Shown piece after piece: positions 1 to 64,000 of a stretch of DNA of 64,000 bases (position 1 is its first letter; every line of letters starts with the position of its first letter). The translations under genes were made by a program, and so were the position numbers. A model generated the notes under the pieces. It searched no databases and was not told where the DNA came from. It saw only the letters and a program-made list of their open reading frames with translations. The stretch comes from Cypionkella sp. (lineage in GTDB: Bacteria > Pseudomonadota > Alphaproteobacteria > Rhodobacterales > Rhodobacteraceae): assembly GCF_030652235.1 (NCBI RefSeq), contig NZ_JAUSBA010000034.1, forward strand, positions 62,001-126,000, given 5' to 3'.

Positions 1-91
1 TATGGCCACTGAAATGCTTGCCAGCGGCATCCGGGGCTTTGCCAAAGATCTGGTCAAATTGCGCGAGATTGTCCGGCAGAAACTCGGCTAA
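1..91 (+). CDS. Transaldolase-like protein, C-terminal end only
   Basis: An open frame enters from outside the window and ends with TAA at 89-91. The roughly 30 readable residues include GIRGFAKDLVKLREI, which resembles the last helix of TalB-type transaldolases (GIRKFA, then a KLE-like stretch). Transaldolase moves a three-carbon unit between sugar phosphates in the cytoplasmic non-oxidative pentose phosphate pathway. No active-site residue is visible, so the call rests on this short tail alone. The ATG at position 2 is internal and not a credible start. Confidence 0.4.
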   Translation, partial: MATEMLASGIRGFAKDLVKLREIVRQKLG

Positions 92-449
92 GCGCCGGAA
101 GTTCTGTGGCGTGCAGCTTTGCGGTATTGCAAAGGCGCGGTCCGCCACTGGCTTTCCCGCAGATGAGCAGAACCAAGCGGGGCGTCGGTCCAAATTGTAG
201 GCCGACGCCTCAACTTGCCGCCGCCGCCATCGCCGCTGACCGGGGGGCTATGCGCGTGATTTGGCGGTTGCCGCCAAGGCCCAGCCCGCGGTGCGGGACG
301 CTTCGCAACTTGCGATCAGAGCGCGCAGATCCGCGCGTGACGCTTGTACAGTGAGGCCGCGCGCACGGTATTTTTCTCAGAGAGCCGTCGTTTAACGCGG
401 TGATGGCATGGAGAGTACACCCAATCAACTTGGCAAGCGGCCGGCTGGG
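92..449. other. Gap without a recognisable gene
   Basis: No reading frame here has a ribosome binding site or a recognisable product. A short perfect hairpin (TTGGCGG, three-base loop, CCGCCAA) lies at 261-277 and could belong to the 3' end of the upstream transcript. The stretch separates the transaldolase-like tail from the convergent end of torT. Confidence 0.5.
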
Positions 450-1508
450 TCAGTTCGATACCTTGAACACCGGGACGAATGACGCGGGTGTGAGGGATTC
501 TTGTGTGCCGATCTCGTCGATGTTTTCGGGCGTCAGCGTGACAATGCGTGGCCCCGCATGCCGGATCGTCAGATTGCCTTCGATGGCCCGCACCGCAAGT
601 TCGACCGCCAAGCGGCCTTGCAGCACGGCGAAATCAGTAGGGGCTGCCAGAATGCGTCCCCGCTTGATGCCGCGATAAACGCCGTGGCTGACATAGGTTG
701 AGACAATTCCGATCCGGCCGGTCAAATTGCGGGCGCGCAGGATCGAAACGGCGGCCTCTGCCATCGGACCGCTGCCGACGAGGTAGTTCACCTCTGGCAC
801 GCTGTCGAGAATGTCTTCAACCAAAAGCACCTGCTGATCAACCCCGGTATCGCCGTAGCGCGTGGCAACGATCTGCGCCGAACTTTCAGCAAGGGCTTCG
901 AAAAACCCCTGTTCTACGAATTGCACCCAACCCGCACCTTTGGGGCCGGGGAACCACGCCAGCTTGACCGCAGGGCTGCCCTTTGGATGCCGTTGGGCGA
1001 TGGCGCGACCCGCCGCCGCGCCCATTTCCCGCCAAGACACGCTGGCTTTGGCCGAGATGCCTGCATCGTCCATGTCGTTTACCGCTGCGATGACGGGCAT
1101 CTGTTGGGCAATGTCCAGAACCGCAGGGGACAGGCCGTCATAAGACACTGGTCCAATAATCAGGGCATCCATATGGCGCTTGCCGCAGGCCTTGACCTGT
1201 TCGATCTGACGGTCGAGGTTTGGATAGCCGCCCGCCTCGTACAGGTCGAAGGAAACTCCAAGCCGGTTTGCTTCTTCGACCATGCCATAATTGACGCTCA
1301 GCCAATAGGCGTCTTTCAGATGCGGATAGAGTACGCAAAGCCGCCACGGCTTGGCTGCGTGGTCAAGCGGCTGATAAAGCAGCGGCTGCGTTTGGCTGTC
1401 ATCGTCAAACGGCACCGTTGGCGCTTCCAGTTGCCAAGATTCAGCGCGCGCGGATTGGCTGGCGAAGACGGCGCAGCTCGCAAATAGGATATGTCGCAAA
1501 AATCTCAT
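450..1508 (-). CDS. torT: TorT-like periplasmic TMAO-sensing protein
   Basis: This is a 352-residue periplasmic binding protein of the sugar-binding type-1 fold, matching TorT, which presents trimethylamine N-oxide (TMAO) to the membrane kinase TorS. The start at 1508 is chosen because it opens a clear signal peptide (MRFLRHILFASCAVFA, cleavage near SARA-ES) and has GGAAG upstream. The PWRLCVLYPHLKDAYW stretch followed by a conserved core of VNYGMVEEANRLG fits the family. It is divergent from torS with only 56 bases between the start codons. No torCAD reductase genes are nearby, so the sensed ligand probably controls uptake. The exact ligand (TMAO or another methylated amine) is inferred. Confidence 0.8.
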   Translation of the reverse strand: MRFLRHILFASCAVFASQSARAESWQLEAPTVPFDDDSQTQPLLYQPLDHAAKPWRLCVLYPHLKDAYWLSVNYGMVEEANRLGVSFDLYEAGGYPNLDRQIEQVKACGKRHMDALIIGPVSYDGLSPAVLDIAQQMPVIAAVNDMDDAGISAKASVSWREMGAAAGRAIAQRHPKGSPAVKLAWFPGPKGAGWVQFVEQGFFEALAESSAQIVATRYGDTGVDQQVLLVEDILDSVPEVNYLVGSGPMAEAAVSILRARNLTGRIGIVSTYVSHGVYRGIKRGRILAAPTDFAVLQGRLAVELAVRAIEGNLTIRHAGPRIVTLTPENIDEIGTQESLTPASFVPVFKVSN

Positions 1509-1564
1509 GCCTTTGCTTCCATCCCCTGTAATCTGATCCCAGATCCCGGGTAAGGTTACGGAAG

Positions 1565-4447
1565 ATGCTGCACAAGTCCAGCCCATCACGCGTCAGTTTG
1601 GGGCGTATGCTGCTGATGGCCTTTTTGGTCATCGCGGGCTTGCCGACTCTGACCGGGGTTCTGGGTTGGATCGAGTTGCAGAAGGTCGCGCGCAACCAAA
1701 CCAATGTCATCAAGCAAACCATTCCGGCGATTTCCGAAGTGCGCGGCTTTACCGAGGAAATCAGCCGGATTGTCGTGGTCGCACCCGAACTTGCGGCCGT
1801 CACGACGGAAGCGGCACGGCGGAAACGTGCGGGCTATCTGGTTGCCCAAGCCGATGCGCTGAAACAGCGGGTTGCGCGCTATGAAGGCACGGGGGATGTG
1901 ATCCCGGCAGGGCTGGAACAGGCCGAAGCCGATGTCCGCAGTGGTATCGAGCGGCTTGACCGTCTGGTGCAGGACCGCATCATTGCCATCGCGGCACAGA
2001 GCGCCCGGCTGCACGCCGGTCTGACTGCCACGACCGAGTTGTTGGAAATTGCCGATACTTTGGTGGCGAACGCCCAAATGGGCACATCGGCGGTAATCTC
2101 TAGCCTTTATGATCTGGAAGACGCGGGACCAGACACCAACAAGCGATTGGATACGTTGGATAAGCTGATCGAAGTCGATTTGTTCCGCCAAGGTCAGATG
2201 TCTGAAATGCGCTCTTATATTGGTGAGGTGGGGTTGTTGTTGAACCGGATTGCGACGGTGCAAAACCCGGCAGAGCTTGCGCAGGTGCAGGCAGAGTTGC
2301 AGTCTCGCATCGACATTGTGATGCGTCGTATTCTGGCGGTGAATGATCCGATCCGGGCCGAGCGAGCCTTCGCGCTGTTGCAGATGATCCGACCCAGCTC
2401 TGCCCCGCCGCCAGATTCTGCGGATATGTTCAGCCTTACCAAAGGCATCCTTGATTTGAACCGCCTGATCGCCGTGGCGCAAAGTGACGTCCGCGAGGCG
2501 GCGGTGCGTCTGGAGCGCGAGGCGCAAGCGCTAGCCGATCAGATCAGTGGGCGGGCGGTTTTGGCAGGGGCAGAGGCCAGCGCAGCGATCCGCACCACGC
2601 AGCAGCTATATGTCTGGGGATCGGTGGCGGCCTTGCTGATTTCTCTGGCGGTTGTCTGGATATATGTGCGCGGCAATATCACCCGCCGTCTGGACGCGCT
2701 GTCGGCCACGATGACGCGACTTGCCGATGGCGAAGCGGTGGGGCGCATCACCCCACACGGCACTGACGAAATTGCAGAAATGGAAGCGGCTGTAGAGGTG
2801 TTTCGCCTGCAAGGCATTGAAAACCACGCGCTGGAAGCCGAGCGCGATCAGAATCTGGCCGAGTTGCGCCGTCACCGTCTTGAGCTGCAACTGCTGGTGG
2901 CCGAGCAAACCAAACAGTTGCGCGGCGAGGTCAGCGCCCATGCCGAAGCCCGCAAGCGGGCCGAGACTGCCGACCGCGCCAAGTCAGAATTTCTTGCCAT
3001 GATGAGCCATGAGATTCGCACGCCGATGAATGGCGTGTTGGGGATGTTGCGCAGTCTGGGGCGTGATGGGTTATCGGTGCGCCAACAGCGCCAGTTGCGC
3101 GCGGCACACGCCTCGGGTGAGGGGTTGATGGTGATTTTGAACGACATTCTGGATTACTCCAAAATTGAAGCCGGGGCCGCGACCTTGGCTGAAGTGGCGT
3201 TCGCACCGGCTGATCTGTTGCGCGATATTGTCGGGTTGATGAGCCCGAGCGCGCAGGAAAAAGGGCTGGTGCTGCGGCTGGACGTGCCCGCCGCTTTGCC
3301 GGCAGCGGTGGTAGGCGATATGGGCAAACTGCGACAAATCTTGTTCAATCTGGTTTCCAATGCGGTGAAATTTACCGAGCAAGGCGAAGTTGGCTTAAGC
3401 GTCACATCGCGGAACGACGCGGACGGTTCTATATTGAGCTTTGCCGTCAGTGATACCGGCAAGGGCATTGCCGAAGCCTCGCAAGAGCGGATTTTTGGCG
3501 TATTCGAGCAAGAAGACGCGCAGACCGCGCGGCAGTATGGCGGTACGGGATTGGGCCTTGCGATTTGTCGACGGTTTGCGGATGCGATGGGGGCGTCATT
3601 GACCGTTCAAAGCGCCCCCGGTGCGGGCACGGTGTTCACGCTGGAGGCAGGCTTCCGCCCCGGTAAGGCGGCTGATTTGCCTGTTGATGTCGTGGATGTA
3701 CCGGTTCAATCCACTGCCCGAAAACTGCACGCTTTGGTGGTAGAAGATAACGATATCAATCAGATGGTTATTCAAACCTACCTAGAAGATATGGGGCATC
3801 AGGTGCATGTGGTTGGAACCGCTGAGGCTGCATTATCGGTGCTGCGAGACGCGAGATTTGACGTGATCCTGATGGATGTAAACTTACCGGGCCTTTCCGG
3901 CACCGAGGCGACGCGGATGATCCGGGGAACAGTGGATGCGCGGATTGCGGGCCTGCCGATCATCGGGGTTTCGGCGCATGTGCAGGAAGCGGATAGGCTG
4001 GAAAATCTGCGGGCCGGAATGTCAGCGATCTTGCCGAAACCTTTGTCGTTTAACGCGCTGGCAGCCGCATTGCTTGAAGTTGTGCCTGATCGACATGTTC
4101 TGTTCGATCTCGCGTCCGATATGGGGGTTGAGCGAGCCTGCGGGCTGGCGCGTATGTTTTTGGAAAACTTGCAGAAGGGGTTGGTTGTCATCGCCGCCGC
4201 TGCCGTGTCCAGCGATTTTGTGGCTTTGGCTCGGGCAGCCCATCATCTGAAAGGGGCTACGGGGAACTTTGATCTGCCTATGCTTGCTGCGCATTTGGAC
4301 CAGATCGAGGGTTCGGCCAAGCTTGCCCCGTCCACCCAGCTTGAGATTAGCCTTCAACTATTGCCGTCCTTGGCCGAGGAAAGCCGTTTGGCCATCGAAA
4401 CAGCCCTAACCGTGCTTGACCCCAGCCTCACCCAAGCTGCGCAGTAA
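1565..4447 (+). CDS. torS: TorS-like hybrid sensor histidine kinase
   Basis: A 960-residue membrane kinase built like TorS. It has a transmembrane helix near 16-37, a long helical periplasmic sensor, a second membrane helix near 348-368, HAMP, and a HisKA domain with His482 in the motif MMSHEIRTPMNG. An ATPase domain (NAVKFTE, DTGKGI), a receiver domain with Asp771 (ILMDVNLPG) and a C-terminal Hpt domain with His893 (AHHLKGA) follow. This gives the four-step phosphorelay known for TorS, passing phosphate to TorR. It is divergent from torT, and its 3' end overlaps the convergent torR by 20 bases. All phospho-acceptor residues are present, so it looks functional. Confidence 0.85.
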   Translation: MLHKSSPSRVSLGRMLLMAFLVIAGLPTLTGVLGWIELQKVARNQTNVIKQTIPAISEVRGFTEEISRIVVVAPELAAVTTEAARRKRAGYLVAQADALKQRVARYEGTGDVIPAGLEQAEADVRSGIERLDRLVQDRIIAIAAQSARLHAGLTATTELLEIADTLVANAQMGTSAVISSLYDLEDAGPDTNKRLDTLDKLIEVDLFRQGQMSEMRSYIGEVGLLLNRIATVQNPAELAQVQAELQSRIDIVMRRILAVNDPIRAERAFALLQMIRPSSAPPPDSADMFSLTKGILDLNRLIAVAQSDVREAAVRLEREAQALADQISGRAVLAGAEASAAIRTTQQLYVWGSVAALLISLAVVWIYVRGNITRRLDALSATMTRLADGEAVGRITPHGTDEIAEMEAAVEVFRLQGIENHALEAERDQNLAELRRHRLELQLLVAEQTKQLRGEVSAHAEARKRAETADRAKSEFLAMMSHEIRTPMNGVLGMLRSLGRDGLSVRQQRQLRAAHASGEGLMVILNDILDYSKIEAGAATLAEVAFAPADLLRDIVGLMSPSAQEKGLVLRLDVPAALPAAVVGDMGKLRQILFNLVSNAVKFTEQGEVGLSVTSRNDADGSILSFAVSDTGKGIAEASQERIFGVFEQEDAQTARQYGGTGLGLAICRRFADAMGASLTVQSAPGAGTVFTLEAGFRPGKAADLPVDVVDVPVQSTARKLHALVVEDNDINQMVIQTYLEDMGHQVHVVGTAEAALSVLRDARFDVILMDVNLPGLSGTEATRMIRGTVDARIAGLPIIGVSAHVQEADRLENLRAGMSAILPKPLSFNALAAALLEVVPDRHVLFDLASDMGVERACGLARMFLENLQKGLVVIAAAAVSSDFVALARAAHHLKGATGNFDLPMLAAHLDQIEGSAKLAPSTQLEISLQLLPSLAEESRLAIETALTVLDPSLTQAAQ

Positions 4448-5132
4448 ACACATAGCCTTCGCCATGCGATGTGGTGAAGATGCGCGGCGCCTTCGGATCA
4501 TCGCCGAATTTTGCGCGCAACCGCTGCACCAATACATCTATCGTGCGGGTATTGGTGCCATCTTGCCGGTGGGTGATCGCCATGATCAACCGATCCCGGT
4601 CCATCACCGCCCCCGGATTGGTCACAAAAACCCGCAGCAACTCGTATTCCGCTCGCGTCAGTACAATCGACTGGCCCGCGGCATCCGTCACCTGCCGAGA
4701 GGCCACGTCAAAGCTAAAGCCGTTGAACTGAAACACCCGCCGCGTCATCGCCCGCATGGCAGTGGTGCGCCGCAACAGGTTCTTCACCCGCGCCAGCAAT
4801 TCGCGTCGATTGAAGGGTTTGCAGACATAATCATCCGCACCAAGCTCCAGCCCGACGATGCGGTCCACGTCATCGGTGCGGCCCGACAACAAGATGATGC
4901 CGATTTCCGAACGTGCCCGCAGTTCGCGGGTGATCTCTAACCCGTCTTTGCCCTGCAAATTGATGTCGGCAATCAGCAGATCGGCGGTGTTCTGCGCGAG
5001 GATTTTCTCGGCTTTCTCCGCCGTGTCACATTCCGATATGCGATAGCCGAATGATCCCAGATAGCTGGCCAACGTGCTGCGAGTCACCGGCTCGTCTTCG
5101 ACAATGACAATATGCGCTGGTCTGGACGCCAT
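4428..5132 (-). CDS. torR: TorR-like OmpR-family response regulator
   Basis: A 234-residue regulator with an N-terminal receiver domain (acidic pocket ED12-13, phospho-Asp56 in LLIADINLQG, Lys in CKPFNRREL) and a C-terminal winged helix of the OmpR class (LTRAEYELLRVF, then DVLVQRLRAKF and GEGYVF). It would receive phosphate from the TorS Hpt domain and act on DNA. It is convergent with torS, sharing 20 bases, and divergent from tmoX. The shared 178-base upstream region is the natural target. In Escherichia coli torR is likewise divergent from torCAD; here the importer genes take that position. The name follows the TorT/TorS context. Confidence 0.8.
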   Translation of the reverse strand: MASRPAHIVIVEDEPVTRSTLASYLGSFGYRISECDTAEKAEKILAQNTADLLIADINLQGKDGLEITRELRARSEIGIILLSGRTDDVDRIVGLELGADDYVCKPFNRRELLARVKNLLRRTTAMRAMTRRVFQFNGFSFDVASRQVTDAAGQSIVLTRAEYELLRVFVTNPGAVMDRDRLIMAITHRQDGTNTRTIDVLVQRLRAKFGDDPKAPRIFTTSHGEGYVFTAQLG

Positions 5133-6255
<1,123 letters not shown>

Positions 6256-6275
6256 GCCGAACAGTCGTATTTCTT

Positions 6276-6304
6276 GGCCCATCCAGCGCATTGCGGGATG
6301 GGCC
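6276..6304 (+). other. Intercistronic stem-loop between tmoX and tmoW
   Basis: A perfect 9-base stem (GGCCCATCC and GGATGGGCC) with an 11-base loop lies just after the tmoX stop. No T-run follows, so a full terminator is unlikely. Such hairpins after binding-protein genes commonly protect the upstream mRNA, giving more binding protein than membrane subunits. Confidence 0.6.
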
Positions 6305-6333
6305 GATCCTTTGCTTAAGATTGAGGTTCCCGC

Positions 6334-7347
6334 ATGACGGAAAGCGTTATCACCTGCCGCAATGTCTCAAAGATTTTCGGGCCGAACCCGGCGCAGCATC
6401 TGGTGCAGCTGAAGGCCGATCCGGGTTTGTCGCAGGCAGGCTACGTCCATGCGGTGCGCGATGTTAATCTTGACGTCCGGCGGGGCGAAATGCTGGTTGT
6501 CATGGGCCTGTCGGGCTCGGGAAAATCCACGCTGGTGCGCTGTCTGTCGCGGTTGATCGAGATTACCGGCGGTTCGGTCACGGTCGAAGGCCGCGACATT
6601 GCGACGCTTTCGGAATCCGAACTGATCGACCTGCGCCGCAGCAAGATGGGCATGGTGTTTCAAAGCTTTGGCCTGCTGCCGCATCGCTCAGTTCTGGAAA
6701 ACGTCGCCTTCCCGCTGGAAATGCGCGGACAGGATCGCAGCACCCGTTACGCCCGTGCCCGCGAAATGCTGGAGCTGGTGGGCCTGAAAGGCCGCGAAGA
6801 TTACTTCCCGCGCGAACTTTCCGGCGGCCAGCAGCAGCGCGTCGGCATCGCGCGGTCCCTGGCGGTCGAGCCTGACATCTGGTTTCTGGACGAACCGTTT
6901 TCGGCGCTGGACCCGCTGATCCGGCGCGAGATGCAGGATGAATTCCTGCGGCTAAAGGGCATGATGAACAAGACGATCATCTTCATCACTCATGATTTTG
7001 ACGAAGCTCTGCGTCTGGCTGACCGTATTGCGATCATGAAAGACGGTCGGGTTGAGCAATGCGACACCCCCGATCAGATCGTGCTGCATCCGGCCACCGA
7101 ATATGTCGCAAAATTCACCTCCGAGATTGACCGCGCCCGCGTGGTGCATATCGGCAGTCTTGTCGCCCCGCTGACCGCACCCGCCACAGGCGAACCCGTG
7201 GCCGCATATCGCACCATTCGCGATCTGGCCCGACAACTGATCTCGGACCCGCGCGTCGAGATTCCGGTGATCAACGATAAGGGCGCAGTGATCGGATCAG
7301 TGTTGCGGCAAACGGCGCTGGATGTGCTGCTCGGGGATGCACATTGA
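6334..7347 (+). CDS. tmoW: TMAO/betaine ABC transporter ATP-binding protein
   Basis: A 337-residue ATPase of the ProV/OpuAA class. It shows Walker A (GLSGSGKST), the Q-loop (VFQSFGLLPH), the ABC signature (LSGGQQQR), Walker B (IWFLDEPFSALD) and the switch histidine (FITHDFDEAL). The C-terminal part (VIGSVLRQTALDVL) looks like a reduced regulatory CBS-like tail. It energises uptake with TmoX and TmoV at the inner membrane. Its stop overlaps the tmoV start (TGATG at 7345-7349), which implies translational coupling. Confidence 0.8.
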   Translation: MTESVITCRNVSKIFGPNPAQHLVQLKADPGLSQAGYVHAVRDVNLDVRRGEMLVVMGLSGSGKSTLVRCLSRLIEITGGSVTVEGRDIATLSESELIDLRRSKMGMVFQSFGLLPHRSVLENVAFPLEMRGQDRSTRYARAREMLELVGLKGREDYFPRELSGGQQQRVGIARSLAVEPDIWFLDEPFSALDPLIRREMQDEFLRLKGMMNKTIIFITHDFDEALRLADRIAIMKDGRVEQCDTPDQIVLHPATEYVAKFTSEIDRARVVHIGSLVAPLTAPATGEPVAAYRTIRDLARQLISDPRVEIPVINDKGAVIGSVLRQTALDVLLGDAH

Positions 7348-9278
7348 TGGGGCGGTCTGAGCGCTATGCTGGCACCGCCAAACTGCTGTTGGCGCTGGCC
7401 GTAGGGCTGATGCTGTTCAAGACTGTTCTGCCGCAAGGCATGATCCGCCCGCCGGAATGGCTGGTGTTGCCCTTCGCCGATTGGATCAACGCGGTCTTCG
7501 CTTTCCTGCAAAACGATCTGGGCCTGATGGCGGTGACGCGGGCTTTTTCGGATGTGGTGGAATGGTTGCTGAACGTCACCGCCAACCTGCTTTACGGCAA
7601 AAGCCGCTGGCCGAACCTTGGCCCGATCCCGTGGAGCGTCATCGCTGTCACTGCCTTTATGGCCGGCTATGCGCTAAAAGGTTGGCGCTTGGGGCTGATC
7701 AGCGGCGGTACGTTTGTCTGGATCGCGCTGATGGGGCAATGGAAATGGGCGATGGAAACGCTGTCGGTCATTGTCGTCGCGGCCCCCTTCTCAGTGACGC
7801 TGGGCCTTGTGCTGGGCGTGCTGGCTTGGCGGTCGCCCCGGTTTGAGCGGGTGCTGAACCCGATCCTCAGCATCGCGCAATCCCTGCCGCATTTCGCCTA
7901 TATGATCCCGGTCGTGGTGTTCATCGGGGTTGGGCCGAAAGCAGGCGCGATTGTCACCATTATCTTCTCGGTGCCGCCGATGATCCGCATGACGCTGCTG
8001 GGGTTAAAGAAAGTGCCCGAAGAAGTGATCGAGGCTGGCAAAATGTCAGGAGCCACGCGTTGGCAGTTGCTGACGCGGGCGCGTATCCCCACCGCGCGGT
8101 CCGAGATTCTGATCGGCGTCAACCAAGTCATCATGCAATGTCTGGCCATGGTGGTGCTTGCCAGTTTCATCGGCATGCCGGGCTTGGGGCAGAAATTGCT
8201 GCAACTGCTGCAATCGCTGAAAATTGGCCTGTCGGTGGAAATCGGTGTGACCATCGTTTTGCTGGCGGTGACGCTGGACAGGCTGACCAAGGCCTGGGCG
8301 CTGCGTCTGCCCGTGCATGAGGCAGCAAGTCCATCCTGGCTCATACGCAATCGGCTGTTGGTGATCTGGCTGGCACTCTGCGCCTTGGGCTTTGGGCTGG
8401 CGCATTTTTTCCCATATTTTCTGGAAGTCGAGCGCAAGCAGGCGCTGTCGGTCGCAGGGCCGATAGATGCGTTGATGGATCAGGTGATCCGGCTGATCAC
8501 CCCGGTCACGCTCTGGCTGCGCTGGTTTCTGATCACTTGGGTGTTGATCCCGATGCGCGATGCCTACCTTTGGCTGCCGTTCACCGCCGTTCTGCTACTC
8601 CTCGCCGCCGTAGGCTGGGCGATTGGGGGCTTGCGATCCGCGCTGATCTGCGTAGCCTATTTTGGCCTGATCGCTGCATCGGGCTGGTGGGATCGGGCGA
8701 TGATCACGGTGTATATGGTCTGTATCTCAGTGGTGATTGCGGCGATTTTAGGCATTCCTTTGGCGATTTGGGGCGCGCGCACCCCAATCCGCGCCGGGCG
8801 TATCTTGCTGGTCTGTGACACGGCACAGACTTTCCCGAGCTTTATCTACTTGATCCCCGTCATCATGCTGTTTGGCGTCAATGACGTGGCAGTCGTCGCC
8901 GCCGTGGTGGTGTTTGCCGCCGTGCCCATGGTGCGCTACACCATCGAAGGCTTGCGCAACGTGCCGCCAGAAATGATTGAGGCGGCGGATATGAGTGGGG
9001 CGACACGTGCTCAGGTGCTATGGCATGTGCGTCTGCCGATGGCGCTGCCGACTATGCTGGTTGGTGCCAATCAATCGGTGATGTTCTCGCTGTTTATGGT
9101 GATCATCGCGGCCTTCATCGGCACGCAAGATCTGGGTCAGGAAATGCAGCGCGCTCTTTCCTCCACCGATGTGGGCAAAGGTTTGGTGCTGGGTTTCGCC
9201 GTGGCCTTCATGGGGCTTATGACGGATCATCTGATCACCCGCTGGTCCGAAACCCGCAAACGCGCGCTGGGGATCTGA
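7347..9278 (+). CDS. tmoV: Double-domain TMAO/betaine ABC permease
   Basis: A 643-residue permease with two fused inner-membrane domains. Each has its own EAA-type ATPase contact loop: EVIEAGKMSGATRWQLL near residue 227 and EMIEAADMSGATRAQVL near residue 544. Single-domain ProW proteins are about half this length, and the fused form is the one known for TmoV. The start is the ATG at 7347 that overlaps the tmoW stop. It forms the membrane channel of the importer and is the last gene of the operon. No tmm or tdm gene (TMAO breakdown) follows within the window. Confidence 0.8.
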   Translation: MGRSERYAGTAKLLLALAVGLMLFKTVLPQGMIRPPEWLVLPFADWINAVFAFLQNDLGLMAVTRAFSDVVEWLLNVTANLLYGKSRWPNLGPIPWSVIAVTAFMAGYALKGWRLGLISGGTFVWIALMGQWKWAMETLSVIVVAAPFSVTLGLVLGVLAWRSPRFERVLNPILSIAQSLPHFAYMIPVVVFIGVGPKAGAIVTIIFSVPPMIRMTLLGLKKVPEEVIEAGKMSGATRWQLLTRARIPTARSEILIGVNQVIMQCLAMVVLASFIGMPGLGQKLLQLLQSLKIGLSVEIGVTIVLLAVTLDRLTKAWALRLPVHEAASPSWLIRNRLLVIWLALCALGFGLAHFFPYFLEVERKQALSVAGPIDALMDQVIRLITPVTLWLRWFLITWVLIPMRDAYLWLPFTAVLLLLAAVGWAIGGLRSALICVAYFGLIAASGWWDRAMITVYMVCISVVIAAILGIPLAIWGARTPIRAGRILLVCDTAQTFPSFIYLIPVIMLFGVNDVAVVAAVVVFAAVPMVRYTIEGLRNVPPEMIEAADMSGATRAQVLWHVRLPMALPTMLVGANQSVMFSLFMVIIAAFIGTQDLGQEMQRALSSTDVGKGLVLGFAVAFMGLMTDHLITRWSETRKRALGI

Positions 9279-9564
9279 GTGTCGTCGTGACGGATGCAGA
9301 GGCGAGCGATGGGCCGCTTTCGCAAGTCCAAGCATCCGCACCGACCCAGCTGAGAATGTCCGCTTTCCGCCGAGGTCGTGTAAAAACCTCAGTTTATGCC
9401 ACGCTTCTGAAGGATTGAGAGGTTTCATTGAGGGTGTAAGCCGGGAACAGACGCACGGGTTGCATCGCGCTTTCGAGCGGAAACGCTGGTTCCCGCGAAT
9501 CGGAACGCAGGTTCCGGTCTTTCGGCCGCAGAGCTATAATGTGCAAAAAAGAAGCGGAATCCAC
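9279..9564. other. Gap with decayed sequence, no intact gene
   Basis: No intact gene is visible. The segment around 9355-9395 (GAGGTCGTGTAAAAACC) looks like the kind of end left by an insertion sequence, but no transposase or matching inverted repeat could be found. It runs into the DUF6880-like pseudogene. Confidence 0.35.
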
Positions 9565-9870
9565 ATCGCGTCGAAATCCACCCTCAATGCAAAGAACCTT
9601 AAGGCGCGGGGCACCGAACGACTGGCGTGATTGCTGCGCGAGATCAGCACCGCTGATGCCGCAGCCAAGCGCAAACTGCGTCTGGCGCTTGCCTCACCGA
9701 AAGGGCCGAAGGAGGAGCGCAGGAGAGTGTGAAGCGCCTGACCAGCATCGCCCGGGCCTGGACCTTCGAAAACTGGCTGAACCGCAAGCCGCTGGTGAAG
9801 GATCTCGCACCCGGCGCAGCGCCATCATGAAGCAGATCGCCTCACACAATCCCTGCGCGCCGGGATCGAG
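9565..9870 (+). pseudogene. DUF6880-like pseudogene
   Basis: Pieces of one protein appear in successive frames: STLNAKNLKARGTERLA, then after a TGA at 9628-9630 LLREISTADAAAKRKLRLAL, then in another frame KRLTSIARAWTFENW and NRKPLVKDL, then RSAIMKQIA. Together they resemble the N-terminal part of DUF6880 proteins, which have no known function. At least one stop and two frameshifts break it, and the expected start codon is ATC. It is a dead remnant lying between the TMAO and DMSP modules, consistent with past insertion and decay at this junction. Confidence 0.5.
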
Positions 9871-9957
9871 GTTCTCCGCCCATACCGCCTCTTTGGAATT
9901 CTCATCACGGCGCCATCAACGGGTCGTTCAATTCTGCTGCTGTCACGGTCCAGCAAT

Positions 9958-10878
9958 TCAGTTTAGGTCTACGGGTGTTGGTGCTTTTTGCGTCTCATGC
10001 CCCTCGGATAGCAGCCAATGGACAAACAAGTCTGTATCCGGATGCGTGCTGCTGCCTGCGGGTTTGATCAGGTGGAACGCCTCGTCAATCGGGACGGCAA
10101 GATCAAATGGTGCTACAAGCCGTCCGGACTTCAGCGCATGTCCGGCAAGCGATTTGCGCCCCAGTGCGACGCCCCCGCCATGCGCTGCCAACTCAAATGC
10201 CGTCAAAGACGTGTCCAGATGCAGCCCCGAGCCTGCGTCGACGTGATGGGCGCCTGCCGCTTTAAGCCAGACGCCCCAGCCCTCTTGATAGCCCAGCACG
10301 TGCAGCAGCCTGTGCTGGCACAGATCTTCTGGCTTTTTGAGGGCGATCCGGGCTGGCAAGTCGGGCGCACACAGCGGGGTGACCGTCTCCCATGTCAGAC
10401 GGTGGCTGTTGAAGCCCGGCCAGTGCCCCTTACCATATTGGATATCAAGGTCGAAATCTTCGGTGTCAAAGGCGTCGTTCCAGACGCTGGACAACAGGCG
10501 GATGGTCTTGCCCGGATGACGGTCCAGATAATTGGGCAGGCGCGGGGACAACCAGTTGACCGCGAAGGACACCGCGCAGCGCACGGTCAGGGCGCTGCTG
10601 GTGCGGCGCTGACCGAAGACCTCTCTCGTGCCCATGGCCAGACGTTCCATCGCATCCTGGACTTTCGGCAGATAGGCGGCCCCGGATTTGGTCAGCTCCA
10701 GCCCACGCGGACGGCGAAGGAAAAGGGGCCGCCGCAGGTGGTGCTCAAGCGATTTCACATGTTTGGAAACGGCGGCTTGGGTGATGTGCAACTCGCCCGC
10801 CGCTTGGGTGAAGCTTAAAGTCCGGGCCGCAGCCTCAAAGGCACGCAGCCATGTCAGGGGAGGAAGATCAAGGTTCAT
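9958..10878 (-). CDS. LysR-family regulator (GcvA-like), divergent from dmdA
   Basis: A 306-residue LysR-type regulator. It has an N-terminal winged helix-turn-helix (LRAFEAAARTLSFTQAAGEL, then ITQAAVSKHVKSLE) and a C-terminal effector domain. The GVALGRKSLAGHALKSGRLV stretch is typical of the GcvA branch. The start at 10878 fits the usual N-terminus; an upstream in-frame ATG at 10944 would add 22 unlike residues. It is divergent from dmdABCD with 109 bases between starts, the classic arrangement of a LysR protein and its target. It may respond to DMSP or a breakdown product such as methylmercaptopropionate; that is inference only. Confidence 0.8.
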   Translation of the reverse strand: MNLDLPPLTWLRAFEAAARTLSFTQAAGELHITQAAVSKHVKSLEHHLRRPLFLRRPRGLELTKSGAAYLPKVQDAMERLAMGTREVFGQRRTSSALTVRCAVSFAVNWLSPRLPNYLDRHPGKTIRLLSSVWNDAFDTEDFDLDIQYGKGHWPGFNSHRLTWETVTPLCAPDLPARIALKKPEDLCQHRLLHVLGYQEGWGVWLKAAGAHHVDAGSGLHLDTSLTAFELAAHGGGVALGRKSLAGHALKSGRLVAPFDLAVPIDEAFHLIKPAGSSTHPDTDLFVHWLLSEGHETQKAPTPVDLN

Positions 10879-10987
10879 ACGCGCCTCAAAACATCGCCAT
10901 AACTTTTTGTACAGGCATTGCCCCTGAATACGTCGTTTGACCAAACCGTGCCAGTGGGATCATTGAAAGGCATCCAAGGGGGGTCCG

Positions 10988-12091
10988 ATGTTTGCAGTTT
11001 TCCCAACGGCGCGTCTGCGCCCGTCGCCATTTTACGCCTCGGCTGTTGCCGAAGGCATGACCGCCGCCAGCATCTACAACCGGATGATCATGCCGACCTC
11101 TTACGGTGATCCGCAGGCAGAATACTGGCGGCTGATCAATGGCGTCTCGCAATGGGACGTGGGCGTGGAGCGGCAAGTGCAGTTGAAGGGCCCGGATGCT
11201 GGCGTTCTGGCGCAGATATTGTCGCCGCGCGATCTGTCGGGTTGCAAGGTCGGTCAGGGCAAATATGTGCCGTTGTGCAATCATCGCGGCACGATCATCA
11301 ACGACCCTATCCTGTTGAAACTGGCAGATGATCTGTATTGGCTGTCGATTGCCGACAGTGACATCTGGTTCTGGGCCAGCTCGATTGCAGCCGAACGGGG
11401 CCTGAATGTCGAGGTCAGCGAACCAGATGTGTCACCCATGGCCCTGCAAGGCCCAAAGGCCGAGGATGTCGTTGCCCATGTCATGGGTGATTGGGTGCGG
11501 GGGCTGAAGTATTTCTGGTTTCGCGAGACCGAGATTGCCGGAATTCCGGTTGCGGTGCAGCGGTCTGGCTGGTCCAAGCAAGGTGGGTTCGAGATCTACC
11601 TGAAAGATGGGACGCGCGGCACCCAGCTGTGGAATATCTTCAAAGAGGCGGGCCAGCCTTGGGGCATCGGCCCCGGCGCACCTGCCACAGCAGAGCGAAC
11701 GGAAAGCGGTCTTGTCTCGGTTGGCGGTGATACCGACGAAGCGACCAACCCGTTCGAAGTGCGTCTGGGTAAATATGTTGACCTGGATGTGGCCGACGAT
11801 GTTGTGGGCATTCAGGCCCTGCGCCGGATCAAGGCCGAAGGGGTGAAGCGTCACCAACTGGGCCTAGTGTTGGAGGGGGAAACGCCCGCCCCCTTGGGCT
11901 TTCGGCGCGAAGATATTCTGCGGGATGGCAAGCGGATCGGGATGATGACCAATTGCGTCTGGTCGCCGCGCATGAAGGCCAATATCGGGTATGCCTTGAT
12001 TGACGCGTCGGTTCTTGCGGGGGAAACAGTGCAGGTGCTGCGCGATCAGGGGCAGGTTGCGGCCAAGCTGGTCGAACTGCCTTTTTTGTAA
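10988..12091 (+). CDS. dmdA: DMSP demethylase (aminomethyltransferase family)
   Basis: A 367-residue protein of the GcvT/aminomethyltransferase fold. Stretches WDVGVERQVQLKGPDA, LSIADSD, EPDVSPMALQGPKAEDV and RSGWSKQGGFEIY match DmdA, which moves a methyl group from dimethylsulfoniopropionate to tetrahydrofolate, leaving methylmercaptopropionate (MMPA). AAGGGGGG precedes the ATG at 10988. It heads a four-gene set containing all later steps. Some positions (SESGLVSVGGDTDEATNPFEVRLG region) look more divergent than in textbook DmdA, so a related demethylase with another substrate is possible. The dmdBCD neighbours are the main support for DMSP. Confidence 0.75.
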   Translation: MFAVFPTARLRPSPFYASAVAEGMTAASIYNRMIMPTSYGDPQAEYWRLINGVSQWDVGVERQVQLKGPDAGVLAQILSPRDLSGCKVGQGKYVPLCNHRGTIINDPILLKLADDLYWLSIADSDIWFWASSIAAERGLNVEVSEPDVSPMALQGPKAEDVVAHVMGDWVRGLKYFWFRETEIAGIPVAVQRSGWSKQGGFEIYLKDGTRGTQLWNIFKEAGQPWGIGPGAPATAERTESGLVSVGGDTDEATNPFEVRLGKYVDLDVADDVVGIQALRRIKAEGVKRHQLGLVLEGETPAPLGFRREDILRDGKRIGMMTNCVWSPRMKANIGYALIDASVLAGETVQVLRDQGQVAAKLVELPFL

Positions 12092-12100
12092 GGGTACGCC

Positions 12101-13720
12101 ATGCAGCAGCACTATGACGCCCCTTCGCGTGATGCCGCCAACCATGTGGCGCTGTCTCCGCTGTCGTTCCTAAAGCGGGCCGAGATGGTTTACGCCAACC
12201 ATCCCGCCGTGACTTATGGCGATACCAGCCGCACTTGGTGCCAGACCGGGGTGCGGTGCCGCAGCGTGGCCGCAGGGTTGGCGGCGATGGGGGTCAAGCG
12301 CGGGGATACGGTTTCGGTCCTTGCCCCCAATATTCCCGCGCTGTTCGAGCTGCATTATGCCGTGCCCTTGCTGGGCGCGGTGTTGAACACAATCAACACG
12401 CGGCTAGAGCCCGAGACGGTTGCCTATATCCTCGACCACTCGGATTCCGTGCTTGTGATTGCCGATACTGCTCTTGTGCAACTGCTGCGCCATGCGTTCA
12501 AAATCAATGGCAAGACCATTCCAGTCGTCGATATCACTGATGTGACGGGTGCTGTTGGCTTTGGCCAGACCAGCTATGATGATCTGGCAGCCCACGCGCC
12601 GATGGCTTGGACGCTTCCGGATGATGAATGGCAGGCGTTGGCGCTGAACTATACCTCTGGCACATCCGGGCGGCCAAAGGGCGTGGTGTATCACCACCGC
12701 GGGGCTTATCTGATGGCCATGGGCACGGTGGCGGGCTGGGCCTTGCCGCCGCATCCGACCTATCTGTCGGTCGTGCCGATGTTTCATTGCAACGGCTGGA
12801 ACCACCCATGGGCCATGGCGATTGTCGGCGGCCATATGATCTTTACCCGCGATGCCACGCCCGCAAAGTTGCTGGCGGCCATGACTGTGCACCGCGTCAC
12901 CCATCTGGGTGCAGCACCCATCGTGCTGCAAATGCTGTGCGACAGCCCCGATGCGCCCGCGCAGCCCTTTGATCCCAAGATCAAGGTTCTGACCGCAGGC
13001 GCTCCGCCGCCACCCGCCATTCTGGAAAAGGCGGCGGCCTTGGGTCTGGATGTGATGCAGGTTTACGGGCTTACTGAAACCTATGGCCATATCTCGCAAT
13101 GTCTGTGGCAAGATGAGTGGAACGCCCTTGCCGCCCAGGCCCGCGCCGAGAAACAGGCGATGCAGGGTGTGGCCTTTCCAATGGTCGAAGACATTCGTGT
13201 GGTGGACCGCACGACTGGGCTGGATGTGCCGCGTGATGGCCTGACTCAGGGCGAAATCGCCATGCGCGGCAACACCGTGATGAAGGGCTACTACAAGGAC
13301 GCCGCCGCCACGGCGATGGCCTTTGACGGCGGCTGGTTCTGGTCTGGGGATGCTGCTGTCATGCACCCCGATGGCTATATCCAGATTCGCGACCGGCTGA
13401 AGGATGTGATCATTTCGGGTGGCGAAAACATCTCGTCGGTCGAGGTTGAGGCGGTGCTGTACCGTCACCCAGCCATCAGTGCGGCAGCTGTCGTCGCCCG
13501 CCCGCATCCGAAATGGGGCGAAAGCCCCTGCGCCTTCGTCGAACTGCGCGACGGGGCTACCACGACCGAAGCTGATGTCATCGCATTTTGCCGCGCCCAT
13601 ATCGCTCATTTCAAGGCACCGAAAACCGTGATCTTTGGCAGTCTGCCGAAAACGGCCACCGGCAAGATACAAAAGTTCATCCTGCGCGCCACGGCCCGCG
13701 ACATGGGGCCTCAGCCATGA
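12101..13720 (+). CDS. dmdB: MMPA-CoA ligase
   Basis: A 539-residue adenylate-forming enzyme with the AMP-binding loop YTSGTSGRPKGVV, the core motif YGLTETYG, the hinge motif RDRLKDVIISGGENISSVEVE and the catalytic lysine near the end (PKTATGKIQKF). DmdB joins methylmercaptopropionate to coenzyme A using ATP, the second step of DMSP demethylation. It starts nine bases after dmdA and overlaps dmdC through ATGA at 13717-13720. Related ligases act on other short or medium acids; the operon gives the specificity. A second DmdB-like protein is encoded at 45748-47370. Confidence 0.8.
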   Translation: MQQHYDAPSRDAANHVALSPLSFLKRAEMVYANHPAVTYGDTSRTWCQTGVRCRSVAAGLAAMGVKRGDTVSVLAPNIPALFELHYAVPLLGAVLNTINTRLEPETVAYILDHSDSVLVIADTALVQLLRHAFKINGKTIPVVDITDVTGAVGFGQTSYDDLAAHAPMAWTLPDDEWQALALNYTSGTSGRPKGVVYHHRGAYLMAMGTVAGWALPPHPTYLSVVPMFHCNGWNHPWAMAIVGGHMIFTRDATPAKLLAAMTVHRVTHLGAAPIVLQMLCDSPDAPAQPFDPKIKVLTAGAPPPPAILEKAAALGLDVMQVYGLTETYGHISQCLWQDEWNALAAQARAEKQAMQGVAFPMVEDIRVVDRTTGLDVPRDGLTQGEIAMRGNTVMKGYYKDAAATAMAFDGGWFWSGDAAVMHPDGYIQIRDRLKDVIISGGENISSVEVEAVLYRHPAISAAAVVARPHPKWGESPCAFVELRDGATTTEADVIAFCRAHIAHFKAPKTVIFGSLPKTATGKIQKFILRATARDMGPQP

Positions 13721-15408
13721 CCTACGAAGCCCCCGTCAGAGACATGATGTTCAACATCGCCCATATCGCGCCGAACCCGGGCGATCTGGAGATGGCCGCC
13801 GCCGTCTTGGAAGAATTCGGCCGCTTTTGCGCCGAGGAAGTAGCCCCCCTGAACGCCCCGGGCGACCGCGAGGGTTCGCGCTGTGATCAAGGCCAAGTCC
13901 AGACACCTGCGGGCTTTCGTCAGGCTTACGGCAAATACGTCGCGATGGGCTGGCAGGGGCTTGTCCATCCGTCAGAGTTTGGCGGGCAGGACCTGCCGCG
14001 CGCGGTCGGCGCTGCGGCAGGCGAGATTCTGAACGCCGCCAATATAAGCTTTGCGCTGTGCCCCCTGCTGACCGATGGCGCGATAGAGGCGCTGCGCCAC
14101 TTTGGCTGTGCGCAGATGAAACAGACTTACTTGCCCAAGCTGGTTTCCGGCACCTGGACGGGCACGATGAACCTGACCGAACCGCAGGCGGGCAGCGATC
14201 TGGCCTTACTGCGCACGCGGGCGGATGCGCAACAGAACGGCACCTACAAGATCACCGGCACCAAGATATACATCACCTATGGCGAGCATGATCTGGCCGA
14301 AAATATCATCCACCTTGTTCTGGCCCGCACGCCAGACGCACCTAAGGGCATCAAGGGGATCAGCCTGTTTGTGGTGCCGAAATTTCTGGTCAGCGCCGAT
14401 GCCAGCCTTGGCCCGCGCAATGCCGTTCGCTGCCAAAGCATCGAACACAAGCTGGGCGTCCGGGCCAGCCCGACCTGCGTGATGGAATTCGAAGGTGCGA
14501 CGGGCTTTCTGATTGGCCGCGAAAATGCCGGGCTGGACTATATGTTCACCATGATGAACGCCGCCCGCTTCGCCGTGGGCGTTCAAGGAGTTGCAGTGGG
14601 TGAACGCGCCTATCAACAGGCGCTGGCCTATGCCAAAACCCGCCTTCAGGGTCGCCCGGTTGACGGCAGCGCCCAAGGGGCGGTTGCCATCATCCATCAC
14701 CCCGACGTCCGCCGGATGCTGGCCCATATGCGCGCCACGACCGAAGCCTGCCGCGCGCTTTCGGCCGTTGCCGCCGGTTGGCAGGATACGTCCGATGTGG
14801 CCATGGCGGAATTCCTCGTGCCACTGGTCAAAGGGTTCTGCACGGAAATGAGCGTGCATATCGCCTCTTTGGGGGTGCAAATCCACGGTGGCATGGGCTT
14901 TATCGAAGACACGGGCGCGGCCCAACACTACCGCGATGCCCGCATCTTGCCGATCTATGAGGGTACGACCGCCATTCAGGCCAATGATCTTTTGGGCCGC
15001 AAGACCCTGCGGGATGGCGGGGCCACCGCGGGTCGTATCGCCGAGATGATTGCCTTGACGGAACAAGACCTGCAACAGGGCTCGTCGGTGGCGCAGGACA
15101 TCGCGGCGCGGCTGGGTTCAGCGCGGCAGGACTTTCAGGCCGTCGTCGCCCATCTGCTGACCTCCTCCCCGAACCAGGCCTATGCCGGGGCCGTACCCTA
15201 TCTGATGCTGGCGGGCAATCTGGTGGCGGGCTGGCAGATGGCGCGCGCGGTGCTTGTGGCCGAAGCGGCGCAGGACTGCGACCACGCCTTCATGTCTGCA
15301 AAGATCGCAACCGCGCACTTTTACGCCCATCACATCCTGACGGAGACGGGCCTTCAGCGTTCCCGCGTCATCGACGGCGCGGCAAGCCTGTTGGACACCG
15401 TTTTCTGA
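13717..15408 (+). CDS. dmdC: MMPA-CoA dehydrogenase
   Basis: A 563-residue FAD-dependent acyl-CoA dehydrogenase, larger than the usual 380 residues, as is typical for the DmdC type with its C-terminal extension. Visible motifs are [30 protein letters not shown] and the catalytic glutamate Glu415 in [20 protein letters not shown]. It oxidises MMPA-CoA to methylthioacryloyl-CoA. The start at 13717 overlaps the dmdB stop by four bases; an earlier in-frame ATG at 13588 lies inside dmdB and is rejected. The expected electron acceptor is electron-transfer flavoprotein, which is not encoded in this window. Confidence 0.8.
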
Positions 15409-15439
15409 TACCCCCTTACATTTTGAACAGGACTGCAGA

Positions 15440-16246
15440 ATGACCCTTCAACTCGACACCGCGTGCTTCAAGAATCTGGCCATCGTGGCGCATGACGACG
15501 GTGTCTGGGTCGTAACCCTGAACCGCCCAACCAAACGCAACGCCTTGGATTCCCACACGATTGAAGAACTGGTGGAGTTCTTCTCCAAAGCGCCACGCGC
15601 CGGTGTCCGCGCCATCGTTCTGGCCGGATCGGGCGATCATTTCTGCGCCGGGTTGGATCTGATCGAACACCATCAGGCCGATCGCAGCCCGGCAGATTTC
15701 ATGCATCTGTGCCTGCGCTGGCACGAGGCGTTCAACAAGATGGAATATGGCGGTGTGCCGATCATTGCGGCGCTGAAGGGTGCGGTTGTCGGCGGTGGGC
15801 TGGAACTGGCCAGCGCCGCCCATATCCGCGTGATGGACCAAACGACTTACTTTGCGCTGCCCGAAGGCCAGCGCGGCCTGTTCACTGGCGGCGGTGCGAC
15901 AATTCGGGTCACCGATCTGGTGGGCAAGGCCCGGATGATCGACATGATGTTGACGGGCCGCGTCTACCAAGGGCAAGAGGCCGTCGATCTGGGGCTGGCG
16001 CAATACATCACCAAGGGGTCAAGCCTTGACGCGGCGATGGAACTGGCCCGCAAGGCCGCGCAGAATTTGCCGCTGTCAAACTTTGCTATCTGCTCGGCGG
16101 TCAGCCATATGCAAAACATGTCAGCAATGGATGCGGCCTATGCCGAAGCTGTGATGGCGGGCGTGGTGAACACGCAGCCAGAGGCACGTGCGCGGCTTGC
16201 AGCCTTTGCCGACAAAAGTGCGGCACGCGTGCGGCCCAACAGCTGA
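15440..16246 (+). CDS. dmdD: Methylthioacryloyl-CoA hydratase (crotonase family)
   Basis: A 268-residue crotonase-fold enzyme. Oxyanion-hole stretches ([21 protein letters not shown]) and two glutamates, Glu122 and Glu142 ([20 protein letters not shown]), match the catalytic pair known in DmdD from Ruegeria, offset by one residue. DmdD hydrates methylthioacryloyl-CoA and hydrolyses the product, releasing methanethiol, acetaldehyde, CO2 and CoA. It lies 31 bases after dmdC. AcuH-type hydratases are related, but the operon and this glutamate pair favour DmdD. Confidence 0.8.
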
Positions 16247-16497
16247 TGCAGGTGCATTTGCTCTGTGTTGCCTTGCCGCATTGGCGGTAAATTACTTTTT
16301 GCCCTACATCTGGGCGGTGTGAGTAATCCGGTAACTGTAGATCGGGAAGGCCGGCTTTAGCCCCGTCGACTGCGTCGATTTTCCTGCTGAATCACCTTGC
16401 CAACTTCTTGCCACACATGCCCGGATGTTCTCGCACCGTTCTGCATGGACACGCGTTGCTGACTTTAGCTATAGCTTCAATAAAACAAGAGGTTTGC
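16247..16497. other. Gap downstream of dmdD
   Basis: No gene is recognised between the dmdD stop and the tRNA. The tRNA is transcribed leftward into this region, and a T-rich stretch on the minus strand just past its CCA end (16480-16496) could end that transcript. No clear terminator for the dmd operon was found. Confidence 0.4.
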
Positions 16498-16572
16498 TGG
16501 TGCTGTGAGAGAGGATTGAACTCTCGACCTCACCCTTACCAAGGGTGTGCTCTACCACTGAGCTACCACAGC
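16498..16572 (-). tRNA. tRNA-Thr (anticodon GGT)
   Basis: Read on the minus strand, the sequence folds as a full cloverleaf. The acceptor GCTGTGG pairs with TCACAGC, with one G-T pair. The D arm is GCTCAGTGGTAGAGC, the anticodon stem-loop is ACCC-TTGGTAA-GGGT, and the T arm is GAGAG-TTCAATC-CTCTC. The anticodon is GGT, for threonine. The CCA end is encoded at 16498-16500. Confidence 0.95.
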
Positions 16573-16633
16573 CGCCTTTTTCCAACACGCTACCCCGGGC
16601 TTTATCCCGAAGTCGGCAGGGTTCGGAAACCCC

Positions 16634-16700
16634 CACCTAAACCACCAGTTCAACGTCCTCGCGCTACCAGACGTTTGCTCTACCACTGAGGTAGTGCAGC
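16634..16700 (-). pseudogene. Decayed tRNA-Thr-like copy
   Basis: Upstream of the tRNA-Thr gene on the same strand lies a degraded look-alike. It has a 5' part GCTGCACTACC, a nearly intact D arm (CTCAGTGGTAGAGCA) and a loop CTGGTAG that again shows GGT in the anticodon position. The anticodon stem, T arm (GTTGAACTGG) and 3' acceptor half no longer pair properly. It looks like a tandem duplicate that lost its fold. The left boundary is approximate. Confidence 0.55.
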
Positions 16701-16838
16701 GTCTGGGGCTTGCGGAACCGTTTGAAACCGCTGTCGTCGCGGCTGAATAGACGCGTTTGCGGCAGGGTGCAAGTGCAAACTGGCGGATTTTTGCATGGCC
16801 TTGCTGGACGGTTGGGGCGCACTGTATTAGAAGGCGTG

Positions 16839-17018
16839 ATGCGTGAAAAACCCGATGACATTGCCCTAAGCAAACCAAAATCCCAGCGCGAGGCGCGCTT
16901 GAAGCTGGCGTTGAAGGCGAATATGGGCCGCAGGAAGGCGCAAGCGCGGGCAAGATCGGCGGCGGATTCGGATGGCCCAGATGCGGGCTTGATCGACGAT
17001 AACAACAAAAACGAGTGA
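16839..17018 (+). CDS. Small conserved basic protein upstream of murA
   Basis: A 59-residue protein starting [20 protein letters not shown], rich in Lys, Arg and Ala in the middle ([17 protein letters not shown]) and acidic at the end. It has no membrane segment and no recognised domain; short proteins of this style are found before murA in related genomes. The start at 16839 is chosen because the sequence becomes protein-like only from there. The stop lies 11 bases before murA, suggesting joint transcription. Function unknown. Confidence 0.65.
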
Positions 17019-17029
17019 GGCTTAGGCAG

Positions 17030-18298
17030 ATGGATTCGATTTTGGTCAAGGGCAATGGGCCGCTGAACGGGGTAATCCCGATTGCGGGGGCGAAGAATGC
17101 CTGCCTGACGCTGATGCCCGCGACATTGCTGTCGGAGGAGCCGCTGACGCTGACCAACGCGCCGCGGCTATCAGATATTGCGACGATGACGCAGCTTTTG
17201 CAGTCTTTGGGCGCGGAAGTGGCGTCGATGCAGAACGGTCTGGTTCTGGCGATGTCGAGCCATAAGGTCGACAACCACACCGCCGATTATGAGATTGTGC
17301 GTAAGTTCCGCGCCTCGATCCTCGTGCTGGGGCCGCTGCTGGCACGCGACGGTCATGCGATTGTCTCGCTGCCCGGCGGCTGTGCGATTGGCGCGCGGCC
17401 CGTCGATTTACATCTGAAAGCGTTTGAGGCGATGGGGGCCGAGTTGGAGCTGCGCGACGGTTATGTGCATGCCAAGGCTCCGGGTGGGCGGTTGCGCGGG
17501 GCGGTGGTGGAGTTTCCGTTCGCCTCGGTGGGCGCGACTGAAAACGCGCTGCTGGCGGCGACTTTGGCGAAAGGCACTACGGTTTTGAAGAACGCCGCGC
17601 GCGAGCCGGAGATTGTCGATCTTGCGGTCTGTCTGCGCCGGATGGGCGCGCAGATTGACGGCGAGGGCACCAGCACGATCACCATTCAGGGCGTTGATCG
17701 CTTGGGCGGGGCGACGCATCCGGTGGTGACGGACCGTATCGAGTTGGGCACCTACATGCTGCTGCCCGCGATCTGCGGCGGCGAGGTCGAATGTTTGGGC
17801 GGCAAGATGAGCCTTGTGGGTGCGTTTGCCGAAAAGCTGGATGCGGCCGGGGTTTCGGTGGTGGAAACCGAACGCGGGCTGAAGGTGACGCGCAAGAATG
17901 GCCGCGTGCGTGCGGTGGACGTGGTGACAGAGCCGTTCCCCGGCTTTCCAACCGATTTGCAGGCGCAGATGATGGCGCTGTTGTGCACGGCGGACGGGGT
18001 TTCGGTGCTGGAGGAGAAGATTTTCGAGAACCGCTTCATGCACGCGCCGGAACTGGTGCGGATGGGGGCGAAGATTGATGTGCATGGCGGCCATGCCACC
18101 GTCACCGGCGTTGAAAAACTGCGCGGGGCGCGGGTGATGGCGACGGATCTGCGCGCCTCGGTGTCGCTGATCCTTGCGGGCTTGGCGGCCGAAGGCGAAA
18201 CCGTGGTCAGCCGGGTCTATCATTTGGATCGTGGCTACGAGCGGGTTGAAGAAAAGCTGCGCGGGGTCGGTGCGCAGATCGAGCGGATCAAGGCATGA
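17030..18298 (+). CDS. murA: UDP-N-acetylglucosamine 1-carboxyvinyltransferase
   Basis: A 422-residue MurA of normal length. It transfers enolpyruvate from PEP to UDP-GlcNAc, the first committed step of peptidoglycan synthesis in the cytoplasm. The N-terminus has the substrate-binding GAKNACL motif, and the loop GGCAIGARP carries the catalytic Cys118 (Cys115 in E. coli), which is the residue attacked by fosfomycin. The start ATG at 17030 gives the canonical [12 protein letters not shown] opening. The stop overlaps the next gene by four bases (ATGA). Confidence 0.97.
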
Positions 18299-18771
18299 GC
18301 GACGCGCGGTTTGAAGATGGCGATGAAGTTCCGCTGCGGCTGGTAGCGCAGGATGCTGAGGGTTTGACGGTGATTGCGGCGCTGCTGCAAGACGCCGTTT
18401 TTCCGATCACCGAGATGTCTTTGGTGCGGCAAAAGCGACGCTTCGCGCTGATGCTGAACCGGTTCCGCTGGGAATACCGCGAGGCCGCAGAGAAAGCGGG
18501 GCAACCGTTTGAGCGGGTGCAAAGCCTGCTGGTGTTTGAAGATGTGCTGGCGGTGCAGACGCAGGGCATCGATCGAACCGCACCGGATACGATCTTGTCG
18601 CTTCTGGATATTAGCTTCTCACCGGGTGCCGATGGCACTGGGTTGGTGACGCTGATCCTTGCCGGCGATGGCGCGATTGCTTTGCAGGTCGAGGCGCTGG
18701 ATGCCGCCTTGCGCGACGTGACAAGGCCTTATCTGGCCCCTTCGGGCAAGATACCGACACACGATTTATAA
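18295..18771 (+). CDS. DUF2948 family protein
   Basis: A 158-residue protein ([20 protein letters not shown], then [12 protein letters not shown]) recognised as the DUF2948 family of Alphaproteobacteria. It overlaps murA by four bases and is certainly co-translated with it. The family is of unknown function. In many relatives hisD follows, but here the next gene is a small convergent one. No membrane segment or signal is visible. Confidence 0.85.
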
Positions 18772-18903
18772 GGCCCAAGTGTTTGCAGGGTGCGGTGTTA
18801 TTTGCACCAAAACAGCATTCCCAGCTGGGATGCGATTGTGGTGCGCACCGAATTTAGGGCGCTTTTCCACAATATGTTGTAGCCACACCGTTTTTTGGAA
18901 GAA

Positions 18904-18950
18904 TTTGTCCCGATTGCCGCACAAGACCGATGGTCTTGGCACGGGACAAA
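18904..18950. other. Two-tier stem-loop between convergent genes
   Basis: Outer arms TTTGTCCCG (18904-18912) and CGGGACAAA (18942-18950) enclose an inner perfect hairpin (CAAGACC, GAT, GGTCTTG at 18922-18938). It lies between the end of the DUF2948 gene and the end of the small convergent gene, so it may end transcription from both sides, although neither side has a strong T-run. Confidence 0.55.
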
Positions 18951-18961
18951 ACCCATCCTGT

Positions 18962-19090
18962 TTAGTCTTTCGGCCCATTGGTATTGATCACCACGGAATT
19001 TTTCGTGCTGGGCGTCGCCACGGCGGGCTTGGCCTTGTCTTTCTTCGGCTTTTTCACATTCTTGCCGGGTTTGCTCATGCCCTTGGCCAT
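18962..19090 (-). CDS. Small lysine-rich protein
   Basis: A 42-residue basic protein beginning MAKGMSKPGKNVKKPKKDKA and ending VVINTNGPKD. A good ribosome binding site, AAGGAAAA, lies six bases before the ATG at 19090, supporting a real gene. Similar short MAKG-K-rich proteins of unknown role occur across Alphaproteobacteria. Upstream in-frame ATGs have no such site. The charge pattern suggests binding to nucleic acid or ribosomes, but that is a guess. Confidence 0.65.
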   Translation of the reverse strand: MAKGMSKPGKNVKKPKKDKAKPAVATPSTKNSVVINTNGPKD

Positions 19091-19650
19091 TTGATTTTCC
19101 TTACAAGCAGCGGCCATCCGTTTGGCCTTGATCATCATGCACCTTCGCGGGCGCAAACCCAAGCCCATTCGGCTGAAAGGGCTGCTTTGAACGCGACGCG
19201 CGCTTGGTAGCAGGCAGCGCGTGGATTTGCCCGGATTTGGAGAAAATTCACATCGCTTTTAGCGGGTTGAGTGCAGTTTTGCAGTTCGGTTGCAGCGGCT
19301 TGACTTTAGAAGCACCGCAGCGTTGGCAGTGAGGCTGTTTTCTATAAATATATATACTTAACAATAAGTTATATAATTTTTTCAATGCATAGAATGCTGC
19401 ATTGCCGCAGAAAAATGCGGCAATGCGGCAACCGCAGGCTGACAGGGTTGCACTAGATTTTCAATCTCTCGAACGACCTAAATTTCAAAATTTGAAAGCG
19501 CTTTGAGGCGCGAATCGTTGACGAAATGGCCAGTTTCGGGCTATTGCCGTGCAAACGCTTCGGGAGGCCGGGTCGCAAGAACCGGAAAAGGACGCGTTTT
19601 AGACAGGGCAGCGCCGATAGGGCGCGATCAAAATTATAGGGAGGAAATCC
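19091..19650. promoter_or_regulatory. AT-rich leader and control region upstream of thuE
   Basis: This 560-base gap holds no gene. Three structures stand out: an AT-rich inverted repeat (TATATACTTA, ACAA, TAAGTTATATA) at 19351-19375; an 11-base perfect stem with a GAAAAA loop at 19399-19426; and overlapping palindromes at 19484-19507. GGGAGGAAATCC precedes the thuE start. The low GC of 19335-19390 contrasts with all neighbours. Confidence 0.6.
19494..19507. promoter_or_regulatory. Candidate LacI-family operator
   Basis: TGAAAGCGCTTTGA contains the perfect 10-base palindrome AAAGCGCTTT, the shape of LacI-family sugar operators with a central CG. It overlaps a second palindrome, TTTCAAAATTTGAAA (19484-19498). 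It lies about 145 bases before thuE. The thu operons of rhizobia are controlled by a LacI-type regulator, ThuR; no such gene is present in this window. Confidence 0.55.
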
Positions 19651-20931
19651 ATGTCCTTTGGATTCAAGAGCCGCGCATTGCGGTCGGCTGGTGTTGCAGC
19701 GCTGATCAGTGCGCTTGGCACGCCGATGATGGCGGAAGAAATCTTCTACGTCTCGGGCTCGGTCGGCAAAGCGGTTGAGAATTTCAAAACGCTGGTGAAG
19801 CCGTGGGAAGAGGCCACCGGCAACACGGTGACGCTGGTGCCGATGCCGGCATCAACCTCGGATCAGTTTGGCCAATATCGGCTGTGGCTGGCCGCCGGGG
19901 CCACCGACATTGACGTCTATCAGACCGATGTGATCTGGGCGCCGCAATTGGCGGATCACTTTGTCGATCTGAGCGACGTCGCCAAAGATCTGGCGCCGAC
20001 GCATTTCCCTTCGATCATCGAATCGCAAACCGTGAACGGCAAGCTGGTGGCTTTGCCGATCTTCACCGATGCGCCTGCACTGTATTATCGCAAGGATTTG
20101 CTGGAAAAATACGGCGTTGCGGTGCCGAAAACCTGGGATGAGCTGACGGCGGCTGCCACCAAAATCCAAGAGGGTGAGCGCGCCGCAGGCAAGGCTGATT
20201 TCTGGGGCTATGTCTGGCAGGGCAACGCGTATGAAGGGCTGACCTGCGACGCGCTGGAGTGGGTGAAATCCCACGGCGGCGGTCAGATTGTCGAGGCCGA
20301 TGGCACGATCTCGATCAACAACGAGAAAGCCGTGAAGGCGCTGGAAACTGCGGCTGCTTGGGTGGGCACGATCTCGCCCGAGGGCGTTCTGGCTTACGGT
20401 GAAGAAGAATCCCGCGGCGTCTGGCAGACCGGCAACGCGGCCTTCATGCGCAACTGGCCCTATGCTTACACTTTGGGCAATGGCGACGACTCGGCTGTGA
20501 AAGGCCTGTTCGACGTCACCACGCTGCCGGTGGGTGCAGAAGGTGACACGTCTGCGGCGACTTTGGGCGGCTGGAACGCGGCTGTGTCGAAATATTCCAA
20601 ACATCAGGATGTGGCGATCAGCTTGGTGATGTATCTGGCCGGACCCGAGGCGCAAAAGGCCCGCGCGATTTCGGAATCCGCCCTGCCGACCATCGTGGCT
20701 TTGTATGACGACGCCGATATTGGTGCCGCGCAACCGATTATCCCGCAGTGGAAGAACGTGTTCCTGAACGCCGTGCCGCGGCCCTCGGCCCCGACGCTTG
20801 GCAAGTATAACGAGGTGTCCTCGAAGTTCTGGTCGGCGGTGCATGAGACTCTGTCGGGCAATGGCTCGGCTGCCGACAACCTTGCGGGCCTTGAAGCCGA
20901 TTTGACCGACCTGAAGGGCGACGCCTGGTAA
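19651..20931 (+). CDS. thuE: Trehalose/maltose-type ABC substrate-binding protein
   Basis: A 426-residue extracellular solute-binding protein (family 1) with a signal peptide ending near ALGTPMMAEE. Conserved parts include DVIWAPQLADHFVDL, LPIFTDAPALYYRKDLLEKYG and the late GGWNAAVSKYSK. It delivers disaccharides to the ThuFGK importer. GGGAGG seven bases before the ATG at 19651 supports the start. The gene order that follows (two permeases, ATPase, thuA, thuB) matches the rhizobial trehalose/maltitol/sucrose operon, so trehalose is likely but related disaccharides are possible. Confidence 0.85.
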   Translation: MSFGFKSRALRSAGVAALISALGTPMMAEEIFYVSGSVGKAVENFKTLVKPWEEATGNTVTLVPMPASTSDQFGQYRLWLAAGATDIDVYQTDVIWAPQLADHFVDLSDVAKDLAPTHFPSIIESQTVNGKLVALPIFTDAPALYYRKDLLEKYGVAVPKTWDELTAAATKIQEGERAAGKADFWGYVWQGNAYEGLTCDALEWVKSHGGGQIVEADGTISINNEKAVKALETAAAWVGTISPEGVLAYGEEESRGVWQTGNAAFMRNWPYAYTLGNGDDSAVKGLFDVTTLPVGAEGDTSAATLGGWNAAVSKYSKHQDVAISLVMYLAGPEAQKARAISESALPTIVALYDDADIGAAQPIIPQWKNVFLNAVPRPSAPTLGKYNEVSSKFWSAVHETLSGNGSAADNLAGLEADLTDLKGDAW

Positions 20932-20958
20932 TCCTCCCGATAGCGGGCACGCCTTGAG

Positions 20959-20998
20959 GATGGGCGGCGGCAGAGCATCATGCCAACCGCCGCCCATC
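20959..20998 (+). other. Intercistronic stem-loop between thuE and thuF
   Basis: A perfect 12-base stem (GATGGGCGGCGG and CCGCCGCCCATC) with a 16-base loop, followed by TTTTACG. It could be a partial terminator or an mRNA-stabilising hairpin that keeps thuE message abundant relative to thuFGK. Confidence 0.7.
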
Positions 20999-21043
20999 TT
21001 TTACGCTTGGCCTCGGAGGGGGCCGACCGAAGGGGGGAAATTC

Positions 21044-22030
21044 ATGACAGCTTTAAAACCTGCCGCCAATCTGCAAACGGGTATCGGGCGGGAAAGTGGC
21101 CTGAGCCTGCAAAAACAGCGCCAGAAAGCCGCGTTCTGGTTTTTGGCGCCGATGCTGATCGCGCTGTTTTGCGTGGCGGCTTGGCCTTTGCTGCGCACGG
21201 TTTGGTTCTCGTTGACCGATACGTCGCTGAACAATCTGTATGGTGGCAAGTGGATTGGTTTTGACAATTATCTGCGGGTGCAAACCCTGTCGAATGGCAC
21301 CGTGCGCTATCGTGGCACGCTGGTTGATCCGGCATGGTGGAACGCGGTTTGGAACACGGTGCGGTTTTCGGTGGTGTCGGTGGTGTGCGAAACCGTGCTG
21401 GGGCTGATCGTGGCGCTGGTGCTGAATGCCGAGTTCAAGGGACGCGGGTTTGTGCGCGCGGCGATCCTGATCCCGTGGGCGATTCCGACGATTGTGTCGG
21501 CGAAAATGTGGGCCTGGATGCTGAACGACCAATACGGCATCCTGAACGATATGGCGCTGAATCTGGGGCTGATTTCCAGCAAGATCGCGTGGACGGCGAA
21601 TTCTGATACCGCGATGTATGCGGTGCTGATGGTGGATATCTGGAAAACCACGCCGTTCATGGCGCTGCTGTGCCTCGCAGGGCTGCAAATGGTGCCGCGC
21701 GATATTTATGAGGCGGCGAAGATCGACGGCATCAACCCGGTGAAAGTGTTTTTCAAGATCACTCTGCCGCTGATCCGCCCGGCGCTGATGGTGGCGGTGA
21801 TCTTCCGGATGCTGGATGCCTTGCGGATTTTCGATCTGATCTATGTGCTGACGCCCAATTCGGCCTCGACCAAGACCATGTCGGTGATCAGCCGCGAGAA
21901 CCTGATCGAGTTCGATAAATTCGCCTATGGCTCGGCGCAATCGACATTGTTGTTCGCGATTCTGGCGATTTTCGTGTCGCTGTATATCTGGCTCGGCAAG
22001 GTCGATCTGTCCGGGGAGGGTGGCAAATGA
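21044..22030 (+). CDS. thuF: Disaccharide ABC permease ThuF
   Basis: A 328-residue inner-membrane permease of the MalF class with about six membrane helices and the ATPase-contact loop EAAKIDGINPVKVFFKITLPL. The start at 21044 is chosen because AAGGGGGGAAA lies just before it and the N-terminal cytoplasmic tail precedes the first helix (AAFWFLAPMLIALF). It pairs with ThuG. Its stop overlaps the thuG start through ATGA at 22027-22030. Confidence 0.88.
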   Translation: MTALKPAANLQTGIGRESGLSLQKQRQKAAFWFLAPMLIALFCVAAWPLLRTVWFSLTDTSLNNLYGGKWIGFDNYLRVQTLSNGTVRYRGTLVDPAWWNAVWNTVRFSVVSVVCETVLGLIVALVLNAEFKGRGFVRAAILIPWAIPTIVSAKMWAWMLNDQYGILNDMALNLGLISSKIAWTANSDTAMYAVLMVDIWKTTPFMALLCLAGLQMVPRDIYEAAKIDGINPVKVFFKITLPLIRPALMVAVIFRMLDALRIFDLIYVLTPNSASTKTMSVISRENLIEFDKFAYGSAQSTLLFAILAIFVSLYIWLGKVDLSGEGGK

Positions 22031-22860
22031 CTGCCAATAAGCTGTTGAAATCTGTCGCCTTCTACGCACTGGTGGTGGTGATCGTGGTGTTCTCGATCTT
22101 CCCGTTCTACTACGCCATCGTCACCTCCTTCGCGACCGGGACGGCGCTGTTTGAGGCCAATTATTTCCCGAAAGCCTTCGACTGGGCCAACTACAAGGCG
22201 GTTTTGGGCGGGGCGACCTTCCCGCGCAACATCCTGAACTCGGTGTTCGTGGCGACGACGACGGTGGTGTTCGCGCTGTTTCTGGCGGTGACGGCCTCCT
22301 ATGCCCTCGCCCGCGTGCGTTTCCGGGGCCGGGGGCTGCTGCTGATGACGATCCTTGCGGTGTCGATGTTTCCCCAGATCGCCGTCCTCGCCGGATTGTT
22401 CGAACTGATCACCTATCTTGGCCTGTTCAACTCGCCCTTCGCGCTGATCCTGTCTTACACGATCTTCACGTTGCCGTTCACGGTCTGGGTGTTGACCACC
22501 TTCATGCGCGACCTTCCGGTTGAAATTGAGGAGGCTGCGATTGTCGATGGGGCGACGCCGTGGATCATCATCACCAAGGTGTTCTTGCCGCTTTTGTGGC
22601 CCGCTTTGGTGACAACCGGGCTTTTGGCCTTCATCGGGGCGTGGAATGAGTTTTTGTTCGCGCTGACCTTCACGTCTTCCGAGTCAACGCGCACGGTTCC
22701 GGTGGCGATTGCGTTGCTTTCCGGCGCATCGCAGCAGGAAATCCCTTGGGGGCCGATCATGGCTGCAAGCGTCATTGTGACGGTGCCGCTGATCATCCTC
22801 GTTCTTATCTTCCAACGCAAAATCGTCGCGGGTCTGACCGCAGGCGGCGTGAAGGGCTGA
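22027..22860 (+). CDS. thuG: Disaccharide ABC permease ThuG
   Basis: A 277-residue permease of the MalG class, opening with a membrane helix (SVAFYALVVVIVVFSIFPFYY) and carrying the contact loop EEAAIVDGATPWIIITKVFLPL. Together with ThuF it forms the channel for ThuE-delivered sugars. The start overlaps thuF by four bases, and thuK follows after three bases, so the three are translated together. Confidence 0.88.
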   Translation: MTANKLLKSVAFYALVVVIVVFSIFPFYYAIVTSFATGTALFEANYFPKAFDWANYKAVLGGATFPRNILNSVFVATTTVVFALFLAVTASYALARVRFRGRGLLLMTILAVSMFPQIAVLAGLFELITYLGLFNSPFALILSYTIFTLPFTVWVLTTFMRDLPVEIEEAAIVDGATPWIIITKVFLPLLWPALVTTGLLAFIGAWNEFLFALTFTSSESTRTVPVAIALLSGASQQEIPWGPIMAASVIVTVPLIILVLIFQRKIVAGLTAGGVKG

Positions 22861-22863
22861 AAA

Positions 22864-23865
22864 ATGGCAAAAATTGAACTGAAGAACGTCAAAAAGTCCT
22901 ATGGCGCGGTGGATGTGATCAAGGGCATCGACCTGACCGTTGAGAAGGGCGAATTCATGGTGTTTGTCGGGCCTTCGGGCTGCGGCAAATCCACCTTGCT
23001 GCGGCTGATCTCGGGGTTGGAGGAGATTTCGTCGGGCGATATGTTGTTTGATGGCGCGCGGGTGAACAACGTGCTGCCCAGCCAGCGCGGCATCGCAATG
23101 GTGTTCCAAAGCTATGCGCTTTATCCCCATATGACCGTCTACGACAACATGGCCTTCGGGATGAAACTGGCCAAGGCCAGCCCCGAGGCGATGAAAAAGC
23201 GGGTGATGGAAGCGGCGAAACTGCTGCAAATTGATCACCTGCTGGAGCGTCTGCCGAAGCAGCTTTCGGGTGGCCAGCGGCAACGGGTGGCGATTGGCCG
23301 CGCGATTGTGCGCGACCCCCGAGTGTTCCTGTTTGACGAGCCTTTGTCGAACCTGGACGCCGCCTTGCGGGTGCAGACCCGGTTAGAGATTGCCAAGCTG
23401 CACCATTCGATGTCGGACGTGACGATGATCTACGTCACCCACGATCAGGTCGAAGCGATGACCTTGGCCGACCGCATCGCCGTGTTGCGCGATGGCCGGC
23501 TGGAGCAGGTGGGCTCGCCTGCCGAGCTTTACGAACGCCCGAATTCGATCTTTGTCGCGGGCTTCATCGGCAGCCCGAAGATGAACTTCTTGACCGAAAA
23601 ATTCGCCAGCGATCACGGTTGCACCACGTTGGGCATAAGGTCCGAGCATATCGACGTGGTCGAGGGCGGTTTGTGGACAGGCAAGATCGTGCATGCCGAA
23701 GATTTGGGCAGCGATAATTACTTGTTCGTCGAGGTCGGTAGCGATGAGCCTTTGATCGTGCGGCGCGAAGGCAAATTGACCATGAAGGTCGGCGATACCG
23801 TCTCGCTGTCACCCAAGGACGGCCAGTTGCACAAGTTCGATCAGAACGGCAAGCCGATTCGCTAA
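22864..23865 (+). CDS. thuK: Disaccharide ABC ATPase ThuK
   Basis: A 333-residue MalK/UgpC-type ATPase: Walker A GPSGCGKST, Q-loop VFQSYALYPH, signature LSGGQRQRV, Walker B FLFDEPLSNLDA, switch histidine YVTHDQVEA, then a C-terminal OB-fold domain (LGIRSEHIDVVEGG). It drives import through ThuFG. The tail is slightly short compared with typical MalK (about 360 residues) because the OB region is trimmed. AAGGG lies eight bases before the start. Confidence 0.88.
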   Translation: MAKIELKNVKKSYGAVDVIKGIDLTVEKGEFMVFVGPSGCGKSTLLRLISGLEEISSGDMLFDGARVNNVLPSQRGIAMVFQSYALYPHMTVYDNMAFGMKLAKASPEAMKKRVMEAAKLLQIDHLLERLPKQLSGGQRQRVAIGRAIVRDPRVFLFDEPLSNLDAALRVQTRLEIAKLHHSMSDVTMIYVTHDQVEAMTLADRIAVLRDGRLEQVGSPAELYERPNSIFVAGFIGSPKMNFLTEKFASDHGCTTLGIRSEHIDVVEGGLWTGKIVHAEDLGSDNYLFVEVGSDEPLIVRREGKLTMKVGDTVSLSPKDGQLHKFDQNGKPIR

Positions 23866-23878
23866 TGCCAAATCCACA

Positions 23879-23901
23879 CCGCGCCCTGCCTTGGGGCGCG
23901 G
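23879..23901 (+). other. Stem-loop between thuK and thuA
   Basis: An 8-base perfect stem (CCGCGCCC and GGGCGCGG) with a seven-base loop, placed 13 bases after the thuK stop and 21 bases before the thuA start. No T-run follows, so it is more likely an mRNA processing or stability element than a terminator. Confidence 0.55.
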
Positions 23902-23922
23902 CAGCTATGCAAGGAAAACACC

Positions 23923-24708
23923 ATGAATATCCGTGTCACGGTTTGGGGCGAGAACGTCCACGAACAGAAAAACAAAGTTGTGTCAGAGATTTATCCGCTG
24001 ACGATGCATGGCACGATTGCCGCAAGCTTGAACAAGGCCGACGGGATTACGGCCACAACCGTGACCTTGCAGGACGCCGAACACGGGCTGACCGCGGAAA
24101 AGCTGGCCGAAACCGATGTGCTGATCTGGTGGGGCCATGCGGCCCATGGCGATGTCGATGATGCGATTGTCGAGCGGGTCTGCAACGCGGTTTGGGGCGG
24201 CATGGGCATCATCTTCCTGCATTCGGCGCATTTCGCCAAACCGTTCAAACGCCTGATGGGCGCGCCGTGTAATCTTTCGTGGCGCGAAGCAGGCGAGCGT
24301 GAACGGCTTTGGGTCACCAGCCGTCAGCACCCGATTGCCGCAGGCCTGCCCGATCATTTCGAGCTGGAATATGAGGAAATGTATGGCGAGCCTTTTGGCG
24401 TGCCAGAGCCTTTGGAAACCGTGTTTATCAGCTGGTTCGCGGGCGGTGAGGTGTTTCGCTCGGGCCTGACCTACAAGCGCGGCGCGGGGAATATCTTCTA
24501 TTTCCGTCCGGGGCATGAAACCTATCCGACCTATCACGATGCCAATGTGCAGCGGGTGATCTTGAACGCCGCGCGCTGGGCGTATAATCCGAATGTGCGG
24601 ATCGCCGACCCGAATGAAGCGCCCAATACGATGATCGAAACCGCGCTAGAGCCAATCATCGAACGCGGTCCCCGGCTGCATCACGACGGCGAGGCGGGGT
24701 ATCGGTGA
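23923..24708 (+). CDS. thuA: Trehalose utilisation protein ThuA
   Basis: A 261-residue ThuA-family protein with a glutamine-amidotransferase-like fold. Typical stretches are VLIWWGHAAHGDVDD, GMGIIFLHSAHFAKPFK and FRPGHETYPTYHDANVQRVI. ThuA works with ThuB in breaking down imported disaccharides through 3-keto sugars in rhizobia. AAGGAAAACACC precedes the ATG. The gene overlaps thuB by four bases. Confidence 0.9.
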   Translation: MNIRVTVWGENVHEQKNKVVSEIYPLTMHGTIAASLNKADGITATTVTLQDAEHGLTAEKLAETDVLIWWGHAAHGDVDDAIVERVCNAVWGGMGIIFLHSAHFAKPFKRLMGAPCNLSWREAGERERLWVTSRQHPIAAGLPDHFELEYEEMYGEPFGVPEPLETVFISWFAGGEVFRSGLTYKRGAGNIFYFRPGHETYPTYHDANVQRVILNAARWAYNPNVRIADPNEAPNTMIETALEPIIERGPRLHHDGEAGYR

Positions 24709-25766
24709 TGGGATCACCTGTCCGTATCCTGATCCTTGGCACCGGCGGCATGGCTGCCAACCATGCCGACAGTTTCAAGGCGATCGAGGGTGTGACGCTG
24801 GTGGGTGGCATCGACACGCGCCCTGTGCAACTGGCGGATTTCTGTGATCGCTATGGCATCGCCGGGCGGTTTGCCTCGATTGACGAGGCGATCGCTTGGG
24901 GCCAGTTTGACGCTGTCACCAACGTGACGCCGGATGCTGCGCATTACGCCACGACCTTGCCGTTTCTGGCGGCGGGCAAGCATGTGCTGTGCGAAAAACC
25001 GCTTGCGACGTCAGAGGCGCAGGCCGATGCGATGGCGGCAGCTGCCGCCAAGGCGGGCGTGGTGAATATGATCAATCTCAGCTATCGCAATGTGGCCGCA
25101 TTGCAAAAAGCCGCCGCGCTGGTGCGCGAGGGGGCCATCGGTACGGTGCGGCATTTTGAGGCCAGCTATCTGCAAAGCTGGCTGACCCAACCGGCTTGGG
25201 GGCATTGGGACCGCGAAAGCCAATGGCTGTGGCGGCTGTCAACCCAGCACGGGTCGAAAGGTGTGCTGGGCGATGTCGGCATCCATATCCTTGATTTCGC
25301 AACCTTTATCGCCGGGCAGTCGGCTGTCGAAGTCTCGTGTCGCCTTGCCACCTTTCCCAAAGCCCCCGGCGATCAGATTGGTGAATACCCGCTGGATGCC
25401 AATGACAGCGCCACCATGCAGATCGTGTTGGAAAACGGCGCATTGGGCACGGTGGCGGCGACGCGGTTTGCAAGCGGCCATCTGAACGACCTGCGCTTGC
25501 GGATTTATGGCGACAAGGGCGGGCTGGAAGTGTGTTGGGAAAAGAACATCAGCACCCTGCGCGCCTGCCTTGAGGCCGATCTGCAAACGGGGCAGTGGCA
25601 TGATGTGGAAGCGCCCGTTTTGGCGACGATCTACGAACGCTTCATCGCCGCGATAAGGGGCGAGGCGCCCGCCGATCCCGATTTCGCGCGCGGCGCCGCA
25701 TTGCAACGCCTGCTGGATCGGGCGGAGCAGTCGGCGGGTCAAGCCGGCGTCAGTCTGAAGGTCTGA
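24705..25766 (+). CDS. thuB: ThuB-like sugar oxidoreductase (Gfo/Idh/MocA family)
   Basis: A 353-residue NAD(P)-dependent oxidoreductase. The N-terminal Rossmann motif (ILGTGGMAANHADSF), the conserved CEKPLATS with the family lysine, and GVLGDVGIHILDF with the catalytic-type Asp/His place it in Gfo/Idh/MocA. In rhizobial thu operons ThuB oxidises the disaccharide at C3. It is the last gene of the operon and is followed by a terminator hairpin. Confidence 0.88.
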   Translation: MMGSPVRILILGTGGMAANHADSFKAIEGVTLVGGIDTRPVQLADFCDRYGIAGRFASIDEAIAWGQFDAVTNVTPDAAHYATTLPFLAAGKHVLCEKPLATSEAQADAMAAAAAKAGVVNMINLSYRNVAALQKAAALVREGAIGTVRHFEASYLQSWLTQPAWGHWDRESQWLWRLSTQHGSKGVLGDVGIHILDFATFIAGQSAVEVSCRLATFPKAPGDQIGEYPLDANDSATMQIVLENGALGTVAATRFASGHLNDLRLRIYGDKGGLEVCWEKNISTLRACLEADLQTGQWHDVEAPVLATIYERFIAAIRGEAPADPDFARGAALQRLLDRAEQSAGQAGVSLKV

Positions 25767-25784
25767 TCCGGGTTTTGCTGGCGA

Positions 25785-25813
25785 AAACCGGGGCGCCCCC
25801 AGCGCCTCGGTTT
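25785..25813 (+). terminator. Terminator of the thu operon
   Basis: A 12-base stem (AAACCGGGGCGC with GCGCCTCGGTTT, one G-T pair) and five-base loop, 19 bases after the thuB stop. The downstream T-run is short (GCTTTGC), so the efficiency is uncertain. Confidence 0.6.
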
Positions 25814-25843
25814 GCTTTGCCGATGCTTAGGGCCGGCCCCAAG

Positions 25844-25888
25844 CCGGAAAATCAGATTTTCCGGACACGATTTTTGGCTTAAAAATCG
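25844..25888. repeat. Paired short palindromes
   Basis: Two hairpins sit in tandem: a 10-base perfect palindrome with a one-base centre (CCGGAAAATC, A, GATTTTCCGG; 25844-25864) and an 8-base stem (CGATTTTT, GGCTT, AAAAATCG; 25868-25888). They lie between thuB and the convergent hydrolase gene. The pairing looks like a dispersed intergenic element, but no second copy was found in this window. Confidence 0.5.
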
Positions 25889-25903
25889 GTTTGGCGCGAC
25901 TAT

Positions 25904-26686
25904 TTAGGAAAACGCGCCGTTCAGAAACACCCGCACGGCCTGTTCAAATTCGCGCGGGCGCTCGGCGTGCAGCCAATGGCCCGCGCCCGGCAGCTTGGCG
26001 AAATGCGATTTCGGGAACAGGCCTCGGATGGTGTCACGGTAGTCTGGCTTGACGTAATGCGACAGCGCCCCGGTCAGGAACAGCGTGTGGCCGTCAAAGC
26101 GCCCTGCGGTTGCGGGCCAGCCGACGATCAGCGGCATTTGATCTTCCAGCACATCCAAATTCAGCCGCCAGATCGCGGGCTGTGCCTTCAGATCCAGCGA
26201 TTGCAGGAAAAACGCCCGTAAGGCCGGGTCGGAGAGGGTGGCGCTCAGGCGGCGATCAGCCTCACTGCGCGAGGTCAAGCCGCTCAAATCCAGCCCCCGC
26301 ATTGCCGCAATATACTGCGTCTGGTCGTGGCTGTAGGCCACCGGCGCAATATCGGCCACCACCAGCTTGCGCACCAGCGCAGCCTCGGTCAGCGCCAGTT
26401 GCATCGCAGCCTTGCCGCCCATCGAATGGCCCAGCACATCCATTGGCGCGCCCCATGCTTCAATCACCTCGGCCAGATCGCCCGCCATATCGGGATAGCT
26501 TTGCGTGGCAGCCCTCGGGCTTTGGCCGTGGTTGCGCATATCCACCACATGCACCGCGCGGGTGTCGGCCAGATGCCGGGCGATCACGCTCCAGTTGCGG
26601 GCAGAGCCGAACAACCCATGCACGATCAGCAAATCGGGCAAGTTGGGGTCGGGTGCGGTGGCGGGATAGGTGGTGATCGCAAGCAT
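25904..26686 (-). CDS. Alpha/beta hydrolase
   Basis: A 260-residue alpha/beta-fold hydrolase of the YbfF/esterase type. It shows the oxyanion region LLIVHGLFGSARNW, the nucleophile elbow GHSMGGKAAM with the catalytic serine, and the late histidine in GAGHWLHAERP. The substrate cannot be told; short-chain acyl esters or thioesters are usual in this group. The start at 26686 is chosen because the sequence upstream is low-complexity and not family-like. It is divergent from the small membrane protein at 26783. Confidence 0.85.
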   Translation of the reverse strand: MLAITTYPATAPDPNLPDLLIVHGLFGSARNWSVIARHLADTRAVHVVDMRNHGQSPRAATQSYPDMAGDLAEVIEAWGAPMDVLGHSMGGKAAMQLALTEAALVRKLVVADIAPVAYSHDQTQYIAAMRGLDLSGLTSRSEADRRLSATLSDPALRAFFLQSLDLKAQPAIWRLNLDVLEDQMPLIVGWPATAGRFDGHTLFLTGALSHYVKPDYRDTIRGLFPKSHFAKLPGAGHWLHAERPREFEQAVRVFLNGAFS

Positions 26687-26782
26687 GTGGCTTTGATAGC
26701 GCGGATCCACAGTTTCGGCCAGAGCAGTTGAAGCCCTGCGGTGGCAGCGATAAGGTCCGCCGATGTCAAAAGGAAGTGCGAG

Positions 26783-27154
26783 ATGACCGGAGTGCCTATT
26801 CAGCAAATGGCCGACCGCGTGGCGGGTCTGATGGAGCAGCGTTTGCGGGTGCGGGGGCAGGGGCTTGGCGAAAAGCTGCGCAGGGGCGGACGGTTGTTGC
26901 CGCGCCGGGTGCGCGCGGCGGCAGAGGTTTTGCAGACAGGCGCGGTGATGGCACAAAACCCTAAGCTGTGGGCGCAGGTCGATCAGCCGGCGGTGGCACA
27001 CGCCTATGACATCTGCGTGCGGCATCTGAACGGCGTCGATGGCTTTGATCGCCGCAAGGACGCTGTGCTGGGGATTGCGGCTTCGGTCGCCTTCTCGGTT
27101 CTGGCTGCGGCGGCTTTGCTGTTTGCAGTCTTGCGTTGGCGCGGGTTTATCTGA
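26783..27154 (+). CDS. Small membrane protein of unknown function
   Basis: A 123-residue protein with a basic cytoplasmic-type front (LMEQRLRVRGQGLGEKLRRGGRLLPRRVR) and one C-terminal membrane helix (AASVAFSVLAAAALLFAVL). AAGGAAG lies eight bases before the ATG at 26783. This size and layout are common in Rhodobacteraceae but no function is known. It is divergent from the hydrolase, 96 bases apart. Confidence 0.7.
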   Translation: MTGVPIQQMADRVAGLMEQRLRVRGQGLGEKLRRGGRLLPRRVRAAAEVLQTGAVMAQNPKLWAQVDQPAVAHAYDICVRHLNGVDGFDRRKDAVLGIAASVAFSVLAAAALLFAVLRWRGFI

Positions 27155-27441
27155 AGCGGTTTGTGCGAAAGCGTCGGCAAGAGTACCAAACTGCTGCTCA
27201 GATTGGGCGCAGCATTGGCTGAAACTTATGCGCGCGCGGATACTGAGCGATCTTTATCCACAACATCTTGTATAAAACCTGCGTCGAAACACAAGTCGCT
27301 CCCCGCGGGGAAGAATTTTCCGCAGGCAAGATGCTTTTTCGCCGACGAGATGCGGAGCCTGCAAGCCGCGCGGGTCACAACCATTCAAAGCGCCCAATTC
27401 GAAGCGTAGCCAGTCGAGGGCACTCAGCCCAAAGTCCGCGC
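27155..27441. other. Gap with a DnaA-box-like site and a GC palindrome
   Basis: No gene is seen. TTATCCACA at 27254-27262 is identical to the consensus DnaA box. A palindromic TCCCCGCGGGGAA occurs at 27300-27312 and again at 44550-44562. Either may be a protein-binding site; a single DnaA box does not make an origin. Confidence 0.4.
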
Positions 27442-27476
27442 AAAACAAAAGGGCGCAGGTTTTCCCGCGCCCTTTT
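27442..27476 (-). terminator. glyA terminator
   Basis: On the minus strand, just past the glyA stop, a 10-base stem (AAAAGGGCGC with GCGCCCTTTT) is followed by GTTTTG. This is a good rho-independent terminator placed 16 bases after the gene. Confidence 0.85.
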
Positions 27477-27492
27477 CTCGAAATTACACGCT

Positions 27493-28785
27493 TTACAGCC
27501 CCGGATACATCGGGAATTTCTCGCACATGGCTTCAACGCGGGCCTTCACCGCAGCCTCAACCTCGGCGTTGCCATTCTCGCCATTGGCGGCCAGACCATC
27601 AACCACTTCGACGATCCATTTGCCGATCTGGCGGAATTCGGCCTCGGCAAAACCGCGCGTGGTGCCTGCCGGCGTGCCCAAACGGACGCCCGAGGTGACC
27701 ATCGGCTTTTCGGGGTCAAACGGGATGCCGTTCTTGTTGCAGGTGATGTTGGCGCGGCCCAAGGCTTTCTCGGTCGCGTTGCCCTTAACGTTTTTAGGGC
27801 GCAGATCGACCAGCATCACATGGGTATCGGTGCCGCCGGTGACGATATCAAGGCCGCCCTTCATCAACTCATCCGCCAAAGCCTGCGCGTTCTTGATCAC
27901 TTGGCCGGTGTAAGCTTTGAACTCGGGCCGCAACGCCTCACCGAATGCCACGGCTTTCGCCGCGATCACATGCATCAAAGGCCCGCCTTGAATGCCGGGG
28001 AAAATCGCCGAGTTCACCTTCTTGGCGATATCTTCGTTGTTGGTCAGGATCATGCCGCCGCGCGGGCCGCGCAGGGTTTTATGCGTCGTGGTGGTCGCCA
28101 CATCAGCATAAGGGAACGGCGAGGGGTGATGGCCGCCCGCCACAAGGCCCGCAAAATGCGCCATATCGACCAGCAGATACGCGCCGACTTTATCGGCAAT
28201 CGCGCGGAAGCGGGCAAAGTCGATTTGGCGCGGAATGGCCGAGCCCCCCGCGATGATCAGCTTGGGCTGATGCTCTATCGCCAAAGCCTCGACCTGATCA
28301 TAGTCGATCAGATTGTCTTGCTGGCGCACACCGTATTGGATGGCGTTGAACCATTTGCCGGATTGGTTTGGCGCCGCCCCGTGGGTCAGGTGGCCACCCG
28401 AGGCAAGGTTCATCCCCAAAATGGTATCGCCGGGTTTGATCAGCGCGGTGAACACGCCTTGGTTGGCCTGGCTGCCCGAGTTTGGCTGCACATTGGCAAA
28501 GCCGCAGTTGAACAACTGCTTGGCGCGCTCGATGGCAAGGGTTTCGGCCACGTCCACAAACTCGCAGCCGCCGTAATAGCGCTTGCCCGGATAACCTTCG
28601 GCATATTTGTTGGTCATCACCGAGCCTTGCGCTTCCATCACGGCGCGGCTGACGATGTTTTCTGAGGCGATCAACTCGATCTCATGGCGCTGACGGCCAA
28701 GTTCGTTGGCGATCGAGCCGAACAACTCGGGGTCGCGGCTGGCAAGGCTTTCGGTGAAAAATCCGGTATCGCGGTGGGCTGTCAT
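27493..28785 (-). CDS. glyA: Serine hydroxymethyltransferase
   Basis: A 430-residue PLP enzyme of normal length that interconverts serine and glycine while charging tetrahydrofolate with a one-carbon unit. The PLP-binding lysine is in [14 protein letters not shown]; the opening [27 protein letters not shown] is diagnostic. AGGAGACGCC precedes the ATG at 28785. The link to folate matters for DmdA and other methyl transfers. It is divergent from the NAD kinase, and a terminator follows. Confidence 0.97.
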
Positions 28786-28885
28786 GGCGTCTCCTGCAGG
28801 TGATGGGCCGATTTAGAATGGTTTTAGGTCAAGCTTGGGCTTTGGGGAAGGCAAGAAACGACGCCGAACGCGTCGGTTACGCCGT

Positions 28886-28912
28886 CTTGTTGCCTATAGG
28901 AAACTTGTTACC
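28886..28912. promoter_or_regulatory. Direct repeat around a CCTATAGG palindrome, upstream of glyA
   Basis: CTTGTTGCC (28886-28894) and CTTGTTACC (28904-28912) repeat with an 18-base period and flank the palindrome CCTATAGG. The site is about 100 bases before glyA on one side and 80 before nadK on the other. It looks like a regulator site or promoter core, but no known factor is recognised. Confidence 0.35.
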
Positions 28913-28991
28913 GCTATCGCAAGTGCGGCGGGGGTTGAGTTTGGCGCGCGCACGGGCAAGGTTGCGCATCCAAGCACAAGGATTCTGGGTG

Positions 28992-29753
28992 GTGTTCAAG
29001 AAGATCGCGTTTCTGGCGAGTGCCACCCCACCAGCGCAAGAGGCGCTGGCGGAACTGGTGGGCTTGCATGGTCAGGTCGCCGTGGACAGCGCCGATGTGG
29101 TGGTGGCGCTGGGCGGCGACGGCTTTATGCTGCAAACTCTGCATGAAACTCAGCCGTTGGGGTTGCCGGTCTATGGCATGAACTGCGGCACGGTGGGGTT
29201 CTTGATGAACGCATATTCGGCGGATTTGCTGCCGAAACGGTTGAACGTGGCTGAAGAAGCGGTGATCCATCCTCTTGCGATGACGGCGGTATCGGTGGAT
29301 GGATCAGTGACACAGGCGCTTGCGATCAACGAGGTGTCCTTGCTGCGTGCGGGTCCGCAGGCGGCAAAGGTGCGGATCTCGGTGGATGGTGTGGTGCGGC
29401 TGGAGGAATTGGTCTGTGATGGCGTGTTGGTGGCGACGCCTGCGGGATCGACGGCTTATAATTATTCGGCGCATGGGCCGGTGCTGCCGATTGGGTCGGG
29501 TGTGCTGGCTTTGACACCGATGGCGGCGTTTCGGCCGAGACGGTGGCGGGGGGCATTGCTGCCGAAATCCGTGGTGGTGCGGTTTGATATTCTGGAGCCA
29601 GAGAAACGCCCGGTGCGGGCGGATGCGGACAGTCGGCCAGTCACGGACGTGGTTTCGGTGGAAATCCGCTCGGAACCTGCGATCCGGCACCGGATTTTGT
29701 TTGATCCGGGGCACGGGCTAGAGGAGCGGCTGATTGTAGAGCAGTTTGCTTGA
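28992..29753 (+). CDS. nadK: NAD kinase
   Basis: A 253-residue NAD kinase that makes NADP from NAD and ATP in the cytoplasm. The GGDG motif (residues 41-44, VVALGGDGFML) and the NE motif (Asn113-Glu114, AINEVSLLR) are intact, as is TPAGSTAYNYSAHGPVL. The start is set at GTG 28992, with AAGGA nine bases upstream and the family-typical opening FKKIAFLAS; GTG at 28989 is equally possible. An upstream ATG at 28800 would add 64 unlike residues. Confidence 0.92.
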   Translation: MFKKIAFLASATPPAQEALAELVGLHGQVAVDSADVVVALGGDGFMLQTLHETQPLGLPVYGMNCGTVGFLMNAYSADLLPKRLNVAEEAVIHPLAMTAVSVDGSVTQALAINEVSLLRAGPQAAKVRISVDGVVRLEELVCDGVLVATPAGSTAYNYSAHGPVLPIGSGVLALTPMAAFRPRRWRGALLPKSVVVRFDILEPEKRPVRADADSRPVTDVVSVEIRSEPAIRHRILFDPGHGLEERLIVEQFA

Positions 29754-29876
29754 GCGGGCCTTTGCCCACGCGCGAACAGACTTTACGCTGCAACGAATCA
29801 AGGGGTTGCGTGTTAGCGTTCAAGAGGTTTTGACACTTGCACGCAGCGCAACCGATTTCTTATTTAAATAATCGCC

Positions 29877-31310
29877 CTAGCGCTGCGCCCAAGCTTCAAT
29901 CTTGCGGTAAAGCGTGGAGGGCGACAGTTCCAGCACCCTTGCGGCTTTTGGCACCGAGCCGTTGTGTTGGGCCAGCGTGGCTTCGATCACCAGACGCTCG
30001 ATCTCTGCCAAGGGGCGGCCTAGCAGCGAGTCAAGTCCAAGCGGTTCTGGTTGGCTAGGCCGCTCGCTTGGGTGAGAGGGGCGATGCGCGATCAGCAAGT
30101 CTTGCGCCTGCTGCAGCAGGCTGGCGGGCAGCATGGCAGATGTCAGCACACCGCCCTCGTTCAGCACGGCGACGTTGCGGATCACGTTCAGAACTTGCCG
30201 CACATTGCCCGGCCATGGCATGCGGCGGAACAGCGCGCGGACCTCGGGCGACAGACCGTCAAACTGCTTGCCTTCCTCTTGCGCAAAGCGGGCAAGCGCG
30301 GTTTCGGCGATCTCAATGACATCATCGCCGCGCTCACGCAGCGGCGGCATGTGGATCGGCACCACGAACAGCCGATAAAACAGATCCTCGCGGAACAGGC
30401 CACGCCGCACCGCCTCCATCGGATCGCGGTTGGTGGCGCAGACGATGCGGACATTGACCTTCTTTGGCCGCGTCGCCCCCACCGGCACCACGGTCGAGGT
30501 TTGCAAAAACCGCAGCAGCTTGGTTTGCAGCGCTGGCGCCATTTCGCAGACTTCATCCAAGAACAGCGTGCCACCATCCGCTGCCGTCGCCGCCCCCGGT
30601 TTGTCAGAAATCGCCCCGGTGAAGCTGCCCTTCATATGGCCGAACACTTCGGATTCCAGCAAATCCTGCGGGATAGCCCCACAGTTCAGCGCGATGAACG
30701 GGCCGTTGGCGCGCGGGCTGTTGCTATGTACCGCCAAAGCGCACAGCTCTTTGCCAGTGCCGCTTTCGCCGGTGATGAACACCGTGGCCATGGAGCGGGC
30801 GACCGAGACGATGGTGGCGTGAATGGCGGCCATGGCCTGCGACGAGCCGATGAAGCCGCTGCCGATGGGGGCGGGTGCAGGACCGGCGGCGGGCAACACA
30901 ATCAGCGGCGCTGTGGCTGTGTCGCGCGGCGTGGCGGCCGCTGTTTTATAGGCATCGGCCACGACATTCAGCAGTCGGACTTCGTCAAACGGCTTGACCA
31001 GAAACTCATGCGCGCCCGCCCGCATCGCTTCGACCGCCTTGTTGATCGAGCCATGCGCCGTCATCACCACGACATGCAGGCCGGGGTGCAGTTGCAGCAT
31101 TTCGCGCATCAAATCAAGACCATCGCGGTCGGGCAGCACCAGATCCAGCAAGATCACCTGCGGGGTGGCCTCAAGCAACAACTCCAGCCCCTCGGCAGCC
31201 GAGCCTGCTGTCAGCACCGCATAGCCCGCTTTGGTCAGCGCGGCGCGATACAGCAGTTGCAACGAGGGCGTGTCCTCGATCAACAAGATGGGGGGCGAAG
31301 CTATGGTCAC
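29877..31310 (-). CDS. Sigma-54-dependent response regulator (NtrC family)
   Basis: A 477-residue activator. It has a receiver domain with Asp56 (ILLDLVLPDRDG), an AAA+ domain with Walker A GESGTGKE and Walker B GTLFLDEV, and a Fis-type helix-turn-helix (AQHNGSVPKAARVLELSPSTLYRKIE). The sigma-54 contact loop reads GSFTGA instead of the usual GAFTGA, a conservative variant seen in some active members. It starts with GTG, overlapping the kinase stop by four bases (GTGA), so the two proteins are a pair. The target is unknown; prpE is the nearest gene. Confidence 0.88.
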   Translation of the reverse strand: MTIASPPILLIEDTPSLQLLYRAALTKAGYAVLTAGSAAEGLELLLEATPQVILLDLVLPDRDGLDLMREMLQLHPGLHVVVMTAHGSINKAVEAMRAGAHEFLVKPFDEVRLLNVVADAYKTAAATPRDTATAPLIVLPAAGPAPAPIGSGFIGSSQAMAAIHATIVSVARSMATVFITGESGTGKELCALAVHSNSPRANGPFIALNCGAIPQDLLESEVFGHMKGSFTGAISDKPGAATAADGGTLFLDEVCEMAPALQTKLLRFLQTSTVVPVGATRPKKVNVRIVCATNRDPMEAVRRGLFREDLFYRLFVVPIHMPPLRERGDDVIEIAETALARFAQEEGKQFDGLSPEVRALFRRMPWPGNVRQVLNVIRNVAVLNEGGVLTSAMLPASLLQQAQDLLIAHRPSHPSERPSQPEPLGLDSLLGRPLAEIERLVIEATLAQHNGSVPKAARVLELSPSTLYRKIEAWAQR

Positions 31311-32839
31311 GGCTGCTCCTGATACGTCGCGGGGGCAGAGATGTTGATGAGATCGGCGATTTTCTGATCGATGAAATGAATCAACATGTCTAATTGTTCA
31401 AGGGCTTGTGGCAGCAAAGTGTGAAACGTGCCACGATCTGGCACAGGCTGATGCGCCAAAGTGTTGATCGCCTGCGCCAGTTGATGCAGGAAGGTGGCCC
31501 CTGCCGTGCCCGCCAGTGCAATTATCACATGGGTCTGACGCCGCACTTCCAGCCAGTCGGGGCCATGTGCTGCGGCGAGAAGCCCGTGTTCGGTGGCGCG
31601 CAGGTCCTTTTGCAGATGGTCCAACAGCTCGGCGGCCATTTTTGGCCCGGCCATCTGCAACAGTTCCTGAAACTGGCCGGGATCAATCTGCGGTCCGGCG
31701 TGATGGGGGGATACGTTGCGGCGCAGCACTTGCAACAGAACTTCGGCAAGGGTCTGGGCATCCAGCACCGGTTTGCACAGCAGGCTATCGGCACCAGCCG
31801 CCAAAATCGCCGCCTTGTTGGCACGCTGCTGATACGCGGTGATTGCAAGGATCGGCAGGCGAGCGAGCGGGCCGGGCTGGCTGCGAATGTGGCGGATCAC
31901 CTCTAGCCCGCTCATCTGGGGCATTTCGATATCGACCAGCAGGGCATCAAAACGGCTGCGCTTAAGGTGGTCAAGCGCTTGCGGGCCATCACTTGTCGTC
32001 GTGACTTGGGCACCTTGACTGCTCAGCAGTTGGGTCAGCAGCAGGCGGCCGGTTTCGCTGTCATCGGCGACCAGCAGGTTGCGGTTAAGCAACAGCGCGG
32101 GCGTGGCCAATGTTATCGCGGGCGGTGTTTCTACAGGCTGTTGCAGCGGCAACAGCACCACCACCTCGGCCCCACCGCCTGCGTGGTTTGCGGCGCTGAT
32201 CTGGCCCCCGGCTTGGCCAACGATTTGCCAGATGATGTGCAGCCCCATGCCTGTGCCCGGTATGCCAGTGCTTTCATCGCGGTTGTTGCCGGTGTAAAGC
32301 CGCGCCAGCGTGGCGGGGGCAAAGCCTTTGCCTTGGTCTTGCACTGTTATTTTCAGGTTACGATCTGGGGTGATGTCGAGTTTGCAAGCAATGCAGCCTG
32401 CCCCCGCGTATTTCAGCGCGTTGTTCAACAGGTTTGACAGAATCCGTTCCAGCACAGCCGGATCCAGCGCCAACTGCGCGGGCAGATCTTTGGCCTCAAG
32501 CTGAAACTCAAGCCCGTGTTCCTGCGCCTGCGCATTCCAGCGCAGTTGCAGGCTGTGCAGCAGGTGTTCGGTGTGCAGGCCGACGGGGGCGGTTGTCTGC
32601 TGTAGGGCGGTTATCTGCTTGAACGGGGGGGCCTGCAACAGGGCAAGGGCTTGCTCTAACAGCAGGGCGAGCGCTTCGCTCGCGGCATGGGTGCGGGCGA
32701 TATGGGCGCGGGGTTCTGCTGGCAGCAGGTCAGGGTTGATCAAGCGCAATCCGCCGATCACCTCGGACAAAGCCGCGCGCAGATCGTGGCCTAAAAGAGC
32801 GACGGTCTGGGCACTGGGAGGGGCAGGGTTGTTGCGCAT
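31307..32839 (-). CDS. Soluble hybrid histidine kinase without sensor domain
   Basis: A 510-residue kinase that begins almost directly with its phospho-acceptor helix (His18 in LLGHDLRAALSEVIGG). An ATPase domain (NNALKYAGAG, DQGKGFAPATLARLY), a receiver (LLVADDSETG, LLVDIEMPQMSG) and a C-terminal Hpt-like domain (RRQTHVIIALAGTAGA) follow. There is no membrane segment, PAS or GAF domain, so signal input must come from a partner protein. The start at 32839 avoids an arginine-rich upstream extension. It is co-translated with the sigma-54 regulator, which should receive its phosphate. Confidence 0.82.
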   Translation of the reverse strand: MRNNPAPPSAQTVALLGHDLRAALSEVIGGLRLINPDLLPAEPRAHIARTHAASEALALLLEQALALLQAPPFKQITALQQTTAPVGLHTEHLLHSLQLRWNAQAQEHGLEFQLEAKDLPAQLALDPAVLERILSNLLNNALKYAGAGCIACKLDITPDRNLKITVQDQGKGFAPATLARLYTGNNRDESTGIPGTGMGLHIIWQIVGQAGGQISAANHAGGGAEVVVLLPLQQPVETPPAITLATPALLLNRNLLVADDSETGRLLLTQLLSSQGAQVTTTSDGPQALDHLKRSRFDALLVDIEMPQMSGLEVIRHIRSQPGPLARLPILAITAYQQRANKAAILAAGADSLLCKPVLDAQTLAEVLLQVLRRNVSPHHAGPQIDPGQFQELLQMAGPKMAAELLDHLQKDLRATEHGLLAAAHGPDWLEVRRQTHVIIALAGTAGATFLHQLAQAINTLAHQPVPDRGTFHTLLPQALEQLDMLIHFIDQKIADLINISAPATYQEQP

Positions 32840-32886
32840 GGCCCCAAAGTAAAGGCTGCGGCGGCTTTGTCTAGTGCGCCTTCGGC

Positions 32887-34779
32887 TTAGGGCTGGGCGT
32901 AACCGATGGTTTGCAGGGCGGCGCGGATTTCGTCGAGCACGGCCGGATCGTCGATGGTGGCGGGCATTTTCCATGGCGCGCTGTCAGCGATCTTGACCAT
33001 CGTGCCGCGCAGGATCTTGCCGGATCGGGTTTTCGGCAAGCGGTCCACCACCACCGCACGTTTGAAATCGGCAACCGGGCCGATTTTGTCGCGCATCAGT
33101 TGCACACATTCCTTGACGATCTCGGCGTGCGGACGGTCGCACCCCTTGTTAAGGCACAGGAATCCCACCGGGCTTTGGCCCTTCAACGCATCTGCCACCC
33201 CGACCACCGCACATTCGGCGACGTCTTTGTGGTTAGCAAGCACTTCCTCCATCGCTCCGGTCGACAGGCGGTGGCCTGCGACGTTGATCACGTCATCGGT
33301 GCGCGCCATGATATACAGATAGCCTTCTTCATCGACGTAGCCCGCGTCTCCGGTCTCGTAATAGCCGGGGAAATGGCTGAGATAGCTTTTGATGAAGCGA
33401 TCCTCGGCGTTCCACAGGGTGGGCAAGGTGCCGGGGGGCAGCGGCAGTTTTACCGTGATCGCGCCCAAAATGCCGGGGGCCACCGGATGGCCCGCTTCAT
33501 CCAGAATTTGCACGTCATAACCGGGCATCGCCACGGTGGGCGAGCCGATTTTCACCGGCAAAGCTTCTATCCCCAGCGGATTGGCGGCGATGGCATAGCC
33601 GGTCTCGGTTTGCCACCAGTGATCAATCACCGGAATGTTCAGGTGGCTTTGCGCCCAGTGGATGGTGTCGGGATCGGCGCGCTCGCCCGCAAGGTAAAGC
33701 GCCTTCAGGTGGGAAAGGTCGTAACCCGAGGGCAGTGTGCCGTTCGGGTCTTCGCGCTTGATGGCGCGCAGCGCGGTGGGGGCGGTGAAGAAGGTTTTCA
33801 CCTTATGCTCGGCAATCACCCGCCAGAACGTGCCCGCATCCGGGGTGCCGACGGGTTTGCCTTCAAACACCAGCGTTGTGCATCCGGCGATCAGCGGCGC
33901 GTAGCAGATATAGCTGTGGCCCACGACCCAGCCGACATCTGAGGCCGCCCAGAATACATCGCCCACGCCGCAATCGTAGATCGCCCGCATCGTCCAGTTC
34001 AGCGCCACCAGATGACCTGCGGTGGGGCGCACGACACCTTTCGGCGCACCGGTGGTGCCCGAGGTATACAGGATATAGGCCGGATGATTGCCCGCCACGG
34101 CGACACATTCGGCGGGTTCGGTGCCAAATTGAAAGCTGTGCCACGCCACATCCCGACCGGGGGTCAGGGCGGCAACTTCTTGTTCGCGTTGCAGGATCAC
34201 GCAGAAATCGGGTTTATGGTGGGCCATGTCGATCGCCGCATCCAGCAGCGGTTTGTAGTGGATCACACGGGAAGGCTCGATGCCACAGCTTGCCGCGATG
34301 ATGGCTTTCGGGGTGCAATCGTCGATCCGCACGGCCAGTTCCGCCGCAGCAAAGCCGCCGAACACCACGGAATGGATCGCCCCCAGACGGGCGCAGGCCA
34401 GCATCGCCTCTAGGGCTTCGGGGACCATCGGCATGTAGATGATGACACGGTCGCCCTGTTCGACACCCTTGGCGCGCAGGGCCCCGGCAAGCGAGGCAAC
34501 GCGGGTTTGCAATTCGGCATAGGTGATCGCATGTTTGGTGCGGGTGACCGGACTGTCGTGGATGATCGCCAGTTGATCGCCGCGCCCGGCCAGAACGTGA
34601 CGGTCGACCGCGTTCCAGCAGGTGTTGACCGTGGCATCGGTGAACCATTCATACAGCGGCGCGCGGGAGGCATCCAAGGCTTTGGACGGCGGTTTCACCC
34701 AATCAATCGCGGCGGCGGCTTCCAACCAGAACGCTTCCGGGTTGGCTTGCCAGCCTGCATAGATTTCACGGTATACCAT
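32887..34779 (-). CDS. prpE: Propionyl-CoA synthetase
   Basis: A 630-residue acyl-CoA synthetase of the PrpE/Acs group. The opening MVYREIYAGWQANPEAFWLEAA and NTCWNAVDRHV favour PrpE over acetyl-CoA synthetase. AMP-binding YTSGTTGAPKGVV and the catalytic lysine in PKTRSGKILRG are intact. It activates propionate with ATP and CoA. GGAGGCATACA precedes the ATG at 34779. The upstream region carries several TTTGCAAA-type boxes fitting short-chain fatty acyl-CoA control. The two-component pair lies just downstream, 47 bases away. Confidence 0.88.
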   Translation of the reverse strand: MVYREIYAGWQANPEAFWLEAAAAIDWVKPPSKALDASRAPLYEWFTDATVNTCWNAVDRHVLAGRGDQLAIIHDSPVTRTKHAITYAELQTRVASLAGALRAKGVEQGDRVIIYMPMVPEALEAMLACARLGAIHSVVFGGFAAAELAVRIDDCTPKAIIAASCGIEPSRVIHYKPLLDAAIDMAHHKPDFCVILQREQEVAALTPGRDVAWHSFQFGTEPAECVAVAGNHPAYILYTSGTTGAPKGVVRPTAGHLVALNWTMRAIYDCGVGDVFWAASDVGWVVGHSYICYAPLIAGCTTLVFEGKPVGTPDAGTFWRVIAEHKVKTFFTAPTALRAIKREDPNGTLPSGYDLSHLKALYLAGERADPDTIHWAQSHLNIPVIDHWWQTETGYAIAANPLGIEALPVKIGSPTVAMPGYDVQILDEAGHPVAPGILGAITVKLPLPPGTLPTLWNAEDRFIKSYLSHFPGYYETGDAGYVDEEGYLYIMARTDDVINVAGHRLSTGAMEEVLANHKDVAECAVVGVADALKGQSPVGFLCLNKGCDRPHAEIVKECVQLMRDKIGPVADFKRAVVVDRLPKTRSGKILRGTMVKIADSAPWKMPATIDDPAVLDEIRAALQTIGYAQP

Positions 34780-34862
34780 TGTATGCCTCCTCCAAAGCTG
34801 CGGGAGTGTTATGCGGGGTGCCATGAGTCGCGCAAGGATCGCGACGGGGTTGCGACATTAAG

Positions 34863-34983
34863 TTTGCATATATTGCGCATAGGTGGGCGCGAAGTTTTGC
34901 AAACTGTCGCAATTCTTACAGTGTTTGCGTGCATACTGCAGAGTTTGCAAACCCGACGCGCCGGGTTTGCGAAGTTTTCGGTG
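34863..34983 (-). promoter_or_regulatory. Cluster of TTTGCAAA-type boxes upstream of prpE
   Basis: Two exact TTTGCAAA palindromes (34896-34903 and 34944-34951) and three near copies (TTTGCATA 34863, TTTGCGTG 34924, TTTGCGAA 34976) lie in the 211-base gap between prpE and the malic enzyme. TTTGCAAA pairs are the known binding element of PccR, the ScfR-family regulator of propionyl-CoA assimilation in Rhodobacter sphaeroides. Only prpE starts from this gap. The spacing differs from the paired site described for pccB. Confidence 0.6.
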
Positions 34984-34990
34984 GCGCTGT

Positions 34991-37270
34991 TTACCCGTAA
35001 TGCGCGACCGGCGTGCCCGCGATGGCCGTCATGTTCAACAATCCCCGCGCGGTGATCGAGGGGGTGGCGATATGGGCGCGGTTGCCCATGCCCATCAGGA
35101 TTGGGCCAACTTCAAGGCCATCCGCCTTGAGTTTCAACATGTTACGCGCAGTGCTTGCCGCGTCGGAATAGGCAAAGACCAGCACATTGGCGGGGCCCTG
35201 CATCCGTGATCCGGGAAAGATGCGGGCGCGCAGTTCGGGGTCAAGCGCCGCATCGGCGTTCATCTCGCCTTCATAGATGAAGTCGACTTCGCGGGCATCG
35301 AGGATTTCCAGGGCTGCGCGCATCCGGCGACCGGAATCGTTGTCAAGGTTGCCAAAGCTGGAATGGCTGCACAAAGCCACCTTCGGCGCGACGCCAAAGC
35401 GCTTGGCATGGCGGACAGCGCCGATCACGGTTTCGGCGATTTGCTCGGGCGTGGGGACGGCGTTGATCTGGGTGTCGGCGATGAACAGCGGGCCGTCTTC
35501 GAGGATCATCAACGAAAGTGCCGCGCGCGGGTGCAAGCCGTCGCGCGCAAGGATCTGGCGGACATAGCCCAGATGCCACAGATATTGCCCGAAGGTGCCG
35601 CAGATCATGCTGTCGGCATCCCCGCGATGGACCGCGATTCCGGCGATGGCGGTGGTATTGGTGCGCATCACGGCGCGCGCAATATCTGGGGTAACACCTT
35701 GGCGGGCCATCAATTCGTGGTAGGAACCCCAGTAGTCGCGGTAGCGGTGATCGCTTTCAGGGTTAATGATTTCAAAGTCTTTATCCGGCCGGATCGGCAG
35801 ACCTGCGCGTTCGCAACGGGTGGCGATCACCTCGGGGCGACCGATTAGGATCGGCTTGTCGGTCATCTCCTCTAGCATCGCATTGGCGGCGCGCAGCACG
35901 CGTTCATCTTCACCTTCGGCAAAGATGATGCGGCGGCTGACGGTGGCTGCGGCCTCAAACACCGGGCGCATGATCAGCGCCGATTTGAACACCGAGCCGT
36001 TCAGCTTCTCACGGTAGGCGTCCAGATCGTGGATCGGGCGGGTGGCGACGCCGGTTTCCATCGCAGCTTTTGCCACAGCGCTGGCCACAACACCGATCAG
36101 ACGCGGATCGAATGGTTTCGGGATCAGGTACTGCGCGCCAAAGGTCAGCTTTTCGCTGGTATAGGCGGCGGCGGCCTCGGCAGAGGTGGTGGCGCGGGCA
36201 AGCGCCGCGATGCCATCGATACAGGCCAGCTGCATCTGGTCATTGATCACGGTGGCACCCACGTCCAAGGCGCCCCGAAAGATGAACGGAAAGCACAGTA
36301 CGTTATTGACTTGATTGGGAAAATCGCTGCGTCCGGTGGCCATGATCGCATCGGGGGCTACGGCGCGGACGGCATCCGGCATGATCTCGGGGTTCGGGTT
36401 GGCCAGCGCAAAGATGATCGGGCGCGGGGCCATTTTTGCAACCATTTCCGGGGTCAAAACACCGGGGCCGGACAGGCCGAGGAACAGATCGGCGTCTTGG
36501 ATCACATCGGCCAAAGTGGCGGCGGTGCTGCCTTGGGCATAGGCTGCCTTCTGCTCGGTCATCTGCTCGTTGCGGTCTTTGTAGACAAGACCGGCAAGGT
36601 CACAGAGCCAGACGTTTTCACGTTTGACGCCCAGTTTCAGCAGCATGTTCAGGCAAGCGATCCCCGCAGCGCCGCCGCCGGTGGAAACCACCTTAATGTC
36701 AGCGAAAGATTTGCCCGCGACATGCAACGCATTTGTGGCCGCAGCCCCGACCACGATGGCGGTGCCGTGTTGATCGTCGTGGAATACCGGAATTTTCATC
36801 CGCGCGCGGCAAAGTTGTTCAACGATGAAACAATCCGGGGCCTTGATGTCTTCCAGATTGATCGCACCGAAGGTCGGCTCTAACGCGCAGACGATATCGG
36901 CGAGCTTGTAGGGGTCGGGTTCATTCAGCTCGATATCAAAACAGTCGATGTTGGCGAATTTCTTGAACAGAACCGCCTTGCCTTCCATCACCGGCTTGGA
37001 GGCCAAAGCGCCAATGTTTCCAAGACCCAAGACAGCGGTGCCGTTGGTGACAACCGCCACCAGATTGCCGCGCGCGGTGTAGCGGCTGGCGGTGGCGGGA
37101 TCGGCTTTGATCTCCATACAAGCCTCAGCCACGCCGGGGGAATAGGCGAGCGAAAGATCGCGACCATTGGCCAGCGGCTTGGTCGCGCGGACTTCCAGCT
37201 TTCCCGGCTTGGGAAACTCGTGGTAATCCAGCGCCGCCTGCCGTGCGTTATCTTGCCGTGCTTCTTCCAT
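34991..37270 (-). CDS. maeB: NADP-type malic enzyme with phosphotransacetylase domain
   Basis: A 759-residue two-domain protein. Residues 1 to about 430 form the malic enzyme ([27 protein letters not shown], the metal-binding FHDDQHGTA), which decarboxylates malate to pyruvate. The C-terminal part is a phosphate acetyltransferase-like domain ([15 protein letters not shown]), which in this class usually regulates rather than catalyses. GGGAGGCTCGG precedes the ATG. It lies upstream of and in the same direction as prpE, but the boxed gap between them suggests separate control. Confidence 0.93.
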
Positions 37271-37560
37271 CCGAGCCTCCCGCAGATTTATAGTTTACCC
37301 TTAAACCAGTTTGTCTCGCGCGCCAACTGCGGCTTTGTAGAAGCACTTGTAAGCGATGATTGTGAACAGCGCGCGGCATTTTGGTCGGGGTATCGTGCTG
37401 GCAGGCTTAAACCAAAGCAGGGCCATCGCAAAGTTAAAGCGGTTTGGTGATAGCTCGCATCACAAGAAATCGCTTGAAATCGAAACTTTAAGTTTGAAAT
37501 ATAGCGCTAAATACAGGGCCAATACGGGCCGAACAAGTATGGGCCCAAAGGGAAAAGCTG
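37271..37560. promoter_or_regulatory. Divergent region between maeB and the cupin gene
   Basis: Near the right end are the palindromes AAACTTTAAGTTT (37483-37495) and TAGCGCTA (37502-37509) and the direct repeat TTGAAAT at 37474 and 37494, spaced 20 bases. They are close to the cupin gene start and may form its operator. No known regulator site is recognised and no gene is seen in the rest. Confidence 0.4.
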
Positions 37561-38631
37561 ATGTCTGATATTCGCGCCGAAATCGTGCTGCCGACCAGTG
37601 ACTTGCGCAAGGATTTGCCGTTCTTCACCAAGACCTTGGGGATGCGGATGGATATGATCTATCCGGCAGATAACCCAGCCGTTGCGGTGATCTCGGGGCA
37701 TGGGCTGCGGCTGCGGTTGGATGCCGAAAGCAACGCCGCCCCCGGCTTGCTGCGGATTTTGACCGATGATCCGATTGCGGATGGCGCGCGCGCTTTGACC
37801 TCGCCGGGCGGCACGCGGGTGGAGATTGACGAGCTGAACCCGCCACTGGTGTTGCCCAAAACCGAACATGCGTTCGTGGTGCGCAGACTGGCCGATCAGG
37901 CGCCTTGGGTGATCGGGCGGGCCGGGATGGAATACCGCGATCTGATCCCGACGCGGTTGGGCGGTGCGATGATCGCCAGCCATATTCGGGTGCCGGACGG
38001 CCCGGTGCCGGATATGGTGCATTTCCACAAGGTCGGGTTTCAACTGATCTTTTGCGTCGCGGGCTGGGTTGATGTTCTTTATGAAGATCAAGGCGATATC
38101 CTGCGGATTGAGGCGGGGGATTGCTTTATCCAGCCGCCAACTATCCGCCATAAAGTGCTTCATTCCGAAGGCGTACAGGTGGTGGAAATCGGCGTGCCCG
38201 CCGAGCATGTTACCGAGATTGACCACGCAATGACCCTGCCGAATGGCAGCATTAACCGTGATCGCGAATGGGACGGCCAGCGCTTTGTGCATAACATTGG
38301 CAGCACTGGGGCGTTTGCGCCGTTCCGTATTCCCGGTTTTGAGGCACGCGATACCACGATCAATGCCAATACCAAGGGCGTGGCGAGTGTGATGGTGGCG
38401 CGGCCTACAGGCGTGGCGCCGTGGACCAAACACCAAGGCGATATTCTGTTCAGCTTCGTGATGAGCGGCGAGATGACCTTGGAAGGCGAGGGCAAAGACC
38501 CGTTCCGGCTGGCCCCCGGCGATGCCTTCGTGATCCCGCCGGGGATGGCGACACGGTATTCCGAATGCTCGCAGGATTTGCAGCTGCTTGAGGTCTCGCT
38601 GCCCGGAAATCCGCCGACGCAGGTTCTGTAG
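37561..38631 (+). CDS. Two-part VOC/glyoxalase-like and double cupin protein
   Basis: A 356-residue protein with an N-terminal glyoxalase/VOC-like module (LPTSDLRKDLPFFTKTLGMRM, residues 1 to about 110) followed by two cupin barrels. The first has HKVGFQLIFCVAG and the metal-type GDCFIQPPTIRHKVLHS; the second has HQGDILFSFVMSGEMTLEG and PGDAFVIPPGMATRYSE. Cupins bind a metal in dioxygenases, isomerases or sugar enzymes; the substrate here is unknown. It lies upstream of the nucleoside salvage operon, but its relation to that operon is unclear. Fusion of VOC and cupin parts is less common. Confidence 0.75.
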   Translation: MSDIRAEIVLPTSDLRKDLPFFTKTLGMRMDMIYPADNPAVAVISGHGLRLRLDAESNAAPGLLRILTDDPIADGARALTSPGGTRVEIDELNPPLVLPKTEHAFVVRRLADQAPWVIGRAGMEYRDLIPTRLGGAMIASHIRVPDGPVPDMVHFHKVGFQLIFCVAGWVDVLYEDQGDILRIEAGDCFIQPPTIRHKVLHSEGVQVVEIGVPAEHVTEIDHAMTLPNGSINRDREWDGQRFVHNIGSTGAFAPFRIPGFEARDTTINANTKGVASVMVARPTGVAPWTKHQGDILFSFVMSGEMTLEGEGKDPFRLAPGDAFVIPPGMATRYSECSQDLQLLEVSLPGNPPTQVL

Positions 38632-38698
38632 CGCCCTTGCACTTTGGCCTGAAGCGGCTCACACTTCTGGACCATATGGTCAGGAAGTGGAGCCGCTG

Positions 38699-39091
38699 AT
38701 GTCGTTGTTGAGTGCTGCAACTGAGGTGCGGCTGCGCGCTTATGCGCCCTATTCGCGGTTCAAGGTGGGGGCGGCGATCCGATCGGTTGAGGGCAATCTG
38801 CATGTCGGCTGTAACGTTGAAAACGTGGCTTACCCGGAAGGCACTTGCGCCGAAGCCGGGGCGATTGCGGCGATGATTGCGGGCGGTGACACCAGGATTG
38901 CCGAGATTGCGGTGATCGCCGATAGCCCCGAACCCGTGCCGTGCTGCGGCGGCTGCCGTCAGAAGATCGCCGAATTTGCAGGTCAGGATGTGCAGGTAAC
39001 CCTTTACACCACCGATGGAAAATCGAAAACGCTGACTGTGGCGGAACTGCTGCCGGGGGTGTTCACCTTAGCCCATATGGATAAGAGCTGA
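38699..39091 (+). CDS. cdd: Cytidine deaminase
   Basis: A 130-residue zinc enzyme of normal length that deaminates cytidine and deoxycytidine. The zinc motif is present as CAEAGAI with the proton-shuttling glutamate and as the CGGC pair in VPCCGGCRQKI; the residue before that pair is Cys where Pro is usual. The start at 38699 matches the family opening (LLSAATEVRLRAYAPYSRFKVGAA). It is the first gene of the salvage operon and overlaps deoA by one base. Confidence 0.93.
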   Translation: MSLLSAATEVRLRAYAPYSRFKVGAAIRSVEGNLHVGCNVENVAYPEGTCAEAGAIAAMIAGGDTRIAEIAVIADSPEPVPCCGGCRQKIAEFAGQDVQVTLYTTDGKSKTLTVAELLPGVFTLAHMDKS

Positions 39092-40398
39092 TGGACGCCC
39101 GCGCCATTATCGTCAGCCTGCGCGATGGCGCGGTGCCCTCGACCGAAGAATTGCAATGGTTCGCCCAAGGCTTGGCCTCGGGGGCGGTTTCGGATGCGCA
39201 GGCGGGGGCGTTTGCGATGGCGGTGCTGCTGAAAGGGCTGGGGGAGCAGGGCCGTGTGGCGCTGACCCGCGCGATGCGAGACTCGGGCCATGTGCTGGAA
39301 TGGGACATGCCGGGGCCGGTGTTGGACAAGCATTCTACCGGGGGGATTGGCGATTGCGTGTCGCTGCTGCTGGCGCCTGCGCTGGCGGCCTGCGGCGCCT
39401 ATGTGCCGATGATCTCGGGCCGCGGCTTGGGCCATACCGGCGGCACGCTGGACAAGTTGGAGTCTATTCCGGGGTTCAAGACCGGGCTGACCGAAGACCA
39501 GTTGCGGCGGCAGTTGAAGGATATTCGCTGTGCGATTGTCTCGGCAAGCGCCGAAATCGCGCCCGCGGATCGGCGTTTGTATGCGGTGCGCGATGTGACA
39601 GGCACGGTGGAATCGGTGGATCTGATCACCGCTTCAATCTTGTCGAAAAAGCTGGCGGCGGGGCTGGAAGCGCTTGTTTTGGATGTGAAATGCGGCTCTG
39701 GCGCGTTTATGAAAACGCTGGAGGAAGCCGAGGCTTTGGCGCGGGCACTGGTTTCGACCGCGCAGGGCGCGGGGTGTATGACCAGCGCCTTGATCACCGA
39801 TATGAGCCAGCCTTTGGCCACCGCTGCGGGCAATGCGCTGGAGGTAAGCGAGGTGATGGAGACGCTGACGGGCACCAGCGTTAATGCGGCTTTGTGGGAT
39901 ATCACCATGGCGCTGGGCGGGGAGGCTTTGGCTTTGGGCGGCCTTGCTGCGGACCCTTTGGATGGGGCAGGGCGGATTGAGCAAGCGCTGGAATCGGGGG
40001 CTGCGGCGGAATGGTTTGGCCGGATGGTGGCAGCCCAAGGCGGGCCGCTCGATTTTGTCGAACGCTGGCCAGACCGGTTGCCTGCGGCGACGGTGATCCG
40101 TGAAGTGCCGAGCCTGCGGCAAGGCTTTGTCACGGCGATTGACGGGCAGGGCCTAGGCCTTGCGGTGGTCGGCCTTGGTGGTGGGCGGCAGCGCGAGGGT
40201 GACAAGTTGAACCTGTCGGTCGGGCTGTCGGATCTGGCCGGGATTGGCGAAGATATTGGCGCGGGCGATCCCTTGTGCATGGTGCATGCGGCGACGGAAA
40301 GCGCCGCCGAAGAAGCCATTCTGCGGGTGCAGGCGGCCTATGCGATGGGGGCGGTGGCGCCGCCAGACCCGGATTTGATCATCAAAAGGATCGCTTAG
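39091..40398 (+). CDS. deoA: Thymidine phosphorylase
   Basis: A 435-residue phosphorylase splitting thymidine (and deoxyuridine) into base and deoxyribose 1-phosphate. The signature KHSTGGIGD with Lys80 and the stretch SGRGLGHTGGTLDKLESIPG are intact. It overlaps the cdd stop (TGATG) and directly abuts deoB. Its product is converted by DeoB to deoxyribose 5-phosphate. Confidence 0.95.
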   Translation: MDARAIIVSLRDGAVPSTEELQWFAQGLASGAVSDAQAGAFAMAVLLKGLGEQGRVALTRAMRDSGHVLEWDMPGPVLDKHSTGGIGDCVSLLLAPALAACGAYVPMISGRGLGHTGGTLDKLESIPGFKTGLTEDQLRRQLKDIRCAIVSASAEIAPADRRLYAVRDVTGTVESVDLITASILSKKLAAGLEALVLDVKCGSGAFMKTLEEAEALARALVSTAQGAGCMTSALITDMSQPLATAAGNALEVSEVMETLTGTSVNAALWDITMALGGEALALGGLAADPLDGAGRIEQALESGAAAEWFGRMVAAQGGPLDFVERWPDRLPAATVIREVPSLRQGFVTAIDGQGLGLAVVGLGGGRQREGDKLNLSVGLSDLAGIGEDIGAGDPLCMVHAATESAAEEAILRVQAAYAMGAVAPPDPDLIIKRIA

Positions 40399-41595
40399 AT
40401 GCCGCGCGCGTTTCTGATCGTGATGGATTCGGTGGGCTGTGGTGGCGCGCCGGATTCGGCGGATTTCGGCGATGCCGGGGCGAATACTTTGGGCCATATT
40501 GCCGAAGCTTGTGCGGCGGGGCGGGCAGATATCGGGCGGTCGGGGCCTTTGCGGATGCCGCATCTGGATCGGTTGGGGTTGGGGGCGGCGATTTCACTGG
40601 CTTCTGGGCTGAAGGCTGCGGGGTTTGACGCCGTGCCTGTCGGGCGTTGGGGGGCCGCGACGGAGGTGTCGCGCGGTAAGGACACGCCCTCGGGGCATTG
40701 GGAACTGGCCGGGGTGCCGGTGCCGTGGGATTGGACGTATTTCCCAGATACCGTGCCGGCGTTTTCGGATGATCTGGTGGCGTTGGTTTGTAAGTTGGCC
40801 GGAACTGCGGGGATTTTGGGCAACTGCCATGCCTCGGGCGTGCCGATCATCGAGCAACATTGCGCTGAGCATCTGAGCACCGGTTGGCCGATTTGCTATA
40901 CTTCGGCGGATTCGGTGTTCCAGATCGCGGCGCATGAAGAGGCGTTTGGGTTGGAACGGCTGTTGAAGCTGTGTCAGGATCTTGCGCCGCATTTGCACGC
41001 GATGAAGGTGGGCCGGGTGATTGCGCGCCCCTTTACCGGGGTTGCGGGCGCATTCAAGCGCACGGCGAACCGGCATGATTACGCGATGGACCCGCCCGCA
41101 CCGACCTTGCTGGAATGGGTGCAAAGCGCGGGGCGCGAGACCCATGCGATTGGCAAGATTGGTGATATTTTCTCGATGAAGGGCATCGGCAAGCTGTGGA
41201 AGGGCAAAAGCGACCTTGACCTTTTCGAATACTTGGATGGCTTAGTCGTGGGTGCCGAGGATGGTTCCTTGACCTTTGCAAACTTTGTCGAGTTTGACAC
41301 GCTGTATGGCCACCCCCGCGATGTGGCCGGATATGCGCGTGCGCTGGAATGGTTTGATGCCCGCGTCGGGGCTATGTTGACGCGGCTGCGGCCCGGCGAT
41401 CTGGCAATTTTTACCGCAGATCATGGCAATGATCCGACTTGGGTGGGGACGGAACATACGCGGGAGCGGGTGCCAGTGGTCTGCGCGGGGATTGGGTCAG
41501 GTGGTTTGGGGCTGCGGGCGTTTGCGGATGTGGGGGCGAGCGTGGCCGCGCATTTGGGGGTGACGGCGCAAGGGCCGGGGAGGAGTTTTCTTTGA
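40399..41595 (+). CDS. deoB: Phosphopentomutase
   Basis: A 398-residue metal-dependent mutase converting (deoxy)ribose 1-phosphate to the 5-phosphate. The alkaline-phosphatase-like metal sites are visible: MDSVGCGGAPD at the start, and IFTADHGNDPTWVGTEHTRE near the end. It begins immediately after the deoA stop, and its stop overlaps the TTG start of add. Confidence 0.95.
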   Translation: MPRAFLIVMDSVGCGGAPDSADFGDAGANTLGHIAEACAAGRADIGRSGPLRMPHLDRLGLGAAISLASGLKAAGFDAVPVGRWGAATEVSRGKDTPSGHWELAGVPVPWDWTYFPDTVPAFSDDLVALVCKLAGTAGILGNCHASGVPIIEQHCAEHLSTGWPICYTSADSVFQIAAHEEAFGLERLLKLCQDLAPHLHAMKVGRVIARPFTGVAGAFKRTANRHDYAMDPPAPTLLEWVQSAGRETHAIGKIGDIFSMKGIGKLWKGKSDLDLFEYLDGLVVGAEDGSLTFANFVEFDTLYGHPRDVAGYARALEWFDARVGAMLTRLRPGDLAIFTADHGNDPTWVGTEHTRERVPVVCAGIGSGGLGLRAFADVGASVAAHLGVTAQGPGRSFL

Positions 41596-42584
41596 AGACC
41601 AACAGTTTGCCGAAGGTAGAGTTGCATCTGCATCTTGAGGGCGGCGCACCGCCTACGTTCATCAAGGGCCTCGCGAAAGAGAAGAACATCGACATTGGTG
41701 GGATTTTCAACGAGGACGGCAGCTATCGCTTCACTGACTTCTGGAACTTTCTAAAGGTATACGAGGCGGCTTGCGAGCCGTTGAAAGGGCCGCAGGATTT
41801 CTATCGTCTTACCCTCGCCGTGCTTGAAGAAAGTGCTGCAAGTGGCGTTGTTTACAGCGAAACTTTCCTTTCTCCTGATTTCTGCGGTGGCCGCGATTTG
41901 GGCGCTTGGCGGGAATATCTGCACGCGATCACCGAAGCTGCTGCCAAGGCCGAGAAGGATTTTGGCATCACCCTGCGTGGCATCGTCACGCCGATCCGGC
42001 ATTTTGGGCCAGAGAAGGCACGACAGACGGCGCGCTGTGCGGCAGAGACGGCCGGCCATTTCATCACGGGCTTCGGCATTGGTGGCGATGAGCAATCCGG
42101 CGAGTTGAAAGATTTCCTGTGGTCGTTTGATATGGCGCGCGAAGCGGGGTTGCGGATCACTGCCCATGCCGGCGAGTGGAAGGGGCCGGATGAGGTGCGC
42201 GCGGCGATGAATGAGCTGGGGGCGGAGCGGATCGGCCATGGTGTGCGCGCGATTGAAGATATGGCGCTGGTTGAGGAAATTGCCGAGCGCGGCGTGGTGC
42301 TGGAGCTTTGCCCCGGCTCGAATGTCGCGCTGGGGATTTATCCCAGTTTCCGCAAGCATCCGATTGGCGAGATGTTTGATCGCGGCGTCAAAGTTACCAT
42401 CAACACCGACGATCCGCCGTTCTTCCACACCACAATGGCGCGCGAATATGAAATGCTCAATCAGGCGTTTGACTGGGACGAGGGGGTTTTTGCCAAGATC
42501 GCCCGCACCGCGCTTGACGCGGCGTTTTGTGACGCCGATACGAAAACCCGCATTCTGAAAATTCTGGAGCAGGCCAATGGCTGA
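41592..42584 (+). CDS. add: Adenosine deaminase
   Basis: A 330-residue zinc deaminase turning adenosine to inosine. The metal ligands His12 and His14 ([10 protein letters not shown]), the HAGE motif and the NTDDPPFF region are all present. The best start is TTG at 41592, which overlaps the deoB stop and has GGAG six bases upstream; no ATG lies in a suitable place. The use of TTG may limit its level relative to DeoB. It overlaps upp by eight bases. Confidence 0.93.
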
Positions 42585-43209
42585 ACATCTGACCGTCGTT
42601 TCTCACCCGTTGGTGCAGCATAAGCTGACGCTTATGCGCGAGAAAGACACTTCCACGGCATCTTTTCGCAAGCTGTTGCGCGAGATCAGCCTGCTTTTGG
42701 CCTATGAGGTGACGCGCGAATTGCCGATGACCACCAAGCACATCGAGACGCCGATTGAAGCCATGGATGCGCCGACGATTGACGGCAAGAAACTGGCGCT
42801 GATTTCGATCCTGCGGGCGGGCAATGGGCTGCTCGATGGCATTCTGGAGCTGATCCCGGCGGCGCGGGTGGGCTTTGTCGGATTGTACCGTGACCCAGAA
42901 ACACTGCAGCCGGTGCAATACTACTGCAAACTGCCCGATCATCTGGAGGAGCGAGTGTCGATCGTGGTTGATCCGATGCTGGCGACGGGGAATTCATCGG
43001 TGGCGGCGATTACGCTTTTGAAACAATCAGGTGCGCGGAATATCCGGTTTTTGTGCCTGCTTGCCGCCCCTGAAGGCATCGCCCGGATGAAAGAAGCGCA
43101 TCCCGATGTGCAGATTGTCACAGCAGCAGTGGACAGGCAGCTGAATGACCACGGATATATTGTACCTGGGCTAGGGGATGCGGGTGATCGCATGTTTGGC
43201 ACTAAATAA
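42577..43209 (+). CDS. upp: Uracil phosphoribosyltransferase
   Basis: A 210-residue enzyme joining uracil to PRPP to form UMP. The PRPP-binding motif [10 protein letters not shown] and the uracil-binding end [11 protein letters not shown] are intact. The start lies within the add end (eight-base overlap). It closes the salvage operon: bases released by DeoA and CddA-type deamination are recovered here. Confidence 0.95.
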
Positions 43210-43276
43210 GGCTTAGCCCCCTTTACTCGGAAACAATCCTGACGCATCCTGTTCCCAAAGCTACTTGGGGGTAGTC

Positions 43277-44482
43277 ATGCTATTTAAGATTGTATCGGTC
43301 GCCGTGTTTGCGGCTGTGATGGGTCCGATTGTGGCCTCTGCGCAGACAGTGGCGCAGATTGGCCAACCTGCTGAACGCCCGCCGGCTAGCTTTAAGGGCG
43401 CGCAATACGTTGACAGCCGGGGCTGCGTTTTCATGAACGCAAGCTACGCGGGTGCTGCGCAATGGGTGGCGCGGGTCGACCGCAGGCACAAGGTTCTGTG
43501 CGGCTATCCGCCAACTTTTGGGCCGCATGCCGCGATTGAAGTTGCTGAAGATGTGGCTCCGGTCAAGGTTGCGCCTGTGGTGGTGGCTGCGGCCCCTGTG
43601 ATGGTGAAGCCCGCGAAAGCCAATGCGCCGATGGCGACGGTGGCAAGTGCGATGATGCCCGAAGCGGTGGTGGTCAAGCCTGTGCCGCAGGTGCGGGTGC
43701 AGCATCCGACCGCAAGTCTGGTGGCGAGCTTGCCGACCCCGGCGCAGTCTTATGAGCGGGCGGCGACGTCGGGACCTGCTGCGGGCAAGATCGGCTGTTA
43801 TACCTCGGCTCCGGTGGCGGAAGTGGTGCGGTTGCGCAACGGCGGCACGGCGGTGGTTTGCACGCGCGGCGATGGTACATTGACCGGCTGGCGGCCGCCG
43901 ATCTATCCGCGTGGCGCGGGTGTTGGAGCGGCGCTGAGCGAGCCTGTGCAGGTGGCGCGGGCGAATAATTCAGGCGTCGGGCGGGTGGCTGCGGCGCCGG
44001 TCTACGCCTCTGCTGCGCTGCCGGATGTGGTGGTGCCGAAGGGCTATAAAGTGGCTTGGACGGATGACCGCCTGAACCCGCTGCGCGGCGTTGGCACGGC
44101 AGAGGGACAGGCGGCGCAGGATCAGTTGTGGACGCGAGATGTTCCGGCGCAGCTGATCACCGATGTGCAAAAGGCCAAAACCCGCAAGCTCAAGCCCGTG
44201 GCTTTGGTGACGGTGTCCTCAAAAGGGCAGGCCGAGGCTGCGCCGAAAGCCGTGCGTGGCGGCGCTTGGGTGCAGATTGGCACCTTTGGCGTGCCCGCCA
44301 ATGCGGCGGGGGCTGCGGCACAGTTGCAGGCTTTGGGCCTGCCTGTCGCAAAGTCGAAGCTGAACCGGGGTGGCAAGGATTTGCAGATCGTGATGGCGGG
44401 GCCGTTTGGTTCAGGCGCTGATGCGCAAGCGGCCTTGCGGATCGCGCGCGGGGCCGGGTTTGGCGACGCTTATATCCGCTAA
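43277..44482 (+). CDS. Secreted SPOR-domain protein
   Basis: A 401-residue exported protein. A signal peptide (MLFKIVSVAVFAAVMGPIVASAQ) is followed by two cysteine-paired modules (RGCVFMNASYAGAAQWVARVD to VLCGYPP, and IGCYTSAPVAEVVRLRNGG to VVCTRGDG) separated by a Val/Ala/Pro-rich linker. A C-terminal SPOR domain of about 75 residues (AWVQIGTFGVPANAAGAA to GFGDAYIR) binds septal glycan in other proteins. It probably acts at the division site. The start at 43277 opens the signal peptide. It may be its own transcription unit. Confidence 0.78.
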   Translation: MLFKIVSVAVFAAVMGPIVASAQTVAQIGQPAERPPASFKGAQYVDSRGCVFMNASYAGAAQWVARVDRRHKVLCGYPPTFGPHAAIEVAEDVAPVKVAPVVVAAAPVMVKPAKANAPMATVASAMMPEAVVVKPVPQVRVQHPTASLVASLPTPAQSYERAATSGPAAGKIGCYTSAPVAEVVRLRNGGTAVVCTRGDGTLTGWRPPIYPRGAGVGAALSEPVQVARANNSGVGRVAAAPVYASAALPDVVVPKGYKVAWTDDRLNPLRGVGTAEGQAAQDQLWTRDVPAQLITDVQKAKTRKLKPVALVTVSSKGQAEAAPKAVRGGAWVQIGTFGVPANAAGAAAQLQALGLPVAKSKLNRGGKDLQIVMAGPFGSGADAQAALRIARGAGFGDAYIR

Positions 44483-44666
44483 GGGTTTAGACTGTGATTT
44501 AGGAGGCCACTCGGTTTGCGCCGGGGGGCTTTTTTTCGCAGCAAGGTTTTCCCCGCGGGGAATCACTTGTGGCAATCATCGAAAATATGGCGCGAAAACC
44601 ACTATATATTGTGCTTCATCAGATTGATGCAGCGTTAACTTCTTGTTTTTTGCGATGTGTGCAGGG
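44483..44666. other. Gap after the SPOR gene, possible terminator and palindrome
   Basis: A GC-rich stretch ending in GGGGGGC and a run of seven T (44524-44536) may end the SPOR transcript, though the stem is weak. The palindromic TCCCCGCGGGGAA at 44550-44562 repeats the one at 27300. CATCA-GAT-TGATG lies near 44617. No gene is seen. Confidence 0.4.
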
Positions 44667-45683
44667 TCATCCCGTGCAGATGGTTTGCAGCGCTTTCCAG
44701 TGCTTGTCGCTGAGAACCTCGGGCTCGCTTCCGTTCGGGACCGGGTCGGCCTCGATCAGCGGCAGGGTGGTTTCGCCGGATTTATCCAAGGCATAGGCAT
44801 AGGGTTGCGCGGTGACTTTCGCCGCAGTGAAGGCGGCGAGCAGGGCTTCATCCGACAGTGTGATCGCAGGCGGCGTCAGCAGGCTTTGGCCGTAGCCCGT
44901 CAGCGCATCTGTCGCAATCGCGCCACTGGCGAGCAGGCGTATGGTGGTCATCAGGCCAGCCTTTTCCAGCAGCGGCTGCATTGGGTCTTGCAGCGCGGCT
45001 TGGCGCGTGGCGGCAATCATATAGCCTGCGAGCACGTCGGGCGTGCTGGTCTGTACCAGCTTTTCGGGCAGGATCAGCAGATCGCCGGGTAGTGCCAGCG
45101 GGGCTTGCAGCGCATCGCGCACCACCAGCACATGTGGCGGATGGATCGGGTTCAGCCGCAGGCCCAAAGCCACTGAGGCCGCCGTGCCAGCCTTGCCGGT
45201 GCAGGGTGATCCGGTGACTTTGGTCAGGTCTTGCAGCGCCAGTTTGCCCAACTCGCTGCGGGTGGCGGGGGGCAGCATGGCGGCGGTGTAGTCGATCAGT
45301 TTTCCCGGCAACCAGAACACCGCCAGCGCGCTGATCGCAGCACCAAAGCTGCCCAAGAGCACGCCGCGCAAACGGCCCGGTTTCGGGCGGCGGCGTTCCA
45401 AGGCGCTGCGTACGGTGTCCAGCGCCGCCATCATCTCGGGGTCGTCGACCTCGAGCGTTTCGGGATCATCCTGACCGGGGCTGTAGAGCGCGGGCAGTTT
45501 GCCGGGGTTCAGCCGGGTCAGCGCGGGCAGCGACCACTGCGCCAGCGCCATTTCGGTCTTTGGGTCTGACAGCACGATGGTGGCTTCGCGCAGGCCAACG
45601 ACAACCTCGCGCAGTTGCGCCGCAGGGGTTTCGCGCCACAGCCCCGGACTTTCCAGCCGCAGGTATTTGCGAAGCGCCGTCAT
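44667..45683 (-). CDS. Membrane-anchored protein of unknown function
   Basis: A 338-residue protein with a soluble front part, one membrane helix near residues 106-125 (GVLLGSFGAAISALAVFWLP) and a large C-terminal domain. The second half is faintly like an M48 peptidase core (PEKLVQTSTPDVLAGYMIAA) but has no HExxH zinc motif, so any peptidase fold would be inactive. I do not recognise the family with confidence. It is followed, in transcription, by the SPOR region, convergent to it. The DmdB-like gene lies upstream in the same direction, 64 bases away. Confidence 0.65.
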   Translation of the reverse strand: MTALRKYLRLESPGLWRETPAAQLREVVVGLREATIVLSDPKTEMALAQWSLPALTRLNPGKLPALYSPGQDDPETLEVDDPEMMAALDTVRSALERRRPKPGRLRGVLLGSFGAAISALAVFWLPGKLIDYTAAMLPPATRSELGKLALQDLTKVTGSPCTGKAGTAASVALGLRLNPIHPPHVLVVRDALQAPLALPGDLLILPEKLVQTSTPDVLAGYMIAATRQAALQDPMQPLLEKAGLMTTIRLLASGAIATDALTGYGQSLLTPPAITLSDEALLAAFTAAKVTAQPYAYALDKSGETTLPLIEADPVPNGSEPEVLSDKHWKALQTICTG

Positions 45684-45747
45684 GGCGCGGAGATGTCTTT
45701 GCCTGTTCTCATACGGTGACGATAGCCAGTTGCGGCACAGGCCACAA

Positions 45748-47370
45748 TCAGGCGTCCATCAGTTTCGCCACGGCACGCAGTTCAAACTTCTGGATTTTTC
45801 CGGTCGAGGTCTTGGGAAGCTCGGCAAACACTACGAATTTGGGGGTTTTGAAACCCGCAAGGCGGGTGCGGCAATGCGCGATCAACTCGGCCTCGGTGGC
45901 ACTCGACCCCGGTTTCAGTTCGACAAAGGCGCAAGGCACCTCGCCCCATTTCGCATCAGGCTTGGCGACCACGGCGCAAAGCAGCACCGCGGGGTGGTGC
46001 ATCAACGCGCCTTCGACCTCGACCGAGGACACGTTCTCGCCGCCCGAGATGATGATGTCTTTGGCGCGGTCGGTGATTTTCAGATAGCCGTCAGCGGTTT
46101 GGACCGCGATGTCACCCGTGCGGAACCAACCGTCCTTGAACGCCTCGGCGGTGGCCTCGGGGTTTTTGTAATAGCCCTTCATCACCATATTGCCGCGCAT
46201 GGCGATCTCGCCCAGATGCGCGCCATCGCGGGGGACGGGGTTGCCTTCTGTGTCGTGGACTTCAGCCCCCTCCAGCATTGCCATCGCCACCCCGGTGCGG
46301 GCTTTCAGGCCTGCGCGATCTTCGGGGACGGCGTTCCATTCGGTTTGCCACAGACATTCGGTGGCAGGGCCATAGGTTTCGGTGAGGCCGTAAACTTGGG
46401 TGACATTGAAGCCGAGCGGTTCAAACGCCGCGAGGGTGGCGGCGGGGGGCGGGGCGCCTGCGGTGAAGACCTCGACGATGTGGGCAAAGCCGCGGCGGTC
46501 TTCGGGTTTGCAGTTGATCATGGTGTTCAACACAATCGGCGCGCCGCCGAAATGGGTCACACCTTCATCGGCGATGGCGTCATAGATCGCTTTGGCGGTG
46601 ACATCGCGGCAGCAGACCACGGTGCCGCCGAGCATCGGGATCATCCACGCATGGCACCAGCCGTTGCAGTGAAACAGCGGCACGATGGTCAGATAGGTCG
46701 GGAACAGCTGCATCCGCCACGCCAGCGCGTTGGCGGTGGCCGCCAGATAGGCGCCGCGATGGTGGGTGACAACGCCCTTTGGGCGCCCGGTGGTGCCGGA
46801 AGTGTAGTTGATCGTCAAGCTTTCCCATTCATCTTCCGGCATCAGCCATTGGAAATCGGGATCACCCGTGGCCAGCATGTCCTCATAGACCGCGTAGCGG
46901 CCCGAGGCGGTAAAGCCGTGATCGACCACCTCAATGATCTGCGGCGCTTGGGTGGTCATCTGGGCAATGGCGGCTTCGGCCAAGGGCAGAAAGGCTGTGT
47001 CGCAGAGCAGCAGTTTCGCACCCGCATGACCGAAGATATAGGCGACGGTATCGGCCTCCAGCCTTGTGTTGATGGTGTTTAGCACCGCCCCACAAGCGGG
47101 CACGCCGAAATGCGCCTCGGCCTGTGCGGGGATATTCGGCAGCAGGGTCGCCACCACATCGCCGGGCTGGATGCCGCGTTGGGCGAGGGCAGAGGCAAGC
47201 TGGCTGACGCGGGTGGCATAGTCGGCATAGCTCAGACGGGTGGATTTCCACACCAATGCGGTGCGATGCGCAAACACATCGGACGCGCGGCGCAGGTGTG
47301 ACAAAGGTGTCAGCGGCGCATAGTTGGCCCGCGTTTTGCCAAGCCCGGTTTCATCTGCCAACCAGCCCAT
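45748..47370 (-). CDS. DmdB-like acyl-CoA ligase
   Basis: A 540-residue adenylate-forming ligase closely patterned like the dmdB product at 12101: YTSGTTGRPKGVVTHHRGAYL, YGLTETYGPATECLWQ, DRAKDIIISGGENVSSVEVEG and the catalytic lysine in PKTSTGKIQKF. It could be a second MMPA-CoA ligase or act on other short or branched acids. GGGGAGACGACACA precedes the ATG at 47370. It lies far from the dmd operon with no catabolic neighbours, so its substrate is open. Two DmdB isoforms are known in Ruegeria. Confidence 0.82.
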   Translation of the reverse strand: MGWLADETGLGKTRANYAPLTPLSHLRRASDVFAHRTALVWKSTRLSYADYATRVSQLASALAQRGIQPGDVVATLLPNIPAQAEAHFGVPACGAVLNTINTRLEADTVAYIFGHAGAKLLLCDTAFLPLAEAAIAQMTTQAPQIIEVVDHGFTASGRYAVYEDMLATGDPDFQWLMPEDEWESLTINYTSGTTGRPKGVVTHHRGAYLAATANALAWRMQLFPTYLTIVPLFHCNGWCHAWMIPMLGGTVVCCRDVTAKAIYDAIADEGVTHFGGAPIVLNTMINCKPEDRRGFAHIVEVFTAGAPPPAATLAAFEPLGFNVTQVYGLTETYGPATECLWQTEWNAVPEDRAGLKARTGVAMAMLEGAEVHDTEGNPVPRDGAHLGEIAMRGNMVMKGYYKNPEATAEAFKDGWFRTGDIAVQTADGYLKITDRAKDIIISGGENVSSVEVEGALMHHPAVLLCAVVAKPDAKWGEVPCAFVELKPGSSATEAELIAHCRTRLAGFKTPKFVVFAELPKTSTGKIQKFELRAVAKLMDA

Positions 47371-47470
47371 TGTGTCGTCTCCCCGAAACCCTGTGCGATA
47401 TGTCGCATTCTGACGTGCAGAGTGGAAGCGTTCCGGGCAGTTGGGAAGTTGAATACCGAAGGATCATGCC

Positions 47471-48391
47471 ATGTCCGCGACGAAAGACCATACTTTAGCC
47501 GCCGCCGGATTGATCTTTACCTATGCGATGATCATCGGCTTCACCGATAATTATGTGAAGGTGATCGCGTCTGAAGCTGGGCTGTGGCAGTTCCACTTCA
47601 CCCGCACCTTCATCGCGATGATCCTGCTAGGGGTGCTTGCGGTGGTGTTCGGGCTGCGCTTGCGCCCGGTGAACCTGCGGGCCGTGCTGGCGCGGTCCAG
47701 CATTCATGGCGCGGCCATGGTGATCTATTTCGGGGCTTTGGCGTTTCTGCCCGTGGCTTTGGTCGCCGCCGGTCTGTTCACCGCGCCGATTTTCGTGCTG
47801 CTGATTTCGCGCTTTGCTTATGGCCATGCCATTGGCCCGGTACGGATTATCGCGGTCGCGGTGGGGTTTATCGGCGTCATTCTGGTGCTGGGGCCGGAAG
47901 CGATGTCGGGGGCATCTGTGGCGGCTTTGTTGCCGGTGATCGCGGGTGCGATGTATGCGATGGGCAATATTGCGACGCGCGAATGGTGCCCCGAGGAAAG
48001 CGCCGAGACTTTGCTGGCCGGGTTCTTTTTGGCCTTGGGGGTGATTGGGGCCGTGGGTATGGCCGTGCTGGCGGTCTGGCCGATTGCAGTGCCGTTGGGG
48101 ACGGATGGATTTTTGCAACGCGGGGCGGTTTGGGCTTCGGAGGAGTTCTATTTCTGGACTTTTGTGCAGGCGGCGGGATCGCTGCTGGGGGTGGGCATGA
48201 TGATCCGCGCCTATCAGATCACGGACGCCAGCCGGGCGAGCGTGCTGGAATATATCATCCTGCCCGCCTCGGCGTTCTGGTCTTATCTGATCTGGGGCGA
48301 GACGCTGACAGCTTTGGCGGTGTTCGGGATGGGGCTGATTGTGGCCGCAGGGTCGATGATCGCGCTGCGGGCGAAGGCGCAAGAGGGCTAA
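47471..48391 (+). CDS. EamA-family (DMT) permease
   Basis: A 306-residue protein with about ten membrane helices arranged as two EamA repeats, typical of the drug/metabolite transporter superfamily in the inner membrane. AAGGA lies before the ATG at 47471. Substrates of this group include amino acids, nucleosides and metabolites; nothing here identifies one. It is divergent from the DmdB-like ligase, and its end faces the convergent tdk. Confidence 0.85.
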   Translation: MSATKDHTLAAAGLIFTYAMIIGFTDNYVKVIASEAGLWQFHFTRTFIAMILLGVLAVVFGLRLRPVNLRAVLARSSIHGAAMVIYFGALAFLPVALVAAGLFTAPIFVLLISRFAYGHAIGPVRIIAVAVGFIGVILVLGPEAMSGASVAALLPVIAGAMYAMGNIATREWCPEESAETLLAGFFLALGVIGAVGMAVLAVWPIAVPLGTDGFLQRGAVWASEEFYFWTFVQAAGSLLGVGMMIRAYQITDASRASVLEYIILPASAFWSYLIWGETLTALAVFGMGLIVAAGSMIALRAKAQEG

Positions 48392-48459
48392 CGCCGCCCT
48401 TTGCTTGCCGCGCCGCGCGCATCGGGTAAGCGAGGTGGCCCGCAAAGGCCAAGCTGCGG

Positions 48460-49038
48460 CTAGGCGCCCACCGCTTCGCGCCAATGGCGGCGGCAAAGCG
48501 AAACATAGGTTTCATTGCCGCCGATCTGCACCTGTTCGCCGTCTTTCAGTGCCCGGCCATCCGGGCCACGCCGCATCACCATGGTGGCCTTCTTGCCGCA
48601 GTGGCAGATTGTGCGCACCTCGCGCATTTCATCAGCCCAAGCGAGCAATGCCGCCGAGCCGGGGAAAAGATTGCCTTGGAAATCAACGCGAAGCCCATAG
48701 CACATCACCGGCACGCCCAGATCATCCACCGCGCGCGCAAGCTGCCAAACCTGCGCTTTGGTCAAAAACTGCGACTCGTCGATGAAGACGCAAGCCACTG
48801 GGCCTTGGGCAAAGCGGGCGACTAGTTTGGCAAACAGATCATCCTCGGGGGCGAACGTATCCGCCGCCTCGCCAATGCCGATGCGGCTGGCGATCCGGCC
48901 CTCGCCTGCGCGGTTGTCGAATTGTGCGGTGATCAGATAGGTCTGCATCCCGCCCTCGCGGTAGTTGTGCGCGGCTTGCAGCAGCAGGGTCGATTTGCCT
49001 GCGTTCATCGTCGAGTAATGGAAATACAGCTTGGCCAT
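48460..49038 (-). CDS. tdk: Thymidine kinase
   Basis: A 192-residue type II thymidine kinase that phosphorylates thymidine. The P-loop MNAGKST (residues 11-17), the lid/Walker B stretch FIDESQFL and zinc-binding cysteines (ICHCGKK, LCRRHW) are present. The start at 49038 gives the family opening MAKLYFHYS. With deoA and upp elsewhere in the window it adds to thymidine salvage. Upstream lies a 440-base gap without a gene. Confidence 0.94.
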   Translation of the reverse strand: MAKLYFHYSTMNAGKSTLLLQAAHNYREGGMQTYLITAQFDNRAGEGRIASRIGIGEAADTFAPEDDLFAKLVARFAQGPVACVFIDESQFLTKAQVWQLARAVDDLGVPVMCYGLRVDFQGNLFPGSAALLAWADEMREVRTICHCGKKATMVMRRGPDGRALKDGEQVQIGGNETYVSLCRRHWREAVGA

Positions 49039-49482
49039 GCGCCGATCTAGCGCATGGCCAAGGCTGCTGGCAAGCCCGTGCGAAGCGATCACCGGGGCTT
49101 GCCGCCGCGAAACAACGGGACACCAAAACACACGGGTACACGAGGCAACAGACGCACGACGCTACAGGCACAGAAACGACAAGGCACATACAGGGTGGGG
49201 CCAAAGCAGACCCGCCGCAAATGGTGACGCGCGTTCGGGCAAGCCCAAACGCAAACTCAATCGGTAGGCCCGCCGTGCGACCGTGACACTTGCCACAGAT
49301 CACCCTGCTGGGCCTTTGCACGACGGAACCCCACCCACACCAACGCGGGGGGCGTTGGCCACTCACTACGCATTCCGGTTGCCCGGAACGCCTTTATGCA
49401 TGACAAATCCTTAGGGCGGGATTAATGGGAAAAGATAGAATGAATTCCCCGGATTAGCCGCAAGGGGAGGGTGGAGCAGATT
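49039..49482. other. Long gap upstream of tdk
   Basis: No gene or known RNA is recognised. A hairpin (CCAACGC, GGGGG, GCGTTGG) lies at 49340-49358. A 12-base match to the arm of the palindromic element found near carB (GGAACCCCACCC) lies at 49325-49336. A weak AATCC/GGATT stem lies near 49410. The length leaves room for a long tdk leader or a small RNA. Confidence 0.4.
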
Positions 49483-49935
49483 ATGAGCACCGAAAGCTAT
49501 TTGAAAAAACACACCGAAGCGCTGGTGAAAGATGTCGGCATCGAGGCCGCTTGTGCGTTGACCGGCAAGTCAAAGGCGACGCTGGGGCGGTATTATTCGG
49601 ATTCGGGTGAGCATGACGACCGCTTCATGCCGATTGACGTGGTGGCGCAGCTTGAATCGGCAGCGCGGTTTCCGCATGTCACCTCGGCTTTGGCCGATCT
49701 GCGCGGCATCACGCTCAGCTACGATCCCGAAAAGCGCAACGCCGACAGCAAGGGTGTGAATGCCGATGTGGTGGCGCTGGCGCAGCGCTTTGCCATGCTG
49801 ATGGCCGAGTATAACACGGCGATTGGCGATGGTGTGATTTCGGTCAACGAAGCCAAGCGGATGCTGCGGGAAACCTTGGCGATCCAACAGGTTCTGCTGG
49901 ATATGAAGCTGAACCTTGAGGATGAGGTCAGCTAA
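49483..49935 (+). CDS. CII-like DNA-binding protein
   Basis: A 150-residue protein whose front half (YLKKHTEALVKDVGIEAACALTG, then SKATLGRYYSDSGEHDDRFM) looks like a helix-turn-helix of the phage CII type. The second half (VVALAQRFAMLMAEYNTAI, MLRETLAIQQVLLDMK) is helical and likely for oligomerisation. No other phage gene is near, so it appears to be a domesticated regulator. The ATG at 49483 is preferred over GTG at 49471 because GGAG lies seven bases before it. A strong terminator follows. Confidence 0.7.
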   Translation: MSTESYLKKHTEALVKDVGIEAACALTGKSKATLGRYYSDSGEHDDRFMPIDVVAQLESAARFPHVTSALADLRGITLSYDPEKRNADSKGVNADVVALAQRFAMLMAEYNTAIGDGVISVNEAKRMLRETLAIQQVLLDMKLNLEDEVS

Positions 49936-49955
49936 GGCTGGCTTTCAGCCGTAGA

Positions 49956-49993
49956 AAAAAGCGCCCGGATGATCTCCGGGCGCTTTTTGTTTT
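49956..49993. terminator. Bidirectional terminator
   Basis: A perfect 14-base stem (AAAAAGCGCCCGGA with TCCGGGCGCTTTTT) and a five-base loop, with T-runs on both strands. It lies between the CII-like gene and the convergent helicase gene and should stop transcription from both sides. Confidence 0.92.
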
Positions 49994-50004
49994 AGCAGGT
50001 GCTG

Positions 50005-51366
50005 TTAGCGCGGTGTACGGGCCACAGCCGAGCGCGGCTTGGCCGCACCATCAGCGCGGCGCGGTGCAAAGCTGCCGCCTGCGGGCTTCGGCTTGCCCAT
50101 CGGTTTCGCACCGGGCTTGCCGGGGGCCGCACGTTGGATCGGTTGGCTGCCGGGCTTTTGCCCCCCACGGCTCATGCCGGGGCGCTGGCCACGATTCTGG
50201 CCGGGTTTCGGTGCGGCAGCAACGGCGTCAGCAGCCCAAGGCGCGCCACCCAAGATCGGGATCGGTTTTTTCAGCAGCTTTTCAATGGCTTGCAATTCGC
50301 CCATTTCCGCAGGCGCGCAGAAGGAAATCGAGGTGCCCTCTTTGCCCGCGCGTGCTGTCCGGCCAATGCGGTGAACGTAGTTTTCTGGCACGTTCGGCAT
50401 GTCAAAGTTATAGACAAAGCGCACGCCCGGAATGTCGATGCCACGCGAAGCAACGTCAGTTGCCACCAGCACATCGAGTTCAGCCTTGCGGAATTCGGTC
50501 AAAGTGCGGTCGCGCTGGTTCTGGCTTTTGTTGCCGTGGATCGAGCCTGCCTTAAAGCCCCAAGCCACCAAAAGCTTCATCAGCTTTTCCGAACCATGCT
50601 TGGTGCGGCCAAACACCAAGGCCTGCTCGCCCGGATGCTTCAGCAGATATTCTTTCAGCATCAGTGCTTTATCGCCGTTCGGCAGGTAATGCACGCCTTG
50701 GTCGATCCGCTCTACCGGCTTGCCCGGAGGGGCGACTTGCACCTTGATCGGGTTTTGCAGATAGGTCGACGCCAGTTCTTCGATATCCTTCGGCATGGTC
50801 GCCGAGAACAGCAGGGTCTGGCGTTTCAGCGGGATATGCTTGGCGATTTTGCGCAAAGAATGGATGAAACCCATATCAAGCATGTGGTCGGCCTCATCCA
50901 GCACCAGATAGCCGGTGGCGCTAAGGCTGACATCGCCACGCTCTAGAAGGTCGATCAGGCGGCCGGGGGTGGCGACAAGGATATCGGCGCCGCGCTTCAG
51001 CCGTTCGGCTTGCTTGAACAGCGAGGCACCACCAACAACCATGGCGACTTTAACGGAAGTGCCTTTGGTGAAAACCTCAAGGTTATCCGCGATTTGGGCG
51101 ACAAGCTCGCGGGTCGGGGCCAAGATCAAAGCCCGCACGGTTTTCGGCGCCGGCGGGTGGCCCAGATCAAGGATACGGTGCAGCAAAGGCAGGCCAAACG
51201 CGGCGGTTTTGCCGGTGCCAGTCTGCGCCAGACCCATCAGGTCTTTGCCCGCCATGATATGCGGGATCGCCTGCACCTGAATCGGTGACGGCATCTTGAG
51301 GGTGGTTTTTTCCAGTGCTTTCAGGATGGTTTCCGAAAGCCCAAGGTCTGCGAAAGTGGTGGTCAT
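50005..51366 (-). CDS. DEAD-box RNA helicase (RhlE-like)
   Basis: A 453-residue ATP-dependent RNA helicase. Visible motifs in order: Q-motif (PSPIQVQAIP), I (AQTGTGKT), Ia (PTRELVAQ), II (DEAD), III (SAT), V (ATDVASRGIDIPGV) and VI (HRIGRTARAG). A basic Gly/Pro/Arg-rich tail of about 80 residues follows, usual for RNA contact. The start at 51366 is family-like (TTTFADLGLSETILKAL). A leader of 150 or more bases is possible, since the region up to about 51550 holds no gene. It likely helps ribosome assembly or RNA decay. Confidence 0.9.
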   Translation of the reverse strand: MTTTFADLGLSETILKALEKTTLKMPSPIQVQAIPHIMAGKDLMGLAQTGTGKTAAFGLPLLHRILDLGHPPAPKTVRALILAPTRELVAQIADNLEVFTKGTSVKVAMVVGGASLFKQAERLKRGADILVATPGRLIDLLERGDVSLSATGYLVLDEADHMLDMGFIHSLRKIAKHIPLKRQTLLFSATMPKDIEELASTYLQNPIKVQVAPPGKPVERIDQGVHYLPNGDKALMLKEYLLKHPGEQALVFGRTKHGSEKLMKLLVAWGFKAGSIHGNKSQNQRDRTLTEFRKAELDVLVATDVASRGIDIPGVRFVYNFDMPNVPENYVHRIGRTARAGKEGTSISFCAPAEMGELQAIEKLLKKPIPILGGAPWAADAVAAAPKPGQNRGQRPGMSRGGQKPGSQPIQRAAPGKPGAKPMGKPKPAGGSFAPRRADGAAKPRSAVARTPR

Positions 51367-51645
51367 AACAGTCTTTCCGGCGGCCCATAGCCGCCCGTCC
51401 ACCCCGAGGGGCGGCAGTGGGAAGCGACACCCCCTCGCATCAGGCGCTTGCCCAATACCGTGGCCATCGCGGAACCCCTGCGTGCGGTGGGAACCAGTAT
51501 CCATGGCCTTACACATGCTCACGCGGCACGGGCACTATGGATGTGGCGGAAATGACGGATTGGGGGGGATTTGTCAAGAGGGGCGTTTGGTGGGGTATCG
51601 GGAAGGCGTAAGGGTTTGTTAATCTTATGGCGCCAGACACTGAGG

Positions 51646-52167
51646 ATGCCGAATTATGTCCGACCCAAAGTAAAAGGTGCGACCGTGTTTTTCACGGTGG
51701 CTTTGGTTGACCGAAACAGTGATCTTTTAATCCGCGAGGTTGAGCGGTTGCGGTAGTCGGTCCGGGCGACTTGCCACGAACGGCCATTCAAGGTTGACGC
51801 TTGGGTGGTATTGCCAGACCATTTGCATTGCGTGTGGACATTGCCGGAGGGTGATCGGGATTTCGCGATCCGATGGGGGGCAATCAAATCGCGCTTCACG
51901 CGCAGTTTGCGTAGGGTGGGGTTCCACCCCACCGATCCTGCAAGTGCGGTGGGGTGGAACCCCACCCTACGATCCGCTTCAAAGGTATCGAAGGGGGATG
52001 CGGGCCTGTGGCAGCGCAGATTTTGGGAACATCACATCAGAGGTGACGGGGATTATCATGCGCATGTAAATTATTGCTGGATCAATCCAGTCAAGCATGG
52101 GTTGGTTGAGCGTCCAGAAGATTGGCCGTATTCCTCGTTCCATAGAGACAGGAAGATGGCAGAGTAG
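51646..52167 (+). pseudogene. REP-associated tyrosine transposase, interrupted by an amber codon
   Basis: One reading frame encodes a RAYT-type Y1 transposase: PNYVRPKVKGATVFFTVAL, then HLHCVWTLPEGD with the metal-binding His pair, WQRRFWEHH, and YCWINPVKHGLVERPEDW with the catalytic-type tyrosine. A single TAG at 51754-51756 splits it; both halves are in the same frame. Around residue 88 a 60-base palindromic element (51911-51970) is inserted in frame, adding 20 residues (RVGFHPTDPASAVGWNPTLR region). The final stop TAG belongs to a second copy of that element. It is probably inactive unless the amber codon is read through. Confidence 0.8.
51911..51970. repeat. Palindromic REP-type element, copy 1, inside the RAYT frame
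   Basis: Two perfectly complementary 24-base arms (51911-51934 and 51947-51970) flank a 12-base centre. Each arm is itself palindromic, with GGTGGGGT and ACCCCACC around a TCC loop, so the unit is a pair of REP hairpins in inverted orientation. Its 60-base length keeps the transposase frame open. Confidence 0.92.
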
Positions 52168-52228
52168 GGTGGGGTTTCACCCCACCGCCCCCGGCATTTG
52201 CTTAAGCGTGGTGGGGTGAAACCCCACC

Positions 52229-52232
<4 letters not shown>
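52164..52232. repeat. Palindromic REP-type element, copy 2, between RAYT and carB
   Basis: Two perfectly complementary 23-base arms (52164-52186 and 52210-52232) flank a 23-base centre. Compared with copy 1 the hairpin loop is TTC instead of TCC, with the matching change on the other arm. TAG at 52165-52167 ends the transposase frame, and TAG on the minus strand at 52229-52231 ends carB; both lie in the outer edges of the element. It may also terminate both transcripts. Confidence 0.92.
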
Positions 52233-55570
<3,338 letters not shown>

Positions 55571-55690
55571 AGTGGCCCCCTGTCTTTCAGCGCCCCGTTC
55601 TTCAGGACCCTGAGCGCAAAACTTTGCGGGTTATAGCCAGCACACGCCGGGGCGCAAGGGGCTGCGAAGATGAAACCCCTCACATTTGCA

Positions 55691-55722
55691 AAAGGGCGGC
55701 CAAGACTGGCTGGCCGCCCTTT
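55691..55722 (-). terminator. Terminator of the amino acid permease gene
   Basis: A perfect 12-base stem (AAAGGGCGGCCA with TGGCCGCCCTTT) and eight-base loop. On the minus strand it ends in TTTTGC, 16 bases after the permease stop. The opposite strand leads into the carB upstream region. Confidence 0.85.
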
Positions 55723-55738
55723 CATGTGGTTTGGGGTG

Positions 55739-57298
55739 TTAGCCCTTTTCGCCAACAGCCTTTTCGGCGGCAGCGATCACGGCTTTGCGGGCGGCGATGC
55801 GCTCGCCCGTCGGGGGGCCTTCAAAGCGGCGGTTTTCAACCGTAAACCACAGCACCAGCGCCAGCGCGATAAAGCCAAGCACCACCCAAAGCACCCGCTC
55901 GTTCGGCGGGGCGACGGCGATGAACAAAATGACGCCCATGCCAACCACGGCCAGAACCGTGACCAGTTTATAGACGCCCGCAGACATTGCCCAAGGGCCG
56001 GGGTTTGGCCATTTGGCGGTGCCATAGGCAAACAGACCCGCCACCAGCGGCACGGTGAACGACAAGAACAAGAACACCAGCGTCGAGTTCACCACGATCA
56101 CATAGATCGAAGTGCCCGCGATTTTGATCGACATCGCCAAGATCACATACAGGATACACAGCACGGTCGCGGTCCAGATCGCGTTGACCGGGGTGCGGTA
56201 TTTCGGCGAAACCGAAGCCAGCGCCTTGGAGCCGATCGGCATGCCGTCATCGCGCGAGAACGCAAACAGCATCCGGCTGGCCGAAGTCACCGTCGCCAGA
56301 CCACACAGCAGTTGGGTGATCAGAATCCCAAGATACAGGATGTTTTTCAGGCCCGATGGCAGGATCGTATCCATCGTGGCGTAGAACATCGTCCAGCCTT
56401 GGCCCGCAGCCACGCTCAGATCCGGGATCGCCAAAGTGATGGCGCAGATCATGATCCAGCCGATCAGCGATGACCAGAACACCGCTTTGATGATGCCCTC
56501 TGGCACCGATTGCGCGGCGTTTTTGGTTTCTTCCGAGGTATGCGCCGAGGCGTCATAGCCGGTGATCGTATAGACCGGCAGCAACAGACACAGCAGGAAC
56601 AGATAGCCCATGTTGTCTGACGCTGGGAACACATTGCCACCCGCTTCGCCAGAGTAGTTGGTAAACGTCCACAACCGCGAGATGTCGATGGCGGGGGCGT
56701 AGAACAGGCAAGCCAGCACCAGCACGGCGGTGGTCGCAAAGATGATGTAGCCCGACACATCGGTCAGCAGCGTGGTGACTTTGATGCCAAGGTGGTTGAA
56801 CAACGCCTGAATGATGGTGATCGCCGCGACGAAAACCACAACTTGGCCGTCGGTGCCGGTAAAGCCGAACATCGACCCAAAGGTGCCGGCGAAGAAATAG
56901 GCGGTGCCGATGTTGATGGCACCCAGCACGGTGATAAGGCCCAAAAGGTTCAGCCAAGCCGTCAGCCAGCCCCAGAACCGGCCGCCTAAGATCGAGGCCC
57001 AGTGATACAGCCCGCCCGCTGTCGGGAAGGCTGATGCGATTTGCGCCATTGCCAACGCGAACATGCCCGACAGGATGCACCCGACGATCCAGCCGATGCC
57101 AGCACCAGCACCGCCGACCGAACTGATCGCTTGCGCGAACGAGTTGATCCCGCCCGACAAGATACAGATGATCGAGAACGAGATCGCGAAGTTAGAGAAT
57201 TTCGACATCGAGCGCGAAAGCTCTTGGGCATAGCCCATGCCGTGCAGGATTTTTACATCCTCACTTTTGTGATTGTCCGAATAGTCGTCGGCTGCCAT
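55739..57298 (-). CDS. APC-family amino acid/amine permease
   Basis: A 519-residue membrane transporter with about twelve helices. SFSIICILSGGINSF in helix 1, the SAFPTAGGLYHWAS region and ITGYDASAHTSEETKNAA are typical of the amino acid/choline transporter branch of the APC superfamily (GABA permease-like). GGAGGGAAATGCA precedes the ATG. The neighbours do not reveal the substrate; GABA, choline or other amines fit the branch. An inverted repeat (TCCCTA, AGCG, TAGGGA) lies about 60 bases upstream, near 57360. Confidence 0.87.
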   Translation of the reverse strand: MAADDYSDNHKSEDVKILHGMGYAQELSRSMSKFSNFAISFSIICILSGGINSFAQAISSVGGAGAGIGWIVGCILSGMFALAMAQIASAFPTAGGLYHWASILGGRFWGWLTAWLNLLGLITVLGAINIGTAYFFAGTFGSMFGFTGTDGQVVVFVAAITIIQALFNHLGIKVTTLLTDVSGYIIFATTAVLVLACLFYAPAIDISRLWTFTNYSGEAGGNVFPASDNMGYLFLLCLLLPVYTITGYDASAHTSEETKNAAQSVPEGIIKAVFWSSLIGWIMICAITLAIPDLSVAAGQGWTMFYATMDTILPSGLKNILYLGILITQLLCGLATVTSASRMLFAFSRDDGMPIGSKALASVSPKYRTPVNAIWTATVLCILYVILAMSIKIAGTSIYVIVVNSTLVFLFLSFTVPLVAGLFAYGTAKWPNPGPWAMSAGVYKLVTVLAVVGMGVILFIAVAPPNERVLWVVLGFIALALVLWFTVENRRFEGPPTGERIAARKAVIAAAEKAVGEKG

Positions 57299-57550
57299 TG
57301 CATTTCCCTCCGAACCGTTGATGGGTCGTTATTATTGTGCGAGGTGCGGCGTTTTGCCGTCCCTAAGCGTAGGGAAGCGCGGATTTTACAGTCTGGCAAG
57401 CATTGAATAGATATTTTCAGGAATCAGCGAAAGCCAGAGTCAGCGACGGACATTTTCGCGTCGCAAATGTGCAAAAGACGGGCGGCTCGGGGGTGGATTT
57501 GCGCGGGGCACTGACCTAGGTGGTAAGGCAGGGCAAAAAGGGGCGCGGGC

Positions 57551-58708
57551 GTGATCCTGATCGAAGACGGACCGGGCGGCGGTTTTGCGCTGTTTGACGG
57601 CGCAGAGGCGCTGATCGTGGCGCAGGATGCGCAGGATCTGGCCCCGGCTTTGGCGCGTCTGGATGTGGCGCGCGCGCAGGGCAAATGGGTCGCGGGCTAC
57701 ATCGGCTATGAGGCGGGCTATGCATTCGAGCCGAAGCTGGCGGCGCTGATGCCTGCGGCGGACCCCACGCGGCCCTTGCTGGCGTTTGGGGTGTTCGCGG
57801 GGCCTTCTGATCCGGCGCTGGCGCTGGCAGAGGCGGCATCGCAGGCGCGCGGGGTGGCGGTGGCGGCGCTGGAACCCGTGATCAACCGGGCTGACTATGG
57901 TTTGGCGATGGATCGGGTGATGGGCTATATCGCGGCGGGCGATTGCTATCAGATCAACCTGACCTTTCCGTTGCGGTCGCAGTTGCTGCACGGCTCGGCC
58001 CTTGGGCTTTATGGCGCGCTTCGGGCGCGGCAGCCGGTGGGGCATGGCGCGTTTGTCGATTTTGGGCCAGAGGAATTTGGCGGTCGGGTGCTGGTGTCGC
58101 GCAGCCCCGAGCTGTTCTTGCGCACCACGGCTGCGGGGCGGATTGAGGCGCGGCCGATGAAGGGCACCGCGCCGCGCGATGCTGATCCGGTGCGCGATGG
58201 CGAACTGGCCGAGGCTTTGCGCGGCTCGACCAAGGATCAGGCCGAAAACCTGATGATCGTTGACCTCTTGCGTAATGATATCAGCCGGGTGGCGCAAATA
58301 GGCTCGGTCAAGGTGCCGGAACTGTTCGCGGTGGAACATTACGCAACGGTGCATCAGATGGTCAGCCGCGTGGTCGGGCAACTGATCGAGGCCCCCAGCA
58401 TGACCGCGCTGATGCCAGCCCTGTTCCCCTGCGGATCCATCACCGGCGCGCCGAAAATCCGCGCGATGCAGATCATCCACGAGGTCGAACCCTTCCCGCG
58501 CGGCGTCTATTGTGGTGCGATTGGCTGGATGGCGCCGGATGGCGCGTCGTCGTTCAGCGTCGCGATCCGCACGTTGTCAGTGTTTGCGGATGGCGCGATA
58601 GAATTGAACGTCGGCGGCGGCGTGGTGCAAGACAGCACAGCCGATGGCGAATGGGAGGAGGCGTTGTGGAAAGCGCGTTATCTGCAGGGGCTGGTGCGCC
58701 CGGCCTGA
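57551..58708 (+). CDS. pabB: Aminodeoxychorismate synthase component I
   Basis: A 385-residue chorismate-binding enzyme. GYIGYEAGYAFEP near the front, YIAAGDCYQINLTFP, EARPMKGTAPR, DLLRNDISRV, FPCGSITGAPKIRAMQII and GGGVVQDSTADGEWEE are diagnostic for PabB. It makes 4-amino-4-deoxychorismate for folate, using ammonia from a PabA partner not seen here. The start is GTG at 57551 with AAGGGG upstream. It overlaps pabC by 43 bases. Confidence 0.93.
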   Translation: MILIEDGPGGGFALFDGAEALIVAQDAQDLAPALARLDVARAQGKWVAGYIGYEAGYAFEPKLAALMPAADPTRPLLAFGVFAGPSDPALALAEAASQARGVAVAALEPVINRADYGLAMDRVMGYIAAGDCYQINLTFPLRSQLLHGSALGLYGALRARQPVGHGAFVDFGPEEFGGRVLVSRSPELFLRTTAAGRIEARPMKGTAPRDADPVRDGELAEALRGSTKDQAENLMIVDLLRNDISRVAQIGSVKVPELFAVEHYATVHQMVSRVVGQLIEAPSMTALMPALFPCGSITGAPKIRAMQIIHEVEPFPRGVYCGAIGWMAPDGASSFSVAIRTLSVFADGAIELNVGGGVVQDSTADGEWEEALWKARYLQGLVRPA

Positions 58709-59331
58709 AGCTGATCGAGACGCTGGGTTGGGACGGGCAGCGGCTGGTGCGGTTGCCGCTGCATCTGGCGCGGCTGGCCGCTTCGGCGCGGGCTTTGGGC
58801 TGGGGCTGCGATCTGGCGGCGGTGGAGGCCGCCTTGCGGGCGAGGGTGCCTGTAGAGCCCGCGCGGCTGCGTCTGACACTAGATGTAGGGGGTGCACTGG
58901 GGGTTGAGACATATTCTCTCCCAGCTGGGAAGCCGGAATGGCGGGTTGGGCTGGCCGCCCAGCAGCTGACCTCGGACGATCCTTGGCTTACGGTGAAATC
59001 GACAAACCGCGCGGCTTACGATGCGGCGCGGGCCTGCCTGCCAGACGGCTTGGATGAGGTGGTTTTCCGCAATCAGCGCGGCGAGGTCTGCGACGGCTCG
59101 ATCACCACAGTGTTTTTCGATCAAGGCGATGGGCTTTGTACGCCGCCCCTTAGTTGCGGACTGCTGCCGGGGGTGTTGCGCGCCGAGATGCTGGCGGCGG
59201 GGACCATTCGTGAAACGGTGTTGCCGGCCACCGATCTGGCGGACGTGCGGCTCTGGGTGGGCAACTCACTGCGCGGCCTGATCCCAGCGGTCTTTGTGCA
59301 AACTGGCGCGGTGCATAAGATCGGGGCGTGA
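58666..59331 (+). CDS. pabC: Aminodeoxychorismate lyase-like PLP enzyme
   Basis: A 221-residue class IV aminotransferase-fold protein. The PLP lysine lies in TVKSTNRAAYDAAR, and GEVCDGSITTVFF corresponds to the cofactor-contact loop, with Asp and Thr where Glu and Asn are common. It would release pyruvate from the PabB product to give p-aminobenzoate. The start is GTG at 58666, inside the pabB end, with the strong site GGAGGAGG before it. It is short for the family (about 270 in E. coli). Its 3' end overlaps the convergent cfa by 66 bases. Confidence 0.85.
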   Translation: MESALSAGAGAPGLKLIETLGWDGQRLVRLPLHLARLAASARALGWGCDLAAVEAALRARVPVEPARLRLTLDVGGALGVETYSLPAGKPEWRVGLAAQQLTSDDPWLTVKSTNRAAYDAARACLPDGLDEVVFRNQRGEVCDGSITTVFFDQGDGLCTPPLSCGLLPGVLRAEMLAAGTIRETVLPATDLADVRLWVGNSLRGLIPAVFVQTGAVHKIGA

Positions 59332-60531
59332 CACCCCGGTGATGTAATCGCGCGTCAGCGGCACCGCATCCTGTCGGTTGGCAAGCTGCATCTGGAACAC
59401 GCATTGCCGGCCCTGCCGGAAGGTCATTTCAGAGGCTACCAGATAATACCGCCACATCCGACAGAACCGCTCATCATAAAGCGCGCGGATTTTATCCATA
59501 TTGGCCTCAAAGCGTTGCAGCCAATGCGCCAGCGTCATGGCGTAATGCAGCCGCCAGACCTCGATATCCGTTGGCCACAGCCCGGATTTCTCCATCGCCG
59601 CTGACATTTCAGACAGCGCGGGCACATAGCCGCCGGGGAAGATGTATTTTGTGATCCACGGGTTGGTCGCACTTGGCGGCGCGGCGCGGCCAATGCTGTG
59701 GATCAGCGCGATACCATCGGGGGCAAGCAGGTTTTTCACTTGGGCGAAGTATTCGGGATAATGCGGCACCCCGACATGCTCGAACATGCCAACCGAAACG
59801 ATGCGGTCAAATCTGCCGGTCAGGTGGCGATAATCCATCAGCTGAAACGACACCCGATCCGACAGACCGGCTTCGGCTGCGCGCTCCACTGATCGTTTGT
59901 ATTGCTCTTGCGACAGCGTCACGCCCAACACCGTCGCGCCGTAATCCTTCGCCAGAGTCAAAGCCATACCGCCCCAACCCGAGCCGATGTCCAACACACT
60001 CATCCCCGGTTGCAGGCACAGTTTTGCGGCAATATGCGCCTTCTTTTGATGTTGCGCCTGTTCCAGCGTGTCATCGGGAAGGATGAAGTAGCCGCAAGAA
60101 TACTGCCTGTCGGCATCCAGAAACAAATCATACAGCGCGCCCGAAAGATCATAGTGATGCTCGACGTTGGCGGCAGATCGCCGGGTGCTGTTGAATTGCG
60201 CGGCCCCGCGCAACATCACCCGCACCGCATCCTGTATCCGCCGCCACCAGACTAGGGCTTCGCCGCCTTTGGTGTTGGCAATCACCAGCGCCAATAAGCC
60301 GCGCAGATCATCCCCGTCGATGGTCAGGCTGCCCTCGACATAGGCCTCGCCCAAAGTCAGATCGGGGTTGCGCACCAGTCGCCCGACAAGGTCAGCGTCC
60401 AGCACCCGCACCGTCACCGATGGCGCTTTGCCGTTGCCGTGGCTTTGGATTTTGCCGTCTGGAAAATACAGGATCAGCGTGCCTTGCCGGATCAACTGAG
60501 CTAACATTCTATTCAAAATGATCGTCCACAT
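59266..60531 (-). CDS. cfa: Cyclopropane-fatty-acyl-phospholipid synthase
   Basis: A 421-residue SAM-dependent methyltransferase that adds a methylene bridge to unsaturated phospholipid chains. The SAM motif VLDIGSGWGGMAL, NVEHHYDLSGALYDLFLD, MFEHVGVPHY and YIFPGGYVPALSE are all typical. The start at 60531 has AAAGGG about seven bases before it; ATG at 60537 is an alternative. The last 30 residues (ITGVSRPDLMHRASL onward) are less conserved and lie over the pabC end on the opposite strand. Confidence 0.9.
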   Translation of the reverse strand: MWTIILNRMLAQLIRQGTLILYFPDGKIQSHGNGKAPSVTVRVLDADLVGRLVRNPDLTLGEAYVEGSLTIDGDDLRGLLALVIANTKGGEALVWWRRIQDAVRVMLRGAAQFNSTRRSAANVEHHYDLSGALYDLFLDADRQYSCGYFILPDDTLEQAQHQKKAHIAAKLCLQPGMSVLDIGSGWGGMALTLAKDYGATVLGVTLSQEQYKRSVERAAEAGLSDRVSFQLMDYRHLTGRFDRIVSVGMFEHVGVPHYPEYFAQVKNLLAPDGIALIHSIGRAAPPSATNPWITKYIFPGGYVPALSEMSAAMEKSGLWPTDIEVWRLHYAMTLAHWLQRFEANMDKIRALYDERFCRMWRYYLVASEMTFRQGRQCVFQMQLANRQDAVPLTRDYITGVSRPDLMHRASLHKDRWDQAAQ

Positions 60532-60949
60532 GGTCATACCCTTTTGCAATGAAAAGCATGGCTTTGGTACTTCAATGGTCGCAGCTTTTGGAACAGACAC
60601 GCAGGCGGAATGGCCCATACTTTCCATCGGCAAAGATTGAAATGTAGCTTTTTTCAACGAACCAAGCCCAATCCGGTTTTCAGTATATCACAGGCCATTG
60701 ACTTAGCGGCATCCAAAACGATCCCTGACGGCAACCCGGCCGAGCGCTTTGCGCGCACTGTCTTTGTCTCGGGTTTGCGGGACTTCGCCCGAAACCCTCG
60801 GGAGGGCAGGGGGCGGTGCAGCGGTCAGCGTGATCCGGGTCGGGCGGCGTTTGACCTGTGGGGTTTGATGTTGGTTCATCAAATCTGAACCGATACCTGT
60901 TCATTTCTTGATATTGCATGACGGGGATCACGCGTCACGCGTGGACAGC
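60532..60949. other. Gap between the M48 gene and cfa
   Basis: No gene is seen. A stem of about ten pairs with one bulge (GGGTTTGCGGG, ACTTCG, CCCGAAACCC) lies near 60774-60801, and a perfect palindrome TTTGATG-six bases-CATCAAA at 60864-60883. The first may end the M48 upstream transcript or be part of the cfa leader; the second looks like a protein-binding site. Confidence 0.4.
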
Positions 60950-61687
60950 CTACGCGCCGCGCAGTTTGGCGACCACAGCGGCGACCAAAGCCTTGCGCTG
61001 CCGATTGCCCGGATGGGTGCCCAGAAACTGATCGCCGGAATCGGGCAGGCGATCAAAAAAGCCCGTGCCCTTGACGGGATCATAGCCGGCATGAAACGCA
61101 ATCTCGGCACCCATAGCATCGGCCTGCAGCTCATATTCCTTCGAGAACTGCCGCGTGGCTAACCCGGCCCCCATTTCCTGCGCTTGCGCGACCTCGTCCC
61201 GCCCCGCCCCGGAAGCGGCGGCCAAAATCCCCGCCATCATCGCCCCCGACAGCGCGGTTTGCTCTTGCTTGGGGATGTGACCCAGAATGTGATGCCCGGC
61301 CTCGTGGCCCAACACGAAAGCGATCTCATCGGCGTTGCGGGCGTCGGCGATCAAAGCCAGCGAGAACGCGATGATCGGCCTGCCTGCCCGATCGACGGTT
61401 TGGAACGCGTTGGGGGGTTGGCCGGGGCGGTCGTCGATCACGATCTGAAAATCGCAGCGATGCGCCACACGCTGCGCGCGGCAGTATGCCTCGGCCACTG
61501 GTTCCACCCGCTGCACCACGGTCAGGAAATTCACCGCGGCCGCACGGGATTCCAGCGCGCCACCGGTTTGCGAGGGCTGGGTCAGCACCTGCGCCGCGTT
61601 GTCGGTTTGGCTGATCGTGGGGATGCCCGGCTGCACGCAACCCGCCAGCAGCGCCGCCACCATAACCCATCCTGCTTGCCGCTGCAT
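60950..61687 (-). CDS. M48-family metallopeptidase lipoprotein
   Basis: A 245-residue lipoprotein with a signal ending in LLAGC (lipid-bearing Cys17). The zinc motif is His128-Glu129-x-x-His132 in GHEAGHHILGH, with the third ligand in ELQADAMG. This is the M48 layout of outer-membrane quality-control proteases such as LoiP/YcaL. The start at 61687 is the one that opens a signal sequence; upstream residues are not protein-like. It is divergent from a small gene at 61862. Confidence 0.88.
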   Translation of the reverse strand: MQRQAGWVMVAALLAGCVQPGIPTISQTDNAAQVLTQPSQTGGALESRAAAVNFLTVVQRVEPVAEAYCRAQRVAHRCDFQIVIDDRPGQPPNAFQTVDRAGRPIIAFSLALIADARNADEIAFVLGHEAGHHILGHIPKQEQTALSGAMMAGILAAASGAGRDEVAQAQEMGAGLATRQFSKEYELQADAMGAEIAFHAGYDPVKGTGFFDRLPDSGDQFLGTHPGNRQRKALVAAVVAKLRGA

Positions 61688-61861
61688 CACACTCGCCTTC
61701 ACCACTGCCCTGAAGACAGCCCATATCAAACCCGTTGCGGTTTCATAGCCCCATCTGGGCCCGATCTTGCTGCACTTTCGCTTGAACGCGGCTCGGATGC
61801 TTGACCCTGACCACAATGCGGGCTCATCTGCCTGTGATTGATCCGGCACAGGAGCCTTGCG

Positions 61862-62107
61862 ATGTTCACCATCGAGCATGAATTCGACGCCACAGTGATC
61901 ACATTGGTGGATGAGGGCGAGCCTGACACCCCGTTGCAAGAAGACATCACCATTGATGCCTTCGCCGAATGTGTGGTGCTGCGGCAGATGGATCAAATGA
62001 CCGATAAAGTGGTCGTGATCACGTTTTCCATCGGGCAGTTGCGTGACCTTGCGGCGGCGCTGGATCTGCCCGAGGGCAGTTACCGAATTGAGCCGAAGCA
62101 GCCCTAG
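61862..62107 (+). CDS. Small acidic protein of unknown function
   Basis: An 81-residue acidic protein (MFTIEHEFDATVITLVDEGE) without membrane segments. AGGAG lies about eight bases before the ATG at 61862. Regular alternation of strands and a short helix (IGQLRDLAAALDL) suggests a compact fold. Such proteins are conserved in Rhodobacteraceae but have no known role. Its end is convergent with the DUF167 gene. Confidence 0.7.
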   Translation: MFTIEHEFDATVITLVDEGEPDTPLQEDITIDAFAECVVLRQMDQMTDKVVVITFSIGQLRDLAAALDLPEGSYRIEPKQP

Positions 62108-62108
62108 C

Positions 62109-62194
62109 GCGGTTTGCGGTTGTCGTGAATCACAATCCGCGCGCAGACCTGCGCAAAGTGTACTGCTTCTTGCGCCGGGCAAAACGCAAACCGC
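62109..62194. repeat. Wide inverted repeat between convergent genes
   Basis: GCGGTTTGCG (62109-62118) is mirrored by CGCAAACCGC (62185-62194), 66 bases apart, each almost touching the stop codon of one of the two convergent genes. It can form a long stem closing the whole gap, and may end transcription from both directions. Confidence 0.5.
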
Positions 62195-62195
62195 T

Positions 62196-62450
62196 TTAGT
62201 CCAGCCGGAACACCTTATCGCGAGAGATTGCACCGCGCAGCAGAGTTAGCCGGGATTTCGCAACGCCTAGGGCATGGGCCAGCGCCTCGGTGACGGCGGC
62301 GGTGGCTTTTCCGTCCTCGGCTGGGGTGGTGACGCTGATTTTTATCATGCTGCCGTCGCGGGTGATGCTGCGGCGGCGGGCGCGCGGCGTGACCTTGCAG
62401 GAAAACTCTGCCCCCGGAACCGCCAGCTCTGCCCACGCGCCTTTTTGCAT
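62196..62450 (-). CDS. DUF167 (YggU-like) protein
   Basis: An 84-residue member of DUF167. The core VTPRARRRSI, the ISVTTPAEDGKATAAVTEALAHALGVAKS stretch and LLRGAISRDKVFRL are diagnostic. The function is not known; members sit beside many different genes. The start at 62450 matches the usual length. It is divergent from the nitroreductase gene. Confidence 0.87.
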   Translation of the reverse strand: MQKGAWAELAVPGAEFSCKVTPRARRRSITRDGSMIKISVTTPAEDGKATAAVTEALAHALGVAKSRLTLLRGAISRDKVFRLD

Positions 62451-62540
62451 GGGGGCAGAGTGCAGAAGCAAGCGTGGAAGGGCAAGCCCACTTGACGAAG
62501 GCCGCCCACACCGCCACCTGTGGCGCAAAGGAGTCCCTAT

Positions 62541-63125
62541 ATGATGCACGACGCTTCTGTTTTGGCCCAAGATGCCTTCGATTTTCTAAAAACCCGGCAA
62601 TCGCACCCGGCCAAGCTGTTCAAAGGCCCGGTGCCCGCGCGTGCCGAACTGCTGGAGATTTTGACCGCAGCCACCCGCGTGCCCGATCATGGCAAGCTGG
62701 AGCCGTGGCGGTTGGTGGTGGTGGACCGCGCGGCGATGCTGCGGCTGGCCGATTTGGCCGAAGCGCGGGCGCGGGTGATCGGGGCGGACGACGAAAAAAT
62801 CGCAAAGGGCCGAGGGCAGTTTGATCTTGGGCAGTTGGCGGTGGCGGTGATTTCCTCACCGAAAGCCAGCGACAAGATCCCGCTGTCTGAGCAGATCCTG
62901 TCGGCGGGGGCCCTGTGCTTTGGCGTGCTCAATACGGCTTTGGCGAAGGGCTGGGGGGCGAATTGGCTGTCGGGCTGGCCTTCGCATGATCCGGTATTCG
63001 CTGCGCAAGCCTTTGGTTGTGTGGGGGATGAAACGGTTGCGGGCATTGTGCATATCGGCACCGTTGTGACGCCGATTTTGGACCGCCCGCGCCCCGATTT
63101 GTCGAAGCTGATCACATGGGCCTGA
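62541..63125 (+). CDS. Nitroreductase-family flavoprotein
   Basis: A 194-residue protein of the nitroreductase fold. FLKTRQSHPAKLFKGPVP at the front, TRVPDHGKLEPWRLVVVD for FMN binding and GWGANWLSGWPSHDP near the end fit the YdjA-like group. These are FMN-dependent, NAD(P)H-using reductases of broad substrate range. AAAGGAG lies eight bases before the ATG at 62541. The EI24 gene follows after 33 bases, likely in one transcript. Confidence 0.87.
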   Translation: MMHDASVLAQDAFDFLKTRQSHPAKLFKGPVPARAELLEILTAATRVPDHGKLEPWRLVVVDRAAMLRLADLAEARARVIGADDEKIAKGRGQFDLGQLAVAVISSPKASDKIPLSEQILSAGALCFGVLNTALAKGWGANWLSGWPSHDPVFAAQAFGCVGDETVAGIVHIGTVVTPILDRPRPDLSKLITWA

Positions 63126-63158
63126 TGGATGGCCGCGTGAGCGCCGGAGGGTCAGCGC

Positions 63159-63848
63159 ATGATCTTCAGTGATTTTGCCAAGTCGTTGGGTCAGCTTGGC
63201 GATGGCCGGTTTCTGCGGGTGATGCTGCTGGGTGTGGCGCTTGCGGCGGCGCTGCTGACCGGGGCTTATGCGGCGTTGCTGTGGCTGATTGAGACCTTCA
63301 CGCCGGGCAGCATCGACATCCCTTTCGTCGGTCCGGTTGGCGGCTTGGATACGCTGCTCAGCTGGGGCTCGATCTTGTTGATGATCGTACTGTCGGTGTT
63401 TTTGATGATCCCGGTCGCCTCGGCCTTTTCGGGGTTGTTTCTGGAGGATGTAGCGCAGGCAGTGGAGGATCGGCATTATCCGGGGCTGCCGCCGGTGGTG
63501 CGGCCAAGTTTTGGCGATACGCTGATTGAGACCGCCAATTTCATTGGCCTGCTGTTGGCGCTGAATACCGGGGCGCTGCTGCTGTATCCGTTTGTCGGGC
63601 CGTTCAGCCCGCTGCTGTTTTGGGGGATGAACGGCTACCTGCTGGGGCGGGAGTATTTCACGCTGGTTGCCACCCGGCGTTTGGGGCGGGATGGTGCGCG
63701 CGCCATGCGCAAAGCCTATAGTCTGCGGATTTGGGCGGCAGGGGTGTTGATGGCAGCACCCTTGTCTATCCCGCTGATAAACCTAGTGATCCCTGTGTTA
63801 GGAATCGCCACTTTCACCCATATGTTCCACCGATTGAGGCGTCAGTAG
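63159..63848 (+). CDS. EI24-domain membrane protein
   Basis: A 229-residue membrane protein with four or more helices and the EI24/CysZ-like signature FLMIPVASAFSGLFLEDVAQAVEDRHYPGLPP. CysZ takes up sulfate, but the alphaproteobacterial EI24 proteins are mostly uncharacterised. GGAGGG lies before the ATG at 63159. Its stop overlaps the end of a small convergent gene by seven bases. Confidence 0.85.
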   Translation: MIFSDFAKSLGQLGDGRFLRVMLLGVALAAALLTGAYAALLWLIETFTPGSIDIPFVGPVGGLDTLLSWGSILLMIVLSVFLMIPVASAFSGLFLEDVAQAVEDRHYPGLPPVVRPSFGDTLIETANFIGLLLALNTGALLLYPFVGPFSPLLFWGMNGYLLGREYFTLVATRRLGRDGARAMRKAYSLRIWAAGVLMAAPLSIPLINLVIPVLGIATFTHMFHRLRRQ

Positions 63849-63976
63849 CGGTTGGCCCACAGCCCGAACACGTCCACATCGGCGATGCCCCAGCGGCCCG
63901 AGGTGATCAGCAGATAAAGCACGACGCTGATCACAATCGTGATCAGCGTGGTTAGTTTGACTTTCGGTTTGATCAT
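63842..63976 (-). CDS. Small single-helix membrane protein (start uncertain)
   Basis: Read on the minus strand, MIKPKVKLTTLITIVISVV continues into LYLLITSGRWGIADVDVFGLWANRY and a TGA. This is a 44-residue protein with one membrane helix. The frame stays open to the window edge (PRSAPAEA before the ATG), so it may be longer, and no clear ribosome binding site is visible. It overlaps the end of the EI24 gene by seven bases. Function unknown. Confidence 0.6.
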   Translation of the reverse strand: MIKPKVKLTTLITIVISVVLYLLITSGRWGIADVDVFGLWANRY

Positions 63977-64000
63977 GGCTTCAGCGGGGGCCGAGCGTGG

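Follow-up and report, generated by a model that had tools for sequence, protein, structure and literature searches.

RAYT (TnpA-REP) enzymes are reported to act on cognate GTAG hairpins in single-stranded form, which they bind and cut (PMC8266576), and REPIN populations to persist for millions of years, the RAYT genes themselves not being copied by their own product (PMC8049555). How such an enzyme and its REP repeat stay matched is the puzzle touched by the locus analysed here, in which a REPIN lies in frame inside a RAYT gene. The locus raises the question of how the element came to be there and what has kept it in place; the first-pass annotation had proposed that it might be self-limiting, or a natural record of self-insertion.

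The RAYT gene of the window and its REPINs

The features of the window (the whole stretch of DNA that was analysed, 64,000 nucleotides long) that bear on this question are the following:

50005-51522, minus strand: DEAD-box RNA helicase ORF, divergent neighbour
51646-52167, plus strand: RAYT (TnpA-REP) frame with a REPIN inside and a TAG at 51754-51756; probably a pseudogene
51911-51933, plus strand: embedded REP unit 1, GTAGGGTGGGGTTCCACCCCACC, found by inverted-repeat and REP scans; reading frame NGT AGG ...
51934-51947, plus strand: linker of 14 nt joining the embedded REP units
51948-51970, minus strand: embedded REP unit 2, inverted; reading frame on the plus strand ... CTA CGN
52164-52186, plus strand: downstream REP unit, whose GTAG gives the RAYT stop codon TAG (52165-52167)
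52210-52232, minus strand: inverted partner of the downstream REP, whose GTAG gives the carB stop codon TAG (52231-52229)
52229-55570, minus strand: carB-like gene (carbamoyl-phosphate synthase large chain), convergent neighbour

The element lies in an inverted repeat whose two arms of 25 nt (51910-51934 and 51947-51971) are 100% complementary and separated by 12 nt. The 60 nt (20 codons) at 51911-51970 are made up of two GTAG units of 23 nt, the second inverted, with the linker of 14 nt between them, and the in-frame translation across the pair falls within ...LRRVGFHPTDPASAVGWNPTLRS.... When folded as single-stranded DNA this segment yielded -35.1 kcal/mol (z -10.3), a value equalled by none of 200 shuffled sequences. 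It has the attributes of a REPIN, namely two inverted REPs with GTAG feet, a short spacer, and copies dispersed in the genome. Allowing for one mismatch, four REP-like sites were observed in the window against 0.22 expected, and all four belong to the REPINs at 51911-51970 and 52164-52232. The genome contains 22 full copies of the unit, the four of the window included, and among the four REP types scanned this one dominates. The element at 51911-51970 is a REPIN of the host genome's own REP type, placed in frame in the RAYT loop. The first-pass annotation, which had described a perfect double palindrome of 60 bases translated within the gene of its presumed transposase, was right as to the palindrome, its translation and its being a REP pair in its own RAYT gene; the frame, however, is broken further upstream.

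That the gene is a RAYT is indicated by the match of its open piece (51805-52164) to NF047646 (REP_Tyr_transpos; E 3e-36). Across the whole gene, positions 1-146 of this profile are covered (E 1.2e-49) with one TAG inside; no Pfam match was obtained at E 0.001. Both the HUH motif (PDHLH) and the motif of the catalytic tyrosine (HVNYCWINP) are present in the translation. The frame is open through the REPIN and interrupted upstream of it by the TAG at 51754-51756, so that the window has no intact RAYT frame; among the matches listed in the family search, this RAYT alone has an internal stop. Because of that codon the window RAYT is probably dead: the enzyme is probably not made whole, and this copy is probably decaying.

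A single REPIN (52164-52232) ends two convergent genes, RAYT and carB, with its TAGs; neither this second REPIN, with the RAYT stop it supplies, nor the in-frame TAG at 51754-51756 figured in the first-pass annotation. GTAG REPs of the type repeated in the genome thereby adjoin the RAYT on its downstream side, and the scan for REP-like sites revealed no REP unit flanking it upstream in the window. The genome has another RAYT, located outside the window (G000:C39:26786-27193, L177), with no insert and a loop of 20 residues. No orthologue of the locus with an empty site was found in the two places examined, an 11-kb stretch of a genome of the same genus (G014) and locus L009; both align around the RAYT only, and their neighbours do not match. 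Elsewhere in the genome, an ORF of at least 100 amino acids spans the REP at eight of 19 other sites. A Pfam scan of five such ORFs gave no match for four and, for the fifth, a carbon-nitrogen hydrolase domain that starts downstream of its REP. No further clear intragenic REP was found in this partial check, which left aside the ORFs at L246, L253 and L255.

Distribution and position of REP units within RAYT genes

To compare RAYT genes, a profile was built from 21 insert-free members and the loop was measured from the F of IKxRF to the W of WQRRFW. The rows came from similarity-ranked loci and from the family search; 184 parsed records were reduced to 154 distinct RAYTs by dropping exact duplicates, near-copies being kept (L188 did not parse, and the hits left out include G129, G203, G066, G187, G151 and G177). 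The usual loop was 21-22 residues long. In-frame REP hairpins occurred in the loop of 60 of the 154 (53 by a stricter test), detection having accepted GTAG or GTAA feet at the price of a few chance GTAA hairpins, as in L079. A further five had long loops with no detectable unit, a class in which decayed inserts were counted unless they were missed, and 89 had neither insert nor extra length. In the family search, which covered 198 genomes (69 with a RAYT hit), 35 of the 70 RAYT genes parsed carried REP units, three were long without them and 32 had none. In searches at class and phylum level, for which loop length alone was scored, the best 54 new loci yielded 50 parsed RAYTs with loops of 9-26 residues, at least one of these loci (L190) belonging to the window's own family.

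The REP units were concentrated in the loop. By the stricter test, 86 units were found in the loops of 53 RAYTs (13.6 kb) versus one in 55 kb of flanking core, and one codon phase prevailed (35 of 37 GTAG units, 44 of 49 CTAC units). Seven REP types were distinguished among the embedded units under our own labels, and the extra loop residues numbered from three to nearly 60. A REP unit (up to three differences over 20 nt) was present in the scanned flanks of 41 of the 60 insert-bearing RAYTs, and the stop codon was the TAG of a GTAGG in 42 of 59 insert-bearing genes covered to their 3' end versus 30 of 89 insert-free genes, the latter drawn from several families. In-frame REPs at this site, of several types, are therefore common in RAYTs of the window's family (Rhodobacteraceae), and the arrangement is not a one-off self-insertion. 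Two genes had unusual arrangements. The loop of L032 holds three REP units of two types, as if stacked in frame, and one of the two RAYT ORFs of L017 (to be compared with L109 of G036) bears a REP unit in its N-terminal half, which is the sole unit outside the loop in the stricter test.

The position of the insert in the protein was examined on a structural model of one relative, L012 (mean pLDDT 85.8), in which it follows helix alphaC (residues 73-90) and precedes strand beta4 (129-132). Residues 101-120, within the insert region, had a pLDDT of ~52-54, and the insert is predicted to form a flexible loop attached to a core modelled with confidence. The best PDB match of the model was 4er8, the RAYT-REP complex of E. 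coli (E 1.2e-20). This was also the only PDB chain found by sequence similarity (E 1.2e-44), a match that by itself does not place these RAYTs in subclass 2.2, the group of E. coli TnpA-REP. In the alignment with 4er8, E. coli TnpA-REP has a short turn at the insert site and no extra residues. In an alignment of 65 relatives with and without the insert, H59 and H61 were invariant and Y145 was conserved in at least 90%. Its flexibility and its position outside the catalytic core could allow the loop to tolerate additional residues. The first-pass annotation had held that its interpretation would fail if the 20 residues proved a normal part of many RAYTs. Similar residues do occur in many RAYTs of the family; E. 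coli TnpA-REP, however, lacks them, and the 50 RAYTs of the wider searches have short loops.

The trees of 150-154 RAYT cores, with 131 columns, were poorly resolved and are compatible with one gain of the insert or with many. Forcing all insert genes together cost 71 log-likelihood units and was not rejected (AU p 0.22), nor was a single clade for the lineage defined by the linker peptide LPxVxSGRY (41 units, AU p 0.30). The presence and absence of the insert was patchy, with 23 changes on the 150-row tree, and strongly supported branches force at least three changes of label A and at least four of label B.

Conservation of the arms and the match with genomic REPs

Codon drift was compared between arms, linker and core. 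Genes were assigned to the LPxVxSGRY lineage by the pattern of their linker peptide, which excluded L141 and L174, and for each gene pair, the pairs not being independent, the frequency with which the same residue was encoded by the same codon was recorded. Over 22 RAYTs this reached 0.92 in arm 1 (located in 19 of the 22) and 0.93 in arm 2, versus 0.39 in the linker and 0.51-0.52 in the core. A core control matched to the residues of arm 2 gave 0.49-0.55, and the bootstrap difference between arm 2 and core was 0.33-0.48. In a second lineage, GGVNPAL (14 genes), the arms gave 0.81-0.88, the linker 0.35 and the core 0.45-0.50. The synonymous drift of linker and core, beside frozen arms, indicates that the insert is old in both lineages. 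As far as sequence comparison goes, these values show that in the two lineages the arms have been held at the nucleotide level and not through the peptide alone. This would be a rare case of a hairpin conserved over a long time within a coding sequence, for which the linker, set against the arms, serves as a clean internal control. The linkers of type-A inserts, that of the window included, differ among RAYTs, and these insertions may be younger.

The pairing of the two arms was examined in 29 arm pairs (17 distinct) with labels B-D, recognisable feet and the main frame, L032 (label A) being left out; this selection favours intact arms and under-represents strongly decayed ones. In the 17 distinct pairs, 97.8% of the cells were paired and 34 cells were altered on both sides. 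The covariation score was 0.347, compared with 0.098 for shuffled and at most 0.107 for slid versions. Two of the five covariation measures surpassed the shuffles weakly: the number of pairs was matched by 13 of 500 shuffles and the number of pair types by 23 of 500.

To see how the embedded type relates to the REPs of the same genome, four type-specific patterns were scanned over 48 genomes, every reversed-pattern control giving 0, and two units were subtracted per genome for the embedded pair before types were ranked. The test covered 28 of the 36 insert genomes, those with labels A, B, C and E, since types D, F and G had no patterns of their own. The embedded type was the commonest of the four in 25 of the 28 (two ties, G014 and G107); permutation gave a mean of 9.0, and none of 20,000 permutations reached 25. 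The three misses were G112 and G182, with none of the four types, and G103, where another type was commoner. In G235, for instance, the RAYT embeds the GTAGGATGGGTG type, to which nine of the 13 matches listed belong, four of the nine being in or beside the RAYT. Embedding is nevertheless not needed for REP spread, since 89 of the 154 RAYTs are insert-free, among them that of G032 (L095/L131), whose genome contains 136 units of a single REP type.

Readings of the embedded REPIN and its known counterparts

The evidence speaks best for a cognate target site that resides in the gene of the enzyme and is preserved there as DNA or RNA; its use for feedback is what we infer from this. The reading we lean to, with somewhat less than even confidence, is that of an old resident REPIN retained for the use that the RAYT, or its nucleic acid, makes of the hairpins in its own gene, most likely for negative feedback. 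In the two lineages with frozen arms the embedded REPIN would have been inherited long-term as part of the RAYT gene. Its hairpins would form when the strand is single, during replication or transcription, or in the mRNA, and the RAYT would bind or cut those of its own gene or transcript as a target in cis. RAYT expression would then be capped, and enzyme and target type would stay matched. Autoregulation of this kind is preferred and unproven, and lineages may differ in mechanism. That the arms are decayed in several genes, among them those of G112, G182 and G082, speaks against a strict requirement for intact embedded hairpins. Self-limitation by such feedback is possible, while self-limitation through breakage of the gene is unlikely, as the other listed matches are free of stops and the HUH and tyrosine residues are kept in the 65 relatives. 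A REPIN fixed in the gene of its enzyme and conserved as nucleic acid would be a natural and testable link between enzyme and repeat.

Gene conversion or re-insertion, instead of selection, could also keep the arms alike. REPINs may often be dropped near their own RAYT, with in-frame landings in a tolerant loop surviving and others being lost, so that arms would seem frozen through recent or repeatedly replaced insertions. The REP units near 41 of 60 insert-bearing genes, the dissimilar type-A linkers, the patchy tree with its 23 changes and those forced for labels A and B, the modelled flexibility of the loop and the in-frame GTAG REPs already published for other genes (PMC3733652) all agree with this. 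It is made somewhat unlikely by the LPxVxSGRY lineage, in which a conserved linker peptide with core-like synonymous drift points to an old insert, by the dominance of one codon phase, and by L020, whose arm pair is perfect and whose exact unit copies in the genome (seven matches) are the two placed at the RAYT, a near relative of the unit, GTAGGGCGGGCTTCAACCCGCC, lying elsewhere. The proposed record of self-insertion is thus supported in part: the REP type of the genome is indeed found in its RAYT, but 35 of 70 family RAYTs share the site, nearly always in one codon phase, and one lineage, with its conserved linker and frozen arms, looks old. Alternatively, the arms of an ancient REPIN may have been replaced from genomic REPINs, through gene conversion or an exchange mediated by the RAYT, with no direct selection on the embedded copy. 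This would account for the agreement between embedded and genomic types, for L011 and L172, which retain an LPxVxSGRY-type linker but have the CGGGGTT-ACCCCG type in both arms and not CGGGCTTCAGCCCG, and for the decayed arms in G112 and G182, whose genomes have none of the four scanned types. The exchanged tracts, however, would have to end repeatedly at ~22 nt and skip the linker; perfect arms occur where no donor was seen, in L020 and in L016 (two pattern matches in the genome, equal in number to the embedded pair, their places not being listed); and the arms in G082 (L155) are decayed despite 26 units of that type that could serve as donors. We regard this explanation as unlikely.

Selection on the peptide alone, the REP-encoded residues being part of the enzyme and the codons being kept by chance or codon bias, is highly improbable and disfavoured as the sole cause. 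The arm peptides are conserved (94% amino acid identity for arm 2 in the LPxVxSGRY lineage), and the decayed second arms of L175, L029 and L072 owe all or most of their differences from the REP to synonymous changes, which favours this explanation. Yet 31 of the 53 second arms match the REP of their type at every nucleotide over seven codons, and all 53 together show 16 synonymous against 22 non-synonymous codon differences, some of the latter being differences between types. The codon identity of 0.93 in the arms versus 0.49-0.55 in the residue-matched core, together with stems that change in compensated pairs, also speaks against it. As to how enzyme and repeat might be matched at the protein level, in E. 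coli TnpA-REP the REP stem is contacted by K82 on helix alpha3, and the GTAG by residues in the vicinity of beta4, Q95 included (PMC8266576); by our reading of the 4er8 alignment, the insert would fall between the equivalents of K82 and of the neighbourhood of Q95. Were the REP-encoded loop to touch the REP hairpin, a change of type would rewrite the target and the loop recognising it at once. This is improbable, and if true it would explain both the agreement between embedded and genomic types and the joint switching of REP and RAYT types.

The kind of arrangement is already known, since REPs inside tnpA-REP genes, in frame, are reported by Quentin et al. (2018; PMC6006769), whose text states them to be unique to subclass 2.4, abundant in Cyanobacteria and Bacteroidetes and with a variable insertion domain between beta3 and alphaC. 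The present genes resemble that subclass in having a REP within the gene without loss of frame, between HuH and Tyr and of variable length; the insert lies, however, between alphaC and beta4 in the L012 model, and no insertion between beta3 and alphaC was found. The two were set apart by loop position and not by the profiles of PMC6006769. The main text of that paper has no occurrence of words beginning with 'rhodobacter' or 'alphaproteobacteria', and codon freeze, hairpin covariation and a match to genome type were not found in it, its supplementary figures lying outside this comparison. No other report of REPs inside RAYT genes was found in the literature covered, mainly the main texts of open papers. 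New here are the other bacterial family, the other loop, the evidence of constraint at the nucleotide level and the matching of REP types.

Rickettsia palindromic elements (RPEs) are likewise palindromic repeats translated in frame. In R. conorii their ends are CGTC (PMC3733652), unlike the GTAG feet of the present element, which is not an RPE by this measure; nor does that paper, in its main text, describe for RPEs a tie to a transposase of their own such as that seen here. The intragenic GTAG REPs reported in the same source (Di Nocera et al. 2013) are closer, as they comprise in-frame REPs and dimers, and GTAGs that give the TAG stops of flanking ORFs; many of their hosts, by contrast, are replication or repair genes, and the main text was not found to mention a REP inside a RAYT. 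As in REPINs and REPtrons generally, two REPs are inverted and the RAYT is flanked by REPs of its type. The usual REPtron has its REPs outside the gene (PMC3733652), whereas the present gene has one pair in its interior and another overlapping its stop codon. G032, with its 136 units and its insert-free RAYT, offers a natural comparison for what embedding adds. In G014, four REP units of the same type and strand lie ~54 bases apart (G014:C5:81517-81702).
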